This document shows positions 1 through 64,000 of a stretch of DNA of 64,000 nucleotides, in pieces. This stretch comes from Acidimicrobiia bacterium (lineage in GTDB: Bacteria; Acidobacteriota; Terriglobia; Bryobacterales; Bryobacteraceae), in the NCBI GenBank assembly GCA_016871315.1, contig VFZE01000005.1:1-64000 (forward strand). The letters are read 5' to 3'. Within the stretch, counting starts at the first letter, position 1. Each line of letters begins with the position of its first letter. The position numbers were made by a program, and so were the translations under genes. Under the pieces are notes generated by a model that had not been told where the DNA came from, ran no database searches, and was given only the letters and a program-made list of their open reading frames with translations.

Positions 1-760
1 TCGCCGCCCACTCAGCCCCCCGCGTGAAGGTCACCCGGAACGCCGCCGTCTGCACGCTGGAAACACCGTGCCCCAGAGCCGTCACAAACACCCTGCCTTC
101 TCCGAACTTCGTTGTCCACAGCATCGGATGGTCCAGGCCCTCCCCCGGAATCGGCTGCCGCGCCTTGCCTCCATATCTTTTGTGGTCGTCCCACGCCGTA
201 GCCAGCACATGATAGCCCTCCGGCGGCTGCCACTTCAGATTCGCGTAAAGTTCATCGTTGGTCTGAAGAAACTTCCCTTGCAGCCCGCGCGTCACCGGAT
301 GCTCCCGGTCCTTGATCGTCACTTCGAAATCGTGCAGCGGCGAGTGATGCCCGTTGTTCGGCCGCCAGTTTCCACCCGACATCTGCTCATACTCCTTCCA
401 TCCCTCAAACGCGGCCAGGCTGAAATGGTATAGGACCACTCCCTTCCCGGATCGTGAGAAATCCATCAATGCCTGCTGTGCACGCTCACCCCACCACAGC
501 TCCTTCCGCTTCATCTCGTAATAATTCACCACCACCAGGTCATACGGCGCCAAACTCTCCGCGCCGGCCCCACGGAACTCCTCCGTCACACGCACGTCAA
601 AACGCCCGGTCTGCTCCAGCGCCTCCCGCAGCAACGGCGTCACACGCCTCCAGTCATGCCCACCCACATTCTGCCCCGTGATGATCAAGGTCTGGATCTT
701 CGGCTCCTGCGCCAGCGCCGCGGGGAGAGCGAAGCAAAGTATAATAAGAGAATTTCGCAT
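1..760 (-). CDS. ThuA-like domain protein, secreted, 3' end cut by window edge
   Basis: Reading the minus strand from the ATG at 760 gives 253 codons that run off the left edge without a stop. The product begins with a signal peptide (MRNSLIILCFALPAALAQ) followed by TLIITGQNVGGHDW, and later has GKGVVLYHFSLAAFEGW, HPVTRGL and a C-terminal GEGRVFVTALGH. This is the pattern of the ThuA/trehalose-utilisation fold, a glutamine-amidotransferase-like Rossmann domain common in secreted acidobacterial and planctomycete sugar-catabolism proteins. An AAGGAG ribosome-binding site lies about 9 bases before the ATG. The enzymatic role of ThuA domains is not established. The family call is good; any substrate would be a guess. 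It is transcribed away from the toxin-antitoxin pair. Confidence 0.8.
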   Translation of the reverse strand, partial: MRNSLIILCFALPAALAQEPKIQTLIITGQNVGGHDWRRVTPLLREALEQTGRFDVRVTEEFRGAGAESLAPYDLVVVNYYEMKRKELWWGERAQQALMDFSRSGKGVVLYHFSLAAFEGWKEYEQMSGGNWRPNNGHHSPLHDFEVTIKDREHPVTRGLQGKFLQTNDELYANLKWQPPEGYHVLATAWDDHKRYGGKARQPIPGEGLDHPMLWTTKFGEGRVFVTALGHGVSSVQTAAFRVTFTRGAEWAA

Positions 761-938
761 TCTATTATGCTCCTTCGCCCATTCTACCTCCCTTACCCCT
801 GATACACCTTCAACAAAGCCGCCCGCATACACGTGCTCCCAACTGAGGCATTGCTTCCCCTCCCGCATACAGGTGTGTGATAAAGAGCGCCCGGAATCCC
901 AACTCCCGCGATGCTGTAACAACAATCTCCCATTTCTA

Positions 939-955
939 TCTTACCTATGGTAAGA
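939..955. promoter_or_regulatory. Operator-like palindrome before antitoxin gene
   Basis: A perfect inverted repeat, TCTTACC-TAT-GGTAAGA, ends eight bases before the ATG of the AbrB-type antitoxin at 963. Type II antitoxins with AbrB folds usually bind such dyads and autorepress their own operon. The position over the presumed transcription start fits that role. The upstream 761-938 stretch holds no gene that I can see, only the divergent leader of the ThuA gene. Confidence 0.6.
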
Positions 956-962
956 CATAATT

Positions 963-1196
963 ATGGAGCAAGTTAAGGTCTCCTCAAAAGGTCAGATCGT
1001 CATACCGAAACCGGTCCGAGATGCCTTGAACCTAACCGAGGGTGCCAAGCTCACCATCGAACTCCGTGGCCAGGAAATCGTACTCTCCAAGGATCCCGCC
1101 TGGAGGAAACTTCAATCCGCCGCCGGCCCGGAGCTGATGAACGCCTTCGCTGACTTCAAGAAACTCGAGCGCGACCGTGAAGACTCGCGTCCTTGA
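963..1196 (+). CDS. AbrB/MazE-family antitoxin (VapB-like)
   Basis: A 77-residue protein with an N-terminal SpoVT-AbrB swapped-hairpin DNA-binding domain (residues about 3-45): VKVSSKGQIVIPKPVRDALN is the family signature. The charged C-terminus (FADFKKLERDREDSRP) is the usual toxin-wrapping tail. The next gene encodes a PIN-domain toxin and overlaps it by 20 bases, the normal arrangement for vapBC operons. The inferred role is to neutralise the toxin and, through the palindrome at 939-955, repress the operon. Confidence 0.88.
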   Translation: MEQVKVSSKGQIVIPKPVRDALNLTEGAKLTIELRGQEIVLSKDPAWRKLQSAAGPELMNAFADFKKLERDREDSRP

Positions 1197-1584
1197 CTCC
1201 TGGGCCGTACTCGAGTGGATGAGCGGACGCCAGCCTGCCGCCGGTCTGGTGGCCACTCTGCTGAACAACGCCGAAGAAGGCCACACGTGCCTCTACATCA
1301 GCGCGGTCAACGTGGGTGAAGTCTACTACTTCCTCCGCCAGAATCACTCAGCCCCTCTCGCCGAATCCTGGCGCGATTCCTCAGCCACCCTGCCCGTGAT
1401 CATCGACATTCCCGCCATCGACGACATCTGGAGCGCCGCAATCCTCAAGAGCCGCTTCCCGATTGCCTATGTTGACGCATTCGCTGCTGCCCTTGCGCAA
1501 AAGCATCGCTGTCCTCTTGTCACGGGCGACCCCGAATTCCGTCGTGTGGACGGACTGGAACTGGATTGGATCAGCGCTCCCTAA
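1177..1584 (+). CDS. vapC: PIN-domain ribonuclease toxin (VapC family)
   Basis: A 135-residue PIN-domain protein with a GTG start at 1177 inside the antitoxin gene. The four acidic active-site residues are visible: D7 (VLDSWAVLEW), E48 (NVGEVYYF), D100 (AYVDAFAAALA) and D118 (VTGDPEFR). VapC toxins are Mg-dependent endoribonucleases that usually cleave tRNA or rRNA when the antitoxin is degraded. All catalytic positions are kept, so the toxin looks functional. Its TAA stop overlaps the stop of the convergent PIG-L gene. Confidence 0.88.
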   Translation: MKTRVLDSWAVLEWMSGRQPAAGLVATLLNNAEEGHTCLYISAVNVGEVYYFLRQNHSAPLAESWRDSSATLPVIIDIPAIDDIWSAAILKSRFPIAYVDAFAAALAQKHRCPLVTGDPEFRRVDGLELDWISAP

Positions 1585-2543
1585 AACGGAAACAACTTCC
1601 TCAGCTCCTCCTTGCCCGGCTGCCGCCCGTACTCGCACACCTCAAACGCCTGCGCATAACGAACCTGCTTCGCGCGCTGCTCTCCATAAAACTCCGTTAG
1701 CGCCGCGCGATAAGTGTTCGCCTGCCCCGCATACCGCGCCGCCAGATTCTTCCTCACCTGCTCCCGACGCTGGCTCCGCCCCGGCTCGCTCGCCGGATAG
1801 ATCCCCTCATGTCCGCCCGCGCCCCCCTCATGAATCTGCGACTCCATCTCGAGTAGCGCGTCCAGCGTCTTATCCATCACCTCATCGATCGCCACCGCCA
1901 CATCCGCCCGGAACGGATTCGGCCGCTGGAAACGGTCCGGCGAATACAGAAACACCGGATTCCTCGACAGCGGCTTCACGTCCGGCGTGAAAAACGGCAC
2001 CGTCACCATGAACGCCGAATCCTGCACAAGGATCGACGTGTACCGGTGGTCGGGATGATAATCGTTAGGCCGGTTCGTGATCACCACGTCCGCGTTCCAC
2101 TCCCGGATCAGCCGCGTGATCGTCCGCCGGTTCTCCAGCGTCGGCATGATCTCGCCATCGTGGATGTCCAGCACCTCCACCGTCACGCCCATCTTCCGCG
2201 CCACCTCTTGCACTTCCTTTGTACGCCGCATCGCCAGCGGCCCTCCCGCCTGGCCCCAATGCCCGATGTCTCCGTTCGTCGTCGATACGAACTTCACGTG
2301 ATGACCCGCCGCCGCCCACTTGACTGCCACACCGGCACCGCGATACTCCGCATCATCCGGATGTGCGCCAAAAAAAATGATCCGCAGCTTGCCATCCGCC
2401 GCGGGCGGTTTCGCAGCCTGCGCGGCCGGCGCCGCCGCCGCGGAAATCGTGGGAAGTCTCCGGCTCGCCAGCGTCCCGGCGGAAAACGCCGCCAGAGCCA
2501 CCGCAGCTATGACAATAGGTGAAAAGCTCGCTTTCTTTCGCAT
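1581..2543 (-). CDS. PIG-L family deacetylase, membrane-anchored or secreted
   Basis: The start chosen is the ATG at 2543 because MRKKASFSPIVIAAVALAAFSAG forms a clean N-terminal membrane or signal segment; the open frame extends 36 codons further up but that part is unlike coding sequence. The 320-residue product carries the GlcNAc-PI de-N-acetylase zinc motif AHPDDAE (residues 60-66) and a later histidine motif, NDYHPDHR. The family removes acetyl groups from GlcNAc-containing substrates (LmbE/BshB/MshB). The substrate cannot be read from sequence. The C-terminal 100 residues, rich in charged helix, are typical of the large Solibacter versions. Confidence 0.85.
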   Translation of the reverse strand: MRKKASFSPIVIAAVALAAFSAGTLASRRLPTISAAAAPAAQAAKPPAADGKLRIIFFGAHPDDAEYRGAGVAVKWAAAGHHVKFVSTTNGDIGHWGQAGGPLAMRRTKEVQEVARKMGVTVEVLDIHDGEIMPTLENRRTITRLIREWNADVVITNRPNDYHPDHRYTSILVQDSAFMVTVPFFTPDVKPLSRNPVFLYSPDRFQRPNPFRADVAVAIDEVMDKTLDALLEMESQIHEGGAGGHEGIYPASEPGRSQRREQVRKNLAARYAGQANTYRAALTEFYGEQRAKQVRYAQAFEVCEYGRQPGKEELRKLFPF

Positions 2544-2574
2544 AGTGCCTACATCATACCTATGCCGGGCAGTT

Positions 2575-5175
2575 TCATTGAGTCCGCTGGCTGCGGGGGC
2601 CGTAGAGTGGGAGAGGCTGGCCGGCTTCATAGGCGCCCAGGTCAGGCGCATTTCCGGAATACTGGTCGTTCACGTTGGGAATCCGCACAGCTGCGTCGAT
2701 TGCTTTGCCGCCGGGAGCGAGGCGGAAGTCCAAGTCTTGGGCGTGGTAGATGGCGTGAGGCTTGGAGGGATCGGGCGGGCGCAGGTTGAGGAAGACGTCG
2801 TAGTCAAGCTCGAGGCCGTGTGTTTCCTGGCCCGTAGCCGACCGCAGTTCGGCCAGGGAGCGGAACCGCTGCGCGTTGGAGCGGTTGAGATCATAGTCGC
2901 GCAGCACGCCCGGTTTGGGAGCGAGCCACTGGAACTGGCTCTGCGATTTCGGATTCAGGCGGTAGCCGTTGTAATCGAAGGTGGAGTACGAAGTTGCGTT
3001 CGAGAAGAGAAACACGGCTCGGTTCGGCGCATCGATGCCGAGGAAGAGGTTGTTTCGGGAGTGAGTGTTGGAGTAGATATCGCCGGGCAGCGCTTCGGTG
3101 ATCATCGTGTTGTGATAAAGGACCATGCCGGTTGGCTTGACGTTGAACTTCAGGCCGCAGCCGGTGGGCACGTGATAGACAACGTTGCGGATGAAATAGG
3201 CTGGGCCGCCGTAGAGGGGCTGCGCGCTGAGTCCGCATTGGGCGGCGTTGACGCCGCGGTTTCGCATGACGCGGATATTGTGGACACCGCCGTCGGTCTC
3301 GATGAAGTCGTCGGCCATCAGGTGAATGTCGTTGTTGTAGAAATCGATCGATGAGGCGCGGTGGTCTTCCTCCCGGTCCGGCATGCCGTGCGTACAGACG
3401 GAGATGCCGTCGTGAAAATAGGCGATGTAGTTGTGGCTCACCACATGGCCGCCGCCGTAGAGTTTCACGGCGTGGTAGCTCTTGAGCCGGTTGCCGCCAT
3501 AGATTCCGGGGTTGTACCAGCCCAGCAGACGGTAGCGGTCGTCGCGGCCAATCATGACGTTGTCGGTGATGAGGAAATCGTGTGATCCGGCGAATTGCGC
3601 ATTCACGGCCACGCCCACATCTTCCATGCGGCAGCCGCGTACGGTGAGTCCCTTGGCGCCGGCGACATCCTTAATGCCCGCTTGGAAGGCGATGTCGGCG
3701 TTGCGGATGGTGAGCCCCTCGAAGATGTGATGGTCGGCGGCCATGACGTTGAATAGCGTGTGCGCGCCGTCGCCGTCGAAGATCACCTCGCCGTCGCCGG
3801 CCGCGCGGATCACGATGGGGCGTTGGGGCGTGCCCTTAGCCGTCAAGTGGTAGGTGCCGTCGAAGTCGAGGCCGGCCGGATCCGAGTACCGCATGCGCTC
3901 GCCTTTGTATAAGCCCGCGTGGACAACGATGATGTCGCCGGAGCGGACGCGGCGCTCGCTCAATACGGACCAGTCACCGTTGCCCGAGCCGAAGTATGCC
4001 TTCTTGAGTCCGATGAAGGAAGGCTCCTCCTTGGGGCCGGTCCAGGTTGGTGGGTAGACGTGAAGAACACGTCCGTTGGTTGCAGCCCGTGGCTCGGCGC
4101 GAGTGCGGACCTTCACCGTCCTGTCCGCTTCGCCTTTCACGCCGTCTGGATCACGCATGGTTAAACGGACCTCGTATTCAGTGTCCGGGTCGAGGTCGAG
4201 AATACTGCCGGCGAACATCTCCGGGACCGTGTAGTCGACGCCAAGCTCCTTGCGCAACACTTTTTCCCCGCCCATCCGCAGCAGAGGCATTCCCTGCTTC
4301 CACGCCGTCTCGCCGGTTTTGCGATAGTTCACATCCACCGACGAGTTCCGGTTGTCGTCGCCTGAGACAGGCCACTCGAAGCCGAGGCAGATCAGCGTGG
4401 GACGCTCGACAACCAGTTTTCCCGGACTCACCGCGTTATAGGCTTCCATCTTCACGGGCGGCCGGTTGAGAAAGCGCACATACCCGAACGAATCCGGTTG
4501 ATGGAAGTTCGGGCGATCCGTCTTCACGGGCGACCATGTACTGTACTGCGCGTTTGTCTTGCCGCCCGCGCGGTTGAGGTTGAGCCGCCAGGTGTCCCCT
4601 TCGCGCGGGGGTGTGTGCGGGGCGTCTTTGACGAAGTTGGCGAGCGGGATGGCCAGTTCGAGAATCCAATGATCGTCGTCGGGGGAATCCTGCTTGACGC
4701 GCACGCCTTGAAACGAGGTGCGGAAGCGGACGCCGTCCGGCTCCCAATGAAAGTGGCCCTTGTACCAGTCGGCCCGCAGGAAGGTGAGTATGGTCCCGAT
4801 CGCGTTCATTTCGAAGCCGTAGTAGTTGTGAACCTTTTCCGGATTGGGGCTCACGAAGATCTCCACCGCGTCGTCGCGAGAAACGGGACCGTGCCGTTCC
4901 CAAACTTCGGCGGCGATGTGTTTGTCGTGGCAGTAGTAGCTGACGTAGAGGTTTTCGTCGTCCCAAAGAAGCTTGGCGACGGTCTGCTCCTTTTCGCCCG
5001 TTTGCCACCAGTTGAAATGGAAGCCGCCGGCGGCGGCGGCCTGCTGCCAGGCGGGCTCATCGAGCCTGCCGTCGATGATGATCCGGCCGGCCGCGCGATA
5101 GATGTCGTAGCGGGGAAGCGTTTGCGGCAGCGCGGCGATGGCGAAAGTTAAGAGGAGGGTTGGGCGGGGGATCAT
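2575..5175 (-). CDS. Secreted CBM9-like and right-handed beta-helix protein
   Basis: The ATG at 5175 is preferred since it gives a short signal-like start (MIPRPTLLLTFAIAALPQ); the open frame extends 48 codons upstream without support. Residues of about 25-230 match the CBM9-like/DOMON-type sugar-binding domain that opens many secreted acidobacterial proteins (GRLDEPAW, DDAVEIFVSP). Residues of about 310-370 look like a fibronectin-type region, and residues 400-800 are a parallel beta-helix with repeated short strands (GLTIRNADI, HDFLITDNVMIG, NIRVMRNRGV), as in pectate-lyase-like and NosD proteins. It probably binds or cleaves an acidic polysaccharide outside the cell. No catalytic residues can be assigned confidently. 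Confidence 0.8.
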   Translation of the reverse strand: MIPRPTLLLTFAIAALPQTLPRYDIYRAAGRIIIDGRLDEPAWQQAAAAGGFHFNWWQTGEKEQTVAKLLWDDENLYVSYYCHDKHIAAEVWERHGPVSRDDAVEIFVSPNPEKVHNYYGFEMNAIGTILTFLRADWYKGHFHWEPDGVRFRTSFQGVRVKQDSPDDDHWILELAIPLANFVKDAPHTPPREGDTWRLNLNRAGGKTNAQYSTWSPVKTDRPNFHQPDSFGYVRFLNRPPVKMEAYNAVSPGKLVVERPTLICLGFEWPVSGDDNRNSSVDVNYRKTGETAWKQGMPLLRMGGEKVLRKELGVDYTVPEMFAGSILDLDPDTEYEVRLTMRDPDGVKGEADRTVKVRTRAEPRAATNGRVLHVYPPTWTGPKEEPSFIGLKKAYFGSGNGDWSVLSERRVRSGDIIVVHAGLYKGERMRYSDPAGLDFDGTYHLTAKGTPQRPIVIRAAGDGEVIFDGDGAHTLFNVMAADHHIFEGLTIRNADIAFQAGIKDVAGAKGLTVRGCRMEDVGVAVNAQFAGSHDFLITDNVMIGRDDRYRLLGWYNPGIYGGNRLKSYHAVKLYGGGHVVSHNYIAYFHDGISVCTHGMPDREEDHRASSIDFYNNDIHLMADDFIETDGGVHNIRVMRNRGVNAAQCGLSAQPLYGGPAYFIRNVVYHVPTGCGLKFNVKPTGMVLYHNTMITEALPGDIYSNTHSRNNLFLGIDAPNRAVFLFSNATSYSTFDYNGYRLNPKSQSQFQWLAPKPGVLRDYDLNRSNAQRFRSLAELRSATGQETHGLELDYDVFLNLRPPDPSKPHAIYHAQDLDFRLAPGGKAIDAAVRIPNVNDQYSGNAPDLGAYEAGQPLPLYGPRSQRTQ

Positions 5176-5228
5176 GCTGTCATGATAATGCGCTGCCTGG
5201 CCGCAGATAGAGGCGGTTGCGGGACTGA

Positions 5229-5435
5229 GGAAAGGCTCGTTCCGGGGATTGGGCGAATGTCGGTGCAAGCGACAAGGAAATCTCGCCGGCACTGAAGAAG
5301 CGGATGCAAGGCAAGACATGCTTCAATTTCAAGGCGGTCCCGGATGTGGAACTGCTTGCAGACCTCAAAACGCTGACGGCAGCCTGCGCGGCAGCGTGGG
5401 ATAAGCAGTTCGGCCTTTCCTCTACAAGCAGTTAG
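5229..5435 (+). pseudogene. Remnant resembling the C-terminus of a DUF1801-type protein
   Basis: An open stretch without a plausible start encodes ISPALKKRMQGKTCFNFKAV and then DVELLADLKTLTAACAAAWDK before a TAG at 5433. The block MQGKTCFNF followed by a leucine-rich helix resembles the C-terminal end of DUF1801-like small proteins, from memory of that family. The frame upstream is closed by a TGA at 5226. It looks like the tail of a lost gene and accounts for much of the 350-base gap between the beta-helix gene and the gltB promoter; 5436-5533 holds nothing I can identify. Confidence 0.4.
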
Positions 5436-5533
5436 AGACCGGCGCGGGAAAGTCTCGCCTAAATGCCGGTCCGGCATTGTCTTGCCGTCGATAATATTAG
5501 AGTGGCTAATGTTGTGACCATATCAATTTCCGT

Positions 5534-5562
5534 TTGACTTATGATCGAGTCGTAGCTATACT
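5534..5562 (+). promoter_or_regulatory. Sigma-70-type promoter of gltBD
   Basis: TTGACT at 5534-5539, a 17-base spacer and TATACT at 5557-5562 form a near-consensus housekeeping promoter. Transcription should begin near 5569. This rules out the longest reading frame, whose first TTG is itself the -35 box, and supports a gltB start downstream at 5591 or 5612. Confidence 0.75.
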
Positions 5563-5611
5563 CTTTTCAATGCGCCGTACCCTCAATCCCATGGCGCAGG
5601 GGAGAACCACC

Positions 5612-10220
<4,609 letters not shown>

Positions 10221-10228
<8 letters not shown>

Positions 10229-11642
10229 GGACACCGGCTTCAAGGAGTTCACGCGGGAGGTTCCTTCACGGCGCCCCGTCGCCGAGCGCATCAACGACTA
10301 CTTCGAGGTTTACCAGGACTTCCCCGAGGAGCGCGTACAGACGCAAGGGGCGCGGTGCATGGACTGCGGCGTGCCCTTCTGCCACAATGGCTGCCCGCTG
10401 AACAACATCATCCCCGACTGGAACGATCTGGTTTACCGTGACCGTTGGCGCGACGCGATCCGCGTGCTCCATTCGACCAACAATTTCCCCGAGTTTACCG
10501 GCCGCATTTGCCCTGCCCCGTGTGAGGCGGCCTGCGTGCTGGGGATCAACGAGCCGCCCGTAACCATCAAGGTGATCGAGCGGACAATTATCGATCATGC
10601 CTGGAAGGAAGGCTGGATCAAGCCGGAGCCGGCAGCGGCGAAAACGGGTAAGCGCGTGGCCGTGATCGGTTCCGGTCCGGCAGGCCTGGCTGCGGCGCAG
10701 CAGCTGGCGCGCGCCGGACACACGGTAACGGTATTTGAGAAGAACGACCGCGTCGGCGGGCTACTGCGCTACGGGATTCCCGACTTCAAGATGGAGAAGC
10801 ACCACATCGACCGGCGCACGGAACAGATGTCGGCTGAAGGGGTGGAGTTCCGGATGAACGCGCACGTGGGCGGCAACGTCGCTGTAGATGATCTGCGGCT
10901 GGATTATGACGCCCTGCTGCTGGCCGGCGGCGCGGAAGCTCCGCGGGATCTCCCTGTGCCGGGGCGCGATCTGAAAGGCATCCACTACGCGATGGATTTC
11001 CTCCCGCAGCAGAACAAGCGCAACGCGGGAGACCGGCTGGATGCGCGGTTCGACATCCTGGCGGCGGGCAAGCATGTCATCATCGTCGGCGGTGGCGATA
11101 CGGGCGCGGACTGCTTCGGGACCTCCATCCGGCAGAAAGCGGCGAGCGTGACGCAGTTTGAGATCATGCCGAAGCCGCCGGATGAGCGAGCCGCCTCGAC
11201 GCCGTGGCCGATGTGGCCGATGATGCTGCGGGTGGAAAGCTCGCATGAAGAAGGCGGCCAGCGCGTGTGGGCCATCGCGACCGAGAAGTTCGAAGCCGAC
11301 GGCGCCGGCAACGTCGCCGCGTTGCACACGATCCAGGTTGGACCGCCGCCGAAGTTCGACAAGATCCCAGGGACGGAGAAGGTCTATCCGGCGGGCCTGG
11401 TTCTGCTGGCGATGGGCTTCACCGGTCCCGTGCGCAACGGCATGATCGAGCAACTCGGCGTTGAACTGGACGGGCGCGGCAACGTGAAAACCGGAGAAGA
11501 TTACCAGTCAAGCATGCCCGGCGTCTTCGCCGCCGGCGATATGCGGCGTGGGCAGTCGCTGGTTGTGTGGGCGATCACGGAAGGGCGCAAGGCGGCGCGC
11601 GCGATCGATGCGTGGCTGATGGGCGAGTCGAAGCTGGCGTAA
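10221..11642 (+). CDS. gltD: Glutamate synthase small subunit
   Basis: A 473-residue GltD. The N-terminal ferredoxin-like segment has Cys46, 49, 54, 58 ([13 protein letters not shown]) and Cys97, 101, 105 (CPAPCEAAC), ligands of the two 4Fe-4S clusters. An FAD-binding GSGPAG motif follows near residue 150, and a second nucleotide motif GGGDTG near 290 binds NADPH. It passes electrons from NADPH to the GltB FMN. The ATG overlaps the end of gltB by 8 bases, so the two are translationally coupled. Together they provide the GOGAT half of ammonium assimilation. Confidence 0.96.
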
Positions 11643-11646
11643 TCTG

Positions 11647-11663
11647 GAGGATACTGTATCCTC
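11647..11663. repeat. 17-base perfect palindrome between gltD and glycosyltransferase
   Basis: GAGGATAC-T-GTATCCTC begins five bases after the gltD stop. The one-base centre makes an RNA hairpin awkward, so a dimeric DNA-binding protein site is more likely than a terminator; no T-run follows. It sits 20 bases before the start of the next gene. Confidence 0.45.
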
Positions 11664-11682
11664 AGCGATTGCAGCTTTGAAC

Positions 11683-13152
11683 ATGGAAGCTTCCCGCGCC
11701 AAGCGACTCGCACTTCTGTTTCTGATTGTGGCTGTGGGAGCCGCGTTGCGGCTTTTTCGTATCGACGCGCAAAGCGCCTGGTACGACGAGCTGCTCTCAG
11801 TGTCGCAATCGGCTCGATCGCTGACGGATCTGCTTCGATCGCTGACGACGGCCGATATTCATCCGCCGCTTCATCACCTGATACTGGGGGCATGGTACAA
11901 GGTCGCCGGGTTTGGGGCGATGGAGGCCAGGCTTGTTTCGGTGATTTTCGGCACATTCTCGATCCCCCTGCTGTATCTGCTGGCCCGCCGGTTTACCGAT
12001 TCAGCAACCAGCCTGTGCGCGGCTTTTCTGCTGGCGGTCTCGCAGATCGCCGTGTACTTTTCCCAGGAAGCGCGTCCGTATATTCTGGTGCAGTTTCTTT
12101 CGCTGGCGGCAGCACTTGCGTTTCTGGACTTCATCAGGAATCCGAACCTTCGAGATTCCACGCTGTTCGCCTTGGCCGGGGCCGGTTTGCTTTATACGCA
12201 CTACTACAGCGTCTGGGTATTGCTGGCGCTGGGTCTGTACTGGCTGGTTGTGCGCCGGCGCGCGGCGGTGGCCGGCTTTGGCCGGATGTGCATGGTGGCG
12301 GTGGTGATTGGAGTGATCTACAGTCCCTGGCTGCTGCTGCTCAACCAGTCCGGCGGGCTGAACCCGCAACGGGGAGTACTCAGGAGTATCCATCCGAGCC
12401 AGATGGCCCGTGCATCGTCGCCGCTGGCGGCCTTGAACCGGTTCAACAGCGCGAAGTTCGGGTCGATCGAGCATAGGACTTCGGCGCCGGCGGCGCTGGT
12501 GGGATTCGCGCTATTCACCGCCCCGGCGGCGGCTGCATTATGGCAGGCGATGAGAACGGGATCGGGCGGCGCCATTCTGGGATGGCTATTGGCGGGCGTG
12601 CCGGTTTTGGCGGCCGTAGTTGTGGGCTTTTTCGGGGTAGTGTTCAACTACCGCCACTACTCGTTTGCCTCGGCTGGCTACTACCTGGCCGTTGCGATCG
12701 GCTGGCGGCTCTGTTTTCCGAATCGGGCGATGCGGCTTCTTTGGCTGGCGGCCGTACTGGTGGTGTCGGGATTGGCGCTGAAGGGAATCTACACTGCTCC
12801 CACCAAGCCCGACTATCGCGAGGGGTTTCTTCCGCTGGCCAACCATTATCAACCGGGCGATTGCGTGACGGGGCAGCCGCGGATCTGGCAGAAGCTGGTT
12901 CATTATGCCTGGGAAGTCTATTATGGCGAGCGAGGGACGTTGCGGCTGGTCCCGTTGGATCAGCTTCCATCGGTACCCGCCGAATGCGGCCGCCTGTGGC
13001 TGGTCTGGGATCGAACTTGGTGGATGAATCGCACCAGTAACGGTGAGCAAAGGGTGAAGGATACGATCGCGCGGATGGCCGGTGAGTATTGGGTGGCGCA
13101 GCGGCACGACCACCCGGCGATTCAGCTGCATCTCCTTGAGCGCAAGCCGTAG
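11683..13152 (+). CDS. GT-C fold membrane glycosyltransferase (family 39/ArnT-like)
   Basis: A polytopic protein of about 489 residues with around ten hydrophobic segments. The first periplasmic loop contains WYDELLSVSQ, the acidic motif of GT-C transferases, and ADIHPPLHHL, the HPP motif typical of family 39/83 proteins. Such enzymes move a sugar from a polyprenyl-phosphate donor to an acceptor outside the membrane. The acceptor is unknown. The frame opens at a TTG (11677) but the ATG at 11683 is taken; no strong ribosome-binding site precedes either. It follows gltD by 40 bases, so it may be read from the same transcript. Confidence 0.8.
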   Translation: MEASRAKRLALLFLIVAVGAALRLFRIDAQSAWYDELLSVSQSARSLTDLLRSLTTADIHPPLHHLILGAWYKVAGFGAMEARLVSVIFGTFSIPLLYLLARRFTDSATSLCAAFLLAVSQIAVYFSQEARPYILVQFLSLAAALAFLDFIRNPNLRDSTLFALAGAGLLYTHYYSVWVLLALGLYWLVVRRRAAVAGFGRMCMVAVVIGVIYSPWLLLLNQSGGLNPQRGVLRSIHPSQMARASSPLAALNRFNSAKFGSIEHRTSAPAALVGFALFTAPAAAALWQAMRTGSGGAILGWLLAGVPVLAAVVVGFFGVVFNYRHYSFASAGYYLAVAIGWRLCFPNRAMRLLWLAAVLVVSGLALKGIYTAPTKPDYREGFLPLANHYQPGDCVTGQPRIWQKLVHYAWEVYYGERGTLRLVPLDQLPSVPAECGRLWLVWDRTWWMNRTSNGEQRVKDTIARMAGEYWVAQRHDHPAIQLHLLERKP

Positions 13153-13221
13153 AGCGGCGGTTCTGGTGAGGAAGATGATCCAAGTCTCCTTTTGATTGCA
13201 TAACTCCTCTGGCAAACGGGC

Positions 13222-13245
13222 CCTGAGGATGCAATAGCTCTCAGG
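13222..13245 (+). other. Short inverted repeat in the 13153-13435 gap
   Basis: CCTGAG and CTCAGG face each other across 12 bases just after the glycosyltransferase gene, followed by a short T-rich stretch. It could be a weak terminator. The rest of the 283-base gap holds a dyad at 13274 and a sigma-54 promoter at 13374, listed separately. Confidence 0.3.
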
Positions 13246-13273
13246 ACCTTTTCCATCTTTTTGACATGTTGGC

Positions 13274-13288
13274 TCGACACGATGTCGA
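13274..13288. promoter_or_regulatory. Candidate enhancer dyad for the sigma-54 promoter
   Basis: TCGACA-CGA-TGTCGA is a perfect inverted repeat about 110-125 bases upstream of the predicted transcription start near 13399. That is the usual distance for the binding site of a bacterial enhancer-binding protein acting on sigma-54 polymerase. A single copy was seen, so the assignment is tentative. Confidence 0.4.
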
Positions 13289-13373
13289 TAGTCCCAGACA
13301 AGTCGTCGGGGTATCCTCTCTCCCGATGAGGAATATCGGTATTACGAATCAACCACTTAGATAGGTCCTTGTT

Positions 13374-13390
13374 TGGCATGGGGCTTGCAA
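13374..13390 (+). promoter_or_regulatory. Sigma-54 (-24/-12) promoter of the S8 protease
   Basis: TGGCATG-GGGC-TTGCAA fits the sigma-54 consensus TGGCACG-N4-TTGCW with the invariant GG (13375-13376) and GC (13387-13388) ten bases apart. It is 46 bases before the ATG at 13436, leaving a leader of about 37 bases that includes a GGAGAG ribosome-binding site. A protease gene under this control needs an ATP-dependent activator. Confidence 0.7.
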
Positions 13391-13435
13391 TCCTCGGTTG
13401 GGAACCGGAAACAAGAACCGGCGGAGAGCAAGACA

Positions 13436-15151
13436 ATGAAACGACCTATTCAACAACTTCTCGGAATCGGGCTTCTGGCAGCGGCTTCGCTGTTTGCACA
13501 GCCCAGCAAACTATCCAAAGATCTGGAGAACCTGAAACCCAGCGATAAGGTGAAGGTTATTCTCCAGTTCAAGAATCAACCGAACAACGGCTGGACCACC
13601 CGCCTGAACGCTCTGGGCGGCGCCAGTCAGAGAACCCTGCCACTGGTGAAAGGCATTACTCTTACGCTGCCTGTGGCCGCCTTAAAGGCGCTGGCCTCGG
13701 ATAACGATGTTTTCTACATCACAATGGACCGTAAGCTGAAAGGCTCGACGGTGGACCACTCGCCGGCAACGGTGGGCGCCAATATCGCCCGCGACTACGG
13801 TTATACGGGAACGGGCATCGGCGTGGCGGTGATCGACAGCGGCGTGAAATCGGCGCCCGATCTGGAGCAGGCCGGCAACACGCAATCGCGCATCGTGTAC
13901 AAGGAAAATTTTGTTGAAGGGCAGACGACCACCGAAGACACCTACGGCCACGGCACGCATGTGGCCGGCATCGTGGGCAGCAACGGCAAGTCGTCCTCGG
14001 GCCCACTGGCGCTTTACACCTTCCGCGGGATTGCCCCGACGGTGAATATTGTCAGCCTCAGGGTGCTGAACGAGCAGGGCGCCGGAACCGACGCGGGCGT
14101 GATCGCGGCGATCAATCGCGCCATCGCGTTGAAGACCCAATACAACATCCGTGTGATCAACCTCTCGCTCGGCCGCCCGGTCTATGAAAGCTACGCGCTG
14201 GATCCGCTGTGCCAAGCGGTGAAGGCGGCCTGGGATGCCGGCATCGTAGTGGTGGTGGCGGCCGGCAACCGCGGCCGTGACAACAGCTTCGGAACCAGCG
14301 GATACGGTATGATCGGTTCGCCGGGCAACAGCCCCTACGTGATCACCGTGGGCGCTATGAACACGCGCTCCAGCCCGTCGAAAGCCAACGATCAGATCGC
14401 CACTTATAGCTCCAAGGGCCCCACTCCGATCGACCACATCGTGAAGCCTGACCTGGTTGCTCCGGGCAACCGCGTCATCAGCGATCTCAGCGCGGGCTCC
14501 ACACTGATCGGCCAATTCTCTAACAACGCGGTGAACAAGCTGCTCTATGATCCGCTAGCTAGCTCGTCGGCCTACATGAGGCTGAGCGGTACTTCCATGG
14601 CGGCCCCGATGGTGTCGGGCTCCGCGGCACTGCTCCTGCAGAAATTCCCCAACTTGACGCCTGACCAAGTGAAGGCCCGGCTGATGCGGACGGCATCGAA
14701 GTCGTTCCCGCGTTCCTCCTCGATCAAGGACAAGGTGACCGGAATCACTTATGTTGTTTACTACGATCTGTTCACCGTAGGCGCGGGGTACCTGGACGTT
14801 TGGGCCGCGCTAAACGACACGACGGTGGCCACCGGCAGCGCGGCCTCTCCGACAGCCATCTTCAATGCGTCGACGAACACGGTATCGCTGGTTCTAGGCA
14901 ACAACGTGATCTGGGGCGATACGACGAACTGGCCGACGAACGTGATCTGGGGAGATGCGGTAGTCACGGGCACGAACGTGATCTGGGGGGACAACGTGAT
15001 CTGGGGCCTTGCTGGTACGGCAGGCTTCAACGTACTGTGGGGCGACAACGTTCTGTGGGGCGATAACGTCCTGTGGGGCGAGACCGCGGCCATGGTCACT
15101 CAGGCACTTAGCATCATAAGCGAAGGTGATCCGGACGAAGAGATCTACTAG
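13436..15151 (+). CDS. Secreted S8 subtilisin-like protease with NVIWGD repeat tail
   Basis: The ATG at 13436 (GGAGAG upstream) gives a signal peptide, MKRPIQQLLGIGLLAAASLFAQ, then an I9-type propeptide (KVILQF...LPVAALKALASD). The peptidase S8 triad is complete: D134 (VIDSGV), H172 (HGTHVAG) and S387 (SGTSMAAP), with oxyanion Asn in VVVAAGN. Residues 490-549 hold seven NV(I/L)WG repeats, and the protein ends in an acidic tail, 571 residues in all. Similar Trp-rich tails occur on subtilases of Acidobacteriota; their role is unknown to me. The gene has its own sigma-54 promoter and is followed 30 bases later by the c-di-GMP enzyme gene. Confidence 0.92.
   Translation: MKRPIQQLLGIGLLAAASLFAQPSKLSKDLENLKPSDKVKVILQFKNQPNNGWTTRLNALGGASQRTLPLVKGITLTLPVAALKALASDNDVFYITMDRKLKGSTVDHSPATVGANIARDYGYTGTGIGVAVIDSGVKSAPDLEQAGNTQSRIVYKENFVEGQTTTEDTYGHGTHVAGIVGSNGKSSSGPLALYTFRGIAPTVNIVSLRVLNEQGAGTDAGVIAAINRAIALKTQYNIRVINLSLGRPVYESYALDPLCQAVKAAWDAGIVVVVAAGNRGRDNSFGTSGYGMIGSPGNSPYVITVGAMNTRSSPSKANDQIATYSSKGPTPIDHIVKPDLVAPGNRVISDLSAGSTLIGQFSNNAVNKLLYDPLASSSAYMRLSGTSMAAPMVSGSAALLLQKFPNLTPDQVKARLMRTASKSFPRSSSIKDKVTGITYVVYYDLFTVGAGYLDVWAALNDTTVATGSAASPTAIFNASTNTVSLVLGNNVIWGDTTNWPTNVIWGDAVVTGTNVIWGDNVIWGLAGTAGFNVLWGDNVLWGDNVLWGETAAMVTQALSIISEGDPDEEIY
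14903..15082 (+). repeat. Seven NV(I/L)WG(D) repeats in the protease tail
   Basis: Four copies of AACGTGATCTGGGG and three of AACGTNCTGTGGGG encode NVIWGD, NVIWGD, NVIWGD, NVIWGL, NVLWGD, NVLWGD, NVLWGE. Spacing varies from directly adjacent to ten residues. The near identity at DNA level suggests recent expansion by slippage or recombination. Confidence 0.9.
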
Positions 15152-15166
15152 GGAGCGTTCCGCTCC
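15152..15166 (+). other. Small hairpin between protease and c-di-GMP gene
   Basis: GGAGCG-TTC-CGCTCC directly follows the protease stop codon. It lacks a T-run and so is not a standard terminator; it may stabilise the upstream mRNA end or attenuate expression of the next gene at 15182. Confidence 0.35.
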
Positions 15167-15181
15167 GCCGGAAGCCGGACG

Positions 15182-17633
15182 ATGAAGGGTCTCCGCCTTA
15201 TTGCGAAGTTGTACATCCTGGCCATGTGGGCCCTGGGGCTTGTGGTATGCCTCAGGGCCCCTGGCCTTTGGAACCAGCAGCAATTCTCTCAGTTCTGCCT
15301 TTACCTGGTTCTGGCGATCCTCACCTCGCGGCTGAAGATCAAGTTGCCGGGCATCACCGGCACAATGAGTTTGAACTACGTGTTCATCCTGGTCAGCGTC
15401 CCGGAGCTGAGCCTGCTTCAAACCACCACGATCGGCTGGGGGGGGGACACTGGCCCAGGCCTATTACCGAACCGGAGCCAGGCCGACGCCGATCCAGGTA
15501 GTGTTCAATCTGAGCCAGAGCACGGTCTGTTCGGCGGCCGCCTGGTTGACCTTCCAAGGGATTTATCTGTTGAGCGGCAGCAGCTCCCTGCCGATTGCGC
15601 TGACCGTCTCCTCAGGAGTCTATTTCCTGTTCAACACTTTTTCCATCTCCACGATCATCGCCCTCACCGAATCGAGCACCGTTTTCTCGGTCTGGAGGAA
15701 CAACTTCTACTGGACAGCGCCGCATTACCTCATCGGGGCCGGCGTGGCGGCGTTCATTCATCTTTGCAACCGGCAATTCGGCTGGCTTTACGCGGTCCTG
15801 ATCCTGCCGGTGATCTACCTCGTCTACACCTCCTATCAGCTTTACTTGACGCGGCTGGCCGATGAAAAGCGCCACGTGACGCAAATGGCCGACTTGCATT
15901 TGCGGACGATCGAGGCGCTGGCGCTGGCCATCGAAGCCAAGGACGATACCACTCACGGGCATCTCCGCCGGGTGCAGATATACGCCGAGGAGATCGGCAA
16001 GGAGCTCGCCTTATCGAAAGAGGAGTTGCAGGCGCTGGAGGCGGCTGCACTCCTGCACGACATCGGCAAGCTCGCGGTGCCGGAGTACATCATCTCGAAA
16101 CCGGGGCGGCTGACGACCGACGAGTTTGAGAAGATCAAGATCCATCCGATCGTGGGGGCGGAGATTCTCGAGTGCGTGAACTTTCCGTATCCGGTGGTGC
16201 CGATCGTGCGGTCGCACCATGAAAAATGGGATGGCTCGGGCTACCCGGACGGGTTGAAGGCGGAACAGATTCCGATTGGGGCGCGCATCATCTCCGCGGT
16301 GGATTGTCTGGATGCGCTGGCATCGGACCGGCAGTATCGCCCGGCACTGCCGCTGGACGATGCGATGGCGCACGTAGTAAGGGAGTCTGGCAAGAGCTTC
16401 GATCCCAGGGTCGTGGATGTGCTGAAGCGGCGCTACCGCGTGTTGGAACAGATGGTGAAACAGACCGGCGATTCCACTTCGAGGTTATCTACCAGGGCTC
16501 GTGTGGAGCGCGGGGCGGCGCCGGCGGCGGGGCTGGAGCAGTTGAGGAACGCCGTGGTGGCGCCGCCGGATCCGGAATCGAGCTTCATTTCGGCGATTGC
16601 GGCGGCTAGGCAGGAGTTCCAGCTGCTGCATGAGGTGACACGGGACCTGGGTAATTCCTTGAGCATGGAGGAGACGCTGGCGATGCTCTCCCAGCGGCTG
16701 CGGCCGCTCATCCCCTTTGACGCCATCGCCATTTACCAATTGCATGAGCAGACGCTGGTGCCACAGTACGTTTTCGGAGAGGATCAGAAGAAACTGGCGA
16801 ACCTGCGGATCCCGTTTGGGCAGGGTTTATCGGGCTGGGTAGCGGAGAACAAACGCCCGATCGTGAACGGGAATCCCGCTGTGGAATCGGGATATCTCCA
16901 GGACGCCGCGACCAGCCCCAACCTGCGCTCGGCGCTATCGGTCCCGTTGGAGGCGCTTTCCGGCGTAATCGGGGCGCTGACTCTGTACCGCAATGAGCCG
17001 AGTTCCTTCACGCGGGATCATCTGCGGCTGCTTCTGGCAATCTCCTCGAAAGCCGCGCTGACGATTGAAAATTCCTGGAAATATGCCGAAGTGCGGACGA
17101 AGGTGGGAACGGATCAGTTAACGGGATTGCTCAACACGCAATCGCTGTTTCTGGAGTTGGACAAGGAGCTGGAAAAGTGCAAGCAGAACGGAACGGTCCT
17201 CGCGGTGATGGTGCTGGACATGAACGGTTTCAAGCAGGTCAATGACACGCTGGGCCACATGATCGGTAACCAGCTCTTACTGCAATCGGCCAACGGGCTG
17301 CGCACACATTGCCGGCAGACCGATCACGCCGCCAGGATGGGGGGCGATGAATTCGCGGTGGTGCTGCCGGGCATTACCCCGCATGCAGCGGCGGAGAAGG
17401 CGCATGCTTTCTGCCAGGCGATCATCGAAGCGGGCCAGACAGTCACCGGGCACGACCTTGTTTCCGCCAGTATCGGCACGGCCTTCTTCCCGGCCGACGG
17501 CGCCGACGCCGAGCAACTGCTGGCCGAGGCGGACCGCAAGATGTATGTGGCCAAGAAAGAGCATCACGAGAAGACGCGGCGCGCGGCGTGCGGTCCGGCC
17601 GTTCCTCACCACCCGCCGGTCACCGTGCACTAA
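15182..17633 (+). CDS. Membrane HD-GYP/GAF/GGDEF c-di-GMP enzyme, frame broken at a G9 tract
   Basis: Two overlapping frames make one protein if a single G is removed from the nine at 15438-15446; the repaired product is 816 residues. The first frame (15182) encodes the first membrane segments, and the second (open from about 15450, first ATG-like codon 15501) the rest. Order: about seven membrane segments, HD-GYP domain (LLHDIGK, HHEKWDGSGYPDGL), GAF domain, then GGDEF with intact MGGDEF and an RQTD inhibitory site five residues before it. HD-GYP degrades and GGDEF makes c-di-GMP, so both activities look possible. As sequenced, translation from 15182 stops early; the 15501 start would lack the first membrane helices. 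Sequencing error, mutation and phase variation all remain possible. Confidence 0.85.
15438..15446 (+). repeat. Homopolymeric G9 tract at the frame break
   Basis: Nine consecutive G residues occur inside the second predicted membrane region. With eight G the reading continues TIGWGGTLAQAYYRTGARPT into the downstream frame; with nine it shifts. Runs of this length are prone to slipped-strand mispairing and to base-calling error. Confidence 0.85.
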
Positions 17634-17638
17634 GAAGA

Positions 17639-18493
17639 TCAGGCGAGTGCGTTCTTGCAGTAGTCCAGGCAGCGGCGGACTTCCGTCAACGTGTCTTCTC
17701 CGCGGTACTCGTATTCGATGTTAGCGGGGATTTTCCACCGGTTCTTCTTGAGCAGCTGTAACACTTCCCTGATGGGCGTGTCGCCCTCCCCGAAGGAGAC
17801 GTTGGCGCCCTGATTCTTCTTGCGGTCCTTGATATGCAGCGTGATGATCTGGGCGTGGTGTTTGGCCAGGAAGGCGACCGGATCAAAGCCCGCCGCGACG
17901 AAGTGCCCGATGTCGAGATTGATGACGATGTTGGCCCCGGCCTTGGATGCCTCTTCGAAATCTTCCGGCCGGGCGAATTCGTTCGGCTTGATATTGGAGT
18001 GGTTGTGCATACCCACTTTGATGGCGTGTTTGCCGGCGAAGGGCGCCACACGCACGGCCGTGGAGACGTTGGAGGAAGCAGTAATGTACTTCACTCCCAT
18101 GGCCTTCACCATCTCAAAGCCCCGCTCGATTTCGGCGTCGGTGAAATCGTCGCGGAAGCTGTAGTTATAGGCGTAAAGATCGATGCCGGCCTCGTCGAGT
18201 TTCTTGCGCACCTGCTGAAAGTGAGAAAGCGGCGTGGAGAGCCGCCAGTTGCGGAGCTCCTCGCGGGTCGGTCTGGGCTGCATCGGCTCCACGTGCCCGC
18301 TCCAGAGCTCGACCGAGCCGAGGCCGATTTCCTTTATCGCGGCGATGGCCTGATCCAGTGGGCGGTCTCGAAAACTGTAGCTCTGCACGCCGAGTGTGAC
18401 GCCGTTGACGGTGGAGTTGATTTTGGCGGCAAAGGCGGGTGCGGCCAGACCGGCTAAGGCGGATTGCGCAAATCGTCTACGGGAAACTGCCAT
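17639..18493 (-). CDS. Tat-exported sugar phosphate isomerase/epimerase-like TIM barrel
   Basis: The ATG at 18493 has AGGAGGT seven bases upstream and a twin-arginine signal, [20 protein letters not shown]. The 284-residue product then follows the xylose-isomerase-like TIM barrel: [47 protein letters not shown], and [10 protein letters not shown] at the end, where metal-binding His, Asp and Glu usually lie. Secreted members are frequent in Acidobacteriota and Planctomycetota and are thought to isomerise or cleave oxidised (3-keto) sugars. The substrate is inferred from family only. It converges on the c-di-GMP gene with five bases between stops. Confidence 0.85.
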
Positions 18494-18550
18494 GAAGACC
18501 TCCTGTGAATCGAACATCATACCATCGGGGCCCTCACCGATAAGCGCCTC

Positions 18551-20182
18551 ATGCGAATTCTTGCAGCCCTGGCCGTGGTGTGTTGCGTCTATGCCGGTGC
18601 GCCGATGAGAAGCGGCGCCAACTTGGTGAAGTGGAAGGAAGGCAGGCTTTCGATTCAGGTGAGCCGTACCGTGCACATGGCCGAGAGCGAAACGGGAGTC
18701 GACCGCCGGGAATCGGCGGCGAGTGTGCACACCGCCGTCATGGAAGCCGTGCACGCCTGGAGCCACACGGCCAAGGCCGGTGTGAGCATCGAGGTGCAGT
18801 TCACAGACGACGCCAAGCTCGAGCCGGGCCGGAGCCTGATCACCTTCACCGACACCGCGCCGTTTGACGACGGGCTATGCGACAAGAACACGTTTCTCGC
18901 CTGCACGATTCTGCGGTTCGCGGAGGATACCGGGGAGCTGGATTCGGTGGGGATTGCGTTCAACCCGTATCTGCGCCATTCCTCGATCGGGCTGAAGGGG
19001 ACGCACGATCTGGGCCTGGTGATACTGCATGAGATCGGGCATGCGCTGGGGCTGGATCACAGTCCGCTGCAGGATGCGGTAATGTCGGCGTACGTGGAAC
19101 TGGCGACGGTGGAACCGGGTGGGGATTTCGGAGTGCGGGAATTGTCAAGCGACGACATGATGAGCCTGGCTATGCTGTATCCGCCGGCGCCGTCGGAGGA
19201 GGCGCAACCGGGCCGGATCCGCGGGACGGTGAGAAGGAATGGAGAGGCGCTGGCCGGAGCCCATGTGTTCGCGATCAACCGGCACGGCCATCCGGTGCAT
19301 TCAGCGGTGACGATGGACGAGGGCGTTTTCGAGCTGCTGGTGCCGGCGGGGGAATACCACATCCTCGCCGAGCCTTTGGACGGTCCGGCGCTGGTGGCGC
19401 AGATGGCATCGCCGCCGCCTCGCGCCCCGAAGTTTCCGACGCTGATGTGGAACACGGCGGGCGGCCACGCGACCGACGGGATGACCGTAGCGGTGGAGGC
19501 CGGGCAGAGCCGCGAGGCGATCGATTTCACCGTGCCGGATACGCGGCTCGTGAACGTGGACACGATCGGGATGGTGGAAAGCGGCCGTTACCTGGGCGGA
19601 CCACGCGTGTTCATGGGACGGGGACGCCAGTACATGCTCGGGCTGACACGGACACCCGCGGAAGGACCACCTTCGGTTCGAATTCCAAGCTCCCCGGTCG
19701 AAAACGATGGGCAGGCCAATTCACCGTCCAGCGCCCCGCAACTGGTCCGTCAGCGGGTAAAAGTGAATGCGGATGGCCGGCTGGGAGCCTATGTGGTGAA
19801 GTATCTCGCTGAGCAGAGCGTGTCGGTGATGGCCGGTTCGCTGCGCGTGGTTCCGAGCCCCGCGGTGGAGGGAGTTCGTGATTCTTCCACAGGCGCCGAA
19901 GCGTCCGCCTATAAGGCGAACCAGCTCATTTCCATTTCCGGCGCCGATCTTGCGGCGCGCACGTCGGCATCAACGCCGTGGCAGGAGACCGCCGCCCGCC
20001 CGACGCAGCTCGGAGGAGCCTCGGTCCGCATCGGAGACCGCTGGGCGCCTCTGTTCGCGGTGACCCCGCACGAGATTGTCGCTGCGGTGCCGGAAGGGCT
20101 CGAAGGAGCCACGGTAACTTTGCGCGTGGTGACCGGCGCTGGCGTGGAGAGCCAACCGCTGGCTTTGAGGCTTGTACAATGA
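18551..20182 (+). CDS. Secreted matrixin-like metalloprotease with Solibacter C-terminal domain
   Basis: A 543-residue protein with a signal peptide ([17 protein letters not shown]). The zinc site [12 protein letters not shown] lies near residue 160 and the Met-turn AVMSAY follows, as in matrixins (M10). Residues of about 215-330 form a carboxypeptidase-regulatory-like beta sandwich ([20 protein letters not shown]). The last 90 residues ([33 protein letters not shown]) match the TIGR03437 Solibacter C-terminal domain. It should be an extracellular endopeptidase. The gene is divergent from the sugar isomerase and overlaps the next frame by 11 bases. Confidence 0.87.
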
Positions 20183-22262
20183 GGACTTGCTCCCGGTTGC
20201 CGCTGTACTTCTTGGCGGGATTCTGCCCATCGCCTGTGCCTGGTGCGCCGGCCGCCGGCTGATTCCACCCTCGTTCCCTCACACCATCGCCCTGGCGGCA
20301 GGAGCCGTCCTCCTCGCCCAAGCGATCTTCCTTCTCCTGCTGGCCGGTTGGCTAAGCCTTTGGAGTCTTGCCGCGCTTGGCTTGGCCTGCCTTGCCTGCT
20401 TTCAAAGGACCCCGTTCGAGCGGCCGCGCAAGGCCTGGCTGCTGTTCCTCCCCTTCTTCCTTTTCTATCTCGTGCATGCCATGGCTCCGGAGACGCAGCC
20501 CGACGGCTATACCTACCATCTGGGACTGGTGGCGGAGTGGCTGCGGATTGGAGGGCTGGCGGACCGCGTCGGCTTCTACGAGATGCTCCCACAGGGAGTG
20601 GAAGCGTTGTTCACGATGGCGTTCGCCATCGGCGGACACCCGGCGGCAAAGCTCGTGCATTTCGCATTCACGCTGGCGGCGGCGCCGTTGATCGTCGCGA
20701 CGGCGCGCAAGCTGGGTTTTGACGGCATGCCGGCGGCGGGCTTGTTCCTGCTCTCTCCGGTGGTGGGTGTGTGCGGAACTTCTGCCTACAACGACGTGGC
20801 GCTGGCATTCTTCACACTGGCGGCGTTCTATGTGTTGGTGGATGGCCGCTCCGCTGCGTTGGCGGGATTGCTTGCCGGATTCTGTTACGCGGTAAAGCTG
20901 CCGGGCATTCTGATCGCGCCGGCTCTTGTGGCATGGCTGCTGGTAGCCTGCAAGTGGCGTGCGGCGCTCACCGCGGCGGCGGCGGCTGCCGCGGTGATGG
21001 CGCCCTGGTTGGCCCGGACTTGGTGGATGTCCGGCAATCCAGTGGCGCCGCTGTTCAACCGCTGGTTCCCGAACTCGCACTTCCACCTTTCCTCCCATGA
21101 GTTTCTGACCGGCTGGCTGCGCACCTACGATGTGCCATGGCAGGAGCAGTGGTGGGAGGTGACGCTGTCGGGAGCGAGAACCGGCGGGGCGCTTGGCTTG
21201 GCCTTCCTGCTGGCGCCGGTAGCCCTGCTCGCCCTGCGGCGGCGGGAAGGCCGGTGGCTGTGGCTTGCCACAGCGGTTGCCGCATTGCCATGGATGTTCA
21301 ACGCGGGCACGCGGTTTCTGATTCCGGCGGCTGTGTTTGCGGCACTGGCGCTGGCGATGACGCTGCCGCGGCCGCTGGCATGGACTCTTGTGGCGGTGCA
21401 GGCCATCGCTGGCCTGCCGCCTGTGCAGGATTACTTTGGCTCCCCTGGATGGCGTTTGCACGGTGTTCCTTGGCGGGCGGCGCTGCGATGGGAACATGAG
21501 CAGGACTATCTGCGGCGGACCCTGCCTGAGTACCGGCGGGCGGAAATGCTAAACCGCCACGTGAAGCCGGGCGAACGCGTTCTGGAGTTGGTGGCCGCGC
21601 CGTGGGCTTACACGCACGCCACACTGATCACTCCCTGGCAGAACAGCTACGCCGAACTCGTGTTGGACACCCTCATGGGGGCTTCGGAAACCTATGCCGA
21701 GCCGCTTTATGTCCAGGAGTCGAAGTGGGAGCCGGTGCCCCTGCAAAGTGTACGCATCCGCAACGCGCTGACCGCACCGCCCGACTGGAGCATACAGGAA
21801 GTGGAGTTGCCCGGCGGGGTCAAACCTGCGGGGGCCGTTTCGACGCCGAACCCCTGGGAGATCCGGCTTGCCTTGGACGGAAATGCGGCAACACGATGGA
21901 GAACCTGGCAACCACGGCAGGAAGGCATGGCAGTCACCATGGAGCTCAGCCAACCGGCCGTGCTGAGCGGGATACGCTTCCTTTGCCGGCAACCAGGACC
22001 GATGCGCATAGACATCCTTCCGGCCGGAGGCCAGTGGCGCGAGATCGGCGAGCCCGAGCAACGCGCCGATGAACCACGGAACCTGAGGCCGCTGGCGTTA
22101 CGTTTTCTCCGCGAACAGGGATTCCGCTATGTGCTCACCGATACCAACGGCGAGGGTTACGGTTCCCTGGGCCAGGAGCTGCGCAGGCACGCTCCCGAAT
22201 GGGGGCTGGAGGAACTGGCCAATGTCGGCAGTGTTTGTCTGCTGCGTGTTCGGGATCCGTAG
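20172..22262 (+). CDS. GT-C type membrane protein with C-terminal F5/8-like domain
   Basis: About 696 residues. The first 420 contain ten or more membrane helices and, in an outward loop, ETQPDGYTYHLGLVAEWLR, where the acidic pair of GT-C transferases is expected. Residues of about 530-640 (NPWEIRLALDGNAATRWRTW, VTMELSQPAVLSGIRFL) resemble a discoidin/F5-8 type C carbohydrate-binding domain. The start is uncertain: the TTG at 20172 overlaps the previous gene and lies beside TTTGAGG; TTG 20187 is another choice. A role in transferring sugars to an exported acceptor is inferred from fold; the combination with a binding domain is less common. Confidence 0.7.
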   Translation: MYNEDLLPVAAVLLGGILPIACAWCAGRRLIPPSFPHTIALAAGAVLLAQAIFLLLLAGWLSLWSLAALGLACLACFQRTPFERPRKAWLLFLPFFLFYLVHAMAPETQPDGYTYHLGLVAEWLRIGGLADRVGFYEMLPQGVEALFTMAFAIGGHPAAKLVHFAFTLAAAPLIVATARKLGFDGMPAAGLFLLSPVVGVCGTSAYNDVALAFFTLAAFYVLVDGRSAALAGLLAGFCYAVKLPGILIAPALVAWLLVACKWRAALTAAAAAAAVMAPWLARTWWMSGNPVAPLFNRWFPNSHFHLSSHEFLTGWLRTYDVPWQEQWWEVTLSGARTGGALGLAFLLAPVALLALRRREGRWLWLATAVAALPWMFNAGTRFLIPAAVFAALALAMTLPRPLAWTLVAVQAIAGLPPVQDYFGSPGWRLHGVPWRAALRWEHEQDYLRRTLPEYRRAEMLNRHVKPGERVLELVAAPWAYTHATLITPWQNSYAELVLDTLMGASETYAEPLYVQESKWEPVPLQSVRIRNALTAPPDWSIQEVELPGGVKPAGAVSTPNPWEIRLALDGNAATRWRTWQPRQEGMAVTMELSQPAVLSGIRFLCRQPGPMRIDILPAGGQWREIGEPEQRADEPRNLRPLALRFLREQGFRYVLTDTNGEGYGSLGQELRRHAPEWGLEELANVGSVCLLRVRDP

Positions 22263-23027
22263 TTACTGCTTCCTCTGCTTCGCGAAGGCCTCCGCGATTC
22301 TCACCGCAAGCGAATTGGTCTCCGCGTAGGAGATGTTCGACATCACCGACACCGCCAGTCCGTGACCGGGAAACGTCACCAGGGACACCGCCATCCCCCC
22401 CAATAGATCGCCGTCGTGGCCGGCCGCCACCGTCTGTTCGCCCGCCACAGTGACCGTCTCCCTTTCCCAGCCAAGGCCGTACCCCGTCTGTTGACCGGAA
22501 GACAGCCGTTGCGGTGTTTGCAGCAATTCCACCGTGTGTCCCATCACATGGCGTAATGTTACCGGCCACTCTTTTTGAGGGAATTCAGGGACGTACTTCC
22601 TGATCTCCTCATCCAGCTTGAGCCGCCCTTCCTCCACCAGCAGCCCCACCGCTGCCGACGTGAGTACCGTGGAAGCGGTTCCGATCCCGAACCGGTGATT
22701 CGGCGTTACAGGGACACGGTCCTTGAGATCCGCGTACCCGAAGCCTTCCGCCCACAAAACCCCGCCATCCATGCCGACAGCCACCGAAACTCCCGGCAGG
22801 TTCTTCTCGCTAAGATGCGCCCGCACGATCCCCCGCGCCCAATCGACCGAGCCCGCCAACTCTGGCGCCGGCGCCGAATCCGTCACCGATGGCGCCGCTT
22901 GCGGGTGCGGGTGCAGCACCGGTGCGGTGGCCATCATATAGACCCACAAGCCCGGAATCGCCACTACGATCAGCCCAGCCAGCCCGAAGACCAACGCGAT
23001 CCGCCCGGGCAACCGCCCCTTAGCCAT
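22263..23027 (-). CDS. Beta-lactamase-like (class C/LACTB) protein, catalytically degenerate
   Basis: The uninterrupted frame encodes 254 residues with one N-terminal membrane anchor. The region LPGVSVAVGMDGGVLWAEGF and the following GLLVEEGRLKLDEEIRKYVP are classic serine beta-lactamase/DD-peptidase family sequence. However, the SxxK nucleophile motif reads GTASTVLT, so both Ser and Lys are gone, and sequence jumps from LRHVMGHT to VELLQTPQRLSSGQQTGYG, removing roughly a hundred residues that should carry YxN. The late HxG block (GHDGDLLGG) is kept. It cannot be an active serine hydrolase. It is either a pseudoenzyme or a gene in decay. Confidence 0.75.
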   Translation of the reverse strand: MAKGRLPGRIALVFGLAGLIVVAIPGLWVYMMATAPVLHPHPQAAPSVTDSAPAPELAGSVDWARGIVRAHLSEKNLPGVSVAVGMDGGVLWAEGFGYADLKDRVPVTPNHRFGIGTASTVLTSAAVGLLVEEGRLKLDEEIRKYVPEFPQKEWPVTLRHVMGHTVELLQTPQRLSSGQQTGYGLGWERETVTVAGEQTVAAGHDGDLLGGMAVSLVTFPGHGLAVSVMSNISYAETNSLAVRIAEAFAKQRKQ

Positions 23028-23087
23028 GCCCACTACTTTACGCTACAAAGTACCCTGTGTCAATCCGCGCTTGGCAGCCTGCTCATG

Positions 23088-23121
23088 AAAAAAGGCCGCG
23101 GGGTACCCCGCGGCCTTTTTT
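23088..23121. terminator. Strong bidirectional rho-independent terminator
   Basis: A6, then GGCCGCGGG-GTAC-CCCGCGGCC, then T6 forms a nine-pair GC stem with a T-run in either direction. It lies 20 bases after the pilin stop codon on the minus strand and isolates the pilin from the lactamase-like gene. It is the clearest terminator in the window. Confidence 0.92.
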
Positions 23122-23140
23122 CGGTTGAGGAACGCCCTGA

Positions 23141-23347
23141 CTAGGACGCGCCGCCCTGGGCAGCAGCCGACGAGAGAGCTTCAGAGATCTTGCTGAAGAT
23201 CGTGCTGATGCTGCCGGCAACGCCGGGCATGATGGCGCCGGCGGCGACGGCAACGAAGCCGGCCATCAAGGCATATTCGATGAGGTCCTGACCGCGGGTA
23301 TCCTTCCAGATCCGCAGCTTCCAAACCAGACTGGTGAGTTTGTTCAT
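23141..23347 (-). CDS. Flp/Fap-type pilin
   Basis: The ATG at 23347 (AGAGGAG upstream) gives a 68-residue protein, MNKLTSLVWKLRIWKDTRGQ, then DLIEYALMAGFVAVAAGAIM and a short polar tail ending in AAAQGGAS. The Gly before an EY-containing hydrophobic helix is the Flp pilin pattern, with prepilin-peptidase cleavage probably after TRG. Flp pilins assemble into tight-adherence pili by a TadA-type machine. No tad, cpa or prepilin peptidase gene is in the window, so assembly genes must be elsewhere. A dedicated terminator suggests high independent expression. Confidence 0.88.
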   Translation of the reverse strand: MNKLTSLVWKLRIWKDTRGQDLIEYALMAGFVAVAAGAIMPGVAGSISTIFSKISEALSSAAAQGGAS

Positions 23348-23488
23348 TCTATCTAATCTCCTCTTCCCTGCAATAAGGGGTGTATTGTTTGCTAGGCCCA
23401 AGTTATCATTGGCGCGTTTTCGGAAGAATCAGGCAAAGACCCTAACCGGGCCGCGGAAAGAATCTCAGGTTCCAGGGGCTGCATCAGC

Positions 23489-24439
23489 TTATCCAAGTCG
23501 TAGGTGGGAAAACTGGTCAATCAATTGAAAACGTTGATGAACCGCGTCGATTCGTTCACCCCGTTGAGGGATTTGAGATTCATCCAGATTGCCCAAGTCC
23601 GAGGCTTGGCCAAGGTAGTTCACCTTGGTTGGGTCGATGCCCATGATACGGCAGCAAGTGGCGTCGACGGCCACCAGATCAGCACCCATCACGATGACAT
23701 TACTGGACTTGGGTGTTCCCTGAATCGGGCCGTTGCCCTCCATGCCGATGATGCCATCGACAATGGCAAAGTTACGGCGGAAGATGCGGCTCAGCCCGAC
23801 GATGGAGCGGTCAATGCCGGCATAATGCAGCGGATTCTTCGGCCAGCCGTAGACGGCGCCGGGCACCAAGCCGAAATAGTTCTTCATTGAGAGCGTCGCC
23901 CCGGCCCAATGATGGGTCTTCATTTTGGGTAAGGAGACAATGAGGTCGGCCTGCAGGGCGGTATTGGGCAGATAAATGGAGTCGTCATGAAGAAACCCTG
24001 GGCGGCGGGAAACATCGTCCCGGTTGAGGTCGACAAACAGAGACTCAAAGCGCGGGACCGCTTCCATATATCCGGCCTCCTCGGCAAGGAACAATGTGTC
24101 CCGGCGGTGGCCAGGGCCTTCGCCGATGCGAACGTCGGCGGCACCCAGCGAGCGGAACAATTCCACGGTGGCGGCAAGCACGGCCGGATGGGTGTTGATG
24201 CAGGTCTTGTGGTCGAACTCAACGAGGTTCGGTTTGAGTAGCACGCGCTTGCCGCGTGCATCCAGACCGCACTCCTGTGCGCCGCGGCGCAAGAGCGGCA
24301 ACAGGTCGGTGGCGTAGCCTTGGGCTTTGAGAACGGCGATCGGAGAGGGCTGTCGCGGCGGCTCCGGAGCGCGCGCGCAGGAGGCCAGGGCTCCCGCCGC
24401 GGCGGGAAGCAAAACGCGCCTGGTGAGTTGGGTTTTCAT
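23489..24439 (-). CDS. DUF362 domain protein, exported
   Basis: A 316-residue protein with an Arg-containing signal and a possible lipobox (RRVLLPAAAGALASCARAP). The remainder matches DUF362: VLLKPNLVEFDHKTCINTHP, IGEGPGHRRDT, SLPKMKTHHWAGATLSMKNY, and MGADLVAVDATCCRIMGI. DUF362 proteins are often linked to iron-sulfur or redox processes but no reaction is fixed. No ferredoxin Cys cluster is seen here. It overlaps the upstream toroid gene by 4 bases (ATGA), so the two are co-translated. Function unknown. Confidence 0.85.
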   Translation of the reverse strand: MKTQLTRRVLLPAAAGALASCARAPEPPRQPSPIAVLKAQGYATDLLPLLRRGAQECGLDARGKRVLLKPNLVEFDHKTCINTHPAVLAATVELFRSLGAADVRIGEGPGHRRDTLFLAEEAGYMEAVPRFESLFVDLNRDDVSRRPGFLHDDSIYLPNTALQADLIVSLPKMKTHHWAGATLSMKNYFGLVPGAVYGWPKNPLHYAGIDRSIVGLSRIFRRNFAIVDGIIGMEGNGPIQGTPKSSNVIVMGADLVAVDATCCRIMGIDPTKVNYLGQASDLGNLDESQIPQRGERIDAVHQRFQLIDQFSHLRLG

Positions 24440-25323
24440 GCGGATCCAACCTTCAGGAGACGGAAGTTGGGGCCGGCGGCCAATTCCCGCAGCGCCAGAA
24501 GAAGGTTGTCGCGCGTGGAGATCGCACGCAGAGGGGGAACCGGCCGTCCGTGAATGCGGAGAGCCAGGTGGAGCCAGGCCTCCGCGAGCGGGGAGGGCCT
24601 GGATTCGAGCCAGGCAGTGGCCTTGTCGAGCGAACGGTCGAATTCCCGCAAGCGCGCTTGTTGAAGCCCGATCAGCGCCAGCGCCGTGGTCTCTGGATAA
24701 GAAGGTAGCTCGACCTCGAGCGAGTACGGAGCGCCGTAGTTCCAGCCGCCGTCATTGCAGCGGCGCGCAAGCAGCATCTCCTGGGCCAGCGCAAGCCTTG
24801 CCCGGAGTCGGTCTTGCAGCGAAGCGTCCAGGCCCGGATTCAGCCGCAGTGCCAGTTGCAGCGCAACCATCGCGTGCACCGTCGGCTCGATCCAGGAATG
24901 AGTGCCGGGAAACCAGTTCCAGCCGTACAGGTTAGGACGGTAATTCTTTTCGATGGACCAGAGCCGGTTGGCCGCGCGCCGCAGCAATGAGCTTTCCGCC
25001 CCTCGGGCTTCCAGCAGCCAATTCAGGCCGGCATGAAAAGGCGGACCCGACTGCTGGCGAAGACAATGGAGGGTTACGAACAGAGCAGTAGTCCAGTTCG
25101 GCTCTTTCACGGTGTTGTTCGGCCGGCAGCCTCCCTCTGGAAGCTGCCAGCTTCGAATCAGATTCCAGGATTGCGTGGAGATGCCATCCGGATGAAGGGC
25201 CAGCTTCGCATAATAGGTCGGTTCAAGCCAGGAAGAGCGCCCCGGGAAATAGCCCCAGCCGCCATCGGCATTGCGGGCAGCGGCAAGTTGTTCCAGCGGC
25301 GTGGCGGGTGCAGAGACGGGCAT
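24436..25323 (-). CDS. Prenyltransferase/squalene-cyclase-like alpha toroid protein
   Basis: A protein of 295 residues with repeated QW-type motifs: NADGGWGYFPGRSSWLEPT, EGGCRPNN, GWNWFPGTHSWIEPT, CNDGGWNYG. These build the alpha/alpha toroid of terpene cyclases and prenyltransferases, but the catalytic DxDD of cyclases is absent, so it is likely a non-enzymatic relative. The annotated ATG at 25323 is late. An AAAGGA site at about 25353 precedes ATT/CTG codons that would add a short hydrophobic leader (LPIAAWMPVSAPA), so the true start may be a rare codon. It is co-operonic with the DUF362 gene. Confidence 0.7.
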   Translation of the reverse strand: MPVSAPATPLEQLAAARNADGGWGYFPGRSSWLEPTYYAKLALHPDGISTQSWNLIRSWQLPEGGCRPNNTVKEPNWTTALFVTLHCLRQQSGPPFHAGLNWLLEARGAESSLLRRAANRLWSIEKNYRPNLYGWNWFPGTHSWIEPTVHAMVALQLALRLNPGLDASLQDRLRARLALAQEMLLARRCNDGGWNYGAPYSLEVELPSYPETTALALIGLQQARLREFDRSLDKATAWLESRPSPLAEAWLHLALRIHGRPVPPLRAISTRDNLLLALRELAAGPNFRLLKVGSA

Positions 25324-25371
25324 CCACGCCGCTATCGGCAGAATCGGCGAATTCCTTTAGGCTGCACGGAG

Positions 25372-25683
25372 TTAGCCGGGCCGGTAGGGGTTTCGCGCCG
25401 GGTTGTACCACCCCACCAGACGCTCATGCATCTGGCGGCGGATGGCCCTAAAAGCGGGATCATCGGCGCGGTTGTGGAATTCGCCAGGGTCGCGCTCGTA
25501 GATGCCGGCATATTCGGCGAGCGCCCGGCTTACCTTTCCCTGCGGGACGCGGCCTGGATAGCTGACGATCAGCGGCACGGCCACCGAGGGTTCAAACAGG
25601 CAGAGCTTTTGCATCAGGCCGTGATCGCCATCCATGTCGCCATGGTCGGAGGTGTAGATGACGATGGTGTTCTCCGCAAGGCT
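25372..25683 (-). pseudogene. Sulfatase remnant, truncated and internally deleted
   Basis: The frame reads SLAENTIVIYTSDHGDMDGD, then FEPSVAVPLIVSYPGRVPQG, typical of the metal-binding C-terminal half of family S1 sulfatases. It then jumps from LAEYAGI to YERDPGEFHNRADDP, missing the usual segment of roughly a hundred residues between these blocks. The N-terminal half with the CxPxR formylglycine site is absent, and there is no start. It lies between the toroid gene and the divergent tldD. It is a clear pseudogene. Confidence 0.85.
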
Positions 25684-25772
25684 CCATGTACGTTGATGGC
25701 TGAGTCAGCGCGGTGCGGTCTGCTTTCGAAATCAGATCGGTCTGCAATCTGCGTGCTACGCTCAGAAATAGG

Positions 25773-27203
25773 ATGCCTTTTTCTGATTCGTTTTTTGCGC
25801 GGAAGTTCAATCTGACAGTGCGCGACCTGGAAAGTTGCCTTGCCGAGGCGCTGTCCCGCGGCGGCGACTACGCCGATCTGTATTTCGAGTACCTGGAGAC
25901 GACCTCGATCTCGCTGGATGAATCGATCGTCAAGACGGCCACGCAAGGGGTGAGCGTCGGCGTCGGCGTTCGGGTGATCAGCGGAGAACGGACCGGGTAC
26001 GCCTACTGCGACAACCTGTCGCCGGAGCGGATACGCGATGCGGCGCGCGTGGCGGCTTGCATTGCCGATGGGCCGTCAACGCTGGTGAAGACCGGGTTTC
26101 AAGAATCCGCGGCGCATGATCTTTACCCCGTGGTATCACCCTCCTCCGACGCGCCGCTGCTCGAGCGGGTCCGCTTGGTGCAGCGCGCCGATGAAGCGGC
26201 GAGGAGTTACGACAAGCGGGTGTTCCAAGTCCAGGCCTCTTATCTGGATTCCCTCAAGCAGGTGATGGTGGCGACAAGCGATGGCACACTGAGCTTTGAC
26301 CGGCAGCCAATGGCGCGCCTGAACGTGGCGGCGCTGGCGCGGGAGGAGGAAGGCACCCCACAGCGCGGGTTTTCCGGAGGCGGAGGCCGCGTCGGGCTGG
26401 ATTTCTTCCAAGCGGATAAGAGTCCGGAGGCGTTTGCGCGCGAAGCCGCGCGGCAGGCGATTGTGCAGCTGGGCGCGGTGGACGCGCCGAGCGGCGAGCA
26501 GACCGTGGTGCTCGGGCCGGGCTGGCCGGGCGTGCTTCTGCATGAAGCGGTGGGCCATGGGTTGGAGGCGGATTTCAACCGCAAGAAGCTCTCGGCATAT
26601 TCGGACCGCATCGGGCAGCAGGTGGCTTCGCCGCTGGTGACGGTGATCGACGACGGTACCATCCAGGACCGCCGCGGGTCCCTGAACGTGGACGATGAAG
26701 GCGCCCCGACGCGGCGCAATGTTCTCATCGAGAAGGGCATTTTGCGCGGCTACTTACAGGACCGGTTGTCGAGCAGGATTCTGGGCGCGGAAGGAACAGG
26801 GAGCGGGCGGCGGGAAAGCTACCAGCACATCCCGATGCCGCGGATGACCAACACGTTCATGCTGGCCGGGGAGGGCGATCCGGAAGAGATCATACGGTCT
26901 GTGGAGAAGGGTGTTTATTGCGTGAACTTCGGCGGCGGGCAGGTGGATATCACGAGCGGGAAGTTCGTCTTTTCGGCAACCGAAAGCTACCTTATCGAAG
27001 GCGGGCGGATCACACGGCCCATCCGCGGAGCGACGCTGATCGGCAACGGTCCGGACGCCATGCGCAAGGTAAGCATGGTGGGCAACGATCTAAAGCTGGA
27101 CGAGGGGATCGGTAGCTGCGGCAAGGACGGGCAAATGGTTCCGGTGGGCGTGGGGATTCCGACCATCCGCATCGACAGGATGACGGTCGGAGGCACGGCC
27201 TGA
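25773..27203 (+). CDS. tldD: TldD family metalloprotease subunit
   Basis: The ATG at 25773 starts a 476-residue protein (the frame opens 20 codons earlier over the sulfatase remnant). The zinc motif is HEAVGHGLEAD (HExxxH), and the C-terminal half has GGGQVDITSGKFVF, both typical of TldD. TldD forms a heterodimer with TldE that threads and cleaves unfolded peptides, including leader peptides of some ribosomal natural products. The next gene is tldE, sharing one base, so the complete complex is present. No obvious RiPP precursor was found alongside. Confidence 0.95.
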   Translation: MPFSDSFFARKFNLTVRDLESCLAEALSRGGDYADLYFEYLETTSISLDESIVKTATQGVSVGVGVRVISGERTGYAYCDNLSPERIRDAARVAACIADGPSTLVKTGFQESAAHDLYPVVSPSSDAPLLERVRLVQRADEAARSYDKRVFQVQASYLDSLKQVMVATSDGTLSFDRQPMARLNVAALAREEEGTPQRGFSGGGGRVGLDFFQADKSPEAFAREAARQAIVQLGAVDAPSGEQTVVLGPGWPGVLLHEAVGHGLEADFNRKKLSAYSDRIGQQVASPLVTVIDDGTIQDRRGSLNVDDEGAPTRRNVLIEKGILRGYLQDRLSSRILGAEGTGSGRRESYQHIPMPRMTNTFMLAGEGDPEEIIRSVEKGVYCVNFGGGQVDITSGKFVFSATESYLIEGGRITRPIRGATLIGNGPDAMRKVSMVGNDLKLDEGIGSCGKDGQMVPVGVGIPTIRIDRMTVGGTA

Positions 27204-28543
27204 TGATTGTTGAGCTGGCGCGGCAGGCGGTGAAGATGGCGATGGTGCAGGGAGCGGCCGCGGCCGAGTGCACGGCCGTCGAGGGCGATGAATTCTCCGT
27301 TACGGTGCGCATGGGCGAGGTGGAGAGCATCAAGGAGTCCGGCGCGCGCGGCACCGGGATTCGCGTGCTGGTGAACAAGAACGCCGGATCTTCCTACACC
27401 TCCGATTTGAGCGAGCAAGGAATTCATGCAATGGTTACGCGCGCGCTGGAGCTGGCGCGCGTGACAACCGCGGATCCCCACGCCGGCATGCCGGAGCCGG
27501 ATGAGCTTGGGAAGCTGAACGGGAGCCTGGATCTGTATCACGCCGACATCGCCACGCTGAAAGCGGAGGAGAAAGTGGACCTGGCGCGGCGCGCGGAGAA
27601 GGCGGCCCTCGATGCCGATCCGCGGATCACCAATTCCGACGGCGGTTCTTTTGGCTCCCATACCAGCCTGCATGCATTCGCCAATTCGCTGGGCTTTGAG
27701 GGAGAGTACCGCACCTCGTCGTGCTCGCTGAGCGCGGTGCCCGTGGCGCGGGAAGGTGAATCGATGGAGCGTGACTATTGGTATACCGCGGCGCGGTCGT
27801 TTGCGCGGCTGGAATCGCCGGAGCAGATCGGGCGCATCGCGGCGGAGCGGGTGCTGCGGCGATTGAATCCCCGCAAAGTGCCGACCTGCAAGGTGCCCGT
27901 AGTGTTTGAGCATCGCGCTGCACGTTCCCTGGTCGGCCACGTGTACGAAGCGGTGCACGGGGAATCGGTCTACCGCAAGGCGTCGTTCCTGGCGGGCAAG
28001 CTGGGCCAGCAAGTTGCCTCCGAAAATGTGACCATCGTCGACGACAGCACGATTCCCGGGCTGTTTGGAACTTCCCCATTCGACGATGAAGGCGTTCCCT
28101 CGCGCCGGACGGTGGTGGTGGAGCGCGGCGTCTTGCGCAGCTACCTTCTGAACACCTACACGGGACGCAAGCTCGGGATGAAGACGACGGGTAACGCCAG
28201 CCGCGGGCTTTCGGGGAACATCGGCATCGGCCACGGCAACCTGTATCTGGAAAATGGCCATGCAACCAACGCCGATCTGTTCGCGGCCGCCGGCTCGGGC
28301 TTGTACGTCACCGAGCTGATCGGTCACGGCTTCAACGCCGTCACCGGTGATTATTCGATTGGCGCGACGGGCTTGTGGATTGAGAATGGAGCGTTGGCCT
28401 ATCCGGTCTCGGAGGTAACCATCGCCGCCAATCTTCGCGATATGCTGATGGGGATTCAACTGGTGGCGGGCGATCTGGAGTTTCGCGGCTCGGTGGCCTC
28501 GCCTTCGATCCTCATACGGGAGATGACGGTCAGTGGTCAATAA
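27203..28543 (+). CDS. tldE: TldE/PmbA family partner of TldD
   Basis: A 446-residue TldE-type protein, the non-catalytic half of the TldD/E heterodimer: it lacks the HExxxH motif and shows VFEHRAARSLVGHVYEAVHG in the equivalent place. Other family blocks are TTGNASRGLSGN and YVTELIGHGFNAVTGDYSIG. The start ATG overlaps the tldD stop by one base, a tight coupling consistent with equal amounts of both subunits. In other bacteria this complex matures microcin B17 and degrades CcdA-like peptides. Confidence 0.95.
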   Translation: MIVELARQAVKMAMVQGAAAAECTAVEGDEFSVTVRMGEVESIKESGARGTGIRVLVNKNAGSSYTSDLSEQGIHAMVTRALELARVTTADPHAGMPEPDELGKLNGSLDLYHADIATLKAEEKVDLARRAEKAALDADPRITNSDGGSFGSHTSLHAFANSLGFEGEYRTSSCSLSAVPVAREGESMERDYWYTAARSFARLESPEQIGRIAAERVLRRLNPRKVPTCKVPVVFEHRAARSLVGHVYEAVHGESVYRKASFLAGKLGQQVASENVTIVDDSTIPGLFGTSPFDDEGVPSRRTVVVERGVLRSYLLNTYTGRKLGMKTTGNASRGLSGNIGIGHGNLYLENGHATNADLFAAAGSGLYVTELIGHGFNAVTGDYSIGATGLWIENGALAYPVSEVTIAANLRDMLMGIQLVAGDLEFRGSVASPSILIREMTVSGQ

Positions 28544-29000
28544 AGCAAAAGAAAAGAGGCCCTTGATTCCCCTGCCGGTGCTGATTCTGGCAGTGCTCGG
28601 GGCAATCGGTGGCGGCGGCTTCTGGCTGTTCTTGAAGTACTTGAATGTCCAGCCCCCGAAGCCGGTTCTCACTGCGGAAGCAAAGGCCTATGTGCGCAAT
28701 CTTCAACTGGCCGATGTCGAGATGAAGGCGGCGGAAAGCTACATTGGCCAGGAGATTGTGGAGATCACGGGCAAGATCACCAATGCGGGCGAGCGGGAAT
28801 TGAAGCAGGTGGATTTGAACTGCATATTCTACGATCCATATGGTCAGGTGGTTCTGCGGCGGCTCGTGTCGATTGTGCGCAGCGATTCCGGCGGACTTTC
28901 TCCGGGCAAAACGGCCGATTTCCGGCTGCCCTTTGACGATTTGCCGCAGAGCTGGAACAAGACGATGCCGCAACTGGTGATCGCGCAGATCATTTTCTGA
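28533..29000 (+). CDS. Membrane-anchored small protein with FxLYD/DUF2393-like domain
   Basis: GTG start at 28533, overlapping the end of tldE by 11 bases. The 155-residue product has one N-terminal membrane helix (LPVLILAVLGAIGGGGFWLF), then a soluble beta domain: VEITGKITNAGERELKQVDL, CIFYDPYGQVVLRRL, SPGKTADFRLPFDDLP. That pattern is the FxLYD/DUF2393 immunoglobulin-like fold found in acidobacterial anchored proteins. The domain faces outward. Its place at the end of the tldDE operon may be functional or just co-transcription; no substrate is known. Confidence 0.7.
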   Translation: MVNKAKEKRPLIPLPVLILAVLGAIGGGGFWLFLKYLNVQPPKPVLTAEAKAYVRNLQLADVEMKAAESYIGQEIVEITGKITNAGERELKQVDLNCIFYDPYGQVVLRRLVSIVRSDSGGLSPGKTADFRLPFDDLPQSWNKTMPQLVIAQIIF

Positions 29001-29008
29001 GGCCTGAG

Positions 29009-30568
29009 GTGGCGAACATCCTGCTCGTAGATGACGATGACGATCAGCTGGAGCTGCGCAGCCTGATTCTCAAAGAGGCGGGCCACAAGGTCCGCACGGC
29101 GACCTCGCCGGAGGATGCGCGCCGGAGTTTCGACACCGAAGCTCCCGATACGGTAGTGATGGATCTGCGTCTGCCTGCTGCCGAAGATGGTTTGTCGCTG
29201 ATTCGGCACATGCGGGGCGGCGCAGGGAATCCGAGGATCTATGTGGTCTCCGGATGGCCGGCCGATCTGAACAACCGGCCCGAGTCGGCGATGGTGGACC
29301 GCGTCCTGGAAAAGCCCGTGAAATCAGAAGTGCTCCTAGGACTGCTGAAGCTTGTGCTTTGCTGCGTACTGGCGCCGCCGCTGCTGGCGGCAACGCATGG
29401 GTTCAGCCTGGAGCATCCGGCGGAAGTGGTTGCCGAGATTCAGTTCCGCGAATCTGGTCTGGCGGCCCTTCTGGTGGACGCCAAGCCGGCGGGACATGTG
29501 CAGGTCCTCGATGTCCGGCAGCGCTACGGGGTGATGCTGGGGGAACTCTCCGCCGGCGCGCATGAGTTACGGACTCCGGGTGAGGCCGCGGTTACGATCC
29601 GCAGTTTTGCGAAGGATGATCCGCACTACGAGGTCATCGCCAACGCCCCGTACCTCTACGCACGGCCCAATACCGTGGGCACGCTGTCGGACGTGCCGCT
29701 ATTGGTCTATTGCGAACGGCTTGGCGAGCAATTGCAGTACACCGCTATTTTTTCCAACGAGGATGGCGGGACATCCACCCGCGCGCTGATGGCGCGCTGG
29801 GGGCGGACCACCGATATCGAGCACGTCTATCGCTACTGGCCAGCCAGCGGCCGGGCGGAGATTCAAACCAAGGGACACGCCGATGTGTTGTTCCAAGGGC
29901 GGCGCGAGGGTAGACATCCACTGCTTTATGTTTCGACCGACAACAATATGGTGGCCGGCCAGGGCGAGTCTCCGGTGCGCTACCAACTGGCTCCGATCCT
30001 GGTGGATCTAAGCGGATCGTCGAGGGAGAAAGTGATGGACGATCATCCTTTCACCTACCGGTTGGCTGCCGAGGAACTCGCGCGGGAAGGCAAGCTGCGG
30101 CCGTTCCGCACGGTGGACGGCCAAAAGATATCCGATCCGCGGAATTATCTGTATCTGGAGGCGCACGTGGGGAGCAGCGGCGCCCGCATCGCCGCTCGGG
30201 TCAGACTCCAGCGCGAAGGCCGCTGGCGGACCTCGCACCTGGGCCGCGTCGACTACGCGATCGAACGCGGCGGATGGGTGCGGACCACGGTGGAGCTGCC
30301 GCCCGGAACCCGGCCCACCGAGATCGCCGAAATCGGATTCGACTGTCTGGTGGAGCCGGCCGGCCGCGACAAGCCTGCCCCCATCGCCGGCGCCTGCGTG
30401 GTGAAAGAGGTGAGCCGGCTATTTATGCTGGAAGCGGACCATGTCCCGGGCGGAAACTTCTGGCGGCTCGCCGCCAGTGGCAACGGCTGGGCAATCCCCA
30501 CCGGGGAAACTCTTACCTGGTCTCTCGCGCCAGGAGCTTCTTCTTCGCCGCCGCAAAATCCTCGCTAA
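29009..30568 (+). CDS. Response-regulator receiver fused to an exported-type domain
   Basis: Residues 1-115 are a complete receiver domain: DDDDD at 8-12, phosphoacceptor D52 (TVVMDLRLP), the Ser in VVSGWP and Lys in LEKPV. The frame then continues with no stop through LLGLLKLVLCCVLAPPLLAA, which reads as the last receiver helix and at once as a signal peptide, into about 390 residues of beta-rich sequence (GFSLEHPAEVV, PYLYARPNTVGTL). I do not recognise this second part; it looks like an exported protein. Either it is a single protein with a cytoplasmic receiver, or a second gene starts internally at a GTG near 29330-29354. The gene begins with GTG 8 bases after the preceding gene. Confidence 0.7.
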   Translation: MANILLVDDDDDQLELRSLILKEAGHKVRTATSPEDARRSFDTEAPDTVVMDLRLPAAEDGLSLIRHMRGGAGNPRIYVVSGWPADLNNRPESAMVDRVLEKPVKSEVLLGLLKLVLCCVLAPPLLAATHGFSLEHPAEVVAEIQFRESGLAALLVDAKPAGHVQVLDVRQRYGVMLGELSAGAHELRTPGEAAVTIRSFAKDDPHYEVIANAPYLYARPNTVGTLSDVPLLVYCERLGEQLQYTAIFSNEDGGTSTRALMARWGRTTDIEHVYRYWPASGRAEIQTKGHADVLFQGRREGRHPLLYVSTDNNMVAGQGESPVRYQLAPILVDLSGSSREKVMDDHPFTYRLAAEELAREGKLRPFRTVDGQKISDPRNYLYLEAHVGSSGARIAARVRLQREGRWRTSHLGRVDYAIERGGWVRTTVELPPGTRPTEIAEIGFDCLVEPAGRDKPAPIAGACVVKEVSRLFMLEADHVPGGNFWRLAASGNGWAIPTGETLTWSLAPGASSSPPQNPR

Positions 30569-31103
30569 GCTGGCGGGTGATTTTATCGGCGACGTCGGCG
30601 CTGGCTCCTTTGAACTTGGCGCCAAGACTCTCCTTGGTTGTGGACCAAAGCACGTCGCCGTCCTTGTTGACGAGCCGCACGGAAGCTACGGCTTCATGTT
30701 TGCGCTCGGCGATCCGCATCGATTCATTCTCTCCGACGCCGACGCTGCCGAAACCGGTCCGGCGGCCGTTGCCGGAGCGGCTGTTTACCGAGCCGGTGCC
30801 AAAACTGGCCGCCGCGCGCGCGTTGACACCCTCACTAGACTGGAAGGTATCGGTAAAGACAAGATCCTCGGCCGACCCCTTCAAGAACGCGTCGGCGCGG
30901 TCGGGATTCTCCGTAATCACGAACAGTCCCGTACGCTGCAGGCTCGCGATGACCATGTCGCGAATGTGGTTGGCTGTTTCCCCGCCTGCCATGCGATCGA
31001 CGTGGATCCGGCGCACCGCCACAAGGTGCCTCTCCAGATCCTCGTTGATTTCGATCGCCGGCTGCGCCATGGCCAAACAGCAGGCCAGCGCCGCCCGCCT
31101 CAC
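30513..31103 (-). CDS. Small secreted protein of unknown function
   Basis: A 196-residue protein with a short hydrophobic start (MRRAALACCLAMAQP), then RDMVIASLQRTGLFVITENP, DAFLKGSAEDLVFTDTFQ, a Gly/Ser-rich centre and VRLVNKDGDVLWSTTKES. The last block is like the CsgG/TolB-type group in which secreted lipoproteins report a damaged or added nucleotide-binding-like motif, but I cannot name a family. Its last 56 bases overlap the 3' end of the receiver fusion on the other strand. It shares a 4-base overlap with its upstream neighbour, so they form an operon. Confidence 0.65.
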   Translation of the reverse strand: MRRAALACCLAMAQPAIEINEDLERHLVAVRRIHVDRMAGGETANHIRDMVIASLQRTGLFVITENPDRADAFLKGSAEDLVFTDTFQSSEGVNARAAASFGTGSVNSRSGNGRRTGFGSVGVGENESMRIAERKHEAVASVRLVNKDGDVLWSTTKESLGAKFKGASADVADKITRQLSEDFAAAKKKLLARETR

Positions 31104-31555
31104 CCTTTCCCCGCCTTCCGGGACTCTTCGTCCTGATAGGTGATCTTGATGCCCGTCCGGGCTTCCAGACCGGCGAGCACGCTGCGGACGTCATCCTTGT
31201 CTACTCGGAATACCAGGGCCTGTTGCTGACCCTCCGGGTCGGTATAGCCGATGGTGAGGTAGTGCTTGCGTGATTTGCTAAGCACGAACAACGGGGAAAC
31301 AACCACCGCCATGCCGATTCTTCGGCTGACCCGCTGACCATACTCAAGCAGATTGATCTGGTCGTAGCGGACCTCGATGGTGCGCCCCTTGGCAGCGAAC
31401 AACATGCTGCCGGGAGTCATGGTTTGGATACTGCCTTCGGTTCCATTCTTGAGGTGTGCGAGGGTACCGCCGACGTATTCCGCGCGGCTACCCAATCCTG
31501 CGGCACTGGCAAGGGCAAGGGCAAGTACGACGAACATATAACGATATGAATGCAT
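31100..31555 (-). CDS. Small exported protein, unknown function
   Basis: The ATG at 31555 begins a signal peptide, MHSYRYMFVVLALALASAAG; the frame extends 24 codons upstream over intergenic sequence. The rest (151 residues in all) has AEYVGGTLAHLKNGTEGSI, IEVRYDQINLLEYGQRVSR and LTIGYTDPEGQQQALVFRV, a beta-rich pattern resembling a PH-like membrane-bound protein seen in Acidobacteriota. No enzyme motif is visible. It overlaps the downstream gene by 4 bases, which suggests that the two secreted products act together. Confidence 0.65.
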   Translation of the reverse strand: MHSYRYMFVVLALALASAAGLGSRAEYVGGTLAHLKNGTEGSIQTMTPGSMLFAAKGRTIEVRYDQINLLEYGQRVSRRIGMAVVVSPLFVLSKSRKHYLTIGYTDPEGQQQALVFRVDKDDVRSVLAGLEARTGIKITYQDEESRKAGKG

Positions 31556-31796
31556 AAGCAGTGATTCTCCAACCCATAGTTGAGGCGCTTTGGAGGAATT
31601 CTCAAGCTCGATCTTTTGGCTTTTCAACGCGCGCGATGGTAGATTTCCTATCGCGAATCCGGCGATGAGAATCAGTGCAGAGGAATCTGAGAAGGGATAT
31701 ATCCAGGCCGGTATCGGAGGCCGTGGAATGGACGGCGAAGACGGCTCCGGCCGGGCCCCAAGTCATGCTCGAGCAGCAACGTGTAAACTCATCGGA

Positions 31797-32396
31797 ATGA
31801 TCTCGAAGCTGATTCGGCGTACGCACATGTACCTGGCGCTATTCTTGAGCCCGTGGATCGTCATGTACGCACTGTCGACGATGGCAATGAACCACCGCAA
31901 GGGGCTGGAGGAGATTTTCGGCAATGGACCGCCGAAGTTTGAACGGCTGAAGGTAGTGGACGTGCCCGCGGGCGTTGTGAAGGCGGATTCCCCGCGGCCC
32001 GAGAATGCGAAGAGGCTACTTGATGCGCTCAAAATGGACGGCATGCACAACGTGCCCAAGGCGCGCGCCGATGGAACGCTGGTTGTCGTGCGGCATCCGG
32101 CCTCGGCTCCGGTCCGCATCACCTACCGGCCCGACACGGGCAAGGCGCTGATCGAAAAACAACAGGGCCGGTTCAGCTTTCTGCTGGAGCGGATGCACCG
32201 GCGGCGCGGGTATCAGCATCCCTACGGTGTCGACAAGGCGTGGGCATTCTCCGTTGACCTGGTAATCGTGGTGATCGTGTTCTGGGTGCTGAGCGGCTTG
32301 TGGATGTGGTGGGAACTGAAATCGGCGCGCCGGCTGGGGGCCTTGTCGATGGCGGGCGGTTTGGCGCTGTTCGCGTTTCTGGTGGCGGTGCTATGA
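31797..32396 (+). CDS. PepSY-type membrane protein, first of a pair
   Basis: The ATG at 31797 gives 199 residues: MISKLIRRTHMYLALFLSPW, a first helix with His, a periplasmic domain of about 110 residues (PYGVDKAWAFSV follows it) and two helices near the end (VVIVFWVLSGLWMWWELK). The arrangement, helix-PepSY-like domain-WMWW helix, resembles PepSY-associated membrane proteins involved in iron or flavin-linked reduction at the membrane. The frame upstream of 31797 has no supporting features. It overlaps the next gene by 4 bases. Confidence 0.75.
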   Translation: MISKLIRRTHMYLALFLSPWIVMYALSTMAMNHRKGLEEIFGNGPPKFERLKVVDVPAGVVKADSPRPENAKRLLDALKMDGMHNVPKARADGTLVVVRHPASAPVRITYRPDTGKALIEKQQGRFSFLLERMHRRRGYQHPYGVDKAWAFSVDLVIVVIVFWVLSGLWMWWELKSARRLGALSMAGGLALFAFLVAVL

Positions 32397-32992
32397 CATT
32401 CAACCATTTCAACCGGCGGCTTCATCTTTACCTCGGTCTCGCGCTGCTGCCCTGGTTTTTCATGTACGGCATCAGCAGCTACGTCTTCAATCATCCGCAG
32501 ACGTTTGAGCAGCGCTTCAAGGCGAGCGGAGTTCCGCTTTGGAAGAAGCGGTTCGAGCGTCACTATGACGTGCCCGTACCGGCGGATGGGGATCTGAAGG
32601 AACTCGGCGCGCGAATCATGCGTGACGCGGGACTCAATGGCAGCTTCGGAACGTATCGCCAGAACGAGAACCAGATTACCGTCTACGCGCACACGTTCTG
32701 GTGGTCGACACAGGCGAAGTATTTTGTGAATGAAAAACGCCTGCTCGCCGAAGACCGCGCCTTCCGCTGGGATCATTTCCTCACCGGCATGCATGCACGC
32801 GGCGGCTTCGATCAGGACAGCTTTCTCTCCGATGCCTGGGCAGTAGTCATCGATATCGTCTGCCTGGGCATGCTTTTGTGGGTGGCCTCCGGAATTTACA
32901 TGTGGTGGAAAATCTCCATCGTCCGCGGATGGGGCTGGGTTGCGCTGCTCGGCGGAGTGGCCAGTTTCCTGTTCTTCTTGTGGAAGATGTAG
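32393..32992 (+). CDS. PepSY-type membrane protein, second of a pair
   Basis: The start overlaps the preceding stop (ATGA). The 199-residue product repeats the layout of its neighbour: LHLYLGLALLPWFFMYGISS, periplasmic domain, MHARGGFDQ, then VVIDIVCLGMLLWVASGIYM with WWK. The His in the first helix and His in MHARG may carry haem, as proposed for the family. Together the two genes encode halves resembling one PepSY_TM protein, so they probably act as a heterodimer. No siderophore receptor lies nearby. Confidence 0.75.
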   Translation: MTFNHFNRRLHLYLGLALLPWFFMYGISSYVFNHPQTFEQRFKASGVPLWKKRFERHYDVPVPADGDLKELGARIMRDAGLNGSFGTYRQNENQITVYAHTFWWSTQAKYFVNEKRLLAEDRAFRWDHFLTGMHARGGFDQDSFLSDAWAVVIDIVCLGMLLWVASGIYMWWKISIVRGWGWVALLGGVASFLFFLWKM

Positions 32993-33085
32993 CCTTCGCA
33001 ACACTGGCCTCGGCGTCGGGTTCAACTCAAGTGATGTGATGGAACCTGCCGGATGACAGGCGCGTCTGTCGCATTGTTGAACATT

Positions 33086-34033
33086 ATGCGCAAACTACTC
33101 TTGTTTTCTTTCATCGCCGGTATTCCTCTTGCCGCTGCTTCTCCCGATTATTTTCCGCTTCATGTAGGCAACCAATGGGTCTACAGGCAGGGCGGCGCTT
33201 TTCCTGGCGAGCCGGTTGTGGTGGACATTCCGCGAAGTGAAGTATTTGAGGGCAGGTCCTATTCGCTGGTGCGCGGCTTCGGAGAAAGCAACGCATGGCT
33301 GAGGATGGACGAAAACGGCACACTCCACGCTTATGATCCGGACCGGCGTCAGGAGCTGGTCTGGGCCGCATTCGCCACGCCCGCCGGCGGAACCTATCGA
33401 ACGGCCATCAACCAGTGCAACAATATGGCCACCGTGGAATCCCGCGACGCCAAGGCCAGCGTGCCGGCGGGTGAATTCGGGAACGCGCTCGAGATCCGCT
33501 ACCCTGCGGCCAATTGCGCCGACGCCGGGTTGACATCGGAAAAGTATCTGCCGTGGATCGGTCTGGTGGAGCGGACTTCGCTGACTATCGCCGGGCCTCG
33601 AACTTGGAAGCTATCCTATGCACGCGTCGGAGGCGTGACCGTGCTGAGCGAGCCGGAGCATTCCTTTTCCTTGACGCTGGATCGCGCCGAGTACAGCGAT
33701 CCATCGCCTGTGCTGACCGGGCGCATGACACTCCGCTCGACGCAGCCGGATACGCCGCGGGAGCTGATGTTCCCGAGCGGACAGCGGTTTGACCTGGAGA
33801 TTCGCAACGAGGCGGGCGATCTAGTGTTCCTCTGGTCGGAGGGCAAGTTTTTCACCCTGGCATTAGGGAGCGAACGGATCACCGGAGAGAAGAACTGGGT
33901 CGCGGAGGTTCCGCTGGTTCGTGACCGGGTGCGGCTCCCTGCGGGCAACTACTCCGCCGAGGGTTGGCTCACGACAATGGAAGGGAAACGATATGCGGCT
34001 CGCGTGGGTTTTGCCGTTCGTCCTGTGCGCTAA
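33086..34033 (+). CDS. Secreted protein with C-terminal BsuPI-like domain, copy 1
   Basis: ATG 33086 follows TTGTTGAAC and starts a signal peptide, MRKLLLFSFIAGIPLAAA. The N-terminal 200 residues (DYFPLHVGNQWVYRQGG) form a beta-rich domain frequently found in acidobacterial exported proteins. The last 100 residues (LTGRMTLRSTQPD, LMFPSGQRFDLEIRNEAGDL, VFLWSEGKFF) match the BsuPI intracellular proteinase-inhibitor fold. The next gene is a close paralogue, and shared DNA (GTAGGCAACCAATGGGTCTAC at both N-termini is shared over 20 bases) shows tandem duplication. It might inhibit extracellular proteases, but this is only inferred. Confidence 0.75.
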   Translation: MRKLLLFSFIAGIPLAAASPDYFPLHVGNQWVYRQGGAFPGEPVVVDIPRSEVFEGRSYSLVRGFGESNAWLRMDENGTLHAYDPDRRQELVWAAFATPAGGTYRTAINQCNNMATVESRDAKASVPAGEFGNALEIRYPAANCADAGLTSEKYLPWIGLVERTSLTIAGPRTWKLSYARVGGVTVLSEPEHSFSLTLDRAEYSDPSPVLTGRMTLRSTQPDTPRELMFPSGQRFDLEIRNEAGDLVFLWSEGKFFTLALGSERITGEKNWVAEVPLVRDRVRLPAGNYSAEGWLTTMEGKRYAARVGFAVRPVR

Positions 34034-34967
34034 CGCGGCGGCACAGCAGCCGGATTACTTCCCGCTGCACGTAGGCAACCAATGGGTCTACCGCGTCGGC
34101 GGAACGCGGCCGGCCGAACCGCTGGTGCTTTCGATCACTCGCGGGGAACTATTCGACGGCCGTCATTATGTATTGCTCGAGGGCTGGACTCGCGGCAATT
34201 TCTGGCTGCGGCAGGATGAGAAAGGGGATCTTTACCGCTTCAACACGGAGACCCGTCAGGATGAGCTGTGGTACTCCTTCTTCGCCGAGCCTGGCCGAGT
34301 CTATCGCAACCAGCTGCCCTGGTGCTGCGGCCAGGGACGCGTTGCCTCGCGAGACGCAGAGTTCCGCGGCCCCATTGGCTCAGGCCGCGGCGCGCTGGAG
34401 GTGGGCGATCCCACTGTGTTCCAGATCGGCTTGGTCAAGGAACTGTTTCTTCCCTACGTTGGGCTGGTGAGCCGGTTCGAAAATGTGGGTGGACCGGCGG
34501 TGGCCACCTATGACCTGATCTACGCGCGGACCGGTGGCGTGACGGTGGTGGAGGAGCCGCAGGTAAGCTTCCGCCTCACCCTGGACGGATCGCTCTACTA
34601 CTCCGATCAAATGCCGCCACTCGACCCACGGCGCGCCGTGCCTCAGCTGACCGCACGGATCACATTACGCAACACGCAGCCGCAACCGCTGCGGCTCACC
34701 TTCCCCAGCGGCCAGCTCTTCGAGCTGGTGATCCGGAACGATAAAGGAGAGACCGTGCATACCTGGTCCGCCAACAAGCTGTTTCCACAGGTCGTACAGA
34801 GCCTTGAATTCGGCCACGGCGAGCATAGCTACATCGCGGTTGCTCGGTTGGGCGCCGGCGACCGGCCTCTCCCTGAGGGCCGCTACACCGCCGAAGCGTG
34901 GCTAACTACTCAAGGTCGAATTGTTTATTCCGCCACAGCCGGCTTTGAGATCATGCACGTTTTCTAA
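33993..34967 (+). CDS. Secreted protein with C-terminal BsuPI-like domain, copy 2
   Basis: The ATG at 33993, inside the end of copy 1, begins MRLAWVLPFVLCANAAAQ, a signal peptide; the frame before that is the shadow of copy 1. The 324-residue product has the same order: QPDYFPLHVGNQWVYRVGG, a beta domain with a CC pair (LPWCCGQG), then LTARITLRNTQPQ, LTFPSGQLFELVIRND and VHTWSANKLF. A 41-base overlap with copy 1 suggests translational coupling. Divergence in the middle third while both ends are conserved suggests different partners. Confidence 0.75.
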   Translation: MRLAWVLPFVLCANAAAQQPDYFPLHVGNQWVYRVGGTRPAEPLVLSITRGELFDGRHYVLLEGWTRGNFWLRQDEKGDLYRFNTETRQDELWYSFFAEPGRVYRNQLPWCCGQGRVASRDAEFRGPIGSGRGALEVGDPTVFQIGLVKELFLPYVGLVSRFENVGGPAVATYDLIYARTGGVTVVEEPQVSFRLTLDGSLYYSDQMPPLDPRRAVPQLTARITLRNTQPQPLRLTFPSGQLFELVIRNDKGETVHTWSANKLFPQVVQSLEFGHGEHSYIAVARLGAGDRPLPEGRYTAEAWLTTQGRIVYSATAGFEIMHVF

Positions 34968-35000
34968 CTGCCTCGGCGCAATGTTACTCTGATTCGAGCC

Positions 35001-35678
35001 ATGGAAAAAGCCGCGTTCAAGGAAGCCGCCCGGGCTCAAACCAGTTTTCTGGCTCCGCTGGAGAAAAAAAAACTGCTGTGGCTGGCGGCGCGAATGCCGG
35101 CATCGGTGAACTCTGACCATCTGACCGGGCTTGGGCTGCTTTCCACCATCGGCGCCGGGCTCGGCTACTGGTATGCAAGCCGTGATCCCGTGATTGGCCT
35201 GCTATTTGTCTGCGCGATGCTGGTGGCCAACTGGTTCGGCGACAGTCTGGACGGCACGCTGGCGCGGTACCGCAACCGCCAGCGCCCCCGCTACGGCTTC
35301 TATGTAGACCATATCGTCGACGCCTTTGGGACAACCTTCCTGATGGGCGGCCTCGCACTAAGCGGTTTCATGAGCCCTTCCATCGCCATGCCGCTGCTGG
35401 TTGTCTACCTGATCCTCTCCATCGAGAGCTATCTCACCACCTACACCATCGGCAAATTCCAGATCTCCTACTGGAAGTTCAGCCCCACCGAGCTGCGCAT
35501 CCTCCTCTGTATCGGCAACCTGGTCCTGCTGTGGCGTCCCTATGCGGAACTGTTGGGGCGCAATTTCCTCATCTTCGACATCGGCGGTGTCGTCGGCCTC
35601 ATCGGGATGGTGGCGATGCTGATTTCGGCCGTGGCACGGCACACCGCGCAACTTTACAGGGAAGAGCGGCTGCCATGA
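35001..35678 (+). CDS. CDP-alcohol phosphatidyltransferase family protein
   Basis: A 225-residue polytopic membrane protein with the family motif DSLDGTLAR and, after nine residues, GFYVDHIVD (D81, D84, D103, D107), metal ligands that bind the CDP-activated donor. The spacer is one longer than the commonest form. At least five further helices follow. It should make a phospholipid or phosphoinositol-like lipid by replacing CMP with an alcohol. Substrate cannot be told. Its stop overlaps the start of a GtrA-like gene. Confidence 0.85.
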   Translation: MEKAAFKEAARAQTSFLAPLEKKKLLWLAARMPASVNSDHLTGLGLLSTIGAGLGYWYASRDPVIGLLFVCAMLVANWFGDSLDGTLARYRNRQRPRYGFYVDHIVDAFGTTFLMGGLALSGFMSPSIAMPLLVVYLILSIESYLTTYTIGKFQISYWKFSPTELRILLCIGNLVLLWRPYAELLGRNFLIFDIGGVVGLIGMVAMLISAVARHTAQLYREERLP

Positions 35679-36097
35679 ACCTGCTTGCACGCTCCCTGAG
35701 GTTCTATGCCGTGGGCGGGGTTGGGATCGCGGTGCAGTTAGTTGCTTTGGGGGTGTTGAAGAGAGGGTTCGGGATGAACTACCTGTTGGCTACGGCCCTG
35801 GCCGTGGAGATCGCGATTCTGCACAACTTCCTCTGGCACCAGTTGTGGACCTGGCGGGACCGCGGCTCGGGGTGGGCAGAGGCGGGTAAGAGGCTGGTCC
35901 GGTTCAACCTGACAAGCGGCGGCCTCTCGATAGCCGCCAACGTCGTGTTGATGAGGCTATTGGCCGGGACTCTGGGCATCCATTATCTCTTGGCCAACCT
36001 GATCGCCATCGGCGCCACCGCGGCGGCCAATTTTCTGGCGAGCGAATGGTTCGTGTTTCGGCCGGAAAAGATGGCGAAACGCCCGTCGACTCAATGA
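35675..36097 (+). CDS. GtrA family membrane protein
   Basis: ATG 35675 (overlapping the previous TGA) opens a 140-residue protein with four helices: RFYAVGGVGIAVQLVALGVL, LATALAVEIAILHNFLWHQL with WTWRDR, a third, then ATAAANFLASEWFVF at the end. This is the GtrA/DPMS-associated family that helps move polyprenyl-linked sugars across the membrane. Translation coupling to a phosphatidyltransferase suggests a shared role in building an anchored lipid or glycolipid. Confidence 0.85.
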   Translation: MNLLARSLRFYAVGGVGIAVQLVALGVLKRGFGMNYLLATALAVEIAILHNFLWHQLWTWRDRGSGWAEAGKRLVRFNLTSGGLSIAANVVLMRLLAGTLGIHYLLANLIAIGATAAANFLASEWFVFRPEKMAKRPSTQ

Positions 36098-36170
36098 AAT
36101 GTGTAATTTGCCGCCCTCTTGTCCGGGGAGTATGCCCCTCTACGCCTCACCCCCTGCCCCGAATTGACCC

Positions 36171-36199
36171 TTGACACCGCCCGCGCTGATTGGTATGGT
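36171..36199 (+). promoter_or_regulatory. Sigma-70-type promoter of the M23 peptidase gene
   Basis: TTGACA (36171-36176), a 17-base spacer and TATGGT (36194-36199) make a strong housekeeping-type promoter about 100 bases before the ATG at 36299. The leader includes no strong ribosome-binding site that I could see. Confidence 0.7.
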
Positions 36200-36298
36200 A
36201 GAAAGCTGTAAACACAGAAGTAGCAGGCTCACCGGTCTGCCGTCACTTGCAGGCTCAAAAGACCAAGCTTGGGCCGCCGCAGTTCAAGCAATCGCATA

Positions 36299-37183
36299 AT
36301 GAAGCAAGACTACTTCATCGTAGTATTAGCGCACTCATTTCACGGCCGTCTCCGCCGGCTGCACATTCCCCACAAGGCCCTCTATATCCTGCTTGCGCTC
36401 GCCGTCATTGGGGGCTTCTCCGTCATGGGAATGGTCTCCAGTTATGCGCGGATGGCATGGAAGGTCTCCAACTACAACTCCCTGCAGCAGCAGTTTGAAA
36501 CATTGCGGGAGCGCTACGCACGGCTGCAGAAGTCCGCTCACCAGACCAACGAACAGTTGGCGACGCTTCAGGTCTTCGCCACCGAGGTTTCCTTGGCCTA
36601 TGGAGTGAAGCGGCAGCTCGAAGGGCCGCCGGACATCTCTGGGGAAGCGCCGCTGCTGCCAAGCTACCGGGACACACTGGAACAGTACAACTTCCTGAAG
36701 AGCGCCTCCATCTCGCGCGGCTTCCGGAAATACCCACGTTTATGGCAGGCCAACGTAAGGCCGAGTCTTTGGCCGATTCATGGAAGGCTGATGAGCAGCT
36801 TCGGGCTCCGCACAGATCCCTTTTCCGGTGAGGGAGCGTTCCACCCGGGTGTGGATCTTTCCGCGGAAGTGGGAACGCCCATCAAGGCCACCGCCGATGG
36901 AGTGGTTGTTCACGCCGAGTACGCTGGCAACTACGGGCGGCTGATCATCGTCGATCACGGCGGGATTCAAACCTACTATGCGCACCTTTCCCGTATCGAC
37001 GTCATCGCGGGACAGGAAGTCCGGCGGGCCCAGGCGATCGGCGCCTCTGGGGCCAGCGGCCGCGTGACGGCGCCTCACCTGCATTACGAGGTTCGCCAGG
37101 GCGGTAATCCGATCAACCCCTACATCTTCCTCGCGCGCTCGGCTGGCGGCGAAGCGCCCGCGGGCAAGGATCTGCCGTTCTAG
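36299..37183 (+). CDS. M23 family metallopeptidase (membrane-anchored)
   Basis: The ATG at 36299 gives 294 residues: MKQDYFIVVLAHSFHGRLRR, a membrane helix, a coiled coil (YNSLQQQFETLRERYARLQK), then the LytM/M23 domain with FHPGVDLSAEVGTP and HLHYEV. His in HPGVD, Asp in VD and His in HLHYEV are zinc ligands, all present, so the enzyme could cut peptidoglycan cross-links or act as an EnvC-like activator. The coiled coil plus single helix are usual for septal M23 proteins. Confidence 0.9.
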   Translation: MKQDYFIVVLAHSFHGRLRRLHIPHKALYILLALAVIGGFSVMGMVSSYARMAWKVSNYNSLQQQFETLRERYARLQKSAHQTNEQLATLQVFATEVSLAYGVKRQLEGPPDISGEAPLLPSYRDTLEQYNFLKSASISRGFRKYPRLWQANVRPSLWPIHGRLMSSFGLRTDPFSGEGAFHPGVDLSAEVGTPIKATADGVVVHAEYAGNYGRLIIVDHGGIQTYYAHLSRIDVIAGQEVRRAQAIGASGASGRVTAPHLHYEVRQGGNPINPYIFLARSAGGEAPAGKDLPF

Positions 37184-37235
37184 TTTCGCCGCGGTCCGCC
37201 TCGCTTCATTTCCTTCATATTCCCATTAAATTCAT

Positions 37236-37264
37236 TTGAATTATTTCTTAATTCATGCTACAAT
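37236..37264 (+). promoter_or_regulatory. Sigma-70-type promoter of the HTH/SEC-C gene
   Basis: TTGAAT (37236-37241), 17 bases and TACAAT (37259-37264) in a locally AT-rich stretch. Transcription from about 37271 leaves a very short leader with AAGGA before the ATG at 37284. It therefore excludes the longer reading frame that begins at 37236. Confidence 0.7.
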
Positions 37265-37283
37265 TCCACCCAAGGACCGCTCT

Positions 37284-37859
37284 ATGTCCGCTGCCACGCA
37301 TCCCTCCGCGAACCTATCGGCTGCCCAGCTACAGGTTATCGCCGCCCTTGCTTCGGGCTCCTCAGTCTCCGCCGCCGCCGCGCAGGCCGGCGTCCACCGC
37401 TCCACCATCCATAACTGGTTGAAATCACCATCATTTTCGACAGAATTCGACAAATCTCGACAGGATTATCTCGATACCCTCGGCGACCAGCTCCGCGACC
37501 TCAGCGCCAAGGCACTCGACACAATTCGACAGGTTCTCGACAACCCTGACGCTCCGCCCGCCGTACGCCTCCGCGCCGCGCTCGCCGTCCTCAACCGCCC
37601 CCACTTCCCCAATAAGGACTGGCATCTGCCGGAAAAACTCCACACCCCCGCCGAGCAGCACCATCACGCGGAAATGGATGCAATGGAGGCAGATTACCGT
37701 CTCCTGTGCCTGGAAGATCGCGTGCAAGCCGCCGCGAAACGCTCCCCTAATCCCAACGCCGCCACCGTGCCCCGCTCCGCTCCTTGCCCCTGCGGCAGCG
37801 GGCTCAAGTTCAAACGTTGTTGCGGCGTCTCAGCCCCGCCCCTACTCGGCGCCGCCTAG
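37284..37859 (+). CDS. Helix-turn-helix protein with C-terminal SEC-C zinc motif
   Basis: A 191-residue protein. Residues of about 10-55 form a helix-turn-helix (LQVIAALASGSSVSAAAAQA, then GVHRSTIHNWL), close to phage terminase small-subunit and phBC6A51-like HTHs; residues 60-130 are helical; the C-terminus has PCPCGSGLKFKRCCG, the SEC-C zinc-binding motif. The Cys pattern CxC(x8)CC is complete. Many Solibacter proteins join these two elements, and their role is not known. Its stop overlaps the convergent amidohydrolase remnant by 4 bases. Confidence 0.75.
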   Translation: MSAATHPSANLSAAQLQVIAALASGSSVSAAAAQAGVHRSTIHNWLKSPSFSTEFDKSRQDYLDTLGDQLRDLSAKALDTIRQVLDNPDAPPAVRLRAALAVLNRPHFPNKDWHLPEKLHTPAEQHHHAEMDAMEADYRLLCLEDRVQAAAKRSPNPNAATVPRSAPCPCGSGLKFKRCCGVSAPPLLGAA

Positions 37860-38423
37860 CGCTGGAACACAACTTCGCCGCCAACGATCGTGTAGAGGCA
37901 CTCGACATCCTTCTTAATAGACGCCGCCGGGATCTTCAGCGGATTCGCGGACAGGACAACCATGTCCGCCAGCTTGCCCACTGTGATCGATCCCTTCAGA
38001 GCCTCTTCGTACGACGAGTAGGCTCCGTTGACCGTATAGGCAGCCAGCGCATCCTCTATACGCGCCGTCATCTTGCCCTGCGCGCGCAGAATGCGGTAAA
38101 TCTCCTTCCCCCTCCGTGGAAACATCCAGCAGGTTCAACCCGTACAGCAGCCTCCCGGTCGCCTCAAAATGCACATGCGTATCGGTGAAGCCCGGAACCA
38201 CGAACCGCCCCTCGAGATCGATCACCCGCGTCGAAGGCCCGATCAGTGGCGCGGCGCCCGCATCGTCGCCTACATAAACTATGTTGGCTCCCCGCGCCGC
38301 CACCGCCTGCGCCGCAGGTTTTCGCGCGTCCCCGGTCCAGATGTCGCCATTCCGCACTACCAGCGTGGCAGGCGCTTGAGCGCCCGCCGAAGCCATCAGA
38401 GCAAGGAGCAGGAATACAAGCAT
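37856..38423 (-). pseudogene. Amidohydrolase gene with the catalytic centre deleted
   Basis: The first frame from ATG 38423 encodes a signal peptide, MLVFLLLALMASAGAQA, VVRNGDIWTG and FVVPGFTDTHVHFEATGRLL, the start of an imidazolonepropionase/YtcJ-type amidohydrolase. Near 38110 it shifts frame into KEIYRILRAQGKMTARIEDA and ends with VGKLADMVVLSANPLKIPAA, the end of the same family. Several hundred central residues with most metal ligands are missing. Both ends survive, so an internal deletion plus a frameshift removed the rest. Confidence 0.9.
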
Positions 38424-38451
38424 GCCGTGGCATGATACAACAGTGTGGAGT

Positions 38452-39777
38452 ATGGGAATCAACACAGATCGCAGGAAGTTCCTCACCACGGCCGGAGCCG
38501 CCACCGTCTATAAAATGACCGCCGCCGGCCCCCAACGGAAAGCCGCATCGGTCAATGGCGAAATCGGGCTCGGCTTCATCGGCAGCGGCATCCGCGGCAC
38601 GGGACTCATTGACGATTTCAAGCGCGTCACCGGCGTACGCATGATCGGCGTCTGCGACGTCTACAACGGCTGCCTGGAGCGCGCCAAGGAACAAATCGAC
38701 CCAGGCATCTTCACCACCAAGGACTACGAGCAGATCATCGCCCGCAAGGATGTCGACGCCGTCGTCATTGCGACGCCGGACCACCTCCACAAGAAGATGG
38801 TCCTCGACGCGCTCGAAGCCGGCAAGCACGTTTACATCGAAAAGCCCATGACGTGGAACCTCGACGAAGGCCCCAAGATCATCGCCGCCGAAAAGGCCTC
38901 CGGCAAACTCGTGATGGTCGGCAGCCAGCACAAGACCACCGCCCTCACCGCCAAGGCGCGCGAACTCGTCAAGTCCGGCGCCCTTGGCAAGGTCAACATG
39001 ATCCGCATGTCCAACCACCGCAACAACGCGCAGGGCGCCTGGAAGTACCCCGTTCCCCCCGATGCCTCCCCGAACACCATCGACTGGGAACGCTTCCTTG
39101 GCGAACGCCCCAAGCGCGCCTTCGACGCCCGAGTCTTCTTTCAATGGCGCTGCTGGTGGGAGTTCTCCGGCGGCGTCGCCACGGACCTCTTCGTTCACCT
39201 GCTCACTTGGCTCCACGAGGTCATGGACGTCAAGGCGCCGGTGTCGGCGGCAAGCTTCGGCGGCATCGTCCGCTGGAACGACGGCCGGAATGTTCCCGAC
39301 ATGATGGAATCCCTGTTTGAATACAAGGAAGGCTTCACCGCGAACTTATACGTGAATCTGGCCAACTCGGCGCCTCCGCGCGGCAACACCATCATGGGTG
39401 ACGCCGGCACGCTCGTCGATGAGATGCGCCGCCTGGTTGTCTACCCCGAACCCGTCGACCACGACGTCCAAAGTTACGGCACCTATCAGTGGCCCAAGGC
39501 CTTGCGCGCCGCCTATTACGAATCCCGCGGATGGCGCGCCGACGGCCGTCCCAAGGAGCCGCTCCCGCCGCCGGAAAAGCCCAAGGAGATTACCGTCGAG
39601 CGCGGCCCCTCACACGCCGAGCATTTCATCATCTCCATCCGCGACGGCAAGCCGAGCCGAGAAAACGGGGAGGAAGGCCACTACGCCGCCGGAGCCGCCC
39701 ACGTCGCCAATCTCGCTTACCGCAAAGGCAAGCGCATGAAGTGGGACTGCCGCACCAACAAAGTCAACGAAAGCTGA
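38452..39777 (+). CDS. Gfo/Idh/MocA family oxidoreductase, Tat-exported
   Basis: The ATG at 38452 opens MGINTDRRKFLTTAGAA, a twin-arginine signal. The 441-residue protein has a Rossmann domain (LGFIGSGIRGTGLID), ATPDHLHKKMVLDALEAGK and YIEKPM, the catalytic Lys of the family, then a C-terminal alpha/beta domain. Periplasmic members oxidise sugars or cyclitols with tightly bound NAD(P). The sugar is unknown. It is divergent from the broken amidohydrolase, with under 30 bases between the starts. Confidence 0.9.
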   Translation: MGINTDRRKFLTTAGAATVYKMTAAGPQRKAASVNGEIGLGFIGSGIRGTGLIDDFKRVTGVRMIGVCDVYNGCLERAKEQIDPGIFTTKDYEQIIARKDVDAVVIATPDHLHKKMVLDALEAGKHVYIEKPMTWNLDEGPKIIAAEKASGKLVMVGSQHKTTALTAKARELVKSGALGKVNMIRMSNHRNNAQGAWKYPVPPDASPNTIDWERFLGERPKRAFDARVFFQWRCWWEFSGGVATDLFVHLLTWLHEVMDVKAPVSAASFGGIVRWNDGRNVPDMMESLFEYKEGFTANLYVNLANSAPPRGNTIMGDAGTLVDEMRRLVVYPEPVDHDVQSYGTYQWPKALRAAYYESRGWRADGRPKEPLPPPEKPKEITVERGPSHAEHFIISIRDGKPSRENGEEGHYAAGAAHVANLAYRKGKRMKWDCRTNKVNES

Positions 39778-39780
39778 GCG

Positions 39781-40392
39781 CTACCGGATTGGCCGCTCCG
39801 GCAACGGCACTTCAAAGTAGAACAGCTCCTTCTTCGTCGAGGCATCACGCAGACCGGTGATGTAGAGCATCGCTCCGGCGCGGTGGTCCGATTGGAAGTA
39901 GAAGAAGCCATGCGCCGACTCGCCCTGCGGCAGCATCTTTGCCACGAAGGCCCGGCTCTCAATCTCAAACGCCGCCAGCGGATTCTTCTTCTTGCCGAAT
40001 TTCGGGATCCCGCTCACGTTTGGCTTGGGCCGCTCCGGCGCATTCAGGTACTGCACCTCCGCCGCCGGCGTGCTGTCGATGTTCCGGCGGTTGGCGTCGA
40101 CATAGACAACCGAAATCTGCGTCAGATCGATGGTCTTATCGGAGCCGTTCTGTATCAGCACCAGCACCGGCAGTACGCCGTAATCGTTCGGGTTTAGCTT
40201 GTCGAATGCCGGCTTTAGCTGATCGGAAGCGACGTAAGGATCGGCCGCGATCACCACGCCCGCCTGCTTCTGCCTGTTGGGGAAAGTGTCGGCCGCCGGC
40301 GGACGGAAGGCGTCCGATTTCTTGTCGGCGGCACTCAGGCTGGCTATACTGATCGAGGCGAGGAGAACAGTCGCGCACTTGCGTCGAAGCAT
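39781..40392 (-). CDS. Secreted protein of unknown function
   Basis: A 203-residue protein with a signal peptide, MLRRKCATVLLASISIASLS, then GVVIAADPYVASDQLKPAFD, YGVLPVLVLIQNGSDKTIDL and AHGFFYFQSDH. The pattern is a beta-sandwich-like exported domain of Acidobacteriota with no enzyme motif. It is convergent with the oxidoreductase and its start overlaps the waaA-lpxK start region on the opposite strand by 14 bases. Confidence 0.65.
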   Translation of the reverse strand: MLRRKCATVLLASISIASLSAADKKSDAFRPPAADTFPNRQKQAGVVIAADPYVASDQLKPAFDKLNPNDYGVLPVLVLIQNGSDKTIDLTQISVVYVDANRRNIDSTPAAEVQYLNAPERPKPNVSGIPKFGKKKNPLAAFEIESRAFVAKMLPQGESAHGFFYFQSDHRAGAMLYITGLRDASTKKELFYFEVPLPERPIR

Positions 40393-42742
40393 AATCTATA
40401 CCCTTTACCGCGCGGCTCTCGCCATCGCGTTCCCTTTCATCGTACTGTATCTTCTTTGGCGTGGCTTGTGCGACGGCCGTTACATGGAATCGTGGCCCCA
40501 GCGCTTCGGATTCGTGCCGCCTTCCGTCCACCAGCTATCCCCTGGGGCAATCTGGATCCACGCCATCTCGGTCGGCGAGATCCTGGCCGCCGCCGTTCTG
40601 GTCAAGCGCCTGCGCGAGCAGATGCCTGCCGCGCGCATCCTGGTCACCGCGGGAACCATTGCCGGCCGCGCGGTGGCCGAGGAAAAGCTGAAGGGCTTGG
40701 CTGACGGCGTCTTCTACGCTCCCATGGACATGGTCTTTGCCGTCCGCGCCGTGCTGCGCAGGATTCAGCCGGCTCTGGTCATCGTGCTCGAAACCGAAAT
40801 CTGGCCCAACTTATGGAGAGAAAGCCGCCGCTTCGGCGCCTCTCTGATGGTGGTCAACGGCCGCATCTCCGACAAAGCCATGCCGCGCTACCGGCGCATG
40901 CGCTGGTTTTTCCGCACCGTGCTGGACCAGCCCAATGCGATCATGGCGCAGAGCCGGGTCGCCTATGACCGGTTCCGCGAACTCGGCGCTGGAGAGGGAC
41001 GCCTGTCGCTGGCCGGTAACTTAAAGTACGATTTCGAGCCCGCCTCGGCGCCGCTGATTGTCCTGGAACTCGTCGCCCGCGCCCAACCATCCCACGTCTG
41101 GATAGCCGCCAGCACCATGCCGCCCTCCTACCCCGGAGACTGCGATGAAGACGACGCCGTGCTCATCGCCTTCGACAAGCTGCGTGAGCGATATCCTCGC
41201 CTCCTTCTCATCCTGGCGCCACGCAAGCCCGAACGTTTCGACGCCGTCGCCGCAAAGCTCGCCGCGAGGAACATCTTCCACCTGCGCCGCTCCCAGCTTG
41301 GTCAGCACAGCAAGTTGCCCCTTCCCGGAGTGCTGCTGGTTGACACCATCGGGGAGCTGGCATCGCTGTTCCGCTTGGCCGATGCCGTATTCATGGGAGG
41401 GACGCTGGCCGACCGTGGTGGCCACAATCTGCTGGAGCCGGCCTACTTCGCCAAACCCGTGATCACTGGTCCGCACCTGGAAAACTTCCCCGAGATGGCC
41501 GAAGACTTCCGCCGCGAGCAAGCCCTGTGCGAGATTCCCAATCCCGAAGCGCTTCCCGATGGAGTGCGGTGCCTGCTCGAGAATGCCGAAATGCGTCACA
41601 GTCTTGGCGAGAAAGCCCATCGGCTGAGCCGCCAGGGAGCAGGCGCCACGCAGAAGGCGGTGGAAACCGCCGCAGATCTGATCGATCTGGCGCTGCCCCG
41701 TAAGGTGCTGCGCCCTCCCGCCAAAGCGCTCCTCACGCCGCTCAGTTGGTTGTGGCGCGCCGGAGCCGCATGGAAGCGGTGGCGCCTGTTGTCCAACCCG
41801 CACAAGCTGCCCGTGCCTGTGATCAGTGTCGGCGGCATCAGCATGGGCGGCGCCGGCAAGACACCCTGCGCGCTCTATCTTGCGCGCCAGCTGGAGGCGG
41901 CAGGCTGGCGGCCGGGCTTCCTCACCCGCGGTTACCGCCGGCGTACACCGACCAAGTACACGCTGGTGCCGCGCGGCGGCGCCGCTGCCGTGGAGATCAC
42001 CGGTGATGAAGCGCAGATCATCGTCCGCAGCGGATTGGGCCCGGTCGGCATCGGCGCCCAACGCTATGAAACCGGACTCGAGATGCACAAGCAGTTTCAG
42101 TCCAACGTCTTCATCCTCGACGACGCCTTCCAGCACTGGCGGCTGGCTCGTGATGTGAACCTTGTGCTGCTGGACGCGCTTCAGCCATTCGGTGAACTTT
42201 TCCCGGCGGGCCGTCTCCGTGAGCCGCTGTCAGCGCTGCGGCGCGCTTCGGCTGTCATCATCACCCGCTCGGAGCCAGGCCGCGAGTATCGCGGCATTGT
42301 GCAGCGCGTGCGCGCCCATAACTCCGATGCCCCGATCTTCTATTCGCGCCTCGTTCCACGATCGTGGGTCGATTTCCAAACCGCGCAGGAGTATCCAGTC
42401 GAATCGATGATCGGGCGGCAGTCGATGGCCTTCTGCGGACTGGGCAACCCCGCCTCCTTCTGGACCAGTCTTCGCGCGATGGGGTGCAAGCCGTGCCTGA
42501 GTATCCGCTTTCCCGATCACCACCGCTACCGTCCGCGCGAGATCAACCGCGTGGCCAGCCAGGCCAAGGCAGCGAAAGCCGAGGTAGCGTTGACCACGGA
42601 AAAAGACGCCATCAACCTGCCGCCGGCAACCTGGGAGCTGCTCAGCCCAATTCGCGTCTACTGGCTCCGCATCGGCGTCGAGATGGATGAGCAGGACCGG
42701 TTTCTGGATTGGCTGAACGGCAAACTGGCCGAGGCAGGCTAG
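40379..42742 (+). CDS. waaA-lpxK: Fused Kdo transferase and lipid A 4'-kinase
   Basis: The TTG at 40379 is taken as start since it gives MRRSIIYTLYRAALAIAFPF, the usual WaaA beginning; AGGAG lies 13 bases upstream, and longer starts run into the opposite gene. About residues 1-425 are WaaA/KdtA (IWIHAISVGEILAA, ETEIWPNL, NGRISD, GGHNLLEPAYFAKPVITGPH), which adds Kdo to lipid IVA. About 430-787 are LpxK (GGISMGGAGKTP Walker A, ILDDAFQHW, PAGRLREPL, FPDHHRY, TTEKDAINLP), which phosphorylates the 4' position of the lipid A disaccharide. All key motifs are kept in both halves, so one polypeptide carries both steps of the Raetz pathway. Confidence 0.92.
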   Translation: MRRSIIYTLYRAALAIAFPFIVLYLLWRGLCDGRYMESWPQRFGFVPPSVHQLSPGAIWIHAISVGEILAAAVLVKRLREQMPAARILVTAGTIAGRAVAEEKLKGLADGVFYAPMDMVFAVRAVLRRIQPALVIVLETEIWPNLWRESRRFGASLMVVNGRISDKAMPRYRRMRWFFRTVLDQPNAIMAQSRVAYDRFRELGAGEGRLSLAGNLKYDFEPASAPLIVLELVARAQPSHVWIAASTMPPSYPGDCDEDDAVLIAFDKLRERYPRLLLILAPRKPERFDAVAAKLAARNIFHLRRSQLGQHSKLPLPGVLLVDTIGELASLFRLADAVFMGGTLADRGGHNLLEPAYFAKPVITGPHLENFPEMAEDFRREQALCEIPNPEALPDGVRCLLENAEMRHSLGEKAHRLSRQGAGATQKAVETAADLIDLALPRKVLRPPAKALLTPLSWLWRAGAAWKRWRLLSNPHKLPVPVISVGGISMGGAGKTPCALYLARQLEAAGWRPGFLTRGYRRRTPTKYTLVPRGGAAAVEITGDEAQIIVRSGLGPVGIGAQRYETGLEMHKQFQSNVFILDDAFQHWRLARDVNLVLLDALQPFGELFPAGRLREPLSALRRASAVIITRSEPGREYRGIVQRVRAHNSDAPIFYSRLVPRSWVDFQTAQEYPVESMIGRQSMAFCGLGNPASFWTSLRAMGCKPCLSIRFPDHHRYRPREINRVASQAKAAKAEVALTTEKDAINLPPATWELLSPIRVYWLRIGVEMDEQDRFLDWLNGKLAEAG

Positions 42743-42754
42743 AATGAGGATGGA

Positions 42755-44479
42755 ATGCAGCGTATCGGGCGGTACGAGATTCTGGGCGAAATCGGCCGCG
42801 GAGCCATGGGTGTGGTATACCGCGCGCAGGACCCGGTCATCGGGCGAACCGTCGCCATCAAGACGATCCGGCTGAAGGAGATTGCCGATCCGGACGAGAT
42901 ACAGCGTCTCCGCGAACGGCTGATGCGCGAGGCCCGCTCGGCGGGCATTCTCTCGCACCCCAACATCGTCACCATTTACGACATCGGCGAGGAAGGCGAC
43001 GTCGCCTACATCGCCATGGAGTTTGTCGAAGGCAGCACGCTGGAGGCGCTGATGAAGTCAAAAGAGGCGCCCGCGGCGGCGGCGGTCCTGCGCACGCTCC
43101 GCGAGATGGCGGCGGGTCTCGATTACGCGCACACCAAAGGCATCGTGCATCGCGACGTCAAGCCGGCCAACATCATGTTCAACGAGAGCGGCGCGGCCAA
43201 GATCACCGACTTCGGCGTTGCCAAGATCCTCTCGCAGCAGATCACGCAGGCCGATACCGTGCTGGGGACGCCCAGTTACATGTCGCCGGAGCAGATCGAG
43301 GCCAAGGGCATTGATGGCCGCTCGGATCAGTTCGCGCTGGGAGTGATCAGCTATCAGCTACTCACAGGCGAGAAGCCCTTTGTCGGCGAGACGCTGCCGT
43401 CGCTGCTGTTCAAGATCGTCAAGCAGGACCCGCAGCCCTCGCATCAGCTCAACGCCAGCCTCGGGCCGGAAGTGGACTCCGTGCTGCGCAAGGCGATGTC
43501 CAAGTCGAGCGCGGAGCGGTTCCCGACCTGTTCCGAGTTCATCGAACAACTCGTCAAAGGACTGCATACGCGGCCGGACTGGCGGCCTCAGGCCCGCGGT
43601 GCGGTCTCCTGCATGCCGACCGCCTCGCCCGTTCCCAACCAGGCTATGGAGCCTACTGTGACCGTCGTGCGCGCCTCAACGGAAATGACCGCGCCGGGGC
43701 TTCCCCCTACGCCAACCCCATCCGAAGAGTTGGAACCAACCGTAGTGGCACCAGCACCGGAAGAAGTCCTCACTCCGCGCCGCCGCCAATTGGAAGAAGA
43801 ACGAAGTTCCAGGCTCGGTCCCATTGCGGCGGTCGTGGCTGTTGCGGCTCTCGGCGCCGCCGGTTACTACGGCTATGAGAATTACTGGAAGCCCACACAG
43901 CCGGCCGAGCCGGCTCCGGCAACACAGCCGGTAGTCGAGACTCCGCCACCTGCGCAACCGGAACCTGCGCCTGTTGCCGCCGCTCCAGAACCGCCGCCTG
44001 CGCCGCCTGTCGTCGAGACGCCAAAGCCGAACCCCGTTTCCACGCCGAAACCTGCGGAAGTCGTCTCCGCATCCGTGCAACTGGAAACCACTCCGCCAGG
44101 CGCGCGCGTCAGCACCGGTCAAGGCGCCGATAGCTGCCAGACCCCGTGTGCGATGGAACTGCCAGCCGGCCGCCACGTGCTGAACTTCCAATTGGCCGGT
44201 TACCGCTCGGCAGTGAGGATCCTCAACGTTCCGCAGGATCAATCCGCCAGCGTGCGCCTGGAACAGCAATCCGGCACGTTGATGGTGAAGACGACGCCAG
44301 GCGGTGCCGCCATCATCCTTAATGGTCAGACGCAGACACAGCAGACGCCCGCAGTGATCAAGCTCCCCATCGGCAACTACAAACTCATCCTGCGCAAAGA
44401 GGGGTTGCGCGACTACGAAGAGGACATCCAGGTCAAGGACGGCGTCATCTCCAACATCACCGTCAACTGGGATCAGTAA
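42755..44479 (+). CDS. Membrane serine/threonine kinase with PEGA repeats
   Basis: A 574-residue protein: a Hanks-type kinase domain (residues about 7-270) with GEIGRGAMGVVYRA, VAIK at Lys36, IVHRDVKPANIMF and DFGVAK, all complete. A Ser/Pro-rich linker and one membrane helix (AAVVAVAALGAAGYYGY) follow, then a Pro/Ala-rich stretch and two PEGA domains (LETTPPGARV, VKTTPGGAAIILNGQTQ) outside. The kinase faces the cytoplasm and the PEGA domains may sense wall or surface ligands. It follows the lipid A gene by 12 bases, so it may be co-transcribed. Confidence 0.93.
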   Translation: MQRIGRYEILGEIGRGAMGVVYRAQDPVIGRTVAIKTIRLKEIADPDEIQRLRERLMREARSAGILSHPNIVTIYDIGEEGDVAYIAMEFVEGSTLEALMKSKEAPAAAAVLRTLREMAAGLDYAHTKGIVHRDVKPANIMFNESGAAKITDFGVAKILSQQITQADTVLGTPSYMSPEQIEAKGIDGRSDQFALGVISYQLLTGEKPFVGETLPSLLFKIVKQDPQPSHQLNASLGPEVDSVLRKAMSKSSAERFPTCSEFIEQLVKGLHTRPDWRPQARGAVSCMPTASPVPNQAMEPTVTVVRASTEMTAPGLPPTPTPSEELEPTVVAPAPEEVLTPRRRQLEEERSSRLGPIAAVVAVAALGAAGYYGYENYWKPTQPAEPAPATQPVVETPPPAQPEPAPVAAAPEPPPAPPVVETPKPNPVSTPKPAEVVSASVQLETTPPGARVSTGQGADSCQTPCAMELPAGRHVLNFQLAGYRSAVRILNVPQDQSASVRLEQQSGTLMVKTTPGGAAIILNGQTQTQQTPAVIKLPIGNYKLILRKEGLRDYEEDIQVKDGVISNITVNWDQ

Positions 44480-44482
44480 GTG

Positions 44483-45013
44483 TTAGTGCTCGTGGGTGCA
44501 CGCGGGGAACCGGTCAAGCACCGTGTTGCCCAGGTAACCAAGCTCTTCGACCAGCCCTGCACGCGATGTGTAGTAGCCGTCGGCGGTCAAGTTCTTCATG
44601 GCGCGGAAAAAATCGACGCCGTCGCCGGGCTGGCCGCTGTCGGCGCGACTGCACAGCGGTTCAAGCAATGCGACCTGCTGCTCCGGCGTCAAAGCGACAA
44701 AGCGCGCCGGTGATTGACGGTCCAGCCAAGCTAGTCCTTCCCGCATCAGCTTGCCAAGGCCTTCGTTCTTCCCCACCACCATGTCGATGTAGGCGGGCAC
44801 GCCGGCGGCGGCCGCCCCTGGGATGATCACCTCGGCCAGCCGTGTGACGCTTTCCATCTCTTCCTTAGTGAAGAACGACGGCTTCGGCAGTGCCGCATCG
44901 GGTCCGGCAGAATGTGCGTGCTGCGCATACAGCTCATCGGCAGAGAAGGGAAACGCGCAGGTGGCGCCGATCGCGCCGATGATCTTCAACGCCTCCCGGC
45001 GGTCGTCGCTCAT
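44483..45013 (-). CDS. Gluconate 2-dehydrogenase subunit 3 family protein
   Basis: ATG 45013 starts a 176-residue protein with a Tat-like or lipoprotein-free hydrophobic start (MSDDRREALKIIGAIGATCA), then FFTKEEMESVTRLAEVIIP and GGLVEELGYLGN-like sequence at the end. These are the hallmarks of the small helper subunit (GLDH_3) that accompanies GMC dehydrogenases. It overlaps the GMC gene by 4 bases, so the two make one enzyme. The helper guides export or folding of the flavin subunit. Confidence 0.85.
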   Translation of the reverse strand: MSDDRREALKIIGAIGATCAFPFSADELYAQHAHSAGPDAALPKPSFFTKEEMESVTRLAEVIIPGAAAAGVPAYIDMVVGKNEGLGKLMREGLAWLDRQSPARFVALTPEQQVALLEPLCSRADSGQPGDGVDFFRAMKNLTADGYYTSRAGLVEELGYLGNTVLDRFPACTHEH

Positions 45014-46575
45014 GCCAGTTCTCCCCTCTTGAGCCCCTCGGCGATGTAGGCGGCGGTGCGCACCGCCAGCGCCATCATCGTGTGCGTCGGGTTCTTCTCC
45101 GAGGCCGACGGAAAAACACTGCCGTCCACCACGAACAGGTTCTTCACGTCGTGGGACTGGCACCAGCCGTTCACCACGGACGTCTTGGGATCGGTTCCCA
45201 TGCGGCATCCTCCAAGCTCATGGTTGGTGCGCGGCTCCTGGCTCACCGAATGAATCTCGGCGCCGGCCGATTCCAGGATTCTCACTGACCAGTCCGTCAT
45301 GCTACGGAAGATCCTCCAGTCGTTCTCCGCCCATGCCACATGACGGCGCGCAACGGGAAGTCCGTGCGAGTCCTTCTTCTCCCAATCCAGATCAATGTAG
45401 CTGCCCGGATTCGGCAGCATCTCGCCGTAAGGAGAGAAAGTGAGGAAGGCCGGATAGCGATCCTTCACCGCCTTCTTGTATGACTCGCCGAAGCCGGGAA
45501 CTGAGCGCGCCCAGCCGACCGAGCGGCGGTTCTGGTAGTTGAACTGAATGCCGAAGCTGCGGGCGTAACCGCGCTCGCGGTCATGCATGAAGGAGGGTAT
45601 ATAGGCATGATCGAGGTAGCCCTCCTCGTTGGTGACAGGTACGCCAATGAACTCCTTAAGGAAGCACTGCACTCCGCCGGTGAAATGAGGAATGAAGTGT
45701 TTGCCGAGCTGGCCGCTGGAGTTGGCGAGCCCAACGGGATAGAGACGGGAGCGCGACATCAGCAGCAGCCCGACGCTCTGCACGCAGGCGCAGGAGACAA
45801 CCACTACGCGGCCCTTCACTTCACCTTCGGCCTTGGTCTGACGGTTGAGAAAGCGTACTCCCGATACGCGGTTTTCCGGCGTCACCACCACTTCCCGCAC
45901 GATGGAATCGGAAAAGAGCCGCAGCCGGCCGCCCTTCATCGCTGGCGCCAGGTGAACGTCAGCCGAATTGTACTTGGCAACTACGTCGCACCCGGCCATG
46001 CAATTGCCGCAGAAGTGGCAAGCCGGGCGGCCGAAGGCGGCGCGCGATAGCGTAGCCTTGCGCACGTGGATCACCTTGACGCCCAGCTTTGCCGCGCCCT
46101 TCATCACGGCCACGTCGGTGCACTTCATCGCCACGGGCGGTTGAAAGACGCCGTCCGGCAAATCCGGTAATCCGTCGCGATTGCCGCAGACGCCGACCTC
46201 GCGCTCAATGGCGTCGTAGTAAGGGGCAAGATCGCTATAGGCGATGGGCCAGTCTTCTCCCGCGCCCTCCCGCGTCCGTCCCTTGAAGTCACGCGGACTG
46301 AAGCGCAGCGCCACGGCGTTCCAGGTGAGCGACTTTCCGCCCACGCCACGCGCCCTTTCGCTTTCAAATCCCGGCTTACCGGGCTTCATGGTGGGGATGT
46401 GGCGGTTGGGGAACTGGTGCGGAAGCGCGTGGGTGTTGAAGTCGGTACGGGTATTGATGCGCGGACCGCCCTCGACGACGGCGACGCTGACACCCGCTTG
46501 GGCCAGGTGGCCGGCAAGCGTGCCGCCGGAAGCGCCCGATCCGACGACCACCACGTCGAAGATGGTATCCTGCAT
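45010..46575 (-). CDS. GMC family oxidoreductase (FAD dehydrogenase)
   Basis: A 521-residue flavoprotein with the FAD-binding start VVVVGSGASGGTLAGHLAQA, the GMC signature GVGGKSLTWNAVALRFSP and, near the C-terminus, HELGGCRMGTDPKTSVVN with the active-site His. Three Cys in FCGNCMAGC are typical of the sugar-dehydrogenase branch. It most likely oxidises a sugar or its derivative to the 3-keto form and hands electrons to the membrane. Neighbours (small subunit, Gfo/Idh/MocA) match the 3-keto-sugar gene sets of Acidobacteriota. Confidence 0.9.
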   Translation of the reverse strand: MQDTIFDVVVVGSGASGGTLAGHLAQAGVSVAVVEGGPRINTRTDFNTHALPHQFPNRHIPTMKPGKPGFESERARGVGGKSLTWNAVALRFSPRDFKGRTREGAGEDWPIAYSDLAPYYDAIEREVGVCGNRDGLPDLPDGVFQPPVAMKCTDVAVMKGAAKLGVKVIHVRKATLSRAAFGRPACHFCGNCMAGCDVVAKYNSADVHLAPAMKGGRLRLFSDSIVREVVVTPENRVSGVRFLNRQTKAEGEVKGRVVVVSCACVQSVGLLLMSRSRLYPVGLANSSGQLGKHFIPHFTGGVQCFLKEFIGVPVTNEEGYLDHAYIPSFMHDRERGYARSFGIQFNYQNRRSVGWARSVPGFGESYKKAVKDRYPAFLTFSPYGEMLPNPGSYIDLDWEKKDSHGLPVARRHVAWAENDWRIFRSMTDWSVRILESAGAEIHSVSQEPRTNHELGGCRMGTDPKTSVVNGWCQSHDVKNLFVVDGSVFPSASEKNPTHTMMALAVRTAAYIAEGLKRGELA

Positions 46576-46579
46576 CGCT

Positions 46580-47860
46580 CTAGACAGGATACTTCCAGGG
46601 CGCGCGATAGGGGCGGCTCAGCAGCTTGTTCGCCGCCGCGTCGTTGAGGATCGTCTCCTTGTCTCCGTCCCAGTTCACGGCGCGGCTCACCTTCGCGCTG
46701 AGCATGCCGAGCAGGCTCATCACCGTGGAGCGATGGCCGATCTCGATGTCGCAGACGGGGCGGTTGCCGCTCTTGATGCAGGCCAGGAAATCGGCGAACA
46801 GTTCCTTGATGTTCTGGTTGTCGGGCGGGTTCAGTTTCGGCTCGGCGTGGATGGGTTCCTTCTTGCGATCGGCGGGATAGAAGGTCCAGCCGTCGAGCCA
46901 GCCCATGTGAAAGGTGCCTTCGGTGCCGTAGAAATAGCAACCAACGCCCGCTTTCTCGGCGTTGTTGGCGGCGTACTGCCGATGCTCCCAGGTGGCGGTG
47001 AAGGATTCAAACTCGAAGGTTGCCACCTGCGTATCGGGCGCGGTGGTGGAATCCTGTTTGATATGCCGTGAGGCGGTGGAGAAGACGCGGCGCGGCCATT
47101 TCTCCTCGGTCCACCAGAGAATCTGATCGAACCAGTGAATGCCCCAGTCGCCCATCGTTCCATTGGCGTAATCCAGGTGCTGGCGGAAGCCGCGCGGGTG
47201 GATGCTTTTGTTGAAAGGATGCTTCGGCGCGGGGCCGCACCAGACGTCCCAGTCAAGGCCCGCGGGAGGATCGGAGTCCGGCGTCTTTTGGCCCGGGCCG
47301 CCCGCGTTGTGTACAAAGGAACGCACCATACCGATCTTGCCTGCCTTGCCGGAGCGCAGGAACTCCATGCCTGAGATGTTGTGCGGTGAGACGCGGCGGT
47401 GCGTGCCCACTTGCACGACGCGGTTGGCGGCGCGGGCGGCGTTCACCATCGCCCGCCCTTCGCGGATGGTGTGGCTGATCGGCTTTTCGACGTAGACGTG
47501 AGCGCCGGCAGCGACGGCGGCGATGGTCACGAGGGGATGCCAGTGGTCCGGAGTACCGACGATCACGATCTCCGGCTTCTCCTTGGACAGCATCTCGCGG
47601 TAATCGGCGTACAGTTTGGGTTGGTCGGAGGTGAGCTTGCCGGCTTCCGCCGCGGCAGGTGTGAGCTGGTTACGGTCGACATCGCACAGCGCGACGATCT
47701 GGCATTCGCCGCTGGCGATGGCTTCGCGCGTGATGTTCATGCCCCACCAGCCGGAGCCGACAGTGGCGGTGCGGTAGCGGCGGCGTGGCTGTGCGCCGAC
47801 GATGTTCACGGCGAATTGCGCCGCCGCGGCGCCAATCAGGGACCTGCGTGGGAGTGTCAT
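46580..47860 (-). CDS. Gfo/Idh/MocA family oxidoreductase, exported
   Basis: ATG 47860 gives MTLPRRSLIGAAAAQFAVNI, a twin-Arg-like signal; the 50 upstream codons are unsupported. The 426-residue product has ATVGSGWWGMNITREAIASG (Rossmann start), GTPDHWHPLVTIAAVAAGAH, YVEKPI with the catalytic Lys and a C-terminal domain. It precedes the GMC gene by four bases. Together the genes form a 3-gene set in which one enzyme may oxidise and the other reduce or dehydrate the intermediate. The substrate is not known. Confidence 0.9.
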   Translation of the reverse strand: MTLPRRSLIGAAAAQFAVNIVGAQPRRRYRTATVGSGWWGMNITREAIASGECQIVALCDVDRNQLTPAAAEAGKLTSDQPKLYADYREMLSKEKPEIVIVGTPDHWHPLVTIAAVAAGAHVYVEKPISHTIREGRAMVNAARAANRVVQVGTHRRVSPHNISGMEFLRSGKAGKIGMVRSFVHNAGGPGQKTPDSDPPAGLDWDVWCGPAPKHPFNKSIHPRGFRQHLDYANGTMGDWGIHWFDQILWWTEEKWPRRVFSTASRHIKQDSTTAPDTQVATFEFESFTATWEHRQYAANNAEKAGVGCYFYGTEGTFHMGWLDGWTFYPADRKKEPIHAEPKLNPPDNQNIKELFADFLACIKSGNRPVCDIEIGHRSTVMSLLGMLSAKVSRAVNWDGDKETILNDAAANKLLSRPYRAPWKYPV

Positions 47861-47978
47861 TTCGACACGATCATACCGCAACCGCACGGGGCCGCCCGCC
47901 GACCCAGGTGCACTCAAGAAATCGGAACTCGTTGCACGGCGGGCGGGCTCCGTTGTGCGGGTTGGTTTCCGAAAAAGA

Positions 47979-49037
47979 TCAGGGATCGAAAGGCTCTGGC
48001 GGCTCCACAATGGGGAGTTCTTCCGGAGGCTCCTCGGAGAAGACCAGTTCCCAGTGCGAGACGCCGTGAATATAGAGGCGGGGAGTGCTGGATGCCACCG
48101 AATCGGTCTGAAACAGACGCGTCCCGATCACCTGAGGATAATATCCGGGCCCAAAGCCGATGTCATCGATGATTTTCCTGGGCGCCGACCACCCATTCGG
48201 GTCGGACAAGTCCGGGTTGAAGGCGATGTAGATCCCCTCCTGAGGCCAACGCGGCTCGCAGCAGGCGCGGTTGAGCAGCATGACCCAGGAGTTCACTCGG
48301 ATGTTCCAATGCAAGGAGGGGCCCCAGAACGAGTTGGCGTCGCTACGCTGCCAAACGGTGGTGGCTGGCAAAATGGCGGTCACCATGCCGCCTTCGCCGG
48401 GCTCATCCCAGTGCCCCTGATAGTATTTCCAGACCGCGCCTTTCGGATGGAAGCGGTCCTCGAATGCCATGCGCGCGGCCACTACGCCTTGCGAGGCCGC
48501 CGGACCGGAGTAATTCGTGAAGTAGAAGTAGAAGTATTCGCGGTTGCTGTCGAGCACAACGGAGAAGTCACCATGGCCGCCGGCGAAGAAGCCGTTGCGC
48601 GAGGAGCAGTCGATGGGATTGCCCGTACTGAGGACGGTCCCCATGTCATGGAAGCTTCTGCCGCCATCACGGGAAATCAGTGCGCCGATACGAGGGACCA
48701 TCAGTTCGCTGCCCGGGCACTGCCCGGCGACTTCGTGATGGTACCAGGCGAACAGCGTGCCGTCCTTGTCCTGCCATGCGGCTTCAATCCACAGAGGGAT
48801 GTTCACGTAACTGTCGATGCGCACGATTTCGGTTTCGTCGGCGAGGAACTGATTCGCGCCGCTGGTCAGCAGCGGCATGTTGGCCGAGTTCAGGATGTGG
48901 AACTGCCCCTCATGCCAGAAGACGGGGCTGTTGGAATCGACCGGCCCTGGCATGTAAGCGGGGGCCGCCGGACGGACCTCCACCCACTGGCCAAAGGCGG
49001 TTGCCGCAAGAAGAACCGGAGCGAGAGCGCGGACCAT
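47979..49037 (-). CDS. Secreted beta-propeller-like protein (sialidase/DUF4185-like)
   Basis: ATG 49037 begins MVRALAPVLLAATAFGQ, a signal peptide. The 352-residue product carries blocks of a five-bladed propeller hydrolase-like fold: DSNSPVFWHEGQFHILNSAN, GTLFAWYHHEVAGQCPG, ALISRDGGRSFHDMG (an Asp-box-like repeat), NSFWGPSLHWNI and GFGPGYYPQVIG. It may bind or cut glycans outside the cell. No catalytic set can be assigned. It is in the same direction as the GMC cluster, 118 bases upstream. Confidence 0.7.
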   Translation of the reverse strand: MVRALAPVLLAATAFGQWVEVRPAAPAYMPGPVDSNSPVFWHEGQFHILNSANMPLLTSGANQFLADETEIVRIDSYVNIPLWIEAAWQDKDGTLFAWYHHEVAGQCPGSELMVPRIGALISRDGGRSFHDMGTVLSTGNPIDCSSRNGFFAGGHGDFSVVLDSNREYFYFYFTNYSGPAASQGVVAARMAFEDRFHPKGAVWKYYQGHWDEPGEGGMVTAILPATTVWQRSDANSFWGPSLHWNIRVNSWVMLLNRACCEPRWPQEGIYIAFNPDLSDPNGWSAPRKIIDDIGFGPGYYPQVIGTRLFQTDSVASSTPRLYIHGVSHWELVFSEEPPEELPIVEPPEPFDP

Positions 49038-49126
49038 AGCTTTAGAACACAAACCCGTTGCAGCCGTCCCGCAAGAAGGCGGGAATCAGTGAGCAAACGT
49101 TACCGGATGAATAAGTGCTCATGTGA

Positions 49127-49498
49127 ATGGCCGCCCTGAAATCTCAAGTGCTGCGATTTGACCATCTCACGACCCGCCAGATCAGCAAGCTGGATCGTGT
49201 CAGGACTGTGCTGATTCTGCCGGGAGCTATCCTGGAACAGCATGGCCCCTACCTTCCCTCCGGTTCCGATGGAATCTTCAGCCGGCGGTTGGCGGCGGAC
49301 CTGGCCTCATCCATCGCCGCTAAGCCCGGTTGGACAGCCGTGATGCTGCCAACCATTCCGCTGGGAGCCGGCGCGGCAAACGAGATTGGGCGAAAGTGCT
49401 CCTTTGCCGGCAGCGTCACCATCCGGCCGTCAACGCTACGAACGGTTTTCACTGGAGCGTATCGCCGCGGTCGCGGCAATGAGAGGATGCTGCGTTAA
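49127..49498 (+). pseudogene. Creatininase-family gene, C-terminal half lost
   Basis: The start and first 108 residues are good creatininase/creatinine amidohydrolase family sequence: VLRFDHLTTRQISKLDRVRT, ILPGAILEQHGPYLPSGSDG (metal-binding EQHGPYLP and Asp), PLGAGAANEIG and IRPSTLRTVF. It then switches to TGAYRRGRGNERMLR and stops. Full-length relatives have about 240 residues, so the C-terminal half with further metal ligands is missing. It is followed by the DapA-family gene 12 bases later. Confidence 0.85.
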
Positions 49499-49510
49499 GA
49501 TGGGGTAGGC

Positions 49511-50458
49511 ATGCGCACCAAAGCGATTGAGAGTTCCGACTGGCAAGGGGTGTTTCCCGTGCCGCCGCTGGCCCGTAACGCCAGCGGAGCAATTGATTTC
49601 CAGGAAAGTGAGAAGATTGTCCGCCACATTGCCGCCGGCGGCATCCGCAATTTCCTCTACGGAGGCAACGCCTTCCTTTATCACCTGACGCTGAAGGAGT
49701 ACGAGGCCCTGCTGGAGTGGCTGAGCGGGTTGGACAAGGAGTTTTTCTGCATCCCGAGCGCCGGTCCGAGTTATGGGAGGGCCATGGACCAGGCGCCCCT
49801 GCTGGCCAAGTACGGATTCCCGTGCGTGATGCTGCTGCCTTGCGGCGACCCGCGTGACGCGGCGGGGCTGGAACGGGGCTACCGTACCTTCGCCGAGGCG
49901 GCCAAGACGCCACTGATCGTCTACTTGAAGGAGGAATCGAATTTTGGCAATGACCGGCCGGCCGGGCTAGACGCCGTGGGACGCCTGGTGAAGGACGGAA
50001 TTTGCGTGGGGATCAAGTATGCCGTAGTGCGGGAGAATCCAAGCGAGGACGCCTACCTGGAAAGGTTGCTCCACCGCGTGGAGCGGGCGAAGGTGATCAG
50101 CGGGATCGGTGAGCGGCCGGCCATCGCGCACATGCGCGACTTCCGCCTGCCTGGTTTCACAACCGGCAGCGGCTGCGTGGCGCCGAACCTGTCGCGCATG
50201 CTGTTTGAGCTGAACAAAGCGGGACAATGGGAAGCGGCCGGCGCGGTTCGCCAGCAATTCCTCGGGCTGGAAGATCTGCGGGACGGCTGGGGTCCGGCAC
50301 GCGTTCTCCATGCGGCTACCGAACTGGCTGGCATCGCAGCCACGGGTCCGATTGCTCCCTACGTCTCGCCGATCCGCAAGGAGCAAAGCGAAAAGCTAGC
50401 CGATGTTTCCAAGGAGCTGGCCGAGGCGGATCGCAAAGCAGCTGCAGTCAGCGTTTGA
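49511..50458 (+). CDS. Dihydrodipicolinate synthase/N-acetylneuraminate lyase family protein
   Basis: A 315-residue TIM-barrel aldolase. GGIRNFLYGGNAFLYHLTLK replaces the usual GTTGE start, TPLIVYLKEESNF holds the Tyr, and the Schiff-base Lys sits in CVGIKYAVVREN. The spacing agrees with DapA/NanA. It has no neighbour in lysine synthesis, so a sugar-acid aldolase role is more likely than DapA itself. A GGGGTAGG ribosome-binding site precedes the ATG. Confidence 0.87.
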   Translation: MRTKAIESSDWQGVFPVPPLARNASGAIDFQESEKIVRHIAAGGIRNFLYGGNAFLYHLTLKEYEALLEWLSGLDKEFFCIPSAGPSYGRAMDQAPLLAKYGFPCVMLLPCGDPRDAAGLERGYRTFAEAAKTPLIVYLKEESNFGNDRPAGLDAVGRLVKDGICVGIKYAVVRENPSEDAYLERLLHRVERAKVISGIGERPAIAHMRDFRLPGFTTGSGCVAPNLSRMLFELNKAGQWEAAGAVRQQFLGLEDLRDGWGPARVLHAATELAGIAATGPIAPYVSPIRKEQSEKLADVSKELAEADRKAAAVSV

Positions 50459-50625
50459 CCCATATCGGACTGGCCCACGCGCACAAGAACCGTGCGGCCC
50501 CCACGCGAAGCGATAGAGCCAAAACATTTTCGCCCGCGAACAGCATAACTCAACCCTGCCTGATTTACACTTGAACAAGCGGGCCTAATGCCGATCGACA
50601 TCGCACAGATCTGGAAGACGGGGAG

Positions 50626-51516
50626 TTGGAGTCGCGAAACCATCGGCTGATCTCGGAACTGCGCGGCGCCGCCGAGGATCTGCAGGCAATCCTGGACGAG
50701 CAAAGGGAAAAACTGAGGGCGAAAACTGGGAAGAGCTCGAGCAGGCTGTACCATGCCTCGTTGCGGAAGGTGGGGCTGGAAGCGCCGCCGGTTGCGGGGC
50801 AAACGAGTGTCGAGACTCGCGACTATTTGAGTCTGGTGCTGAACCTGCAAACGCGCGTCCGCTTCTTCATCAAGTGGTTTCAGCCGGTGCTGCGAATTTC
50901 GATGTGGTTCGTCGCCGCGTTCTTTGTTTTCGACCTGCTGGCGCCGTCGCGCGACGCGTTCCTGGCTACGGTGGCTTCCGTCGGCATTGCGCTCGGCTTG
51001 GGCGCGCAGGATCTGGTGAAGAACATCATCGGAGGGCTCGTGGTGCTGACCGACCGGCCCTTCCAGCTGGGAGACCGCGTCAAGATGGGCGAGGCGTATG
51101 GCGAGATCGACCATATCGGGCTGCGCAGCACGAAGCTGACAACGCCCGACGACACGCGTGTCACCATTCCCAATTCCGACATCCTCAGCAACCAGGTTTA
51201 CAACGCCAACTCCGGCGTGCCGGATTGCCAGGTGGTGACCGACCTGTTTCTGCCCCCGGACACAGATCCTGAAATGGCTCGCCGAGTGGGGTGGGAAGCG
51301 GCGCTGTGCTGCCCGTATCTGCTCTCGCGCAAGCCGATTGTGACCCTGGTGGGCCATGGCTTTGACCGCCGGCCTTACTTGCGCCTGCGCATCAAGTGCT
51401 ACGTGCATGACCACCGCTTTGAGCCGCCCATGATCAGCGACATCACCGCGCGTGCCGCGGGCGAGTTGAACCGGCTGGGAGTGCTGGTGCGGTGGACGGA
51501 ATTCGCCGAGACCTGA
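50626..51516 (+). CDS. MscS-type mechanosensitive channel
   Basis: A 296-residue protein from a TTG at 50626; two membrane helices ([40 protein letters not shown] with [18 protein letters not shown]) and the MscS beta domain ([20 protein letters not shown]). A Gly/Ala-rich pore helix is present. The N-terminal helices usual in the family are missing. An ATG 38 bases upstream starts another frame that closes after 20 codons, so the real start may be broken by a frameshift. The channel would release solutes on osmotic downshock. Confidence 0.85.
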
Positions 51517-51520
51517 CGGC

Positions 51521-51694
51521 ATGAAGATTCCGTACCTGCGGTGGTGGGTCGCGGCGCTGCTGTTCACCTGGCTGACAGGTCACATCGTGGAGCGGTTCTC
51601 CTATCAGGCGATCTTCATTCTGATGGGATTCCTGCACCCGCTGGCCTACCTGATCTTTGTGCGGATGGTGCGCAAGCCGGTGGTAAGCTCATAA
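51521..51694 (+). pseudogene. 57-residue remnant of an MFS transporter with its centre removed
   Basis: ATG 51521 encodes MKIPYLRWWVAALLF, the N-terminal start of ExuT-type MFS hexuronate transporters, and continues after a join near 51565 with GHIVERFSYQAIFILMGFLH, the last helix region of the same family. The deletion must have removed around 350 residues. The remaining reading frame is intact from start to stop, so a small membrane peptide may still be made. It lies between mscS and ggt. Confidence 0.75.
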
Positions 51695-51696
51695 CG

Positions 51697-53316
51697 ATGA
51701 GAATCTGCGCAGCGCTGCTACTTCTGGCCGCGGTCCCTTGCGCCGCACTCGATAAGAGCGCGCGGAGCAAGCATGGCATGGTGGCGGCGAGCACGCCCCA
51801 TGCGGCTGCCGCAGGCGTGAAGATCCTCGAGCAAGGCGGCAACGCCGTGGACGCCGCCGCGGCCGTATGCTTCGCACTGATGGTCACCGACCCGCCGATG
51901 ACCAGCCTCGGCGGACGAAGCCAGACGGTGATCGCGCTGAAGGATGGCCGCCTCATAGGGATCGACGGGGCGACGGAGGCGCCTGCGGGAGTCACACCGC
52001 TCGAGCAGGGCGCCAAGCCTCGCGCCGGTTATCAGGTGGCGCCGATTCCGGGCAACCCTGCCGCTCTGGCTCTTGCTGTTGGGCGGCATGGCCGGCTGCC
52101 ACTTGCGAAAGTTCTTGAGCCGGCTATCGCGCTGGCCGAGGAAGGCTTCGCTGTGACGCCACGCATCGCCGAGATCTGGCAGAGCGAGCGCGCCAAACTG
52201 GCAGCCAATCCAGGCGCGGCTCTTAACTACTTGAAGCCCGACGGCAGCGCTTATCAAGCAGGCGAAAAGTTCCGCCATCCGCGGTTGGCGAAGCTGCTCC
52301 GAAACCTGGCATCGGCAGGCCCTGCATCCTTCTATCAAGGAGAGACAGCAAAGAGCATTGCCGGCGATATGGCCGCTCATCAAGGCTTCCTGACGGCGGC
52401 CGACCTTGCGGGATACAAGGCCGAAGAGGGGACGTTGGTTCGCGTCCGCTACCGCGACTACGACGTAATCTCGATGGGCCGCCACGGTTGGGGCAACACG
52501 CTGGGGCAGATGCTGAATATCCTGGCGCAGTTTTCTCTTCCGGGAGCGGCGGCGACGCCGGAGCAGGTGGAGCTCATCGGGCGCACCGTGCGCCAAGCGC
52601 TGGAGGATCGCCCGCAGCATATCGGCACGTTGCGGCCCAAAGCGGAGGGGCTGCCATTAGAGCTGATCTCCTCGCTCGAGTTTGGCCGCGAGCGTGCCGC
52701 GCTGATCCGCAGCCAGTTGGGGAAACCCGTCACCGCGGCCGGCGCGTTACCGAGAGCAGATCATGACACGACGCACCTGTCTGTAATGGACGCGGAAGGC
52801 AACGCGGTGGCCATGACCACTTCCATCGGACCGCGATTCGGCTCGCTTGCCGCCACGCCGGAACTCGGATTCATCTATGCGCACAGCTACAACATGCGCT
52901 CCGCGCCGACGCCCGGGGCTCGCGACTTGACCGAGATGACACCGACAATCATGCTGCGCAACGGCCGTCCGGTGCTTGCCGTCGGCGCCGCCGGGAGCGA
53001 ACGGATTCCCGGCGCGATTCTTCAGGTGATCAGTTACGTGGTCGACCGGGGCAACACTCTCGAACGCGCTGTGAGCGCGCCGCGCATCTTTTCCGTCGGC
53101 AACAAGGCGCGCATCAGTGAAAACTTTCCGCCGGAAGTTGCAGCGCGGCTAAAGGGGCTCGGTTTTGAAATTGAACTGCGCGACCCGAGTATTCATCAGC
53201 ACCTCGGCATCGTGCAGGCGGTACAGTACAACCCCTCTGCCAGGGAGTTCTTTGGAACAGCCGATCCCGTCTACGATGGCGCCGCCGCAGGACCCGCACG
53301 GATCGCTAGCCGCTAA
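51697..53316 (+). CDS. ggt: Gamma-glutamyltransferase
   Basis: A 539-residue protein with a signal peptide (MRICAALLLLAAVPCAALDK). GGNAVDAAAAVCFALMVTDP is the family start and TTHLSVMDAEGNAVAMTTSI the autoprocessing site, whose second Thr becomes the new N-terminal nucleophile. It cleaves glutathione or gamma-glutamyl compounds in the periplasm. The frame upstream of 51697 is a shadow of the MFS remnant. The stop overlaps the convergent aminotransferase by 4 bases. Confidence 0.92.
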   Translation: MRICAALLLLAAVPCAALDKSARSKHGMVAASTPHAAAAGVKILEQGGNAVDAAAAVCFALMVTDPPMTSLGGRSQTVIALKDGRLIGIDGATEAPAGVTPLEQGAKPRAGYQVAPIPGNPAALALAVGRHGRLPLAKVLEPAIALAEEGFAVTPRIAEIWQSERAKLAANPGAALNYLKPDGSAYQAGEKFRHPRLAKLLRNLASAGPASFYQGETAKSIAGDMAAHQGFLTAADLAGYKAEEGTLVRVRYRDYDVISMGRHGWGNTLGQMLNILAQFSLPGAAATPEQVELIGRTVRQALEDRPQHIGTLRPKAEGLPLELISSLEFGRERAALIRSQLGKPVTAAGALPRADHDTTHLSVMDAEGNAVAMTTSIGPRFGSLAATPELGFIYAHSYNMRSAPTPGARDLTEMTPTIMLRNGRPVLAVGAAGSERIPGAILQVISYVVDRGNTLERAVSAPRIFSVGNKARISENFPPEVAARLKGLGFEIELRDPSIHQHLGIVQAVQYNPSAREFFGTADPVYDGAAAGPARIASR

Positions 53317-54575
53317 GCGAGCCACTCGCAGAGCCGGTTCACGCCGGCCACTGTGCGGGCGCAATGGTTGCGCAGGAAAGCCTCATCCACGGACTCGCCA
53401 CGCGCCACCGCGGCCAGGCATTCGGCGCCGTCGAAGTCGACGTAGCAAAGGCGCGCGGTGAGTTCCTCCTCAGGACGGCCGAATTCGACTCCGGGCAGCA
53501 GTGCCACGCCGGTCTCCTCCAGGATTTGGCGGCAGAACGGTTCCGCGGATATGGCTTTTGCGGAAAACTGCGGAAAGAGATAGAAACCGCCATCGGGATC
53601 ATCCACCTCCGCACCTGCCTTGCGCAGTTCCGCCGCCACCCATTTACCAAGCGAGGAGAGCACGGCTCGCGATGCCTTGAGATAGGCTTCGATCGCTTTC
53701 CCGCCCTGAAAGGCCGTAACAGCGGCGCATTGCACGGGTGCGCTTGCAGTGGTGTAGGTTTCACTCGCGCAGACGGCCACGGCATCCAGCAGCCAGCGCA
53801 GTTCTCCCGGAAAAGTCATCGTGCCCAGGCGCCAGCCACCGGCCCCGCACCACTTGCTCAAGCCCGACGTGATGACGGCGCCTTCCGGATAATAACGCGC
53901 GATCGAGACGTGACCCCCGGCGTGATGGAGTTGTCCGTAAATCTCATCCGCCAGAACAACGATGCGGTAGCGTCGAGCAACTTCAGCCAGCGCTTCCAGC
54001 TGGGATGGAGTAAAGCTGAGTCCGGAAGGATTGTTGGGATAGTTCAGCACCAGTATGCGGCGCCGGTCAGGATTCCGGGCACAAGCCTGCTCCAGCGTTT
54101 CCGGCAACAGCCGCCAGCCGTTGCCACGCGAAGTCTCCATCCACCCAATGCGGCGGCCGAGCATCTGCGCTTGCGGCGCATAGGAGACCCAGCTTGGAGA
54201 AGGCAGCAGCAGATCGGCGTCATAGGCCAGCTGCAGGAGGAACATCAGCTCCTTCGATCCCGGCCCGATCAGCACATCCTGACCCGTTGCCTCGATTCCC
54301 TCCAGCCTCTGATGAAAGGAGGCGACAGCATCGCGGAGTTCCGGCAGTCCCCGCACCGGCAAATACTCCTTGCGGTGCGCTTGCCGCTGCAATTCCTGGA
54401 CAACCGGTGCGGGCACCGGGAACGGCGATTGACCGAATCCTAGCTTGAAGACATCGCGCCCCTGGCTGCGGAGCCGGGTGGAATGTTCATTGATAACGAG
54501 CGTTGCGGACGGACGCAAGCCGTGCAGGTTGCTGTTCAGCTGCTTGGGTATCGATGCTTTGGAGACTGTGCTCAT
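53313..54575 (-). CDS. Class I/II PLP-dependent aminotransferase
   Basis: A 420-residue fold-type I aminotransferase: the PLP Lys is in SGLSKWCGAGGWRLG, the Asp in VVLADEIYGQ and the Asn in LNYPNNPSG, with Arg near the C-terminus. N-terminal KLGFGQSPFPVP is the usual start of aspartate or aromatic aminotransferase-like proteins. The amino donor is unknown. The start overlaps the cca gene by 4 bases, so they share an operon. Confidence 0.88.
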   Translation of the reverse strand: MSTVSKASIPKQLNSNLHGLRPSATLVINEHSTRLRSQGRDVFKLGFGQSPFPVPAPVVQELQRQAHRKEYLPVRGLPELRDAVASFHQRLEGIEATGQDVLIGPGSKELMFLLQLAYDADLLLPSPSWVSYAPQAQMLGRRIGWMETSRGNGWRLLPETLEQACARNPDRRRILVLNYPNNPSGLSFTPSQLEALAEVARRYRIVVLADEIYGQLHHAGGHVSIARYYPEGAVITSGLSKWCGAGGWRLGTMTFPGELRWLLDAVAVCASETYTTASAPVQCAAVTAFQGGKAIEAYLKASRAVLSSLGKWVAAELRKAGAEVDDPDGGFYLFPQFSAKAISAEPFCRQILEETGVALLPGVEFGRPEEELTARLCYVDFDGAECLAAVARGESVDEAFLRNHCARTVAGVNRLCEWLA

Positions 54576-55933
54576 GCGGATTCGTGAGTAGGCGGCGGCC
54601 CGAACTCCGACAATACCAGTTCCAGCGCCTGTTGTTTGGACTCGATGCGGGATTCGAGTTGCGCCGTCTCGACTGATTCCAGCATGAGGCTGAATACCGG
54701 CCCGGGTGTGTATCCTTCCTCAATGAGATCATCGCCGGTCAGCAGCCGTGGTGGCTTCAACTGCTCCGGAGGCGTCTGTTCCAACTTCTCCTTGACGAAC
54801 TCGTAGTTGCCAAGCAGGCCGTGGCTGGAGATGCAGTCCAGCCGGTGCAGCTCCAGATGCTCCTCAAAGCCATCCTGGCGCAGGAAGCGCTTGAGCGTGC
54901 TCTCCCTCATCTGGCGGACATCCTTGAATCGCAGGTGATCGGCCACCAGCGCCTCCACACGCCGGATCTCTTCGGCGGAAAAACGCAGCCGCGTCAGAAT
55001 GCGAACCGCCATTTCAGCGCCGACCGGAGCATGATTGTCGAACCGGATCCGGTCAGCGATGCGGAAGGTGGGCGGCTTACCCACGTCGTGCAGCAGGACG
55101 GCAAGCGCGAGCGTAGGGGTGGGTTCGCGCATCATCTCCAGCATCAGCCGAGTGTGAATCCAGACATCGCCTTCCGGGTGAAACACGGGCGGCTGCGCCA
55201 CTCCTTTCATCGCGGCGACCTCCGGCAAGAGCCCATCTAGCAAGCCGGTCTCGTCGAGCAGTTCCATGCCTCGCCGTGCACCGCCTTCGGTGAGAATGCG
55301 CACCAGCTCATCGCGGATGCGCTCGGCCGACACGAGTGGAATCTTGTCCCGCAGTTGGCGGATCGCCGCCAGCGTACCAGGCTCGACCCCGAAGCCGAAC
55401 CGGGCGGCGAAGCGGACGGCTCGCAGCATGCGCAGGTGATCCTCGGTGAATCGCTGCACCGGATCGCCGACGGCGCGAATGAGTTTCATTGCCAGATCGG
55501 CTTGGCCGCCAATGAAATCCAGCACGCGGTTGCATTCCGGGTCAAGGAAAAGCGCGTTGATGGTAAAGTCACGGCGCAGGGCGTCCTGGCGGGGATCGGA
55601 GACGAACTCCACTTTCTCCGGATGGCGGCCGTCCTGGTAGGAGTGATCGGTGCGGAATGTGGCCACTTCCACCGCGCAGCCGGTTGCCTTCACCAGCACG
55701 ACGCCGAAGTGCGCGCCTACCTTGTCGGACTTGGGGAACAGCGCGAGTATCTCGTCCGGCCGCGCGCTGGTTGCGACATCGTAGTCATCCGGCCGGCGGC
55801 CCATCAGCAGATCGCGCACGCAGCCGCCGACAAGATACGCCTCGAAACCAGCACCCCGCAGACGCTCGATGATGAAGAGAGCTAAATCCCGGCTATTACC
55901 TGCTTCCACTGTCTTGATCGTAGAATAGGTCAA
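54572..55933 (-). CDS. cca: CCA tRNA nucleotidyltransferase/poly(A) polymerase family protein
   Basis: A 453-residue enzyme starting at TTG 55933. GGCVRDLLMGRRPDDYDVAT is the nucleotidyltransferase motif with DYD metal ligands, RRDFTINALF the next, and RMLRAVRFAARFGF the neck. An HD domain (LLHDVGKPPTFR) follows, as in bacterial Cca/PcnB. It adds CCA to tRNA ends or A to RNA. The HD domain suggests 2',3'-cyclic phosphatase activity as in E. coli. The start faces the APC permease start seven bases away. Confidence 0.9.
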   Translation of the reverse strand: MTYSTIKTVEAGNSRDLALFIIERLRGAGFEAYLVGGCVRDLLMGRRPDDYDVATSARPDEILALFPKSDKVGAHFGVVLVKATGCAVEVATFRTDHSYQDGRHPEKVEFVSDPRQDALRRDFTINALFLDPECNRVLDFIGGQADLAMKLIRAVGDPVQRFTEDHLRMLRAVRFAARFGFGVEPGTLAAIRQLRDKIPLVSAERIRDELVRILTEGGARRGMELLDETGLLDGLLPEVAAMKGVAQPPVFHPEGDVWIHTRLMLEMMREPTPTLALAVLLHDVGKPPTFRIADRIRFDNHAPVGAEMAVRILTRLRFSAEEIRRVEALVADHLRFKDVRQMRESTLKRFLRQDGFEEHLELHRLDCISSHGLLGNYEFVKEKLEQTPPEQLKPPRLLTGDDLIEEGYTPGPVFSLMLESVETAQLESRIESKQQALELVLSEFGPPPTHESA

Positions 55934-55953
55934 CAGGGGATGCAGGTCCCCTG
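55934..55953. promoter_or_regulatory. Inverted repeat between the divergent cca and APC permease genes
   Basis: CAGGGGA, six bases and TCCCCTG form a perfect stem adjacent to the permease ATG at 55955 and one base beyond the cca TTG at 55933. It could be a binding site that controls both genes, or an RNA hairpin masking the permease start. No ribosome-binding site is seen for the permease. Confidence 0.45.
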
Positions 55954-55954
55954 T

Positions 55955-58183
55955 ATGAGCGACTCAGAGCCTCCATCAACCAAGCCTTTTTCTTCCTCCG
56001 CAAAAGTAGTCATCGCTACCACCGTTGCGTTGAGCTTCATTTCCTTCTGGCGCGGCGCCGCCATTGTCCTGAGCGATCTGGCCTCGACGATGTTCTACGT
56101 CGGCGGCATCGCCGAGCGCGCCATCGGGAAACCGGCGCCATGGATGGTGCTGGCGGTGATGATTTTCAGCTTCGCGGTCCGCAGCATCTACATGGAAAGC
56201 TGCGGCATGTTCGTCCGCGGTGGTGTGTATGTTGTGGTGCGCGACAGCATGGGCCCCGGCATGGCGAAGATTTCCGTGTCGGCGCTGGTGGTGGACTATC
56301 TGCTCACCGGTCCGATCAGCTCAGTGAGCGCGGGTCAGTACCTGGGGCACCTGCTGAACGAGATGAGCGAGCTGGCGCACGCGGAGTTTCACGTCGACCC
56401 GAACTCTTTCGCGATGGTGTTCGGGCTGGCTGTAACCGGCTACTTCTGGTGGATGAACGTGAAAGGCATCCACGAATCCAGCGGCAAGGCGCTGCGCATC
56501 ATGCAGGTGACCACGGTGATGGTAGTGGCGCTGCTCATCTGGTGCCCGCTGACACTGCTGATTCGTGGCGGGGCGCAGCTTCCACCGGCGCCGACTCAGG
56601 AGAATCTCCGCTTCACGCATGAATCACTCGGCTGGTTGGACGGCACCATCTGGCCACAGATGGCGGGGATAGGGCTGTTGATCGCATTCGGCCACTCGCT
56701 GCTGGCGATGAGTGGGTTTGAAACACTGGCCCAGGTCTACCGCGAAATCGGCTACCCGAAGCTGAAGAACTTGAAGATCACCGCCAACGCGGTCTGCACC
56801 TACGCGCTGCTGAGCACGGGAATGATCAGCCTGTTCGCGGTAATGATCATTCCCGACGCGGTGCGGTCGAAGTACTATGACAACCTCATCGGCGGACTTT
56901 CGATGAGCCTGGCCGGGCCGTACCTTCTGCGGCTGGGATTTCACGTCTTTGTTGTGATCGTGGGCACGATGATTCTTTCCGGGGCCGTGAACACATCGAT
57001 GATCGGAGCCAATGGAATTCTGAACCGCGTGGCCGAAGACGGCGTGCTGGTCGGCTGGTTCCGCAAGCCGCACCCCAGGTTCGGTACGACGTATCGTATC
57101 GTCACGCTGATCGCGCTACTGCAGGCGGCAACCATCATCGGAAGCCGGGGCGATGTTTACCTGCTGGGTGAGGCTTACGCTTTCGGCGTGGTATGGAGCT
57201 TCTTCATGAAGTCGCTTGGCGTGCTGGTGCTACGGTTCCAGCGCAGCGACCAGGAGTACAAGACACCGCTGAACCTGCGGATCGGAGGACGCGAGATCCC
57301 GTTGGGCCTGATTGCCACAACGCTGGCACTGTTGTTCGTGGCCATCGCGAATCTGCTCACCAAGAAGATCGCCACCATTTACGGAATCTCGTTCACGCTG
57401 GTGTTTTTGGTTCTTTTCATCGTCTCCGAACGCATCCATTTGCGGCTGCACAAGCGCGAAGAGAAACCGCTGGAAGAGTTCAATCTCGATTATCACGGCG
57501 AAGTGGACGCGGGGGGAATTCATGCGCGGCCTGGCGCCGTGTTGGTGGCCGTGCGCGACTACACGCGGATGGACCATCTGAAGAAGGTTCTCGAGAAGAC
57601 CAACCTCCGCCGCCATGACATCGTGGTGATGACGGTCCGGCGGCTCACCGCCGGCACCGGCGAGCATGACCTTAAGGAAGGTCAGCTGTTCTCCCACTAT
57701 GAAAAGGAACTATTCAGCCACGTGGTGGAACTGGCCGAGTGGGAAGGCAAGCCGGTGGAGCTGCTGGTTGTGCCGGCCGTGGATCCGTTCGACGCCATGG
57801 TTCAGGCGGCCAATCGGCTTCAGGTTTCGCGCTTGGTGACCGGCGTTTCCCCGCGGATGGAATCCAACGAACTGGCGCGGCGGATCGGGCTGGCGTGGGA
57901 GAAGTTGCCGCAGCCGCGGCATCCGTTCTCGCTCGAGATCATCGCCGCGGATCGTCCGTCGGTCTTCGTGAATCTCGGTCCGCATCCGCCGCGGCTCTGG
58001 CCCGAGGATGTGGAGCGGCTGCATGATCTGTGGCTGCGGCTGAGCGCGGATGACCGCGTTGGTTCCAGGCTCCATCACCGCGATGTGGTACGCGTAGCGC
58101 TGATGCGGTTGGAAAAGGACTTACAGGGTGGGGAGCCGGAAGTGGTTTATGAGGAATTGATCCGGGAATTGCGCCGCCACTAA
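55955..58183 (+). CDS. APC-superfamily permease with large cytoplasmic C-terminal domain
   Basis: ATG 55955 (ATG 55940 is an alternative that sits inside the hairpin). About 742 residues; the first 500 have twelve helices with SFISFWRGAAIVLSDLASTM and the APC pattern. The last 240 (RPGAVLVAVRDYTRMDHLKK, VVMTVRRLTAG, VELLVVPAVDPFDAMVQAAN) resemble universal-stress-type nucleotide-binding folds, as in some APC amino-acid or K-type transporters. The substrate is unknown. It ends 4 bases into the convergent zinc-ribbon gene. Confidence 0.85.
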   Translation: MSDSEPPSTKPFSSSAKVVIATTVALSFISFWRGAAIVLSDLASTMFYVGGIAERAIGKPAPWMVLAVMIFSFAVRSIYMESCGMFVRGGVYVVVRDSMGPGMAKISVSALVVDYLLTGPISSVSAGQYLGHLLNEMSELAHAEFHVDPNSFAMVFGLAVTGYFWWMNVKGIHESSGKALRIMQVTTVMVVALLIWCPLTLLIRGGAQLPPAPTQENLRFTHESLGWLDGTIWPQMAGIGLLIAFGHSLLAMSGFETLAQVYREIGYPKLKNLKITANAVCTYALLSTGMISLFAVMIIPDAVRSKYYDNLIGGLSMSLAGPYLLRLGFHVFVVIVGTMILSGAVNTSMIGANGILNRVAEDGVLVGWFRKPHPRFGTTYRIVTLIALLQAATIIGSRGDVYLLGEAYAFGVVWSFFMKSLGVLVLRFQRSDQEYKTPLNLRIGGREIPLGLIATTLALLFVAIANLLTKKIATIYGISFTLVFLVLFIVSERIHLRLHKREEKPLEEFNLDYHGEVDAGGIHARPGAVLVAVRDYTRMDHLKKVLEKTNLRRHDIVVMTVRRLTAGTGEHDLKEGQLFSHYEKELFSHVVELAEWEGKPVELLVVPAVDPFDAMVQAANRLQVSRLVTGVSPRMESNELARRIGLAWEKLPQPRHPFSLEIIAADRPSVFVNLGPHPPRLWPEDVERLHDLWLRLSADDRVGSRLHHRDVVRVALMRLEKDLQGGEPEVVYEELIRELRRH

Positions 58184-58410
58184 GGGGAGCTTTCCTTCTG
58201 GCCCAGCACCTGGTCGAAAAGAGCCTGCTTTTTCAGGTCCTTTTTCGACGGTGGCGCTTCTCCATTGCGGAAATCGTGTTCGTTATAGCAAGAACGGCAG
58301 CGCACCTTGGCCGGCCCTTCGTTGAGAATCGAGACGATCAGGTGGTTGGTCAGCCTCCTGCATTTGACGCAAAAGTCGTCAATATCGTCGCCTAGGCGAT
58401 GTTCCCTCAT
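58180..58410 (-). CDS. Small zinc-ribbon protein
   Basis: A 76-residue protein with two Cys pairs, FCVKCRRL and VRCRSCYN, forming a zinc ribbon, then a basic and acidic tail (PSKKDLKKQALFDQVLGQKE). Small proteins of this pattern are frequent in Acidobacteriota; no function is known. A fold similar to nucleic-acid-binding ribbons is possible. The gene ends overlapping the permease stop by 4 bases. Confidence 0.7.
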   Translation of the reverse strand: MREHRLGDDIDDFCVKCRRLTNHLIVSILNEGPAKVRCRSCYNEHDFRNGEAPPSKKDLKKQALFDQVLGQKESSP

Positions 58411-58446
58411 TTGCGCATCCCGATCATTACCAATGGGAGCAGTATA

Positions 58447-58974
58447 TCAAAGCAGGTGAAATGCAGCGAAGGAAAGCAGGCCGAATGTGGCCGAGCCAAC
58501 GATCACCCAAGCAGTGTCCGTCTTCGTGAACGCGAGGATCAGAAAGGACACTAACGCCAATCCAGCCGACTGAAGGTTGTTGACGGCATCGCGTGCCAGC
58601 GGAATGGTGGACGCGATCAAAAGGCCCGCAGCTGCCAGGATGACCGAGTGGATGATGCGCTGCACGGCAGGTTGATCGGCGCGGCGGCCCAAATAGCGCG
58701 AAAGCGGAATCACAAGAAACGCCGGCGTGATCATCGCCAGGCAGCCGGCGATGGCGCCGGGAATTCCGGCAACGTAGTAGCCTACGCAGACCAGGTAGAG
58801 GCCAAGTGGTCCGGGGCCCATGCGTGCAACGCCAACCGCCGTATTGAGCTCGCGCTCGGTGAGAAGTTGCCGTTGGACAACGAGATCGTTGTGAATGATC
58901 GGTAGTGACGCCAGGCCGCTGAAGCTAACAAGGGTTGCTTTCAGCAGCAGAAAGTAGAGGAGGATTGCGTTCAT
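58447..58974 (-). CDS. Chromate transporter family protein, half 2
   Basis: ATG 58974 gives 175 residues with six or so helices; VSFSGLASLPIIHNDLVVQR is the family start and GPGPLGLYLVCVGYYVAGIP the conserved motif. It is one of two short CHR proteins encoded in tandem, which act together as a heterodimer in place of a long bidomain ChrA. It follows the other half with a 4-base overlap. The transported anion may be chromate or another oxyanion. Confidence 0.85.
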   Translation of the reverse strand: MNAILLYFLLLKATLVSFSGLASLPIIHNDLVVQRQLLTERELNTAVGVARMGPGPLGLYLVCVGYYVAGIPGAIAGCLAMITPAFLVIPLSRYLGRRADQPAVQRIIHSVILAAAGLLIASTIPLARDAVNNLQSAGLALVSFLILAFTKTDTAWVIVGSATFGLLSFAAFHLL

Positions 58975-59522
58975 TGCCGCGCCGGTTCCTTCCACATCGA
59001 TCCGGCGACAGCAGCGATCAACAGAATGAGCAAGGGAGACATGTGGGCCTGGAAATGCAGGGTGGCTGCGGCGGCGGCGAGAAGCAGACAGCGCGCGAGG
59101 CCGCTGGATTGAAGTCGTGGTTGCACGAGGAGCCAGGCGCTAGCGGCCATCATGCCAACGACTGCCGCCAGAATCGCCGCGGCGGCGGCCTGCACCCACG
59201 GATTGGATTGTGCGTGCTGATAGGCGATGAGCAACCACAGAGCGAGCATCGCGGAGGGAAGGCTGACGCTGAACACGGCAGCCACGGCTCCCAGAATGCC
59301 GCGGACAAACCAGCCGGCAGCGGCAGAAAAAGCCAGCACATTGGTACCGGGGGTGAGGCGTGCCAGGCTGTAGCCGAGGGCGAATTGCTGGTCCGTGATC
59401 CACTTCCGGCTGTGCAGCAGTTCGCGTTGCATCGCCGCGATCATCGGGTCGCCGCCGCCGAAGGTAGTGTTGCCGGCGCGCAGGAATATCGAGGTGAGCT
59501 GGCCTAAGCCGGGCCTGGACAT
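58971..59522 (-). CDS. Chromate transporter family protein, half 1
   Basis: A 183-residue CHR protein: LTSIFLRAGNTTFGGGDPMI at the start, ALGYSLARLTPGTNVLAFSA the conserved motif, then four to five helices. With its neighbour it forms a short-chain CHR pair. Start at 59522 lies just upstream of the efflux adaptor start on the other strand, so a bidirectional promoter must lie between 59522 and 59545 or within the genes. Confidence 0.85.
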   Translation of the reverse strand: MSRPGLGQLTSIFLRAGNTTFGGGDPMIAAMQRELLHSRKWITDQQFALGYSLARLTPGTNVLAFSAAAGWFVRGILGAVAAVFSVSLPSAMLALWLLIAYQHAQSNPWVQAAAAAILAAVVGMMAASAWLLVQPRLQSSGLARCLLLAAAAATLHFQAHMSPLLILLIAAVAGSMWKEPARQ

Positions 59523-59544
59523 TCCGTTACTGTATCATCGGGGT

Positions 59545-60552
59545 GTGATCCGCCGGTTCTCCGACAAGTGGTTTCTGCTGTCGGCCTCCGCAGCGCTCCT
59601 GGTCATCGCCGGAGGCGGCGTTTACTTGTGGAAACGTTCCACGGCTCCGCCGCCGCCGAAGCCGGTTGCCGCCGAGCCGGCGATCCCCGCCGGCGCCGAG
59701 CTAAGTTTCTCGGGCATCGTGCGGGCGCGGCACGTGGTGCTGGTGCCGGCGCCGACCGACGGGACGCTGGAGAGCATGGAAGTGGGGGTCGGCATGGAAG
59801 TGTTCGAAGCGCAGTTGCTGGGCCGGATCAAGAATACGCTGCTGGAATCCTCGCGCGATGCGGCGCGTGAGGAGATGGAAAGCGCGCAGTCGAGAGTGAA
59901 TCATCTGGAGAGCGGGCTGATCGCGGCGCGGCTGGAGGCTTCCCGGACCGCCGCCGAAGCGAGCCGAGCGCGCATGGAGTTTGAGAAGGCCGAAAAGCTC
60001 TACCTGCGCCAGCAGATGCTGCTGCGCGAGGGCGCGACGGCGAAATTGGTTCATGACAAGGCAGAGAGAGGCTACCGGCTGGCGAAGGCCGACGACGAAG
60101 CGCAGAGCCAGACGGCAAGGCAGGCTCAGGACAGGGTGGAAACCATATCGCGGGATCTGGAGGCGGCCAAGCGGGCGCTCGAGGAGAAGAAGGGTGAGAT
60201 GGAGCGGGCGACAGGCGACCTGTCAGGAGCGGAGTTGCTTTCCCCGGTGGATGGCGTGCTGATCGGCGCGCGTTATAAGGTAGGCGAGGAGATTCCGCCC
60301 GGGCTGGAGGATCTGTTCCAGATCGGCGTGGATCTCAATGAGCTGGAAGTGGGGATCGAGCCTGATCCTCGCGTTCGCACGAGGCTTCGTGACGGGCTAC
60401 CCGCGCTCGTGCAGATCCTAGAGATTTCCGGTGACGCCATCCATGCAGAGCTGCGGTTGGATGAAGACGGCAAGGCGCGAGTGGAGTTCCAAACCGCCGA
60501 TGTGACGATCAAGCCTGGACTGAATGCGATTGTGAAGATCAAGCTACCATAG
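59545..60552 (+). CDS. Periplasmic adaptor (HlyD/RND-type) of an efflux or secretion system
   Basis: GTG 59545 opens a 335-residue protein: an N-terminal membrane helix (FLLSASAALLVIAGGGVYLW), a lipoyl-type half (LSFSGIVRARHVVLVPAPTD, GTLESMEVGVGMEVF), a coiled-coil hairpin (SQSRVNHLESGLIAARLEAS-like), the second lipoyl half (GAELLSPVDGVLIGARYKVG), and a short C-terminal barrel. It has no inner pump or outer tube gene nearby, so partners must be elsewhere. Longer starts overlap the chromate gene. Confidence 0.85.
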   Translation: MIRRFSDKWFLLSASAALLVIAGGGVYLWKRSTAPPPPKPVAAEPAIPAGAELSFSGIVRARHVVLVPAPTDGTLESMEVGVGMEVFEAQLLGRIKNTLLESSRDAAREEMESAQSRVNHLESGLIAARLEASRTAAEASRARMEFEKAEKLYLRQQMLLREGATAKLVHDKAERGYRLAKADDEAQSQTARQAQDRVETISRDLEAAKRALEEKKGEMERATGDLSGAELLSPVDGVLIGARYKVGEEIPPGLEDLFQIGVDLNELEVGIEPDPRVRTRLRDGLPALVQILEISGDAIHAELRLDEDGKARVEFQTADVTIKPGLNAIVKIKLP

Positions 60553-60562
60553 GATCAGAGCC

Positions 60563-62083
60563 ATGGAATTCCTGCATAACAGCCTGGTGGAACTCATCGG
60601 GCAAACTTCGTTTCACCTGCCGGCGGACGTGCGTGAGGCCATGGGCATCACGATCGAACGCGAGACGCCGAACACGCAATCGGCGCAGGCGCTGCAAGTG
60701 ATCGCCACCAATGTGGATATGGCGCAGGATGAGGAGAGCCCGATCTGCCAGGACACCGGCATGCCGACCTTCTTCGTGCACACGCCGGTGGGCGTGAACC
60801 AGATCAAGATTGCGAAAGTGATCCGGGAAGCGGTGGCGGAGGCAACGCGGCGCGGCAAGCTGCGGCCGAACTCGGTGGATTCGATTACAGGCAAAAATAC
60901 CGGAGATAACCTCGGGACCGAGACTCCCGTGCTTCACTTCGAACAATGGGAAGAAGACGACATCGAGGTAAAGCTGATCCTGAAGGGCGGCGGATGTGAG
61001 AACAAGAACATACAGTATTCCCTGCCCTGCCCGCTGGATCATCTGGGCCGCGCCGACCGCGACCTGGAAGGTGTGCGCAAATGCATCCTGCACGCAGTGT
61101 GGCAGGCCCAGGGTCAGGGCTGCGCGCCGGGCGCCGTCGGCGTCTGCATCGGCAGCGACCGGGCGCATGGCTACGCGCTGGCTAAACAAGAACTGTTGCG
61201 CACTCTGGATGACGTGAATCCAAACCCGGTGCTGGCGAAGCTGGAAGCCGAGATCATGGATCAGGCCAACCAGATCGGTGTCGGCGCGATGGGCTTTGGC
61301 GGCAAGTCGAGCCTGATCGGCTGCAAGATTACGGCGGCCAACCGGCTGCCTGCAAGCTTCTTCGTGTCGGTGGCGTATGACTGCTGGGCGTTCCGGAGGT
61401 TAGGCGTGCGGCTGGATGCATCGAGCGGCGCCATTAAGCAGTGGCTTTACCGCGACCCGTCGCGGCCGGTGGAGAAGATGGCGAAGGCGTCGGGGTTCCA
61501 GCTCTCCGGGCGTGAAGTGATTCTGCGGCCTCCGCTGAGCGAAGCCGACGTCCGCGCGCTGAAGGTGGGGGACGTGGTGCTGATTCACGGCGAGATGTTC
61601 ACGGGCCGCGACATGGTGCATCACCACCTGATGTCGCACGAGCCGCCGGTGGATCTGCGCGGCGGGGTGCTCTACCACTGCGGGCCGGTGATGCTGAAGG
61701 TAGGCAATGAGTGGGTGATGAAGGCCGGAGGCCCCACCACCAGCGCACGTGAAGAGCCATACCAGGCGCACGTGATCGGCGAATACGGCGTACGCGCGGT
61801 GATAGGCAAGGGCGGCATGGGCGCCAAGACGCTGGCTGCGCTGCAGGAGCACGGAGCGGTCTACCTGCACGGAATCGGCGGCGCCGCCCAGTTCTACGCG
61901 CGCACTGTGGAGAAGGTGCTGGGCGTGCACTGGCTGGAGGAATACGGCATTCCAGAAGCGATGTGGCACTTGCGCGTGAACGGTTTCATGGCGATTGTCA
62001 CCATGGACTCGCACGGCAACAGCCTGCACAGGGAAGTGGAGCAGCAGACGGGTGGGTTGCTCAAGCAGTTGCAGGAAGCCTGA
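60563..62083 (+). CDS. Class I fumarate hydratase
   Basis: A 506-residue iron-sulfur fumarase that hydrates fumarate to malate. Cluster Cys lie in SPICQDTGMP (C62), GQGCAPGAVG (C187) and near SSLIGCK (C254). The C-terminal beta-like domain (EVILRPPLSEADVRALKVGD, MVHHHLMSHEPPVDLRGGVL) gives the single-chain form. It is an oxygen-sensitive enzyme. It starts ten bases after the adaptor, which may only be chance co-transcription. Confidence 0.93.
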   Translation: MEFLHNSLVELIGQTSFHLPADVREAMGITIERETPNTQSAQALQVIATNVDMAQDEESPICQDTGMPTFFVHTPVGVNQIKIAKVIREAVAEATRRGKLRPNSVDSITGKNTGDNLGTETPVLHFEQWEEDDIEVKLILKGGGCENKNIQYSLPCPLDHLGRADRDLEGVRKCILHAVWQAQGQGCAPGAVGVCIGSDRAHGYALAKQELLRTLDDVNPNPVLAKLEAEIMDQANQIGVGAMGFGGKSSLIGCKITAANRLPASFFVSVAYDCWAFRRLGVRLDASSGAIKQWLYRDPSRPVEKMAKASGFQLSGREVILRPPLSEADVRALKVGDVVLIHGEMFTGRDMVHHHLMSHEPPVDLRGGVLYHCGPVMLKVGNEWVMKAGGPTTSAREEPYQAHVIGEYGVRAVIGKGGMGAKTLAALQEHGAVYLHGIGGAAQFYARTVEKVLGVHWLEEYGIPEAMWHLRVNGFMAIVTMDSHGNSLHREVEQQTGGLLKQLQEA

Positions 62084-62428
62084 TCAGTTTTTCTTCGAGG
62101 TCAGTTCCTTGGTGAGCCGGTCGATTTCCTTTTCCACGGCTTCGCGCCGGCGCGGTTCCTTGATCTCCGGAAGCAGCTTCTCGAGCGCCGCCTTGCAGGC
62201 CATCTCCAATGCGATTTCCTTGGCGACCTTGATGTCCGGTTCGACGCCCGTTCCTTCCCAGTTGGTTTTCGAAATCGGGTTGATGGCGCGGGCGAAGGGG
62301 ACGCCAATCATGAAATGGTCGTGGATGCGTTGGCCCATTACCGGATGGGCTCCGCCGCCGGTGACTTCGCCGATGATGGTGGCCCGTTTGAGGTTCTTCA
62401 GGTTGAAGGAGAACTCCTCCGCGCCGGA
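62084..62428 (-). pseudogene. C-terminal remnant of an S41-type protease
   Basis: The frame reads SGAEEFSFNLKNLKRATIIG, EVTGGGAHPVMGQRIHDHF, then NPISKTNWEGTGVEPDIKVA, the end of a tail-specific protease (interphotoreceptor-retinoid-binding-like S41). The nucleophile Ser region is at the broken edge, and the PDZ and N-terminal parts are absent. The last 110 bases up to 62540 code for a further scrap I could not name. It touches the fumarase stop with no gap. Confidence 0.85.
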
Positions 62429-62539
62429 TACACGGCATCGACAAATGAGACGCCGGGTGCGGCGCCCTGCGTCAGCGTGCGTCCCCCAAAGCGGCCTTTT
62501 TGCAGCTGCATCATGCGCTCCGGCGGGAGGAAGATCAAC

Positions 62540-63325
62540 TCATGGTGAGCCGGAGAGGCTCTTACGCAGATTGGCTACTTCGCTGCGCAGTGTTCCGGCG
62601 TAGACGGCGACATCGCCGCGCCAACTGAGCACATTGAATCCCATCTTTCGCCACTGATCGGCCTGCTCCATGTTGCCGGGCTGCATGCCGGCAAGCTTGT
62701 GGTGCTTGCGGGCGGCGTCGACCACTTTCTTCTGTGCCTCGAGGAATCGCGGATTCTGGAACTGGCCGGGGATGCCCATGGCCTGGCTGAGATCGAAGTG
62801 GCCGATCCAAAGCACGTCGACACCGGGCGTGGCGATAATCGCTTCGACGTTTTCCAGGCCGGCGGGTGATTCGATCATGCAGATCACGGTGGAGTTATCG
62901 TTCGCCTTTTGGAAATAGGCGACGGGGTCGGGATTCAGATAATCGGTGTGGGCCGCGCCGAGGCCAACACCGCGCTTGCCGAGCGGGGCGTATTTGGCGG
63001 CATCGACGATCTGGCGGGCTTGTTCGGCCGATTCCACGTTCGCCACCATGACTCCGAGCGCGCCGGCGTCCATGACACGGGCGATGAAGTGGTAGAGACC
63101 CTGCGGCACCCGAACGAAAGGCGCGATGTCGGTGGCCTTAAGCCAGGCAATCAGATCGGCGATGCGCTCGGTGTCAAACTCGGAGTGCTCCATATCGAGC
63201 AGTACGAAATCGAGGTTGGCCGATTCCAGGATCTTGGCGATGCCACGCGTGCCGAACTCCCAGATCATATGGCCGACGGGAATGCCGCCTGTGGCGACCA
63301 CTTTGCGGAAACGGTTTTCTTTCAT
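62540..63325 (-). CDS. HpcH/HpaI family aldolase
   Basis: A 261-residue TIM-barrel aldolase: FVLLDMEHSEFDTERIADLI carries the base and first metal residues, MIESPAGLENVEAIIATPGV the catalytic Glu, and DVLWIGHFDLSQAMG the Asp. Such enzymes cleave 2-keto-3-deoxy sugar acids or 4-hydroxy-2-oxo acids into pyruvate and an aldehyde, using Mg or Mn. No partner dehydratase is near. It follows the LarA-like gene by 6 bases. Confidence 0.9.
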   Translation of the reverse strand: MKENRFRKVVATGGIPVGHMIWEFGTRGIAKILESANLDFVLLDMEHSEFDTERIADLIAWLKATDIAPFVRVPQGLYHFIARVMDAGALGVMVANVESAEQARQIVDAAKYAPLGKRGVGLGAAHTDYLNPDPVAYFQKANDNSTVICMIESPAGLENVEAIIATPGVDVLWIGHFDLSQAMGIPGQFQNPRFLEAQKKVVDAARKHHKLAGMQPGNMEQADQWRKMGFNVLSWRGDVAVYAGTLRSEVANLRKSLSGSP

Positions 63326-63331
63326 GAGGGG

Positions 63332-64000
63332 TTAGTGGGCGTGTTCGAGTTCGCTTTCAGCGGCGAGCATCTCGCTGAGCTGGCCGTCCTCCTGGAACGG
63401 GAAATCGAAGGGGCCTTCAAGGATTTCCAGCGCGGGATTAGCCTTGAATTCGTCGAACAGGTTTTCGCTGATGGCGGCACGGGAGAGCTCCATGGTGTTG
63501 CGGATCCAGCCGATGCTGACGCGGCGCATGTCGAATTTGCCAACGGTGGGCATGATGCGCTCCAGGCATTCGCGGTCAGTGGAGAAATGGATGGGAGTCC
63601 GGATGGCGCTGGGGGTGGATGCGGTGAGCGAGTTGATCCAGGTGGGCGTCCAGTCGATCTTTTCCAGCAGGCGGTCATGCACCACGTCGGCCATGCCGAG
63701 GCCAACGCCGTTACCGTAGGAGTTGGGATGAAGGTCGCGGACGTAGATGCGCTCGAACTTCGGGGTATCGGGCCAGGGATTGTAGGCCCCGTTCACGGAG
63801 CGGTTGGCGACCTTGGTGTCCATGCCGGCGCCGGAAATGGGTTTGCCGATTTGATCGAGGATGAGTATGTCGAGGTGTTTCGCGGGGACGTGTCCCATCC
63901 AGGACTTGACGAGAGCGAGCAGCTCCTCTTCCTTCTGCTCCATGCCGTCAACCGGGACGGCGGTGAGCTGGCCCGTGTTGTGGTTGGCGTCTTCGAGAAT
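63332..64000 (-). CDS. LarA-like (DUF2088-type) isomerase, 5' end cut by window edge
   Basis: The frame is open from the right edge (ILEDANHNTGQLTAVPVDGM) to the stop at 63332, 223 codons. It contains LLALVKSWMGHVPAKHLDIL, ILDQIGKPISGAGMDTKVAN, YVRDLHPNSYGNGVGLGMAD and WINSLTASTPSAIRTPIHFS. I recall this pattern from lactate-racemase-like nickel-pincer enzymes annotated in Acidobacteriota, but the N-terminal motifs that would confirm it are outside the window. It is upstream of the HpaI aldolase, so both may act on the same hydroxy-acid pathway. Confidence 0.6.
   Translation of the reverse strand: MLEDANHNTGQLTAVPVDGMEQKEEELLALVKSWMGHVPAKHLDILILDQIGKPISGAGMDTKVANRSVNGAYNPWPDTPKFERIYVRDLHPNSYGNGVGLGMADVVHDRLLEKIDWTPTWINSLTASTPSAIRTPIHFSTDRECLERIMPTVGKFDMRRVSIGWIRNTMELSRAAISENLFDEFKANPALEILEGPFDFPFQEDGQLSEMLAAESELEHAH

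Follow-up and report, generated by a model that had tools for sequence, protein, structure and literature searches.

A receiver domain fused in frame to a signal-peptide-like stretch and an exported-style protein is kept across genera in one family of Acidobacteriota

The fused gene and its operon

The window (the whole stretch of DNA analysed, 64,000 nucleotides) carries a gene in which a complete receiver domain continues, in one open frame, into a signal-peptide-like hydrophobic stretch and then into an exported-style part, here called X, a working name for the unnamed C-terminal part of about 390 residues. It is a real, unusual gene and not a sequencing error. The sequences themselves show that the frame is single and conserved, that the phosphorylation site is intact, that the receiver's last helix is charged and that the hydrophobic stretch matches X's own start in position. 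With modest confidence, we lean towards a single N-in/C-out precursor in which the receiver helix would double as the n-region of a signal peptide, X being exported and probably cut free. The gene, its parts and the genes that precede it are as follows.

25713..27203, + strand: tldD, same operon as the fused gene (NF008006, 575.7 bits against a cut-off of 513)
27203..28543, + strand: tldE/pmbA-type gene, same operon as the fused gene (PF19289, PF19290, PF01523)
28533..29000, + strand: DUF3426/FxLYD-type gene, directly upstream (NF038353 above cut-off; PF11906 E 5.2e-6, just under cut-off)
29009..30568, + strand: fused gene (receiver, hydrophobic stretch and X), a single ORF of 519 aa with a GTG start and 0 internal stops
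29009..29341, + strand: receiver domain, residues 1-111 (PF00072 match at residues 4-111)
29162..29164, + strand: Asp52, expected phosphorylation site (D in 69/69 fusions)
29312..29314, + strand: Lys102 of the KP motif, Lys102-Pro103 (K in 69/69 fusions)
29318..29350, + strand: presumed last receiver helix, residues 104-114, VKSEVLLGLLK, with a proposed double role as signal-peptide n-region
29351..29392, + strand: hydrophobic core and c-region of the proposed signal peptide, residues 115-128, LVLCCVLAPPLLAA
29393..30568, + strand: X, the exported-style part, residues 129-519 and the stop codon
30344..30397, + strand: Cys446 to Cys463, conserved cysteine pair of X

The fused protein matches PF00072 with an E-value of 5.3e-15 and 56 bits (cut-off 30.2) over profile positions 1-108 of 111, and the Pfam scan gave no other family above cut-off; a DNA-binding domain was likewise not found by Pfam, only Response_reg passing the cut-off. 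From knowledge of the receiver family, we take Asp52 to be the phosphorylation site and residues 104-114 to be the last helix of the receiver. Between this helix and LVLCCVLAPPLLAA there is no stop codon, and 391 residues of X follow downstream. The GTG start lies 8 nt past the stop of the upstream gene and aligns with the starts of the other fusions, whose receivers, with that of the window, begin with ATG in 65 cases and GTG in 4. X itself matches no Pfam family at cut-off and has no relative in the PDB by sequence; sequence searches of Pfam, NCBIfam and the PDB gave no name for its function. An AlphaFold2 model built from two sequences was too poor to use or to show the last helix (mean pLDDT 49.5). 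The C-terminus of X in the window extends about 12 residues beyond that of the relative L009, and a convergent ORF (30513-31103, - strand) overlaps the 3' end of the fused gene, up to 30568, by 56 bases.

From 5' to 3', the gene order is tldD, tldE, the DUF3426/FxLYD-type gene and the fused gene, the actual start of tldD possibly lying further in. This setting is conserved: the DUF3426/FxLYD-type gene stands immediately before the receiver in 68 of the 69 fusions, with a spacing of -1 to 32 bases. The exception is G241, in which the fused gene lies away from the tldDE operon; its DUF3426-type gene is on another contig and was absent from the 1122 bases examined upstream of the fusion. At four loci with X alone (L028, L041, L042, L052), X is likewise not beside the DUF3426-type gene within the stretch examined, that gene being on another contig. 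No kinase was found among the five proteins scanned with Pfam and the four scanned with NCBIfam.

Fused, split and separate forms of the receiver and X

By tblastn, the relative L009 aligned over query residues 1-506, with 55% identity in the best segment. It is the same record as G001, the one genome from the same genus; L012, again the same record, was counted once. Of 61 near relatives, 14 carry X, as do 87 of the 237 genomes of the window's family (Acidobacteriota); at the level of the order the count is 87/257, all 87 within that family. Among 396 genomes sampled across the phylum, 12 carry X, 11 of these outside the window's family. Together with G057, from another family, the 87 give the 88 X loci that were classified, leaving aside the second fragment of G004 (L025) and a 43-residue second match in G129.

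The receiver and X share one open frame at 69 of the 88 loci, which span 20 genera by hand count, and the 68 fusions besides that of the window are 38-56% identical to its protein. In agreement with this, the original prediction of one continuous protein, with a cytoplasmic-type receiver followed by a signal-peptide-like stretch and an exported-style part, is borne out by an intact frame at these 69 loci. The same prediction had advised looking for relatives in which the parts are separate, and such relatives exist: at two loci (G206 and G151) the receiver and X are separate adjoining genes, and at 17 X occurs without the receiver. In genus g53 (G104-G110, L094-L100) we observed a short form of the fusion, consisting of the receiver, the core and the C-terminal domain of X, with the N-terminal part of X missing. 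No fusion was seen outside this one family of soil bacteria; at the 11 further loci beyond it, X stands alone within the up to about 1500 bases examined on each side.

The receiver also occurs without X. We surveyed 20 stretches downstream of the DUF3426-type gene, from 17 genomes lacking X and three with X elsewhere (for G035, 578 bases only). In six of the 17 X-less genomes examined, a free receiver with its own stop occupies the same operon slot, following the DUF3426-type gene (L120, L122, L126, L128, L130, L136), and the receiver's place in the operon is therefore independent of X. Thus, both parts also exist alone.

The fusion is a real and long-lived gene

Many of the genomes are draft assemblies, and at one locus (G146, L067) the junction contains a long C run, an apparent assembly fault, so we considered whether the fusion as a whole could stem from faulty sequencing or assembly, or from a stop codon lost recently. 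We give this practically no chance, and the reading was discarded on the number of conserved fusions, the frame being common to 69 of 88 loci while the other 68 proteins are only 38-56% identical to that of the window. The possibility raised beforehand, that all relatives would have a stop codon between the two parts, did not materialise: of the 71 loci with adjoining parts, 69 have no stop between them. Moreover, pooled over 14 close species pairs, dN/dS is 0.26 at the junction, 0.16 in the receiver and 0.11 in X; the junction is under purifying selection, as expected if it is translated and constrained.

The history of the link was followed on a tree of X, which left out G146 (poly-C junction) as well as G004 and G186, both cut by contig ends. 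On this tree the fused-or-split versus receiver-less state requires 5 changes, and the AU test does not reject a single clade uniting fused and split rows (p 0.057). The split G151 groups with the fused G148 with a support of 99 and has about 260 extra bases between the receiver and X, so that G151 is probably a recent fission; after the split the receiver is whole and the start of X is still signal-peptide-like. The link between receiver and X is not indispensable, since two genomes have it split and 17 loci hold X without the receiver. It is, altogether, long-lived yet dispensable.

A charged receiver helix runs into a short hydrophobic core

The receivers of the fusions have kept the active-site residues: the acidic residue 8, D9, D52 and K102 are each present in 69 of 69 and S/T81 in 68 of 69. 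What sets them apart lies at the join. Over positions KP+3 to KP+13, relative to the KP motif, the 69 fusions have a mean net charge of +1.84 (67 positive, two zero and none negative), while other receivers of the same genome, used as controls, have a mean of -0.29 with 11 of 28 negative (one of the 28 anchored on a KP earlier than usual was retained) and the free receivers, of which there are only eight, a mean of -0.12. Directly after it, a hydrophobic core (an 11-residue window with a mean KD >= 1.7) is present in 68 of 69 fusions and missing from all 15 control receivers of scorable length. The single fusion that lacks it is G146, in which the C run stands in the place of the core and is probably an assembly fault. 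By the Mann-Whitney test, which ignores relatedness, fusions and controls differ in charge with p ~1e-10 and in hydrophobicity with p ~2e-9.

The core resembles a signal peptide more than a membrane anchor in its length. Counted from KP+14, the stretch without any D, E, K, R, N, Q or H spans a median of 14 residues (range 2-20), short for a membrane-spanning helix, and the corresponding stretch measures 9-19 residues in the starts of non-fused X (11 of 19 scorable). In position, the core aligns with the signal-peptide-like N-termini of stand-alone X proteins; outside the family, X begins with such a start in 10 of 11 cases by eye, L115 being doubtful. The fusions thus display a positive n-region and a hydrophobic core of about 7-15 residues, both traits of Sec signal peptides, but the core starts about 115 residues into the protein and not at its N-terminus, as it would for a Sec signal peptide. 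In the simplest reading of these alignments, the last helix of the receiver has replaced the n-region of X's signal peptide, and its charges would set the N-in/C-out orientation.

A proposed single exported precursor and the readings that compete with it

On the reading that we favour, one polypeptide would be made, comprising the receiver, an internal signal peptide and X. The receiver would fold in the cytoplasm, its positively charged last helix continuing into the short hydrophobic core and presumably being shared with the signal peptide, and Sec/SRP may then read the core as an internal N-in/C-out signal. X would cross to the periplasm, where its two conserved cysteines can be joined by a disulfide; cleavage by signal peptidase I after the core would probably free X, while the receiver would stay on the membrane through the signal-peptide stub, available for phosphorylation by a kinase presumably encoded elsewhere. 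Of the 86 aligned X proteins, a set without G004 and G186 (truncated at contig ends), 85 have the cysteine at 446 and 85 that at 463, and such a pair suits an exported, oxidising location. Past the core, 50 of 68 fusions (G146, with its poly-C junction, left out of the motif counts) and 15 of 19 non-fused X proteins have a strict [AVSTI]xA site, which are similar rates; the window's own protein is among the 18 fusions without it. The plain AxA motif shows no excess over shuffled sequence (41/68; shuffles 35.1, sd 3.6), and AxA enrichment was dropped as proof of cleavage, as it was not significant against the shuffles. Since AxA is not above the shuffles and the window lacks the strict site, the case for cleavage draws wholly on the likeness of the core to signal peptides; on this likeness, we consider signal-peptidase cleavage of the fused protein likely.

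Were the stretch left uncleaved, the product would stay in the membrane as a bitopic protein, its receiver in the cytoplasm and X on the far side; phosphorylation in the cytoplasm could then alter X across the membrane, or X could be the sensor and act upon the receiver. The N-in charge pattern is equally compatible with a signal anchor and with a signal peptide, AxA is not in excess over shuffles, the strict site is missing in 18 of 68 fusions including that of the window, and the covalent fusion has been kept across 20 genera (hand count). The shortness of the uncharged run (median 14, range 2-20), which resembles the starts of non-fused X (9-19, 11/19 scored), and the ordinary signal-peptide-like N-termini with which homologous X proteins elsewhere begin argue the other way, and we hold a lasting tether to be rather unlikely. 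The single-helix link to an outside domain that had been predicted is upheld in part: a hydrophobic stretch does lie there, but it looks like a short signal peptide (median 14), from which X may well be freed. It is also conceivable, if doubtful, that the fusion is a by-product of operon packing, in which the parts act separately and the join is cheap since signal peptidase separates them, a reading compatible with the exported precursor. The free receivers in the same slot of 6 of 17 X-less genomes, the 17 of 88 loci with X and no receiver, the two of 88 where they are neighbours, and G151, split by about 260 extra bases although its close relative G148 is fused, all speak for packing. Against it, the frame is intact at 69 of the 71 loci where receiver and X adjoin, the fused gene of G241 lies away from the tldDE operon, and the fusion helix is more positive than in the eight free receivers. 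A further proposal, which we regard as improbable, is receiver-gated export: phosphorylation of Asp52 might alter a surface that includes the last helix and so expose or hide the signal peptide. A histidine kinase would then switch the export of X on or off post-translationally, and every molecule would carry its own gate, lost on cleavage.

The fused gene might instead hold two nested genes in one frame, an extra start late in the receiver yielding X with a normal signal peptide and the full-length product being minor or separate. Counting ATG, GTG and TTG as start codons, with rarer ones outside the count, some candidate is present from KP-20 to KP+13 in 64 of 69 fused genes, among them ATG at KP-7 in 25 fusions and GTG at KP-6 in 29. 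At residue 104, GTG makes up 35 of 49 Val codons as against 49% elsewhere in receivers (Fisher p 0.003, relatedness ignored), a share that one other of 29 Val-rich columns, in X, equals and none exceeds; the window's gene has GTG codons at residues 104 and 108. A Shine-Dalgarno-like stretch precedes a candidate at KP-3 to KP+13 in 13 of 69 genes, compared with 4 of 69 before the receiver's own start; given that low figure at the receiver's own start, the absence of such a stretch at internal candidates is uninformative. On the other hand, five of the 69 genes lack any of these three codons between KP-20 and KP+13; between KP-3 and KP+13 the number without one rises to 11, and only 12 have an ATG there. 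Nor is synonymous change lower across the junction (pS 0.344) than in the receiver (0.320) or in X (0.340), as measured over the 14 species pairs. An internal start for X would be expected to be conserved and is not, so there is little support for internal initiation as a general route; the original prediction, which had offered it as the way the exported part could be made alone, does not carry over to the 5 to 11 of 69 genes without a usual start codon. We judge nested genes quite improbable and retain them as a lesser alternative on account of the excess of GTG at residue 104, itself a weak hint; an internal start of X is possible in some species, the window's included.

Comparison with known systems

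The usual targets of receivers are DNA, enzymes or other proteins inside the cell. Single-domain response regulators of the CheY/DivK type (PF00072) likewise consist of a complete receiver with all phosphorylation residues; in the fusion, by contrast, the last helix is followed directly by a signal-peptide-like core, with an exported-style protein beyond it. ToxR and CadC are type II (N-in/C-out) bitopic proteins with a cytoplasmic N-terminal domain, one hydrophobic segment and a periplasmic domain. The topology expected for the fusion is the same, but it has a receiver instead of a DNA-binding domain, and a short core. Some autotransporters possess Sec signal peptides with long N-terminal extensions, in which the signal peptide is likewise not at the start of the protein, whereas the extension in the fusion is a whole domain of about 110 residues whose last helix is the proposed n-region. 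Transmembrane transcription regulators also combine a cytoplasmic signalling domain with one or more membrane-spanning segments in one protein, and one study reports response-regulator domains in 9.2% of them; these hybrids with receivers, defined by their DNA-binding domains, are reportedly not conserved at the genus, class or phylum level (PMC10269533). The fusion differs from them in the lack of a DNA-binding domain recognised by Pfam, in its signal-peptide-like stretch and in being kept in 20 genera of one family. We found no description of a receiver, signal peptide and exported protein in this architecture in the open-access literature; it may be in print elsewhere.

The fusion ties a receiver with an invariant phosphorylation site to the likely export signal of another protein, and does so in 20 genera. 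This could mean a receiver tethered to the membrane via another protein's signal peptide, a two-component signal acting on export, or harmless packing. The fused, split, receiver-less and X-less versions within one family form a ready comparison set for these alternatives.

Downstream genes

Downstream of the fused gene, two consecutive ORFs (31590-32396 and 32300-32992, both + strand) appear by eye to be copies of one type of membrane protein and resemble each other in MH-R-G and SGxxMWW stretches. They are followed by two further ORFs on the + strand (33053-34033 and 33921-34967), judged by eye to be tandem related proteins of secreted type, the first of which has a BsuPI match (PF12690, E 9.1e-14).
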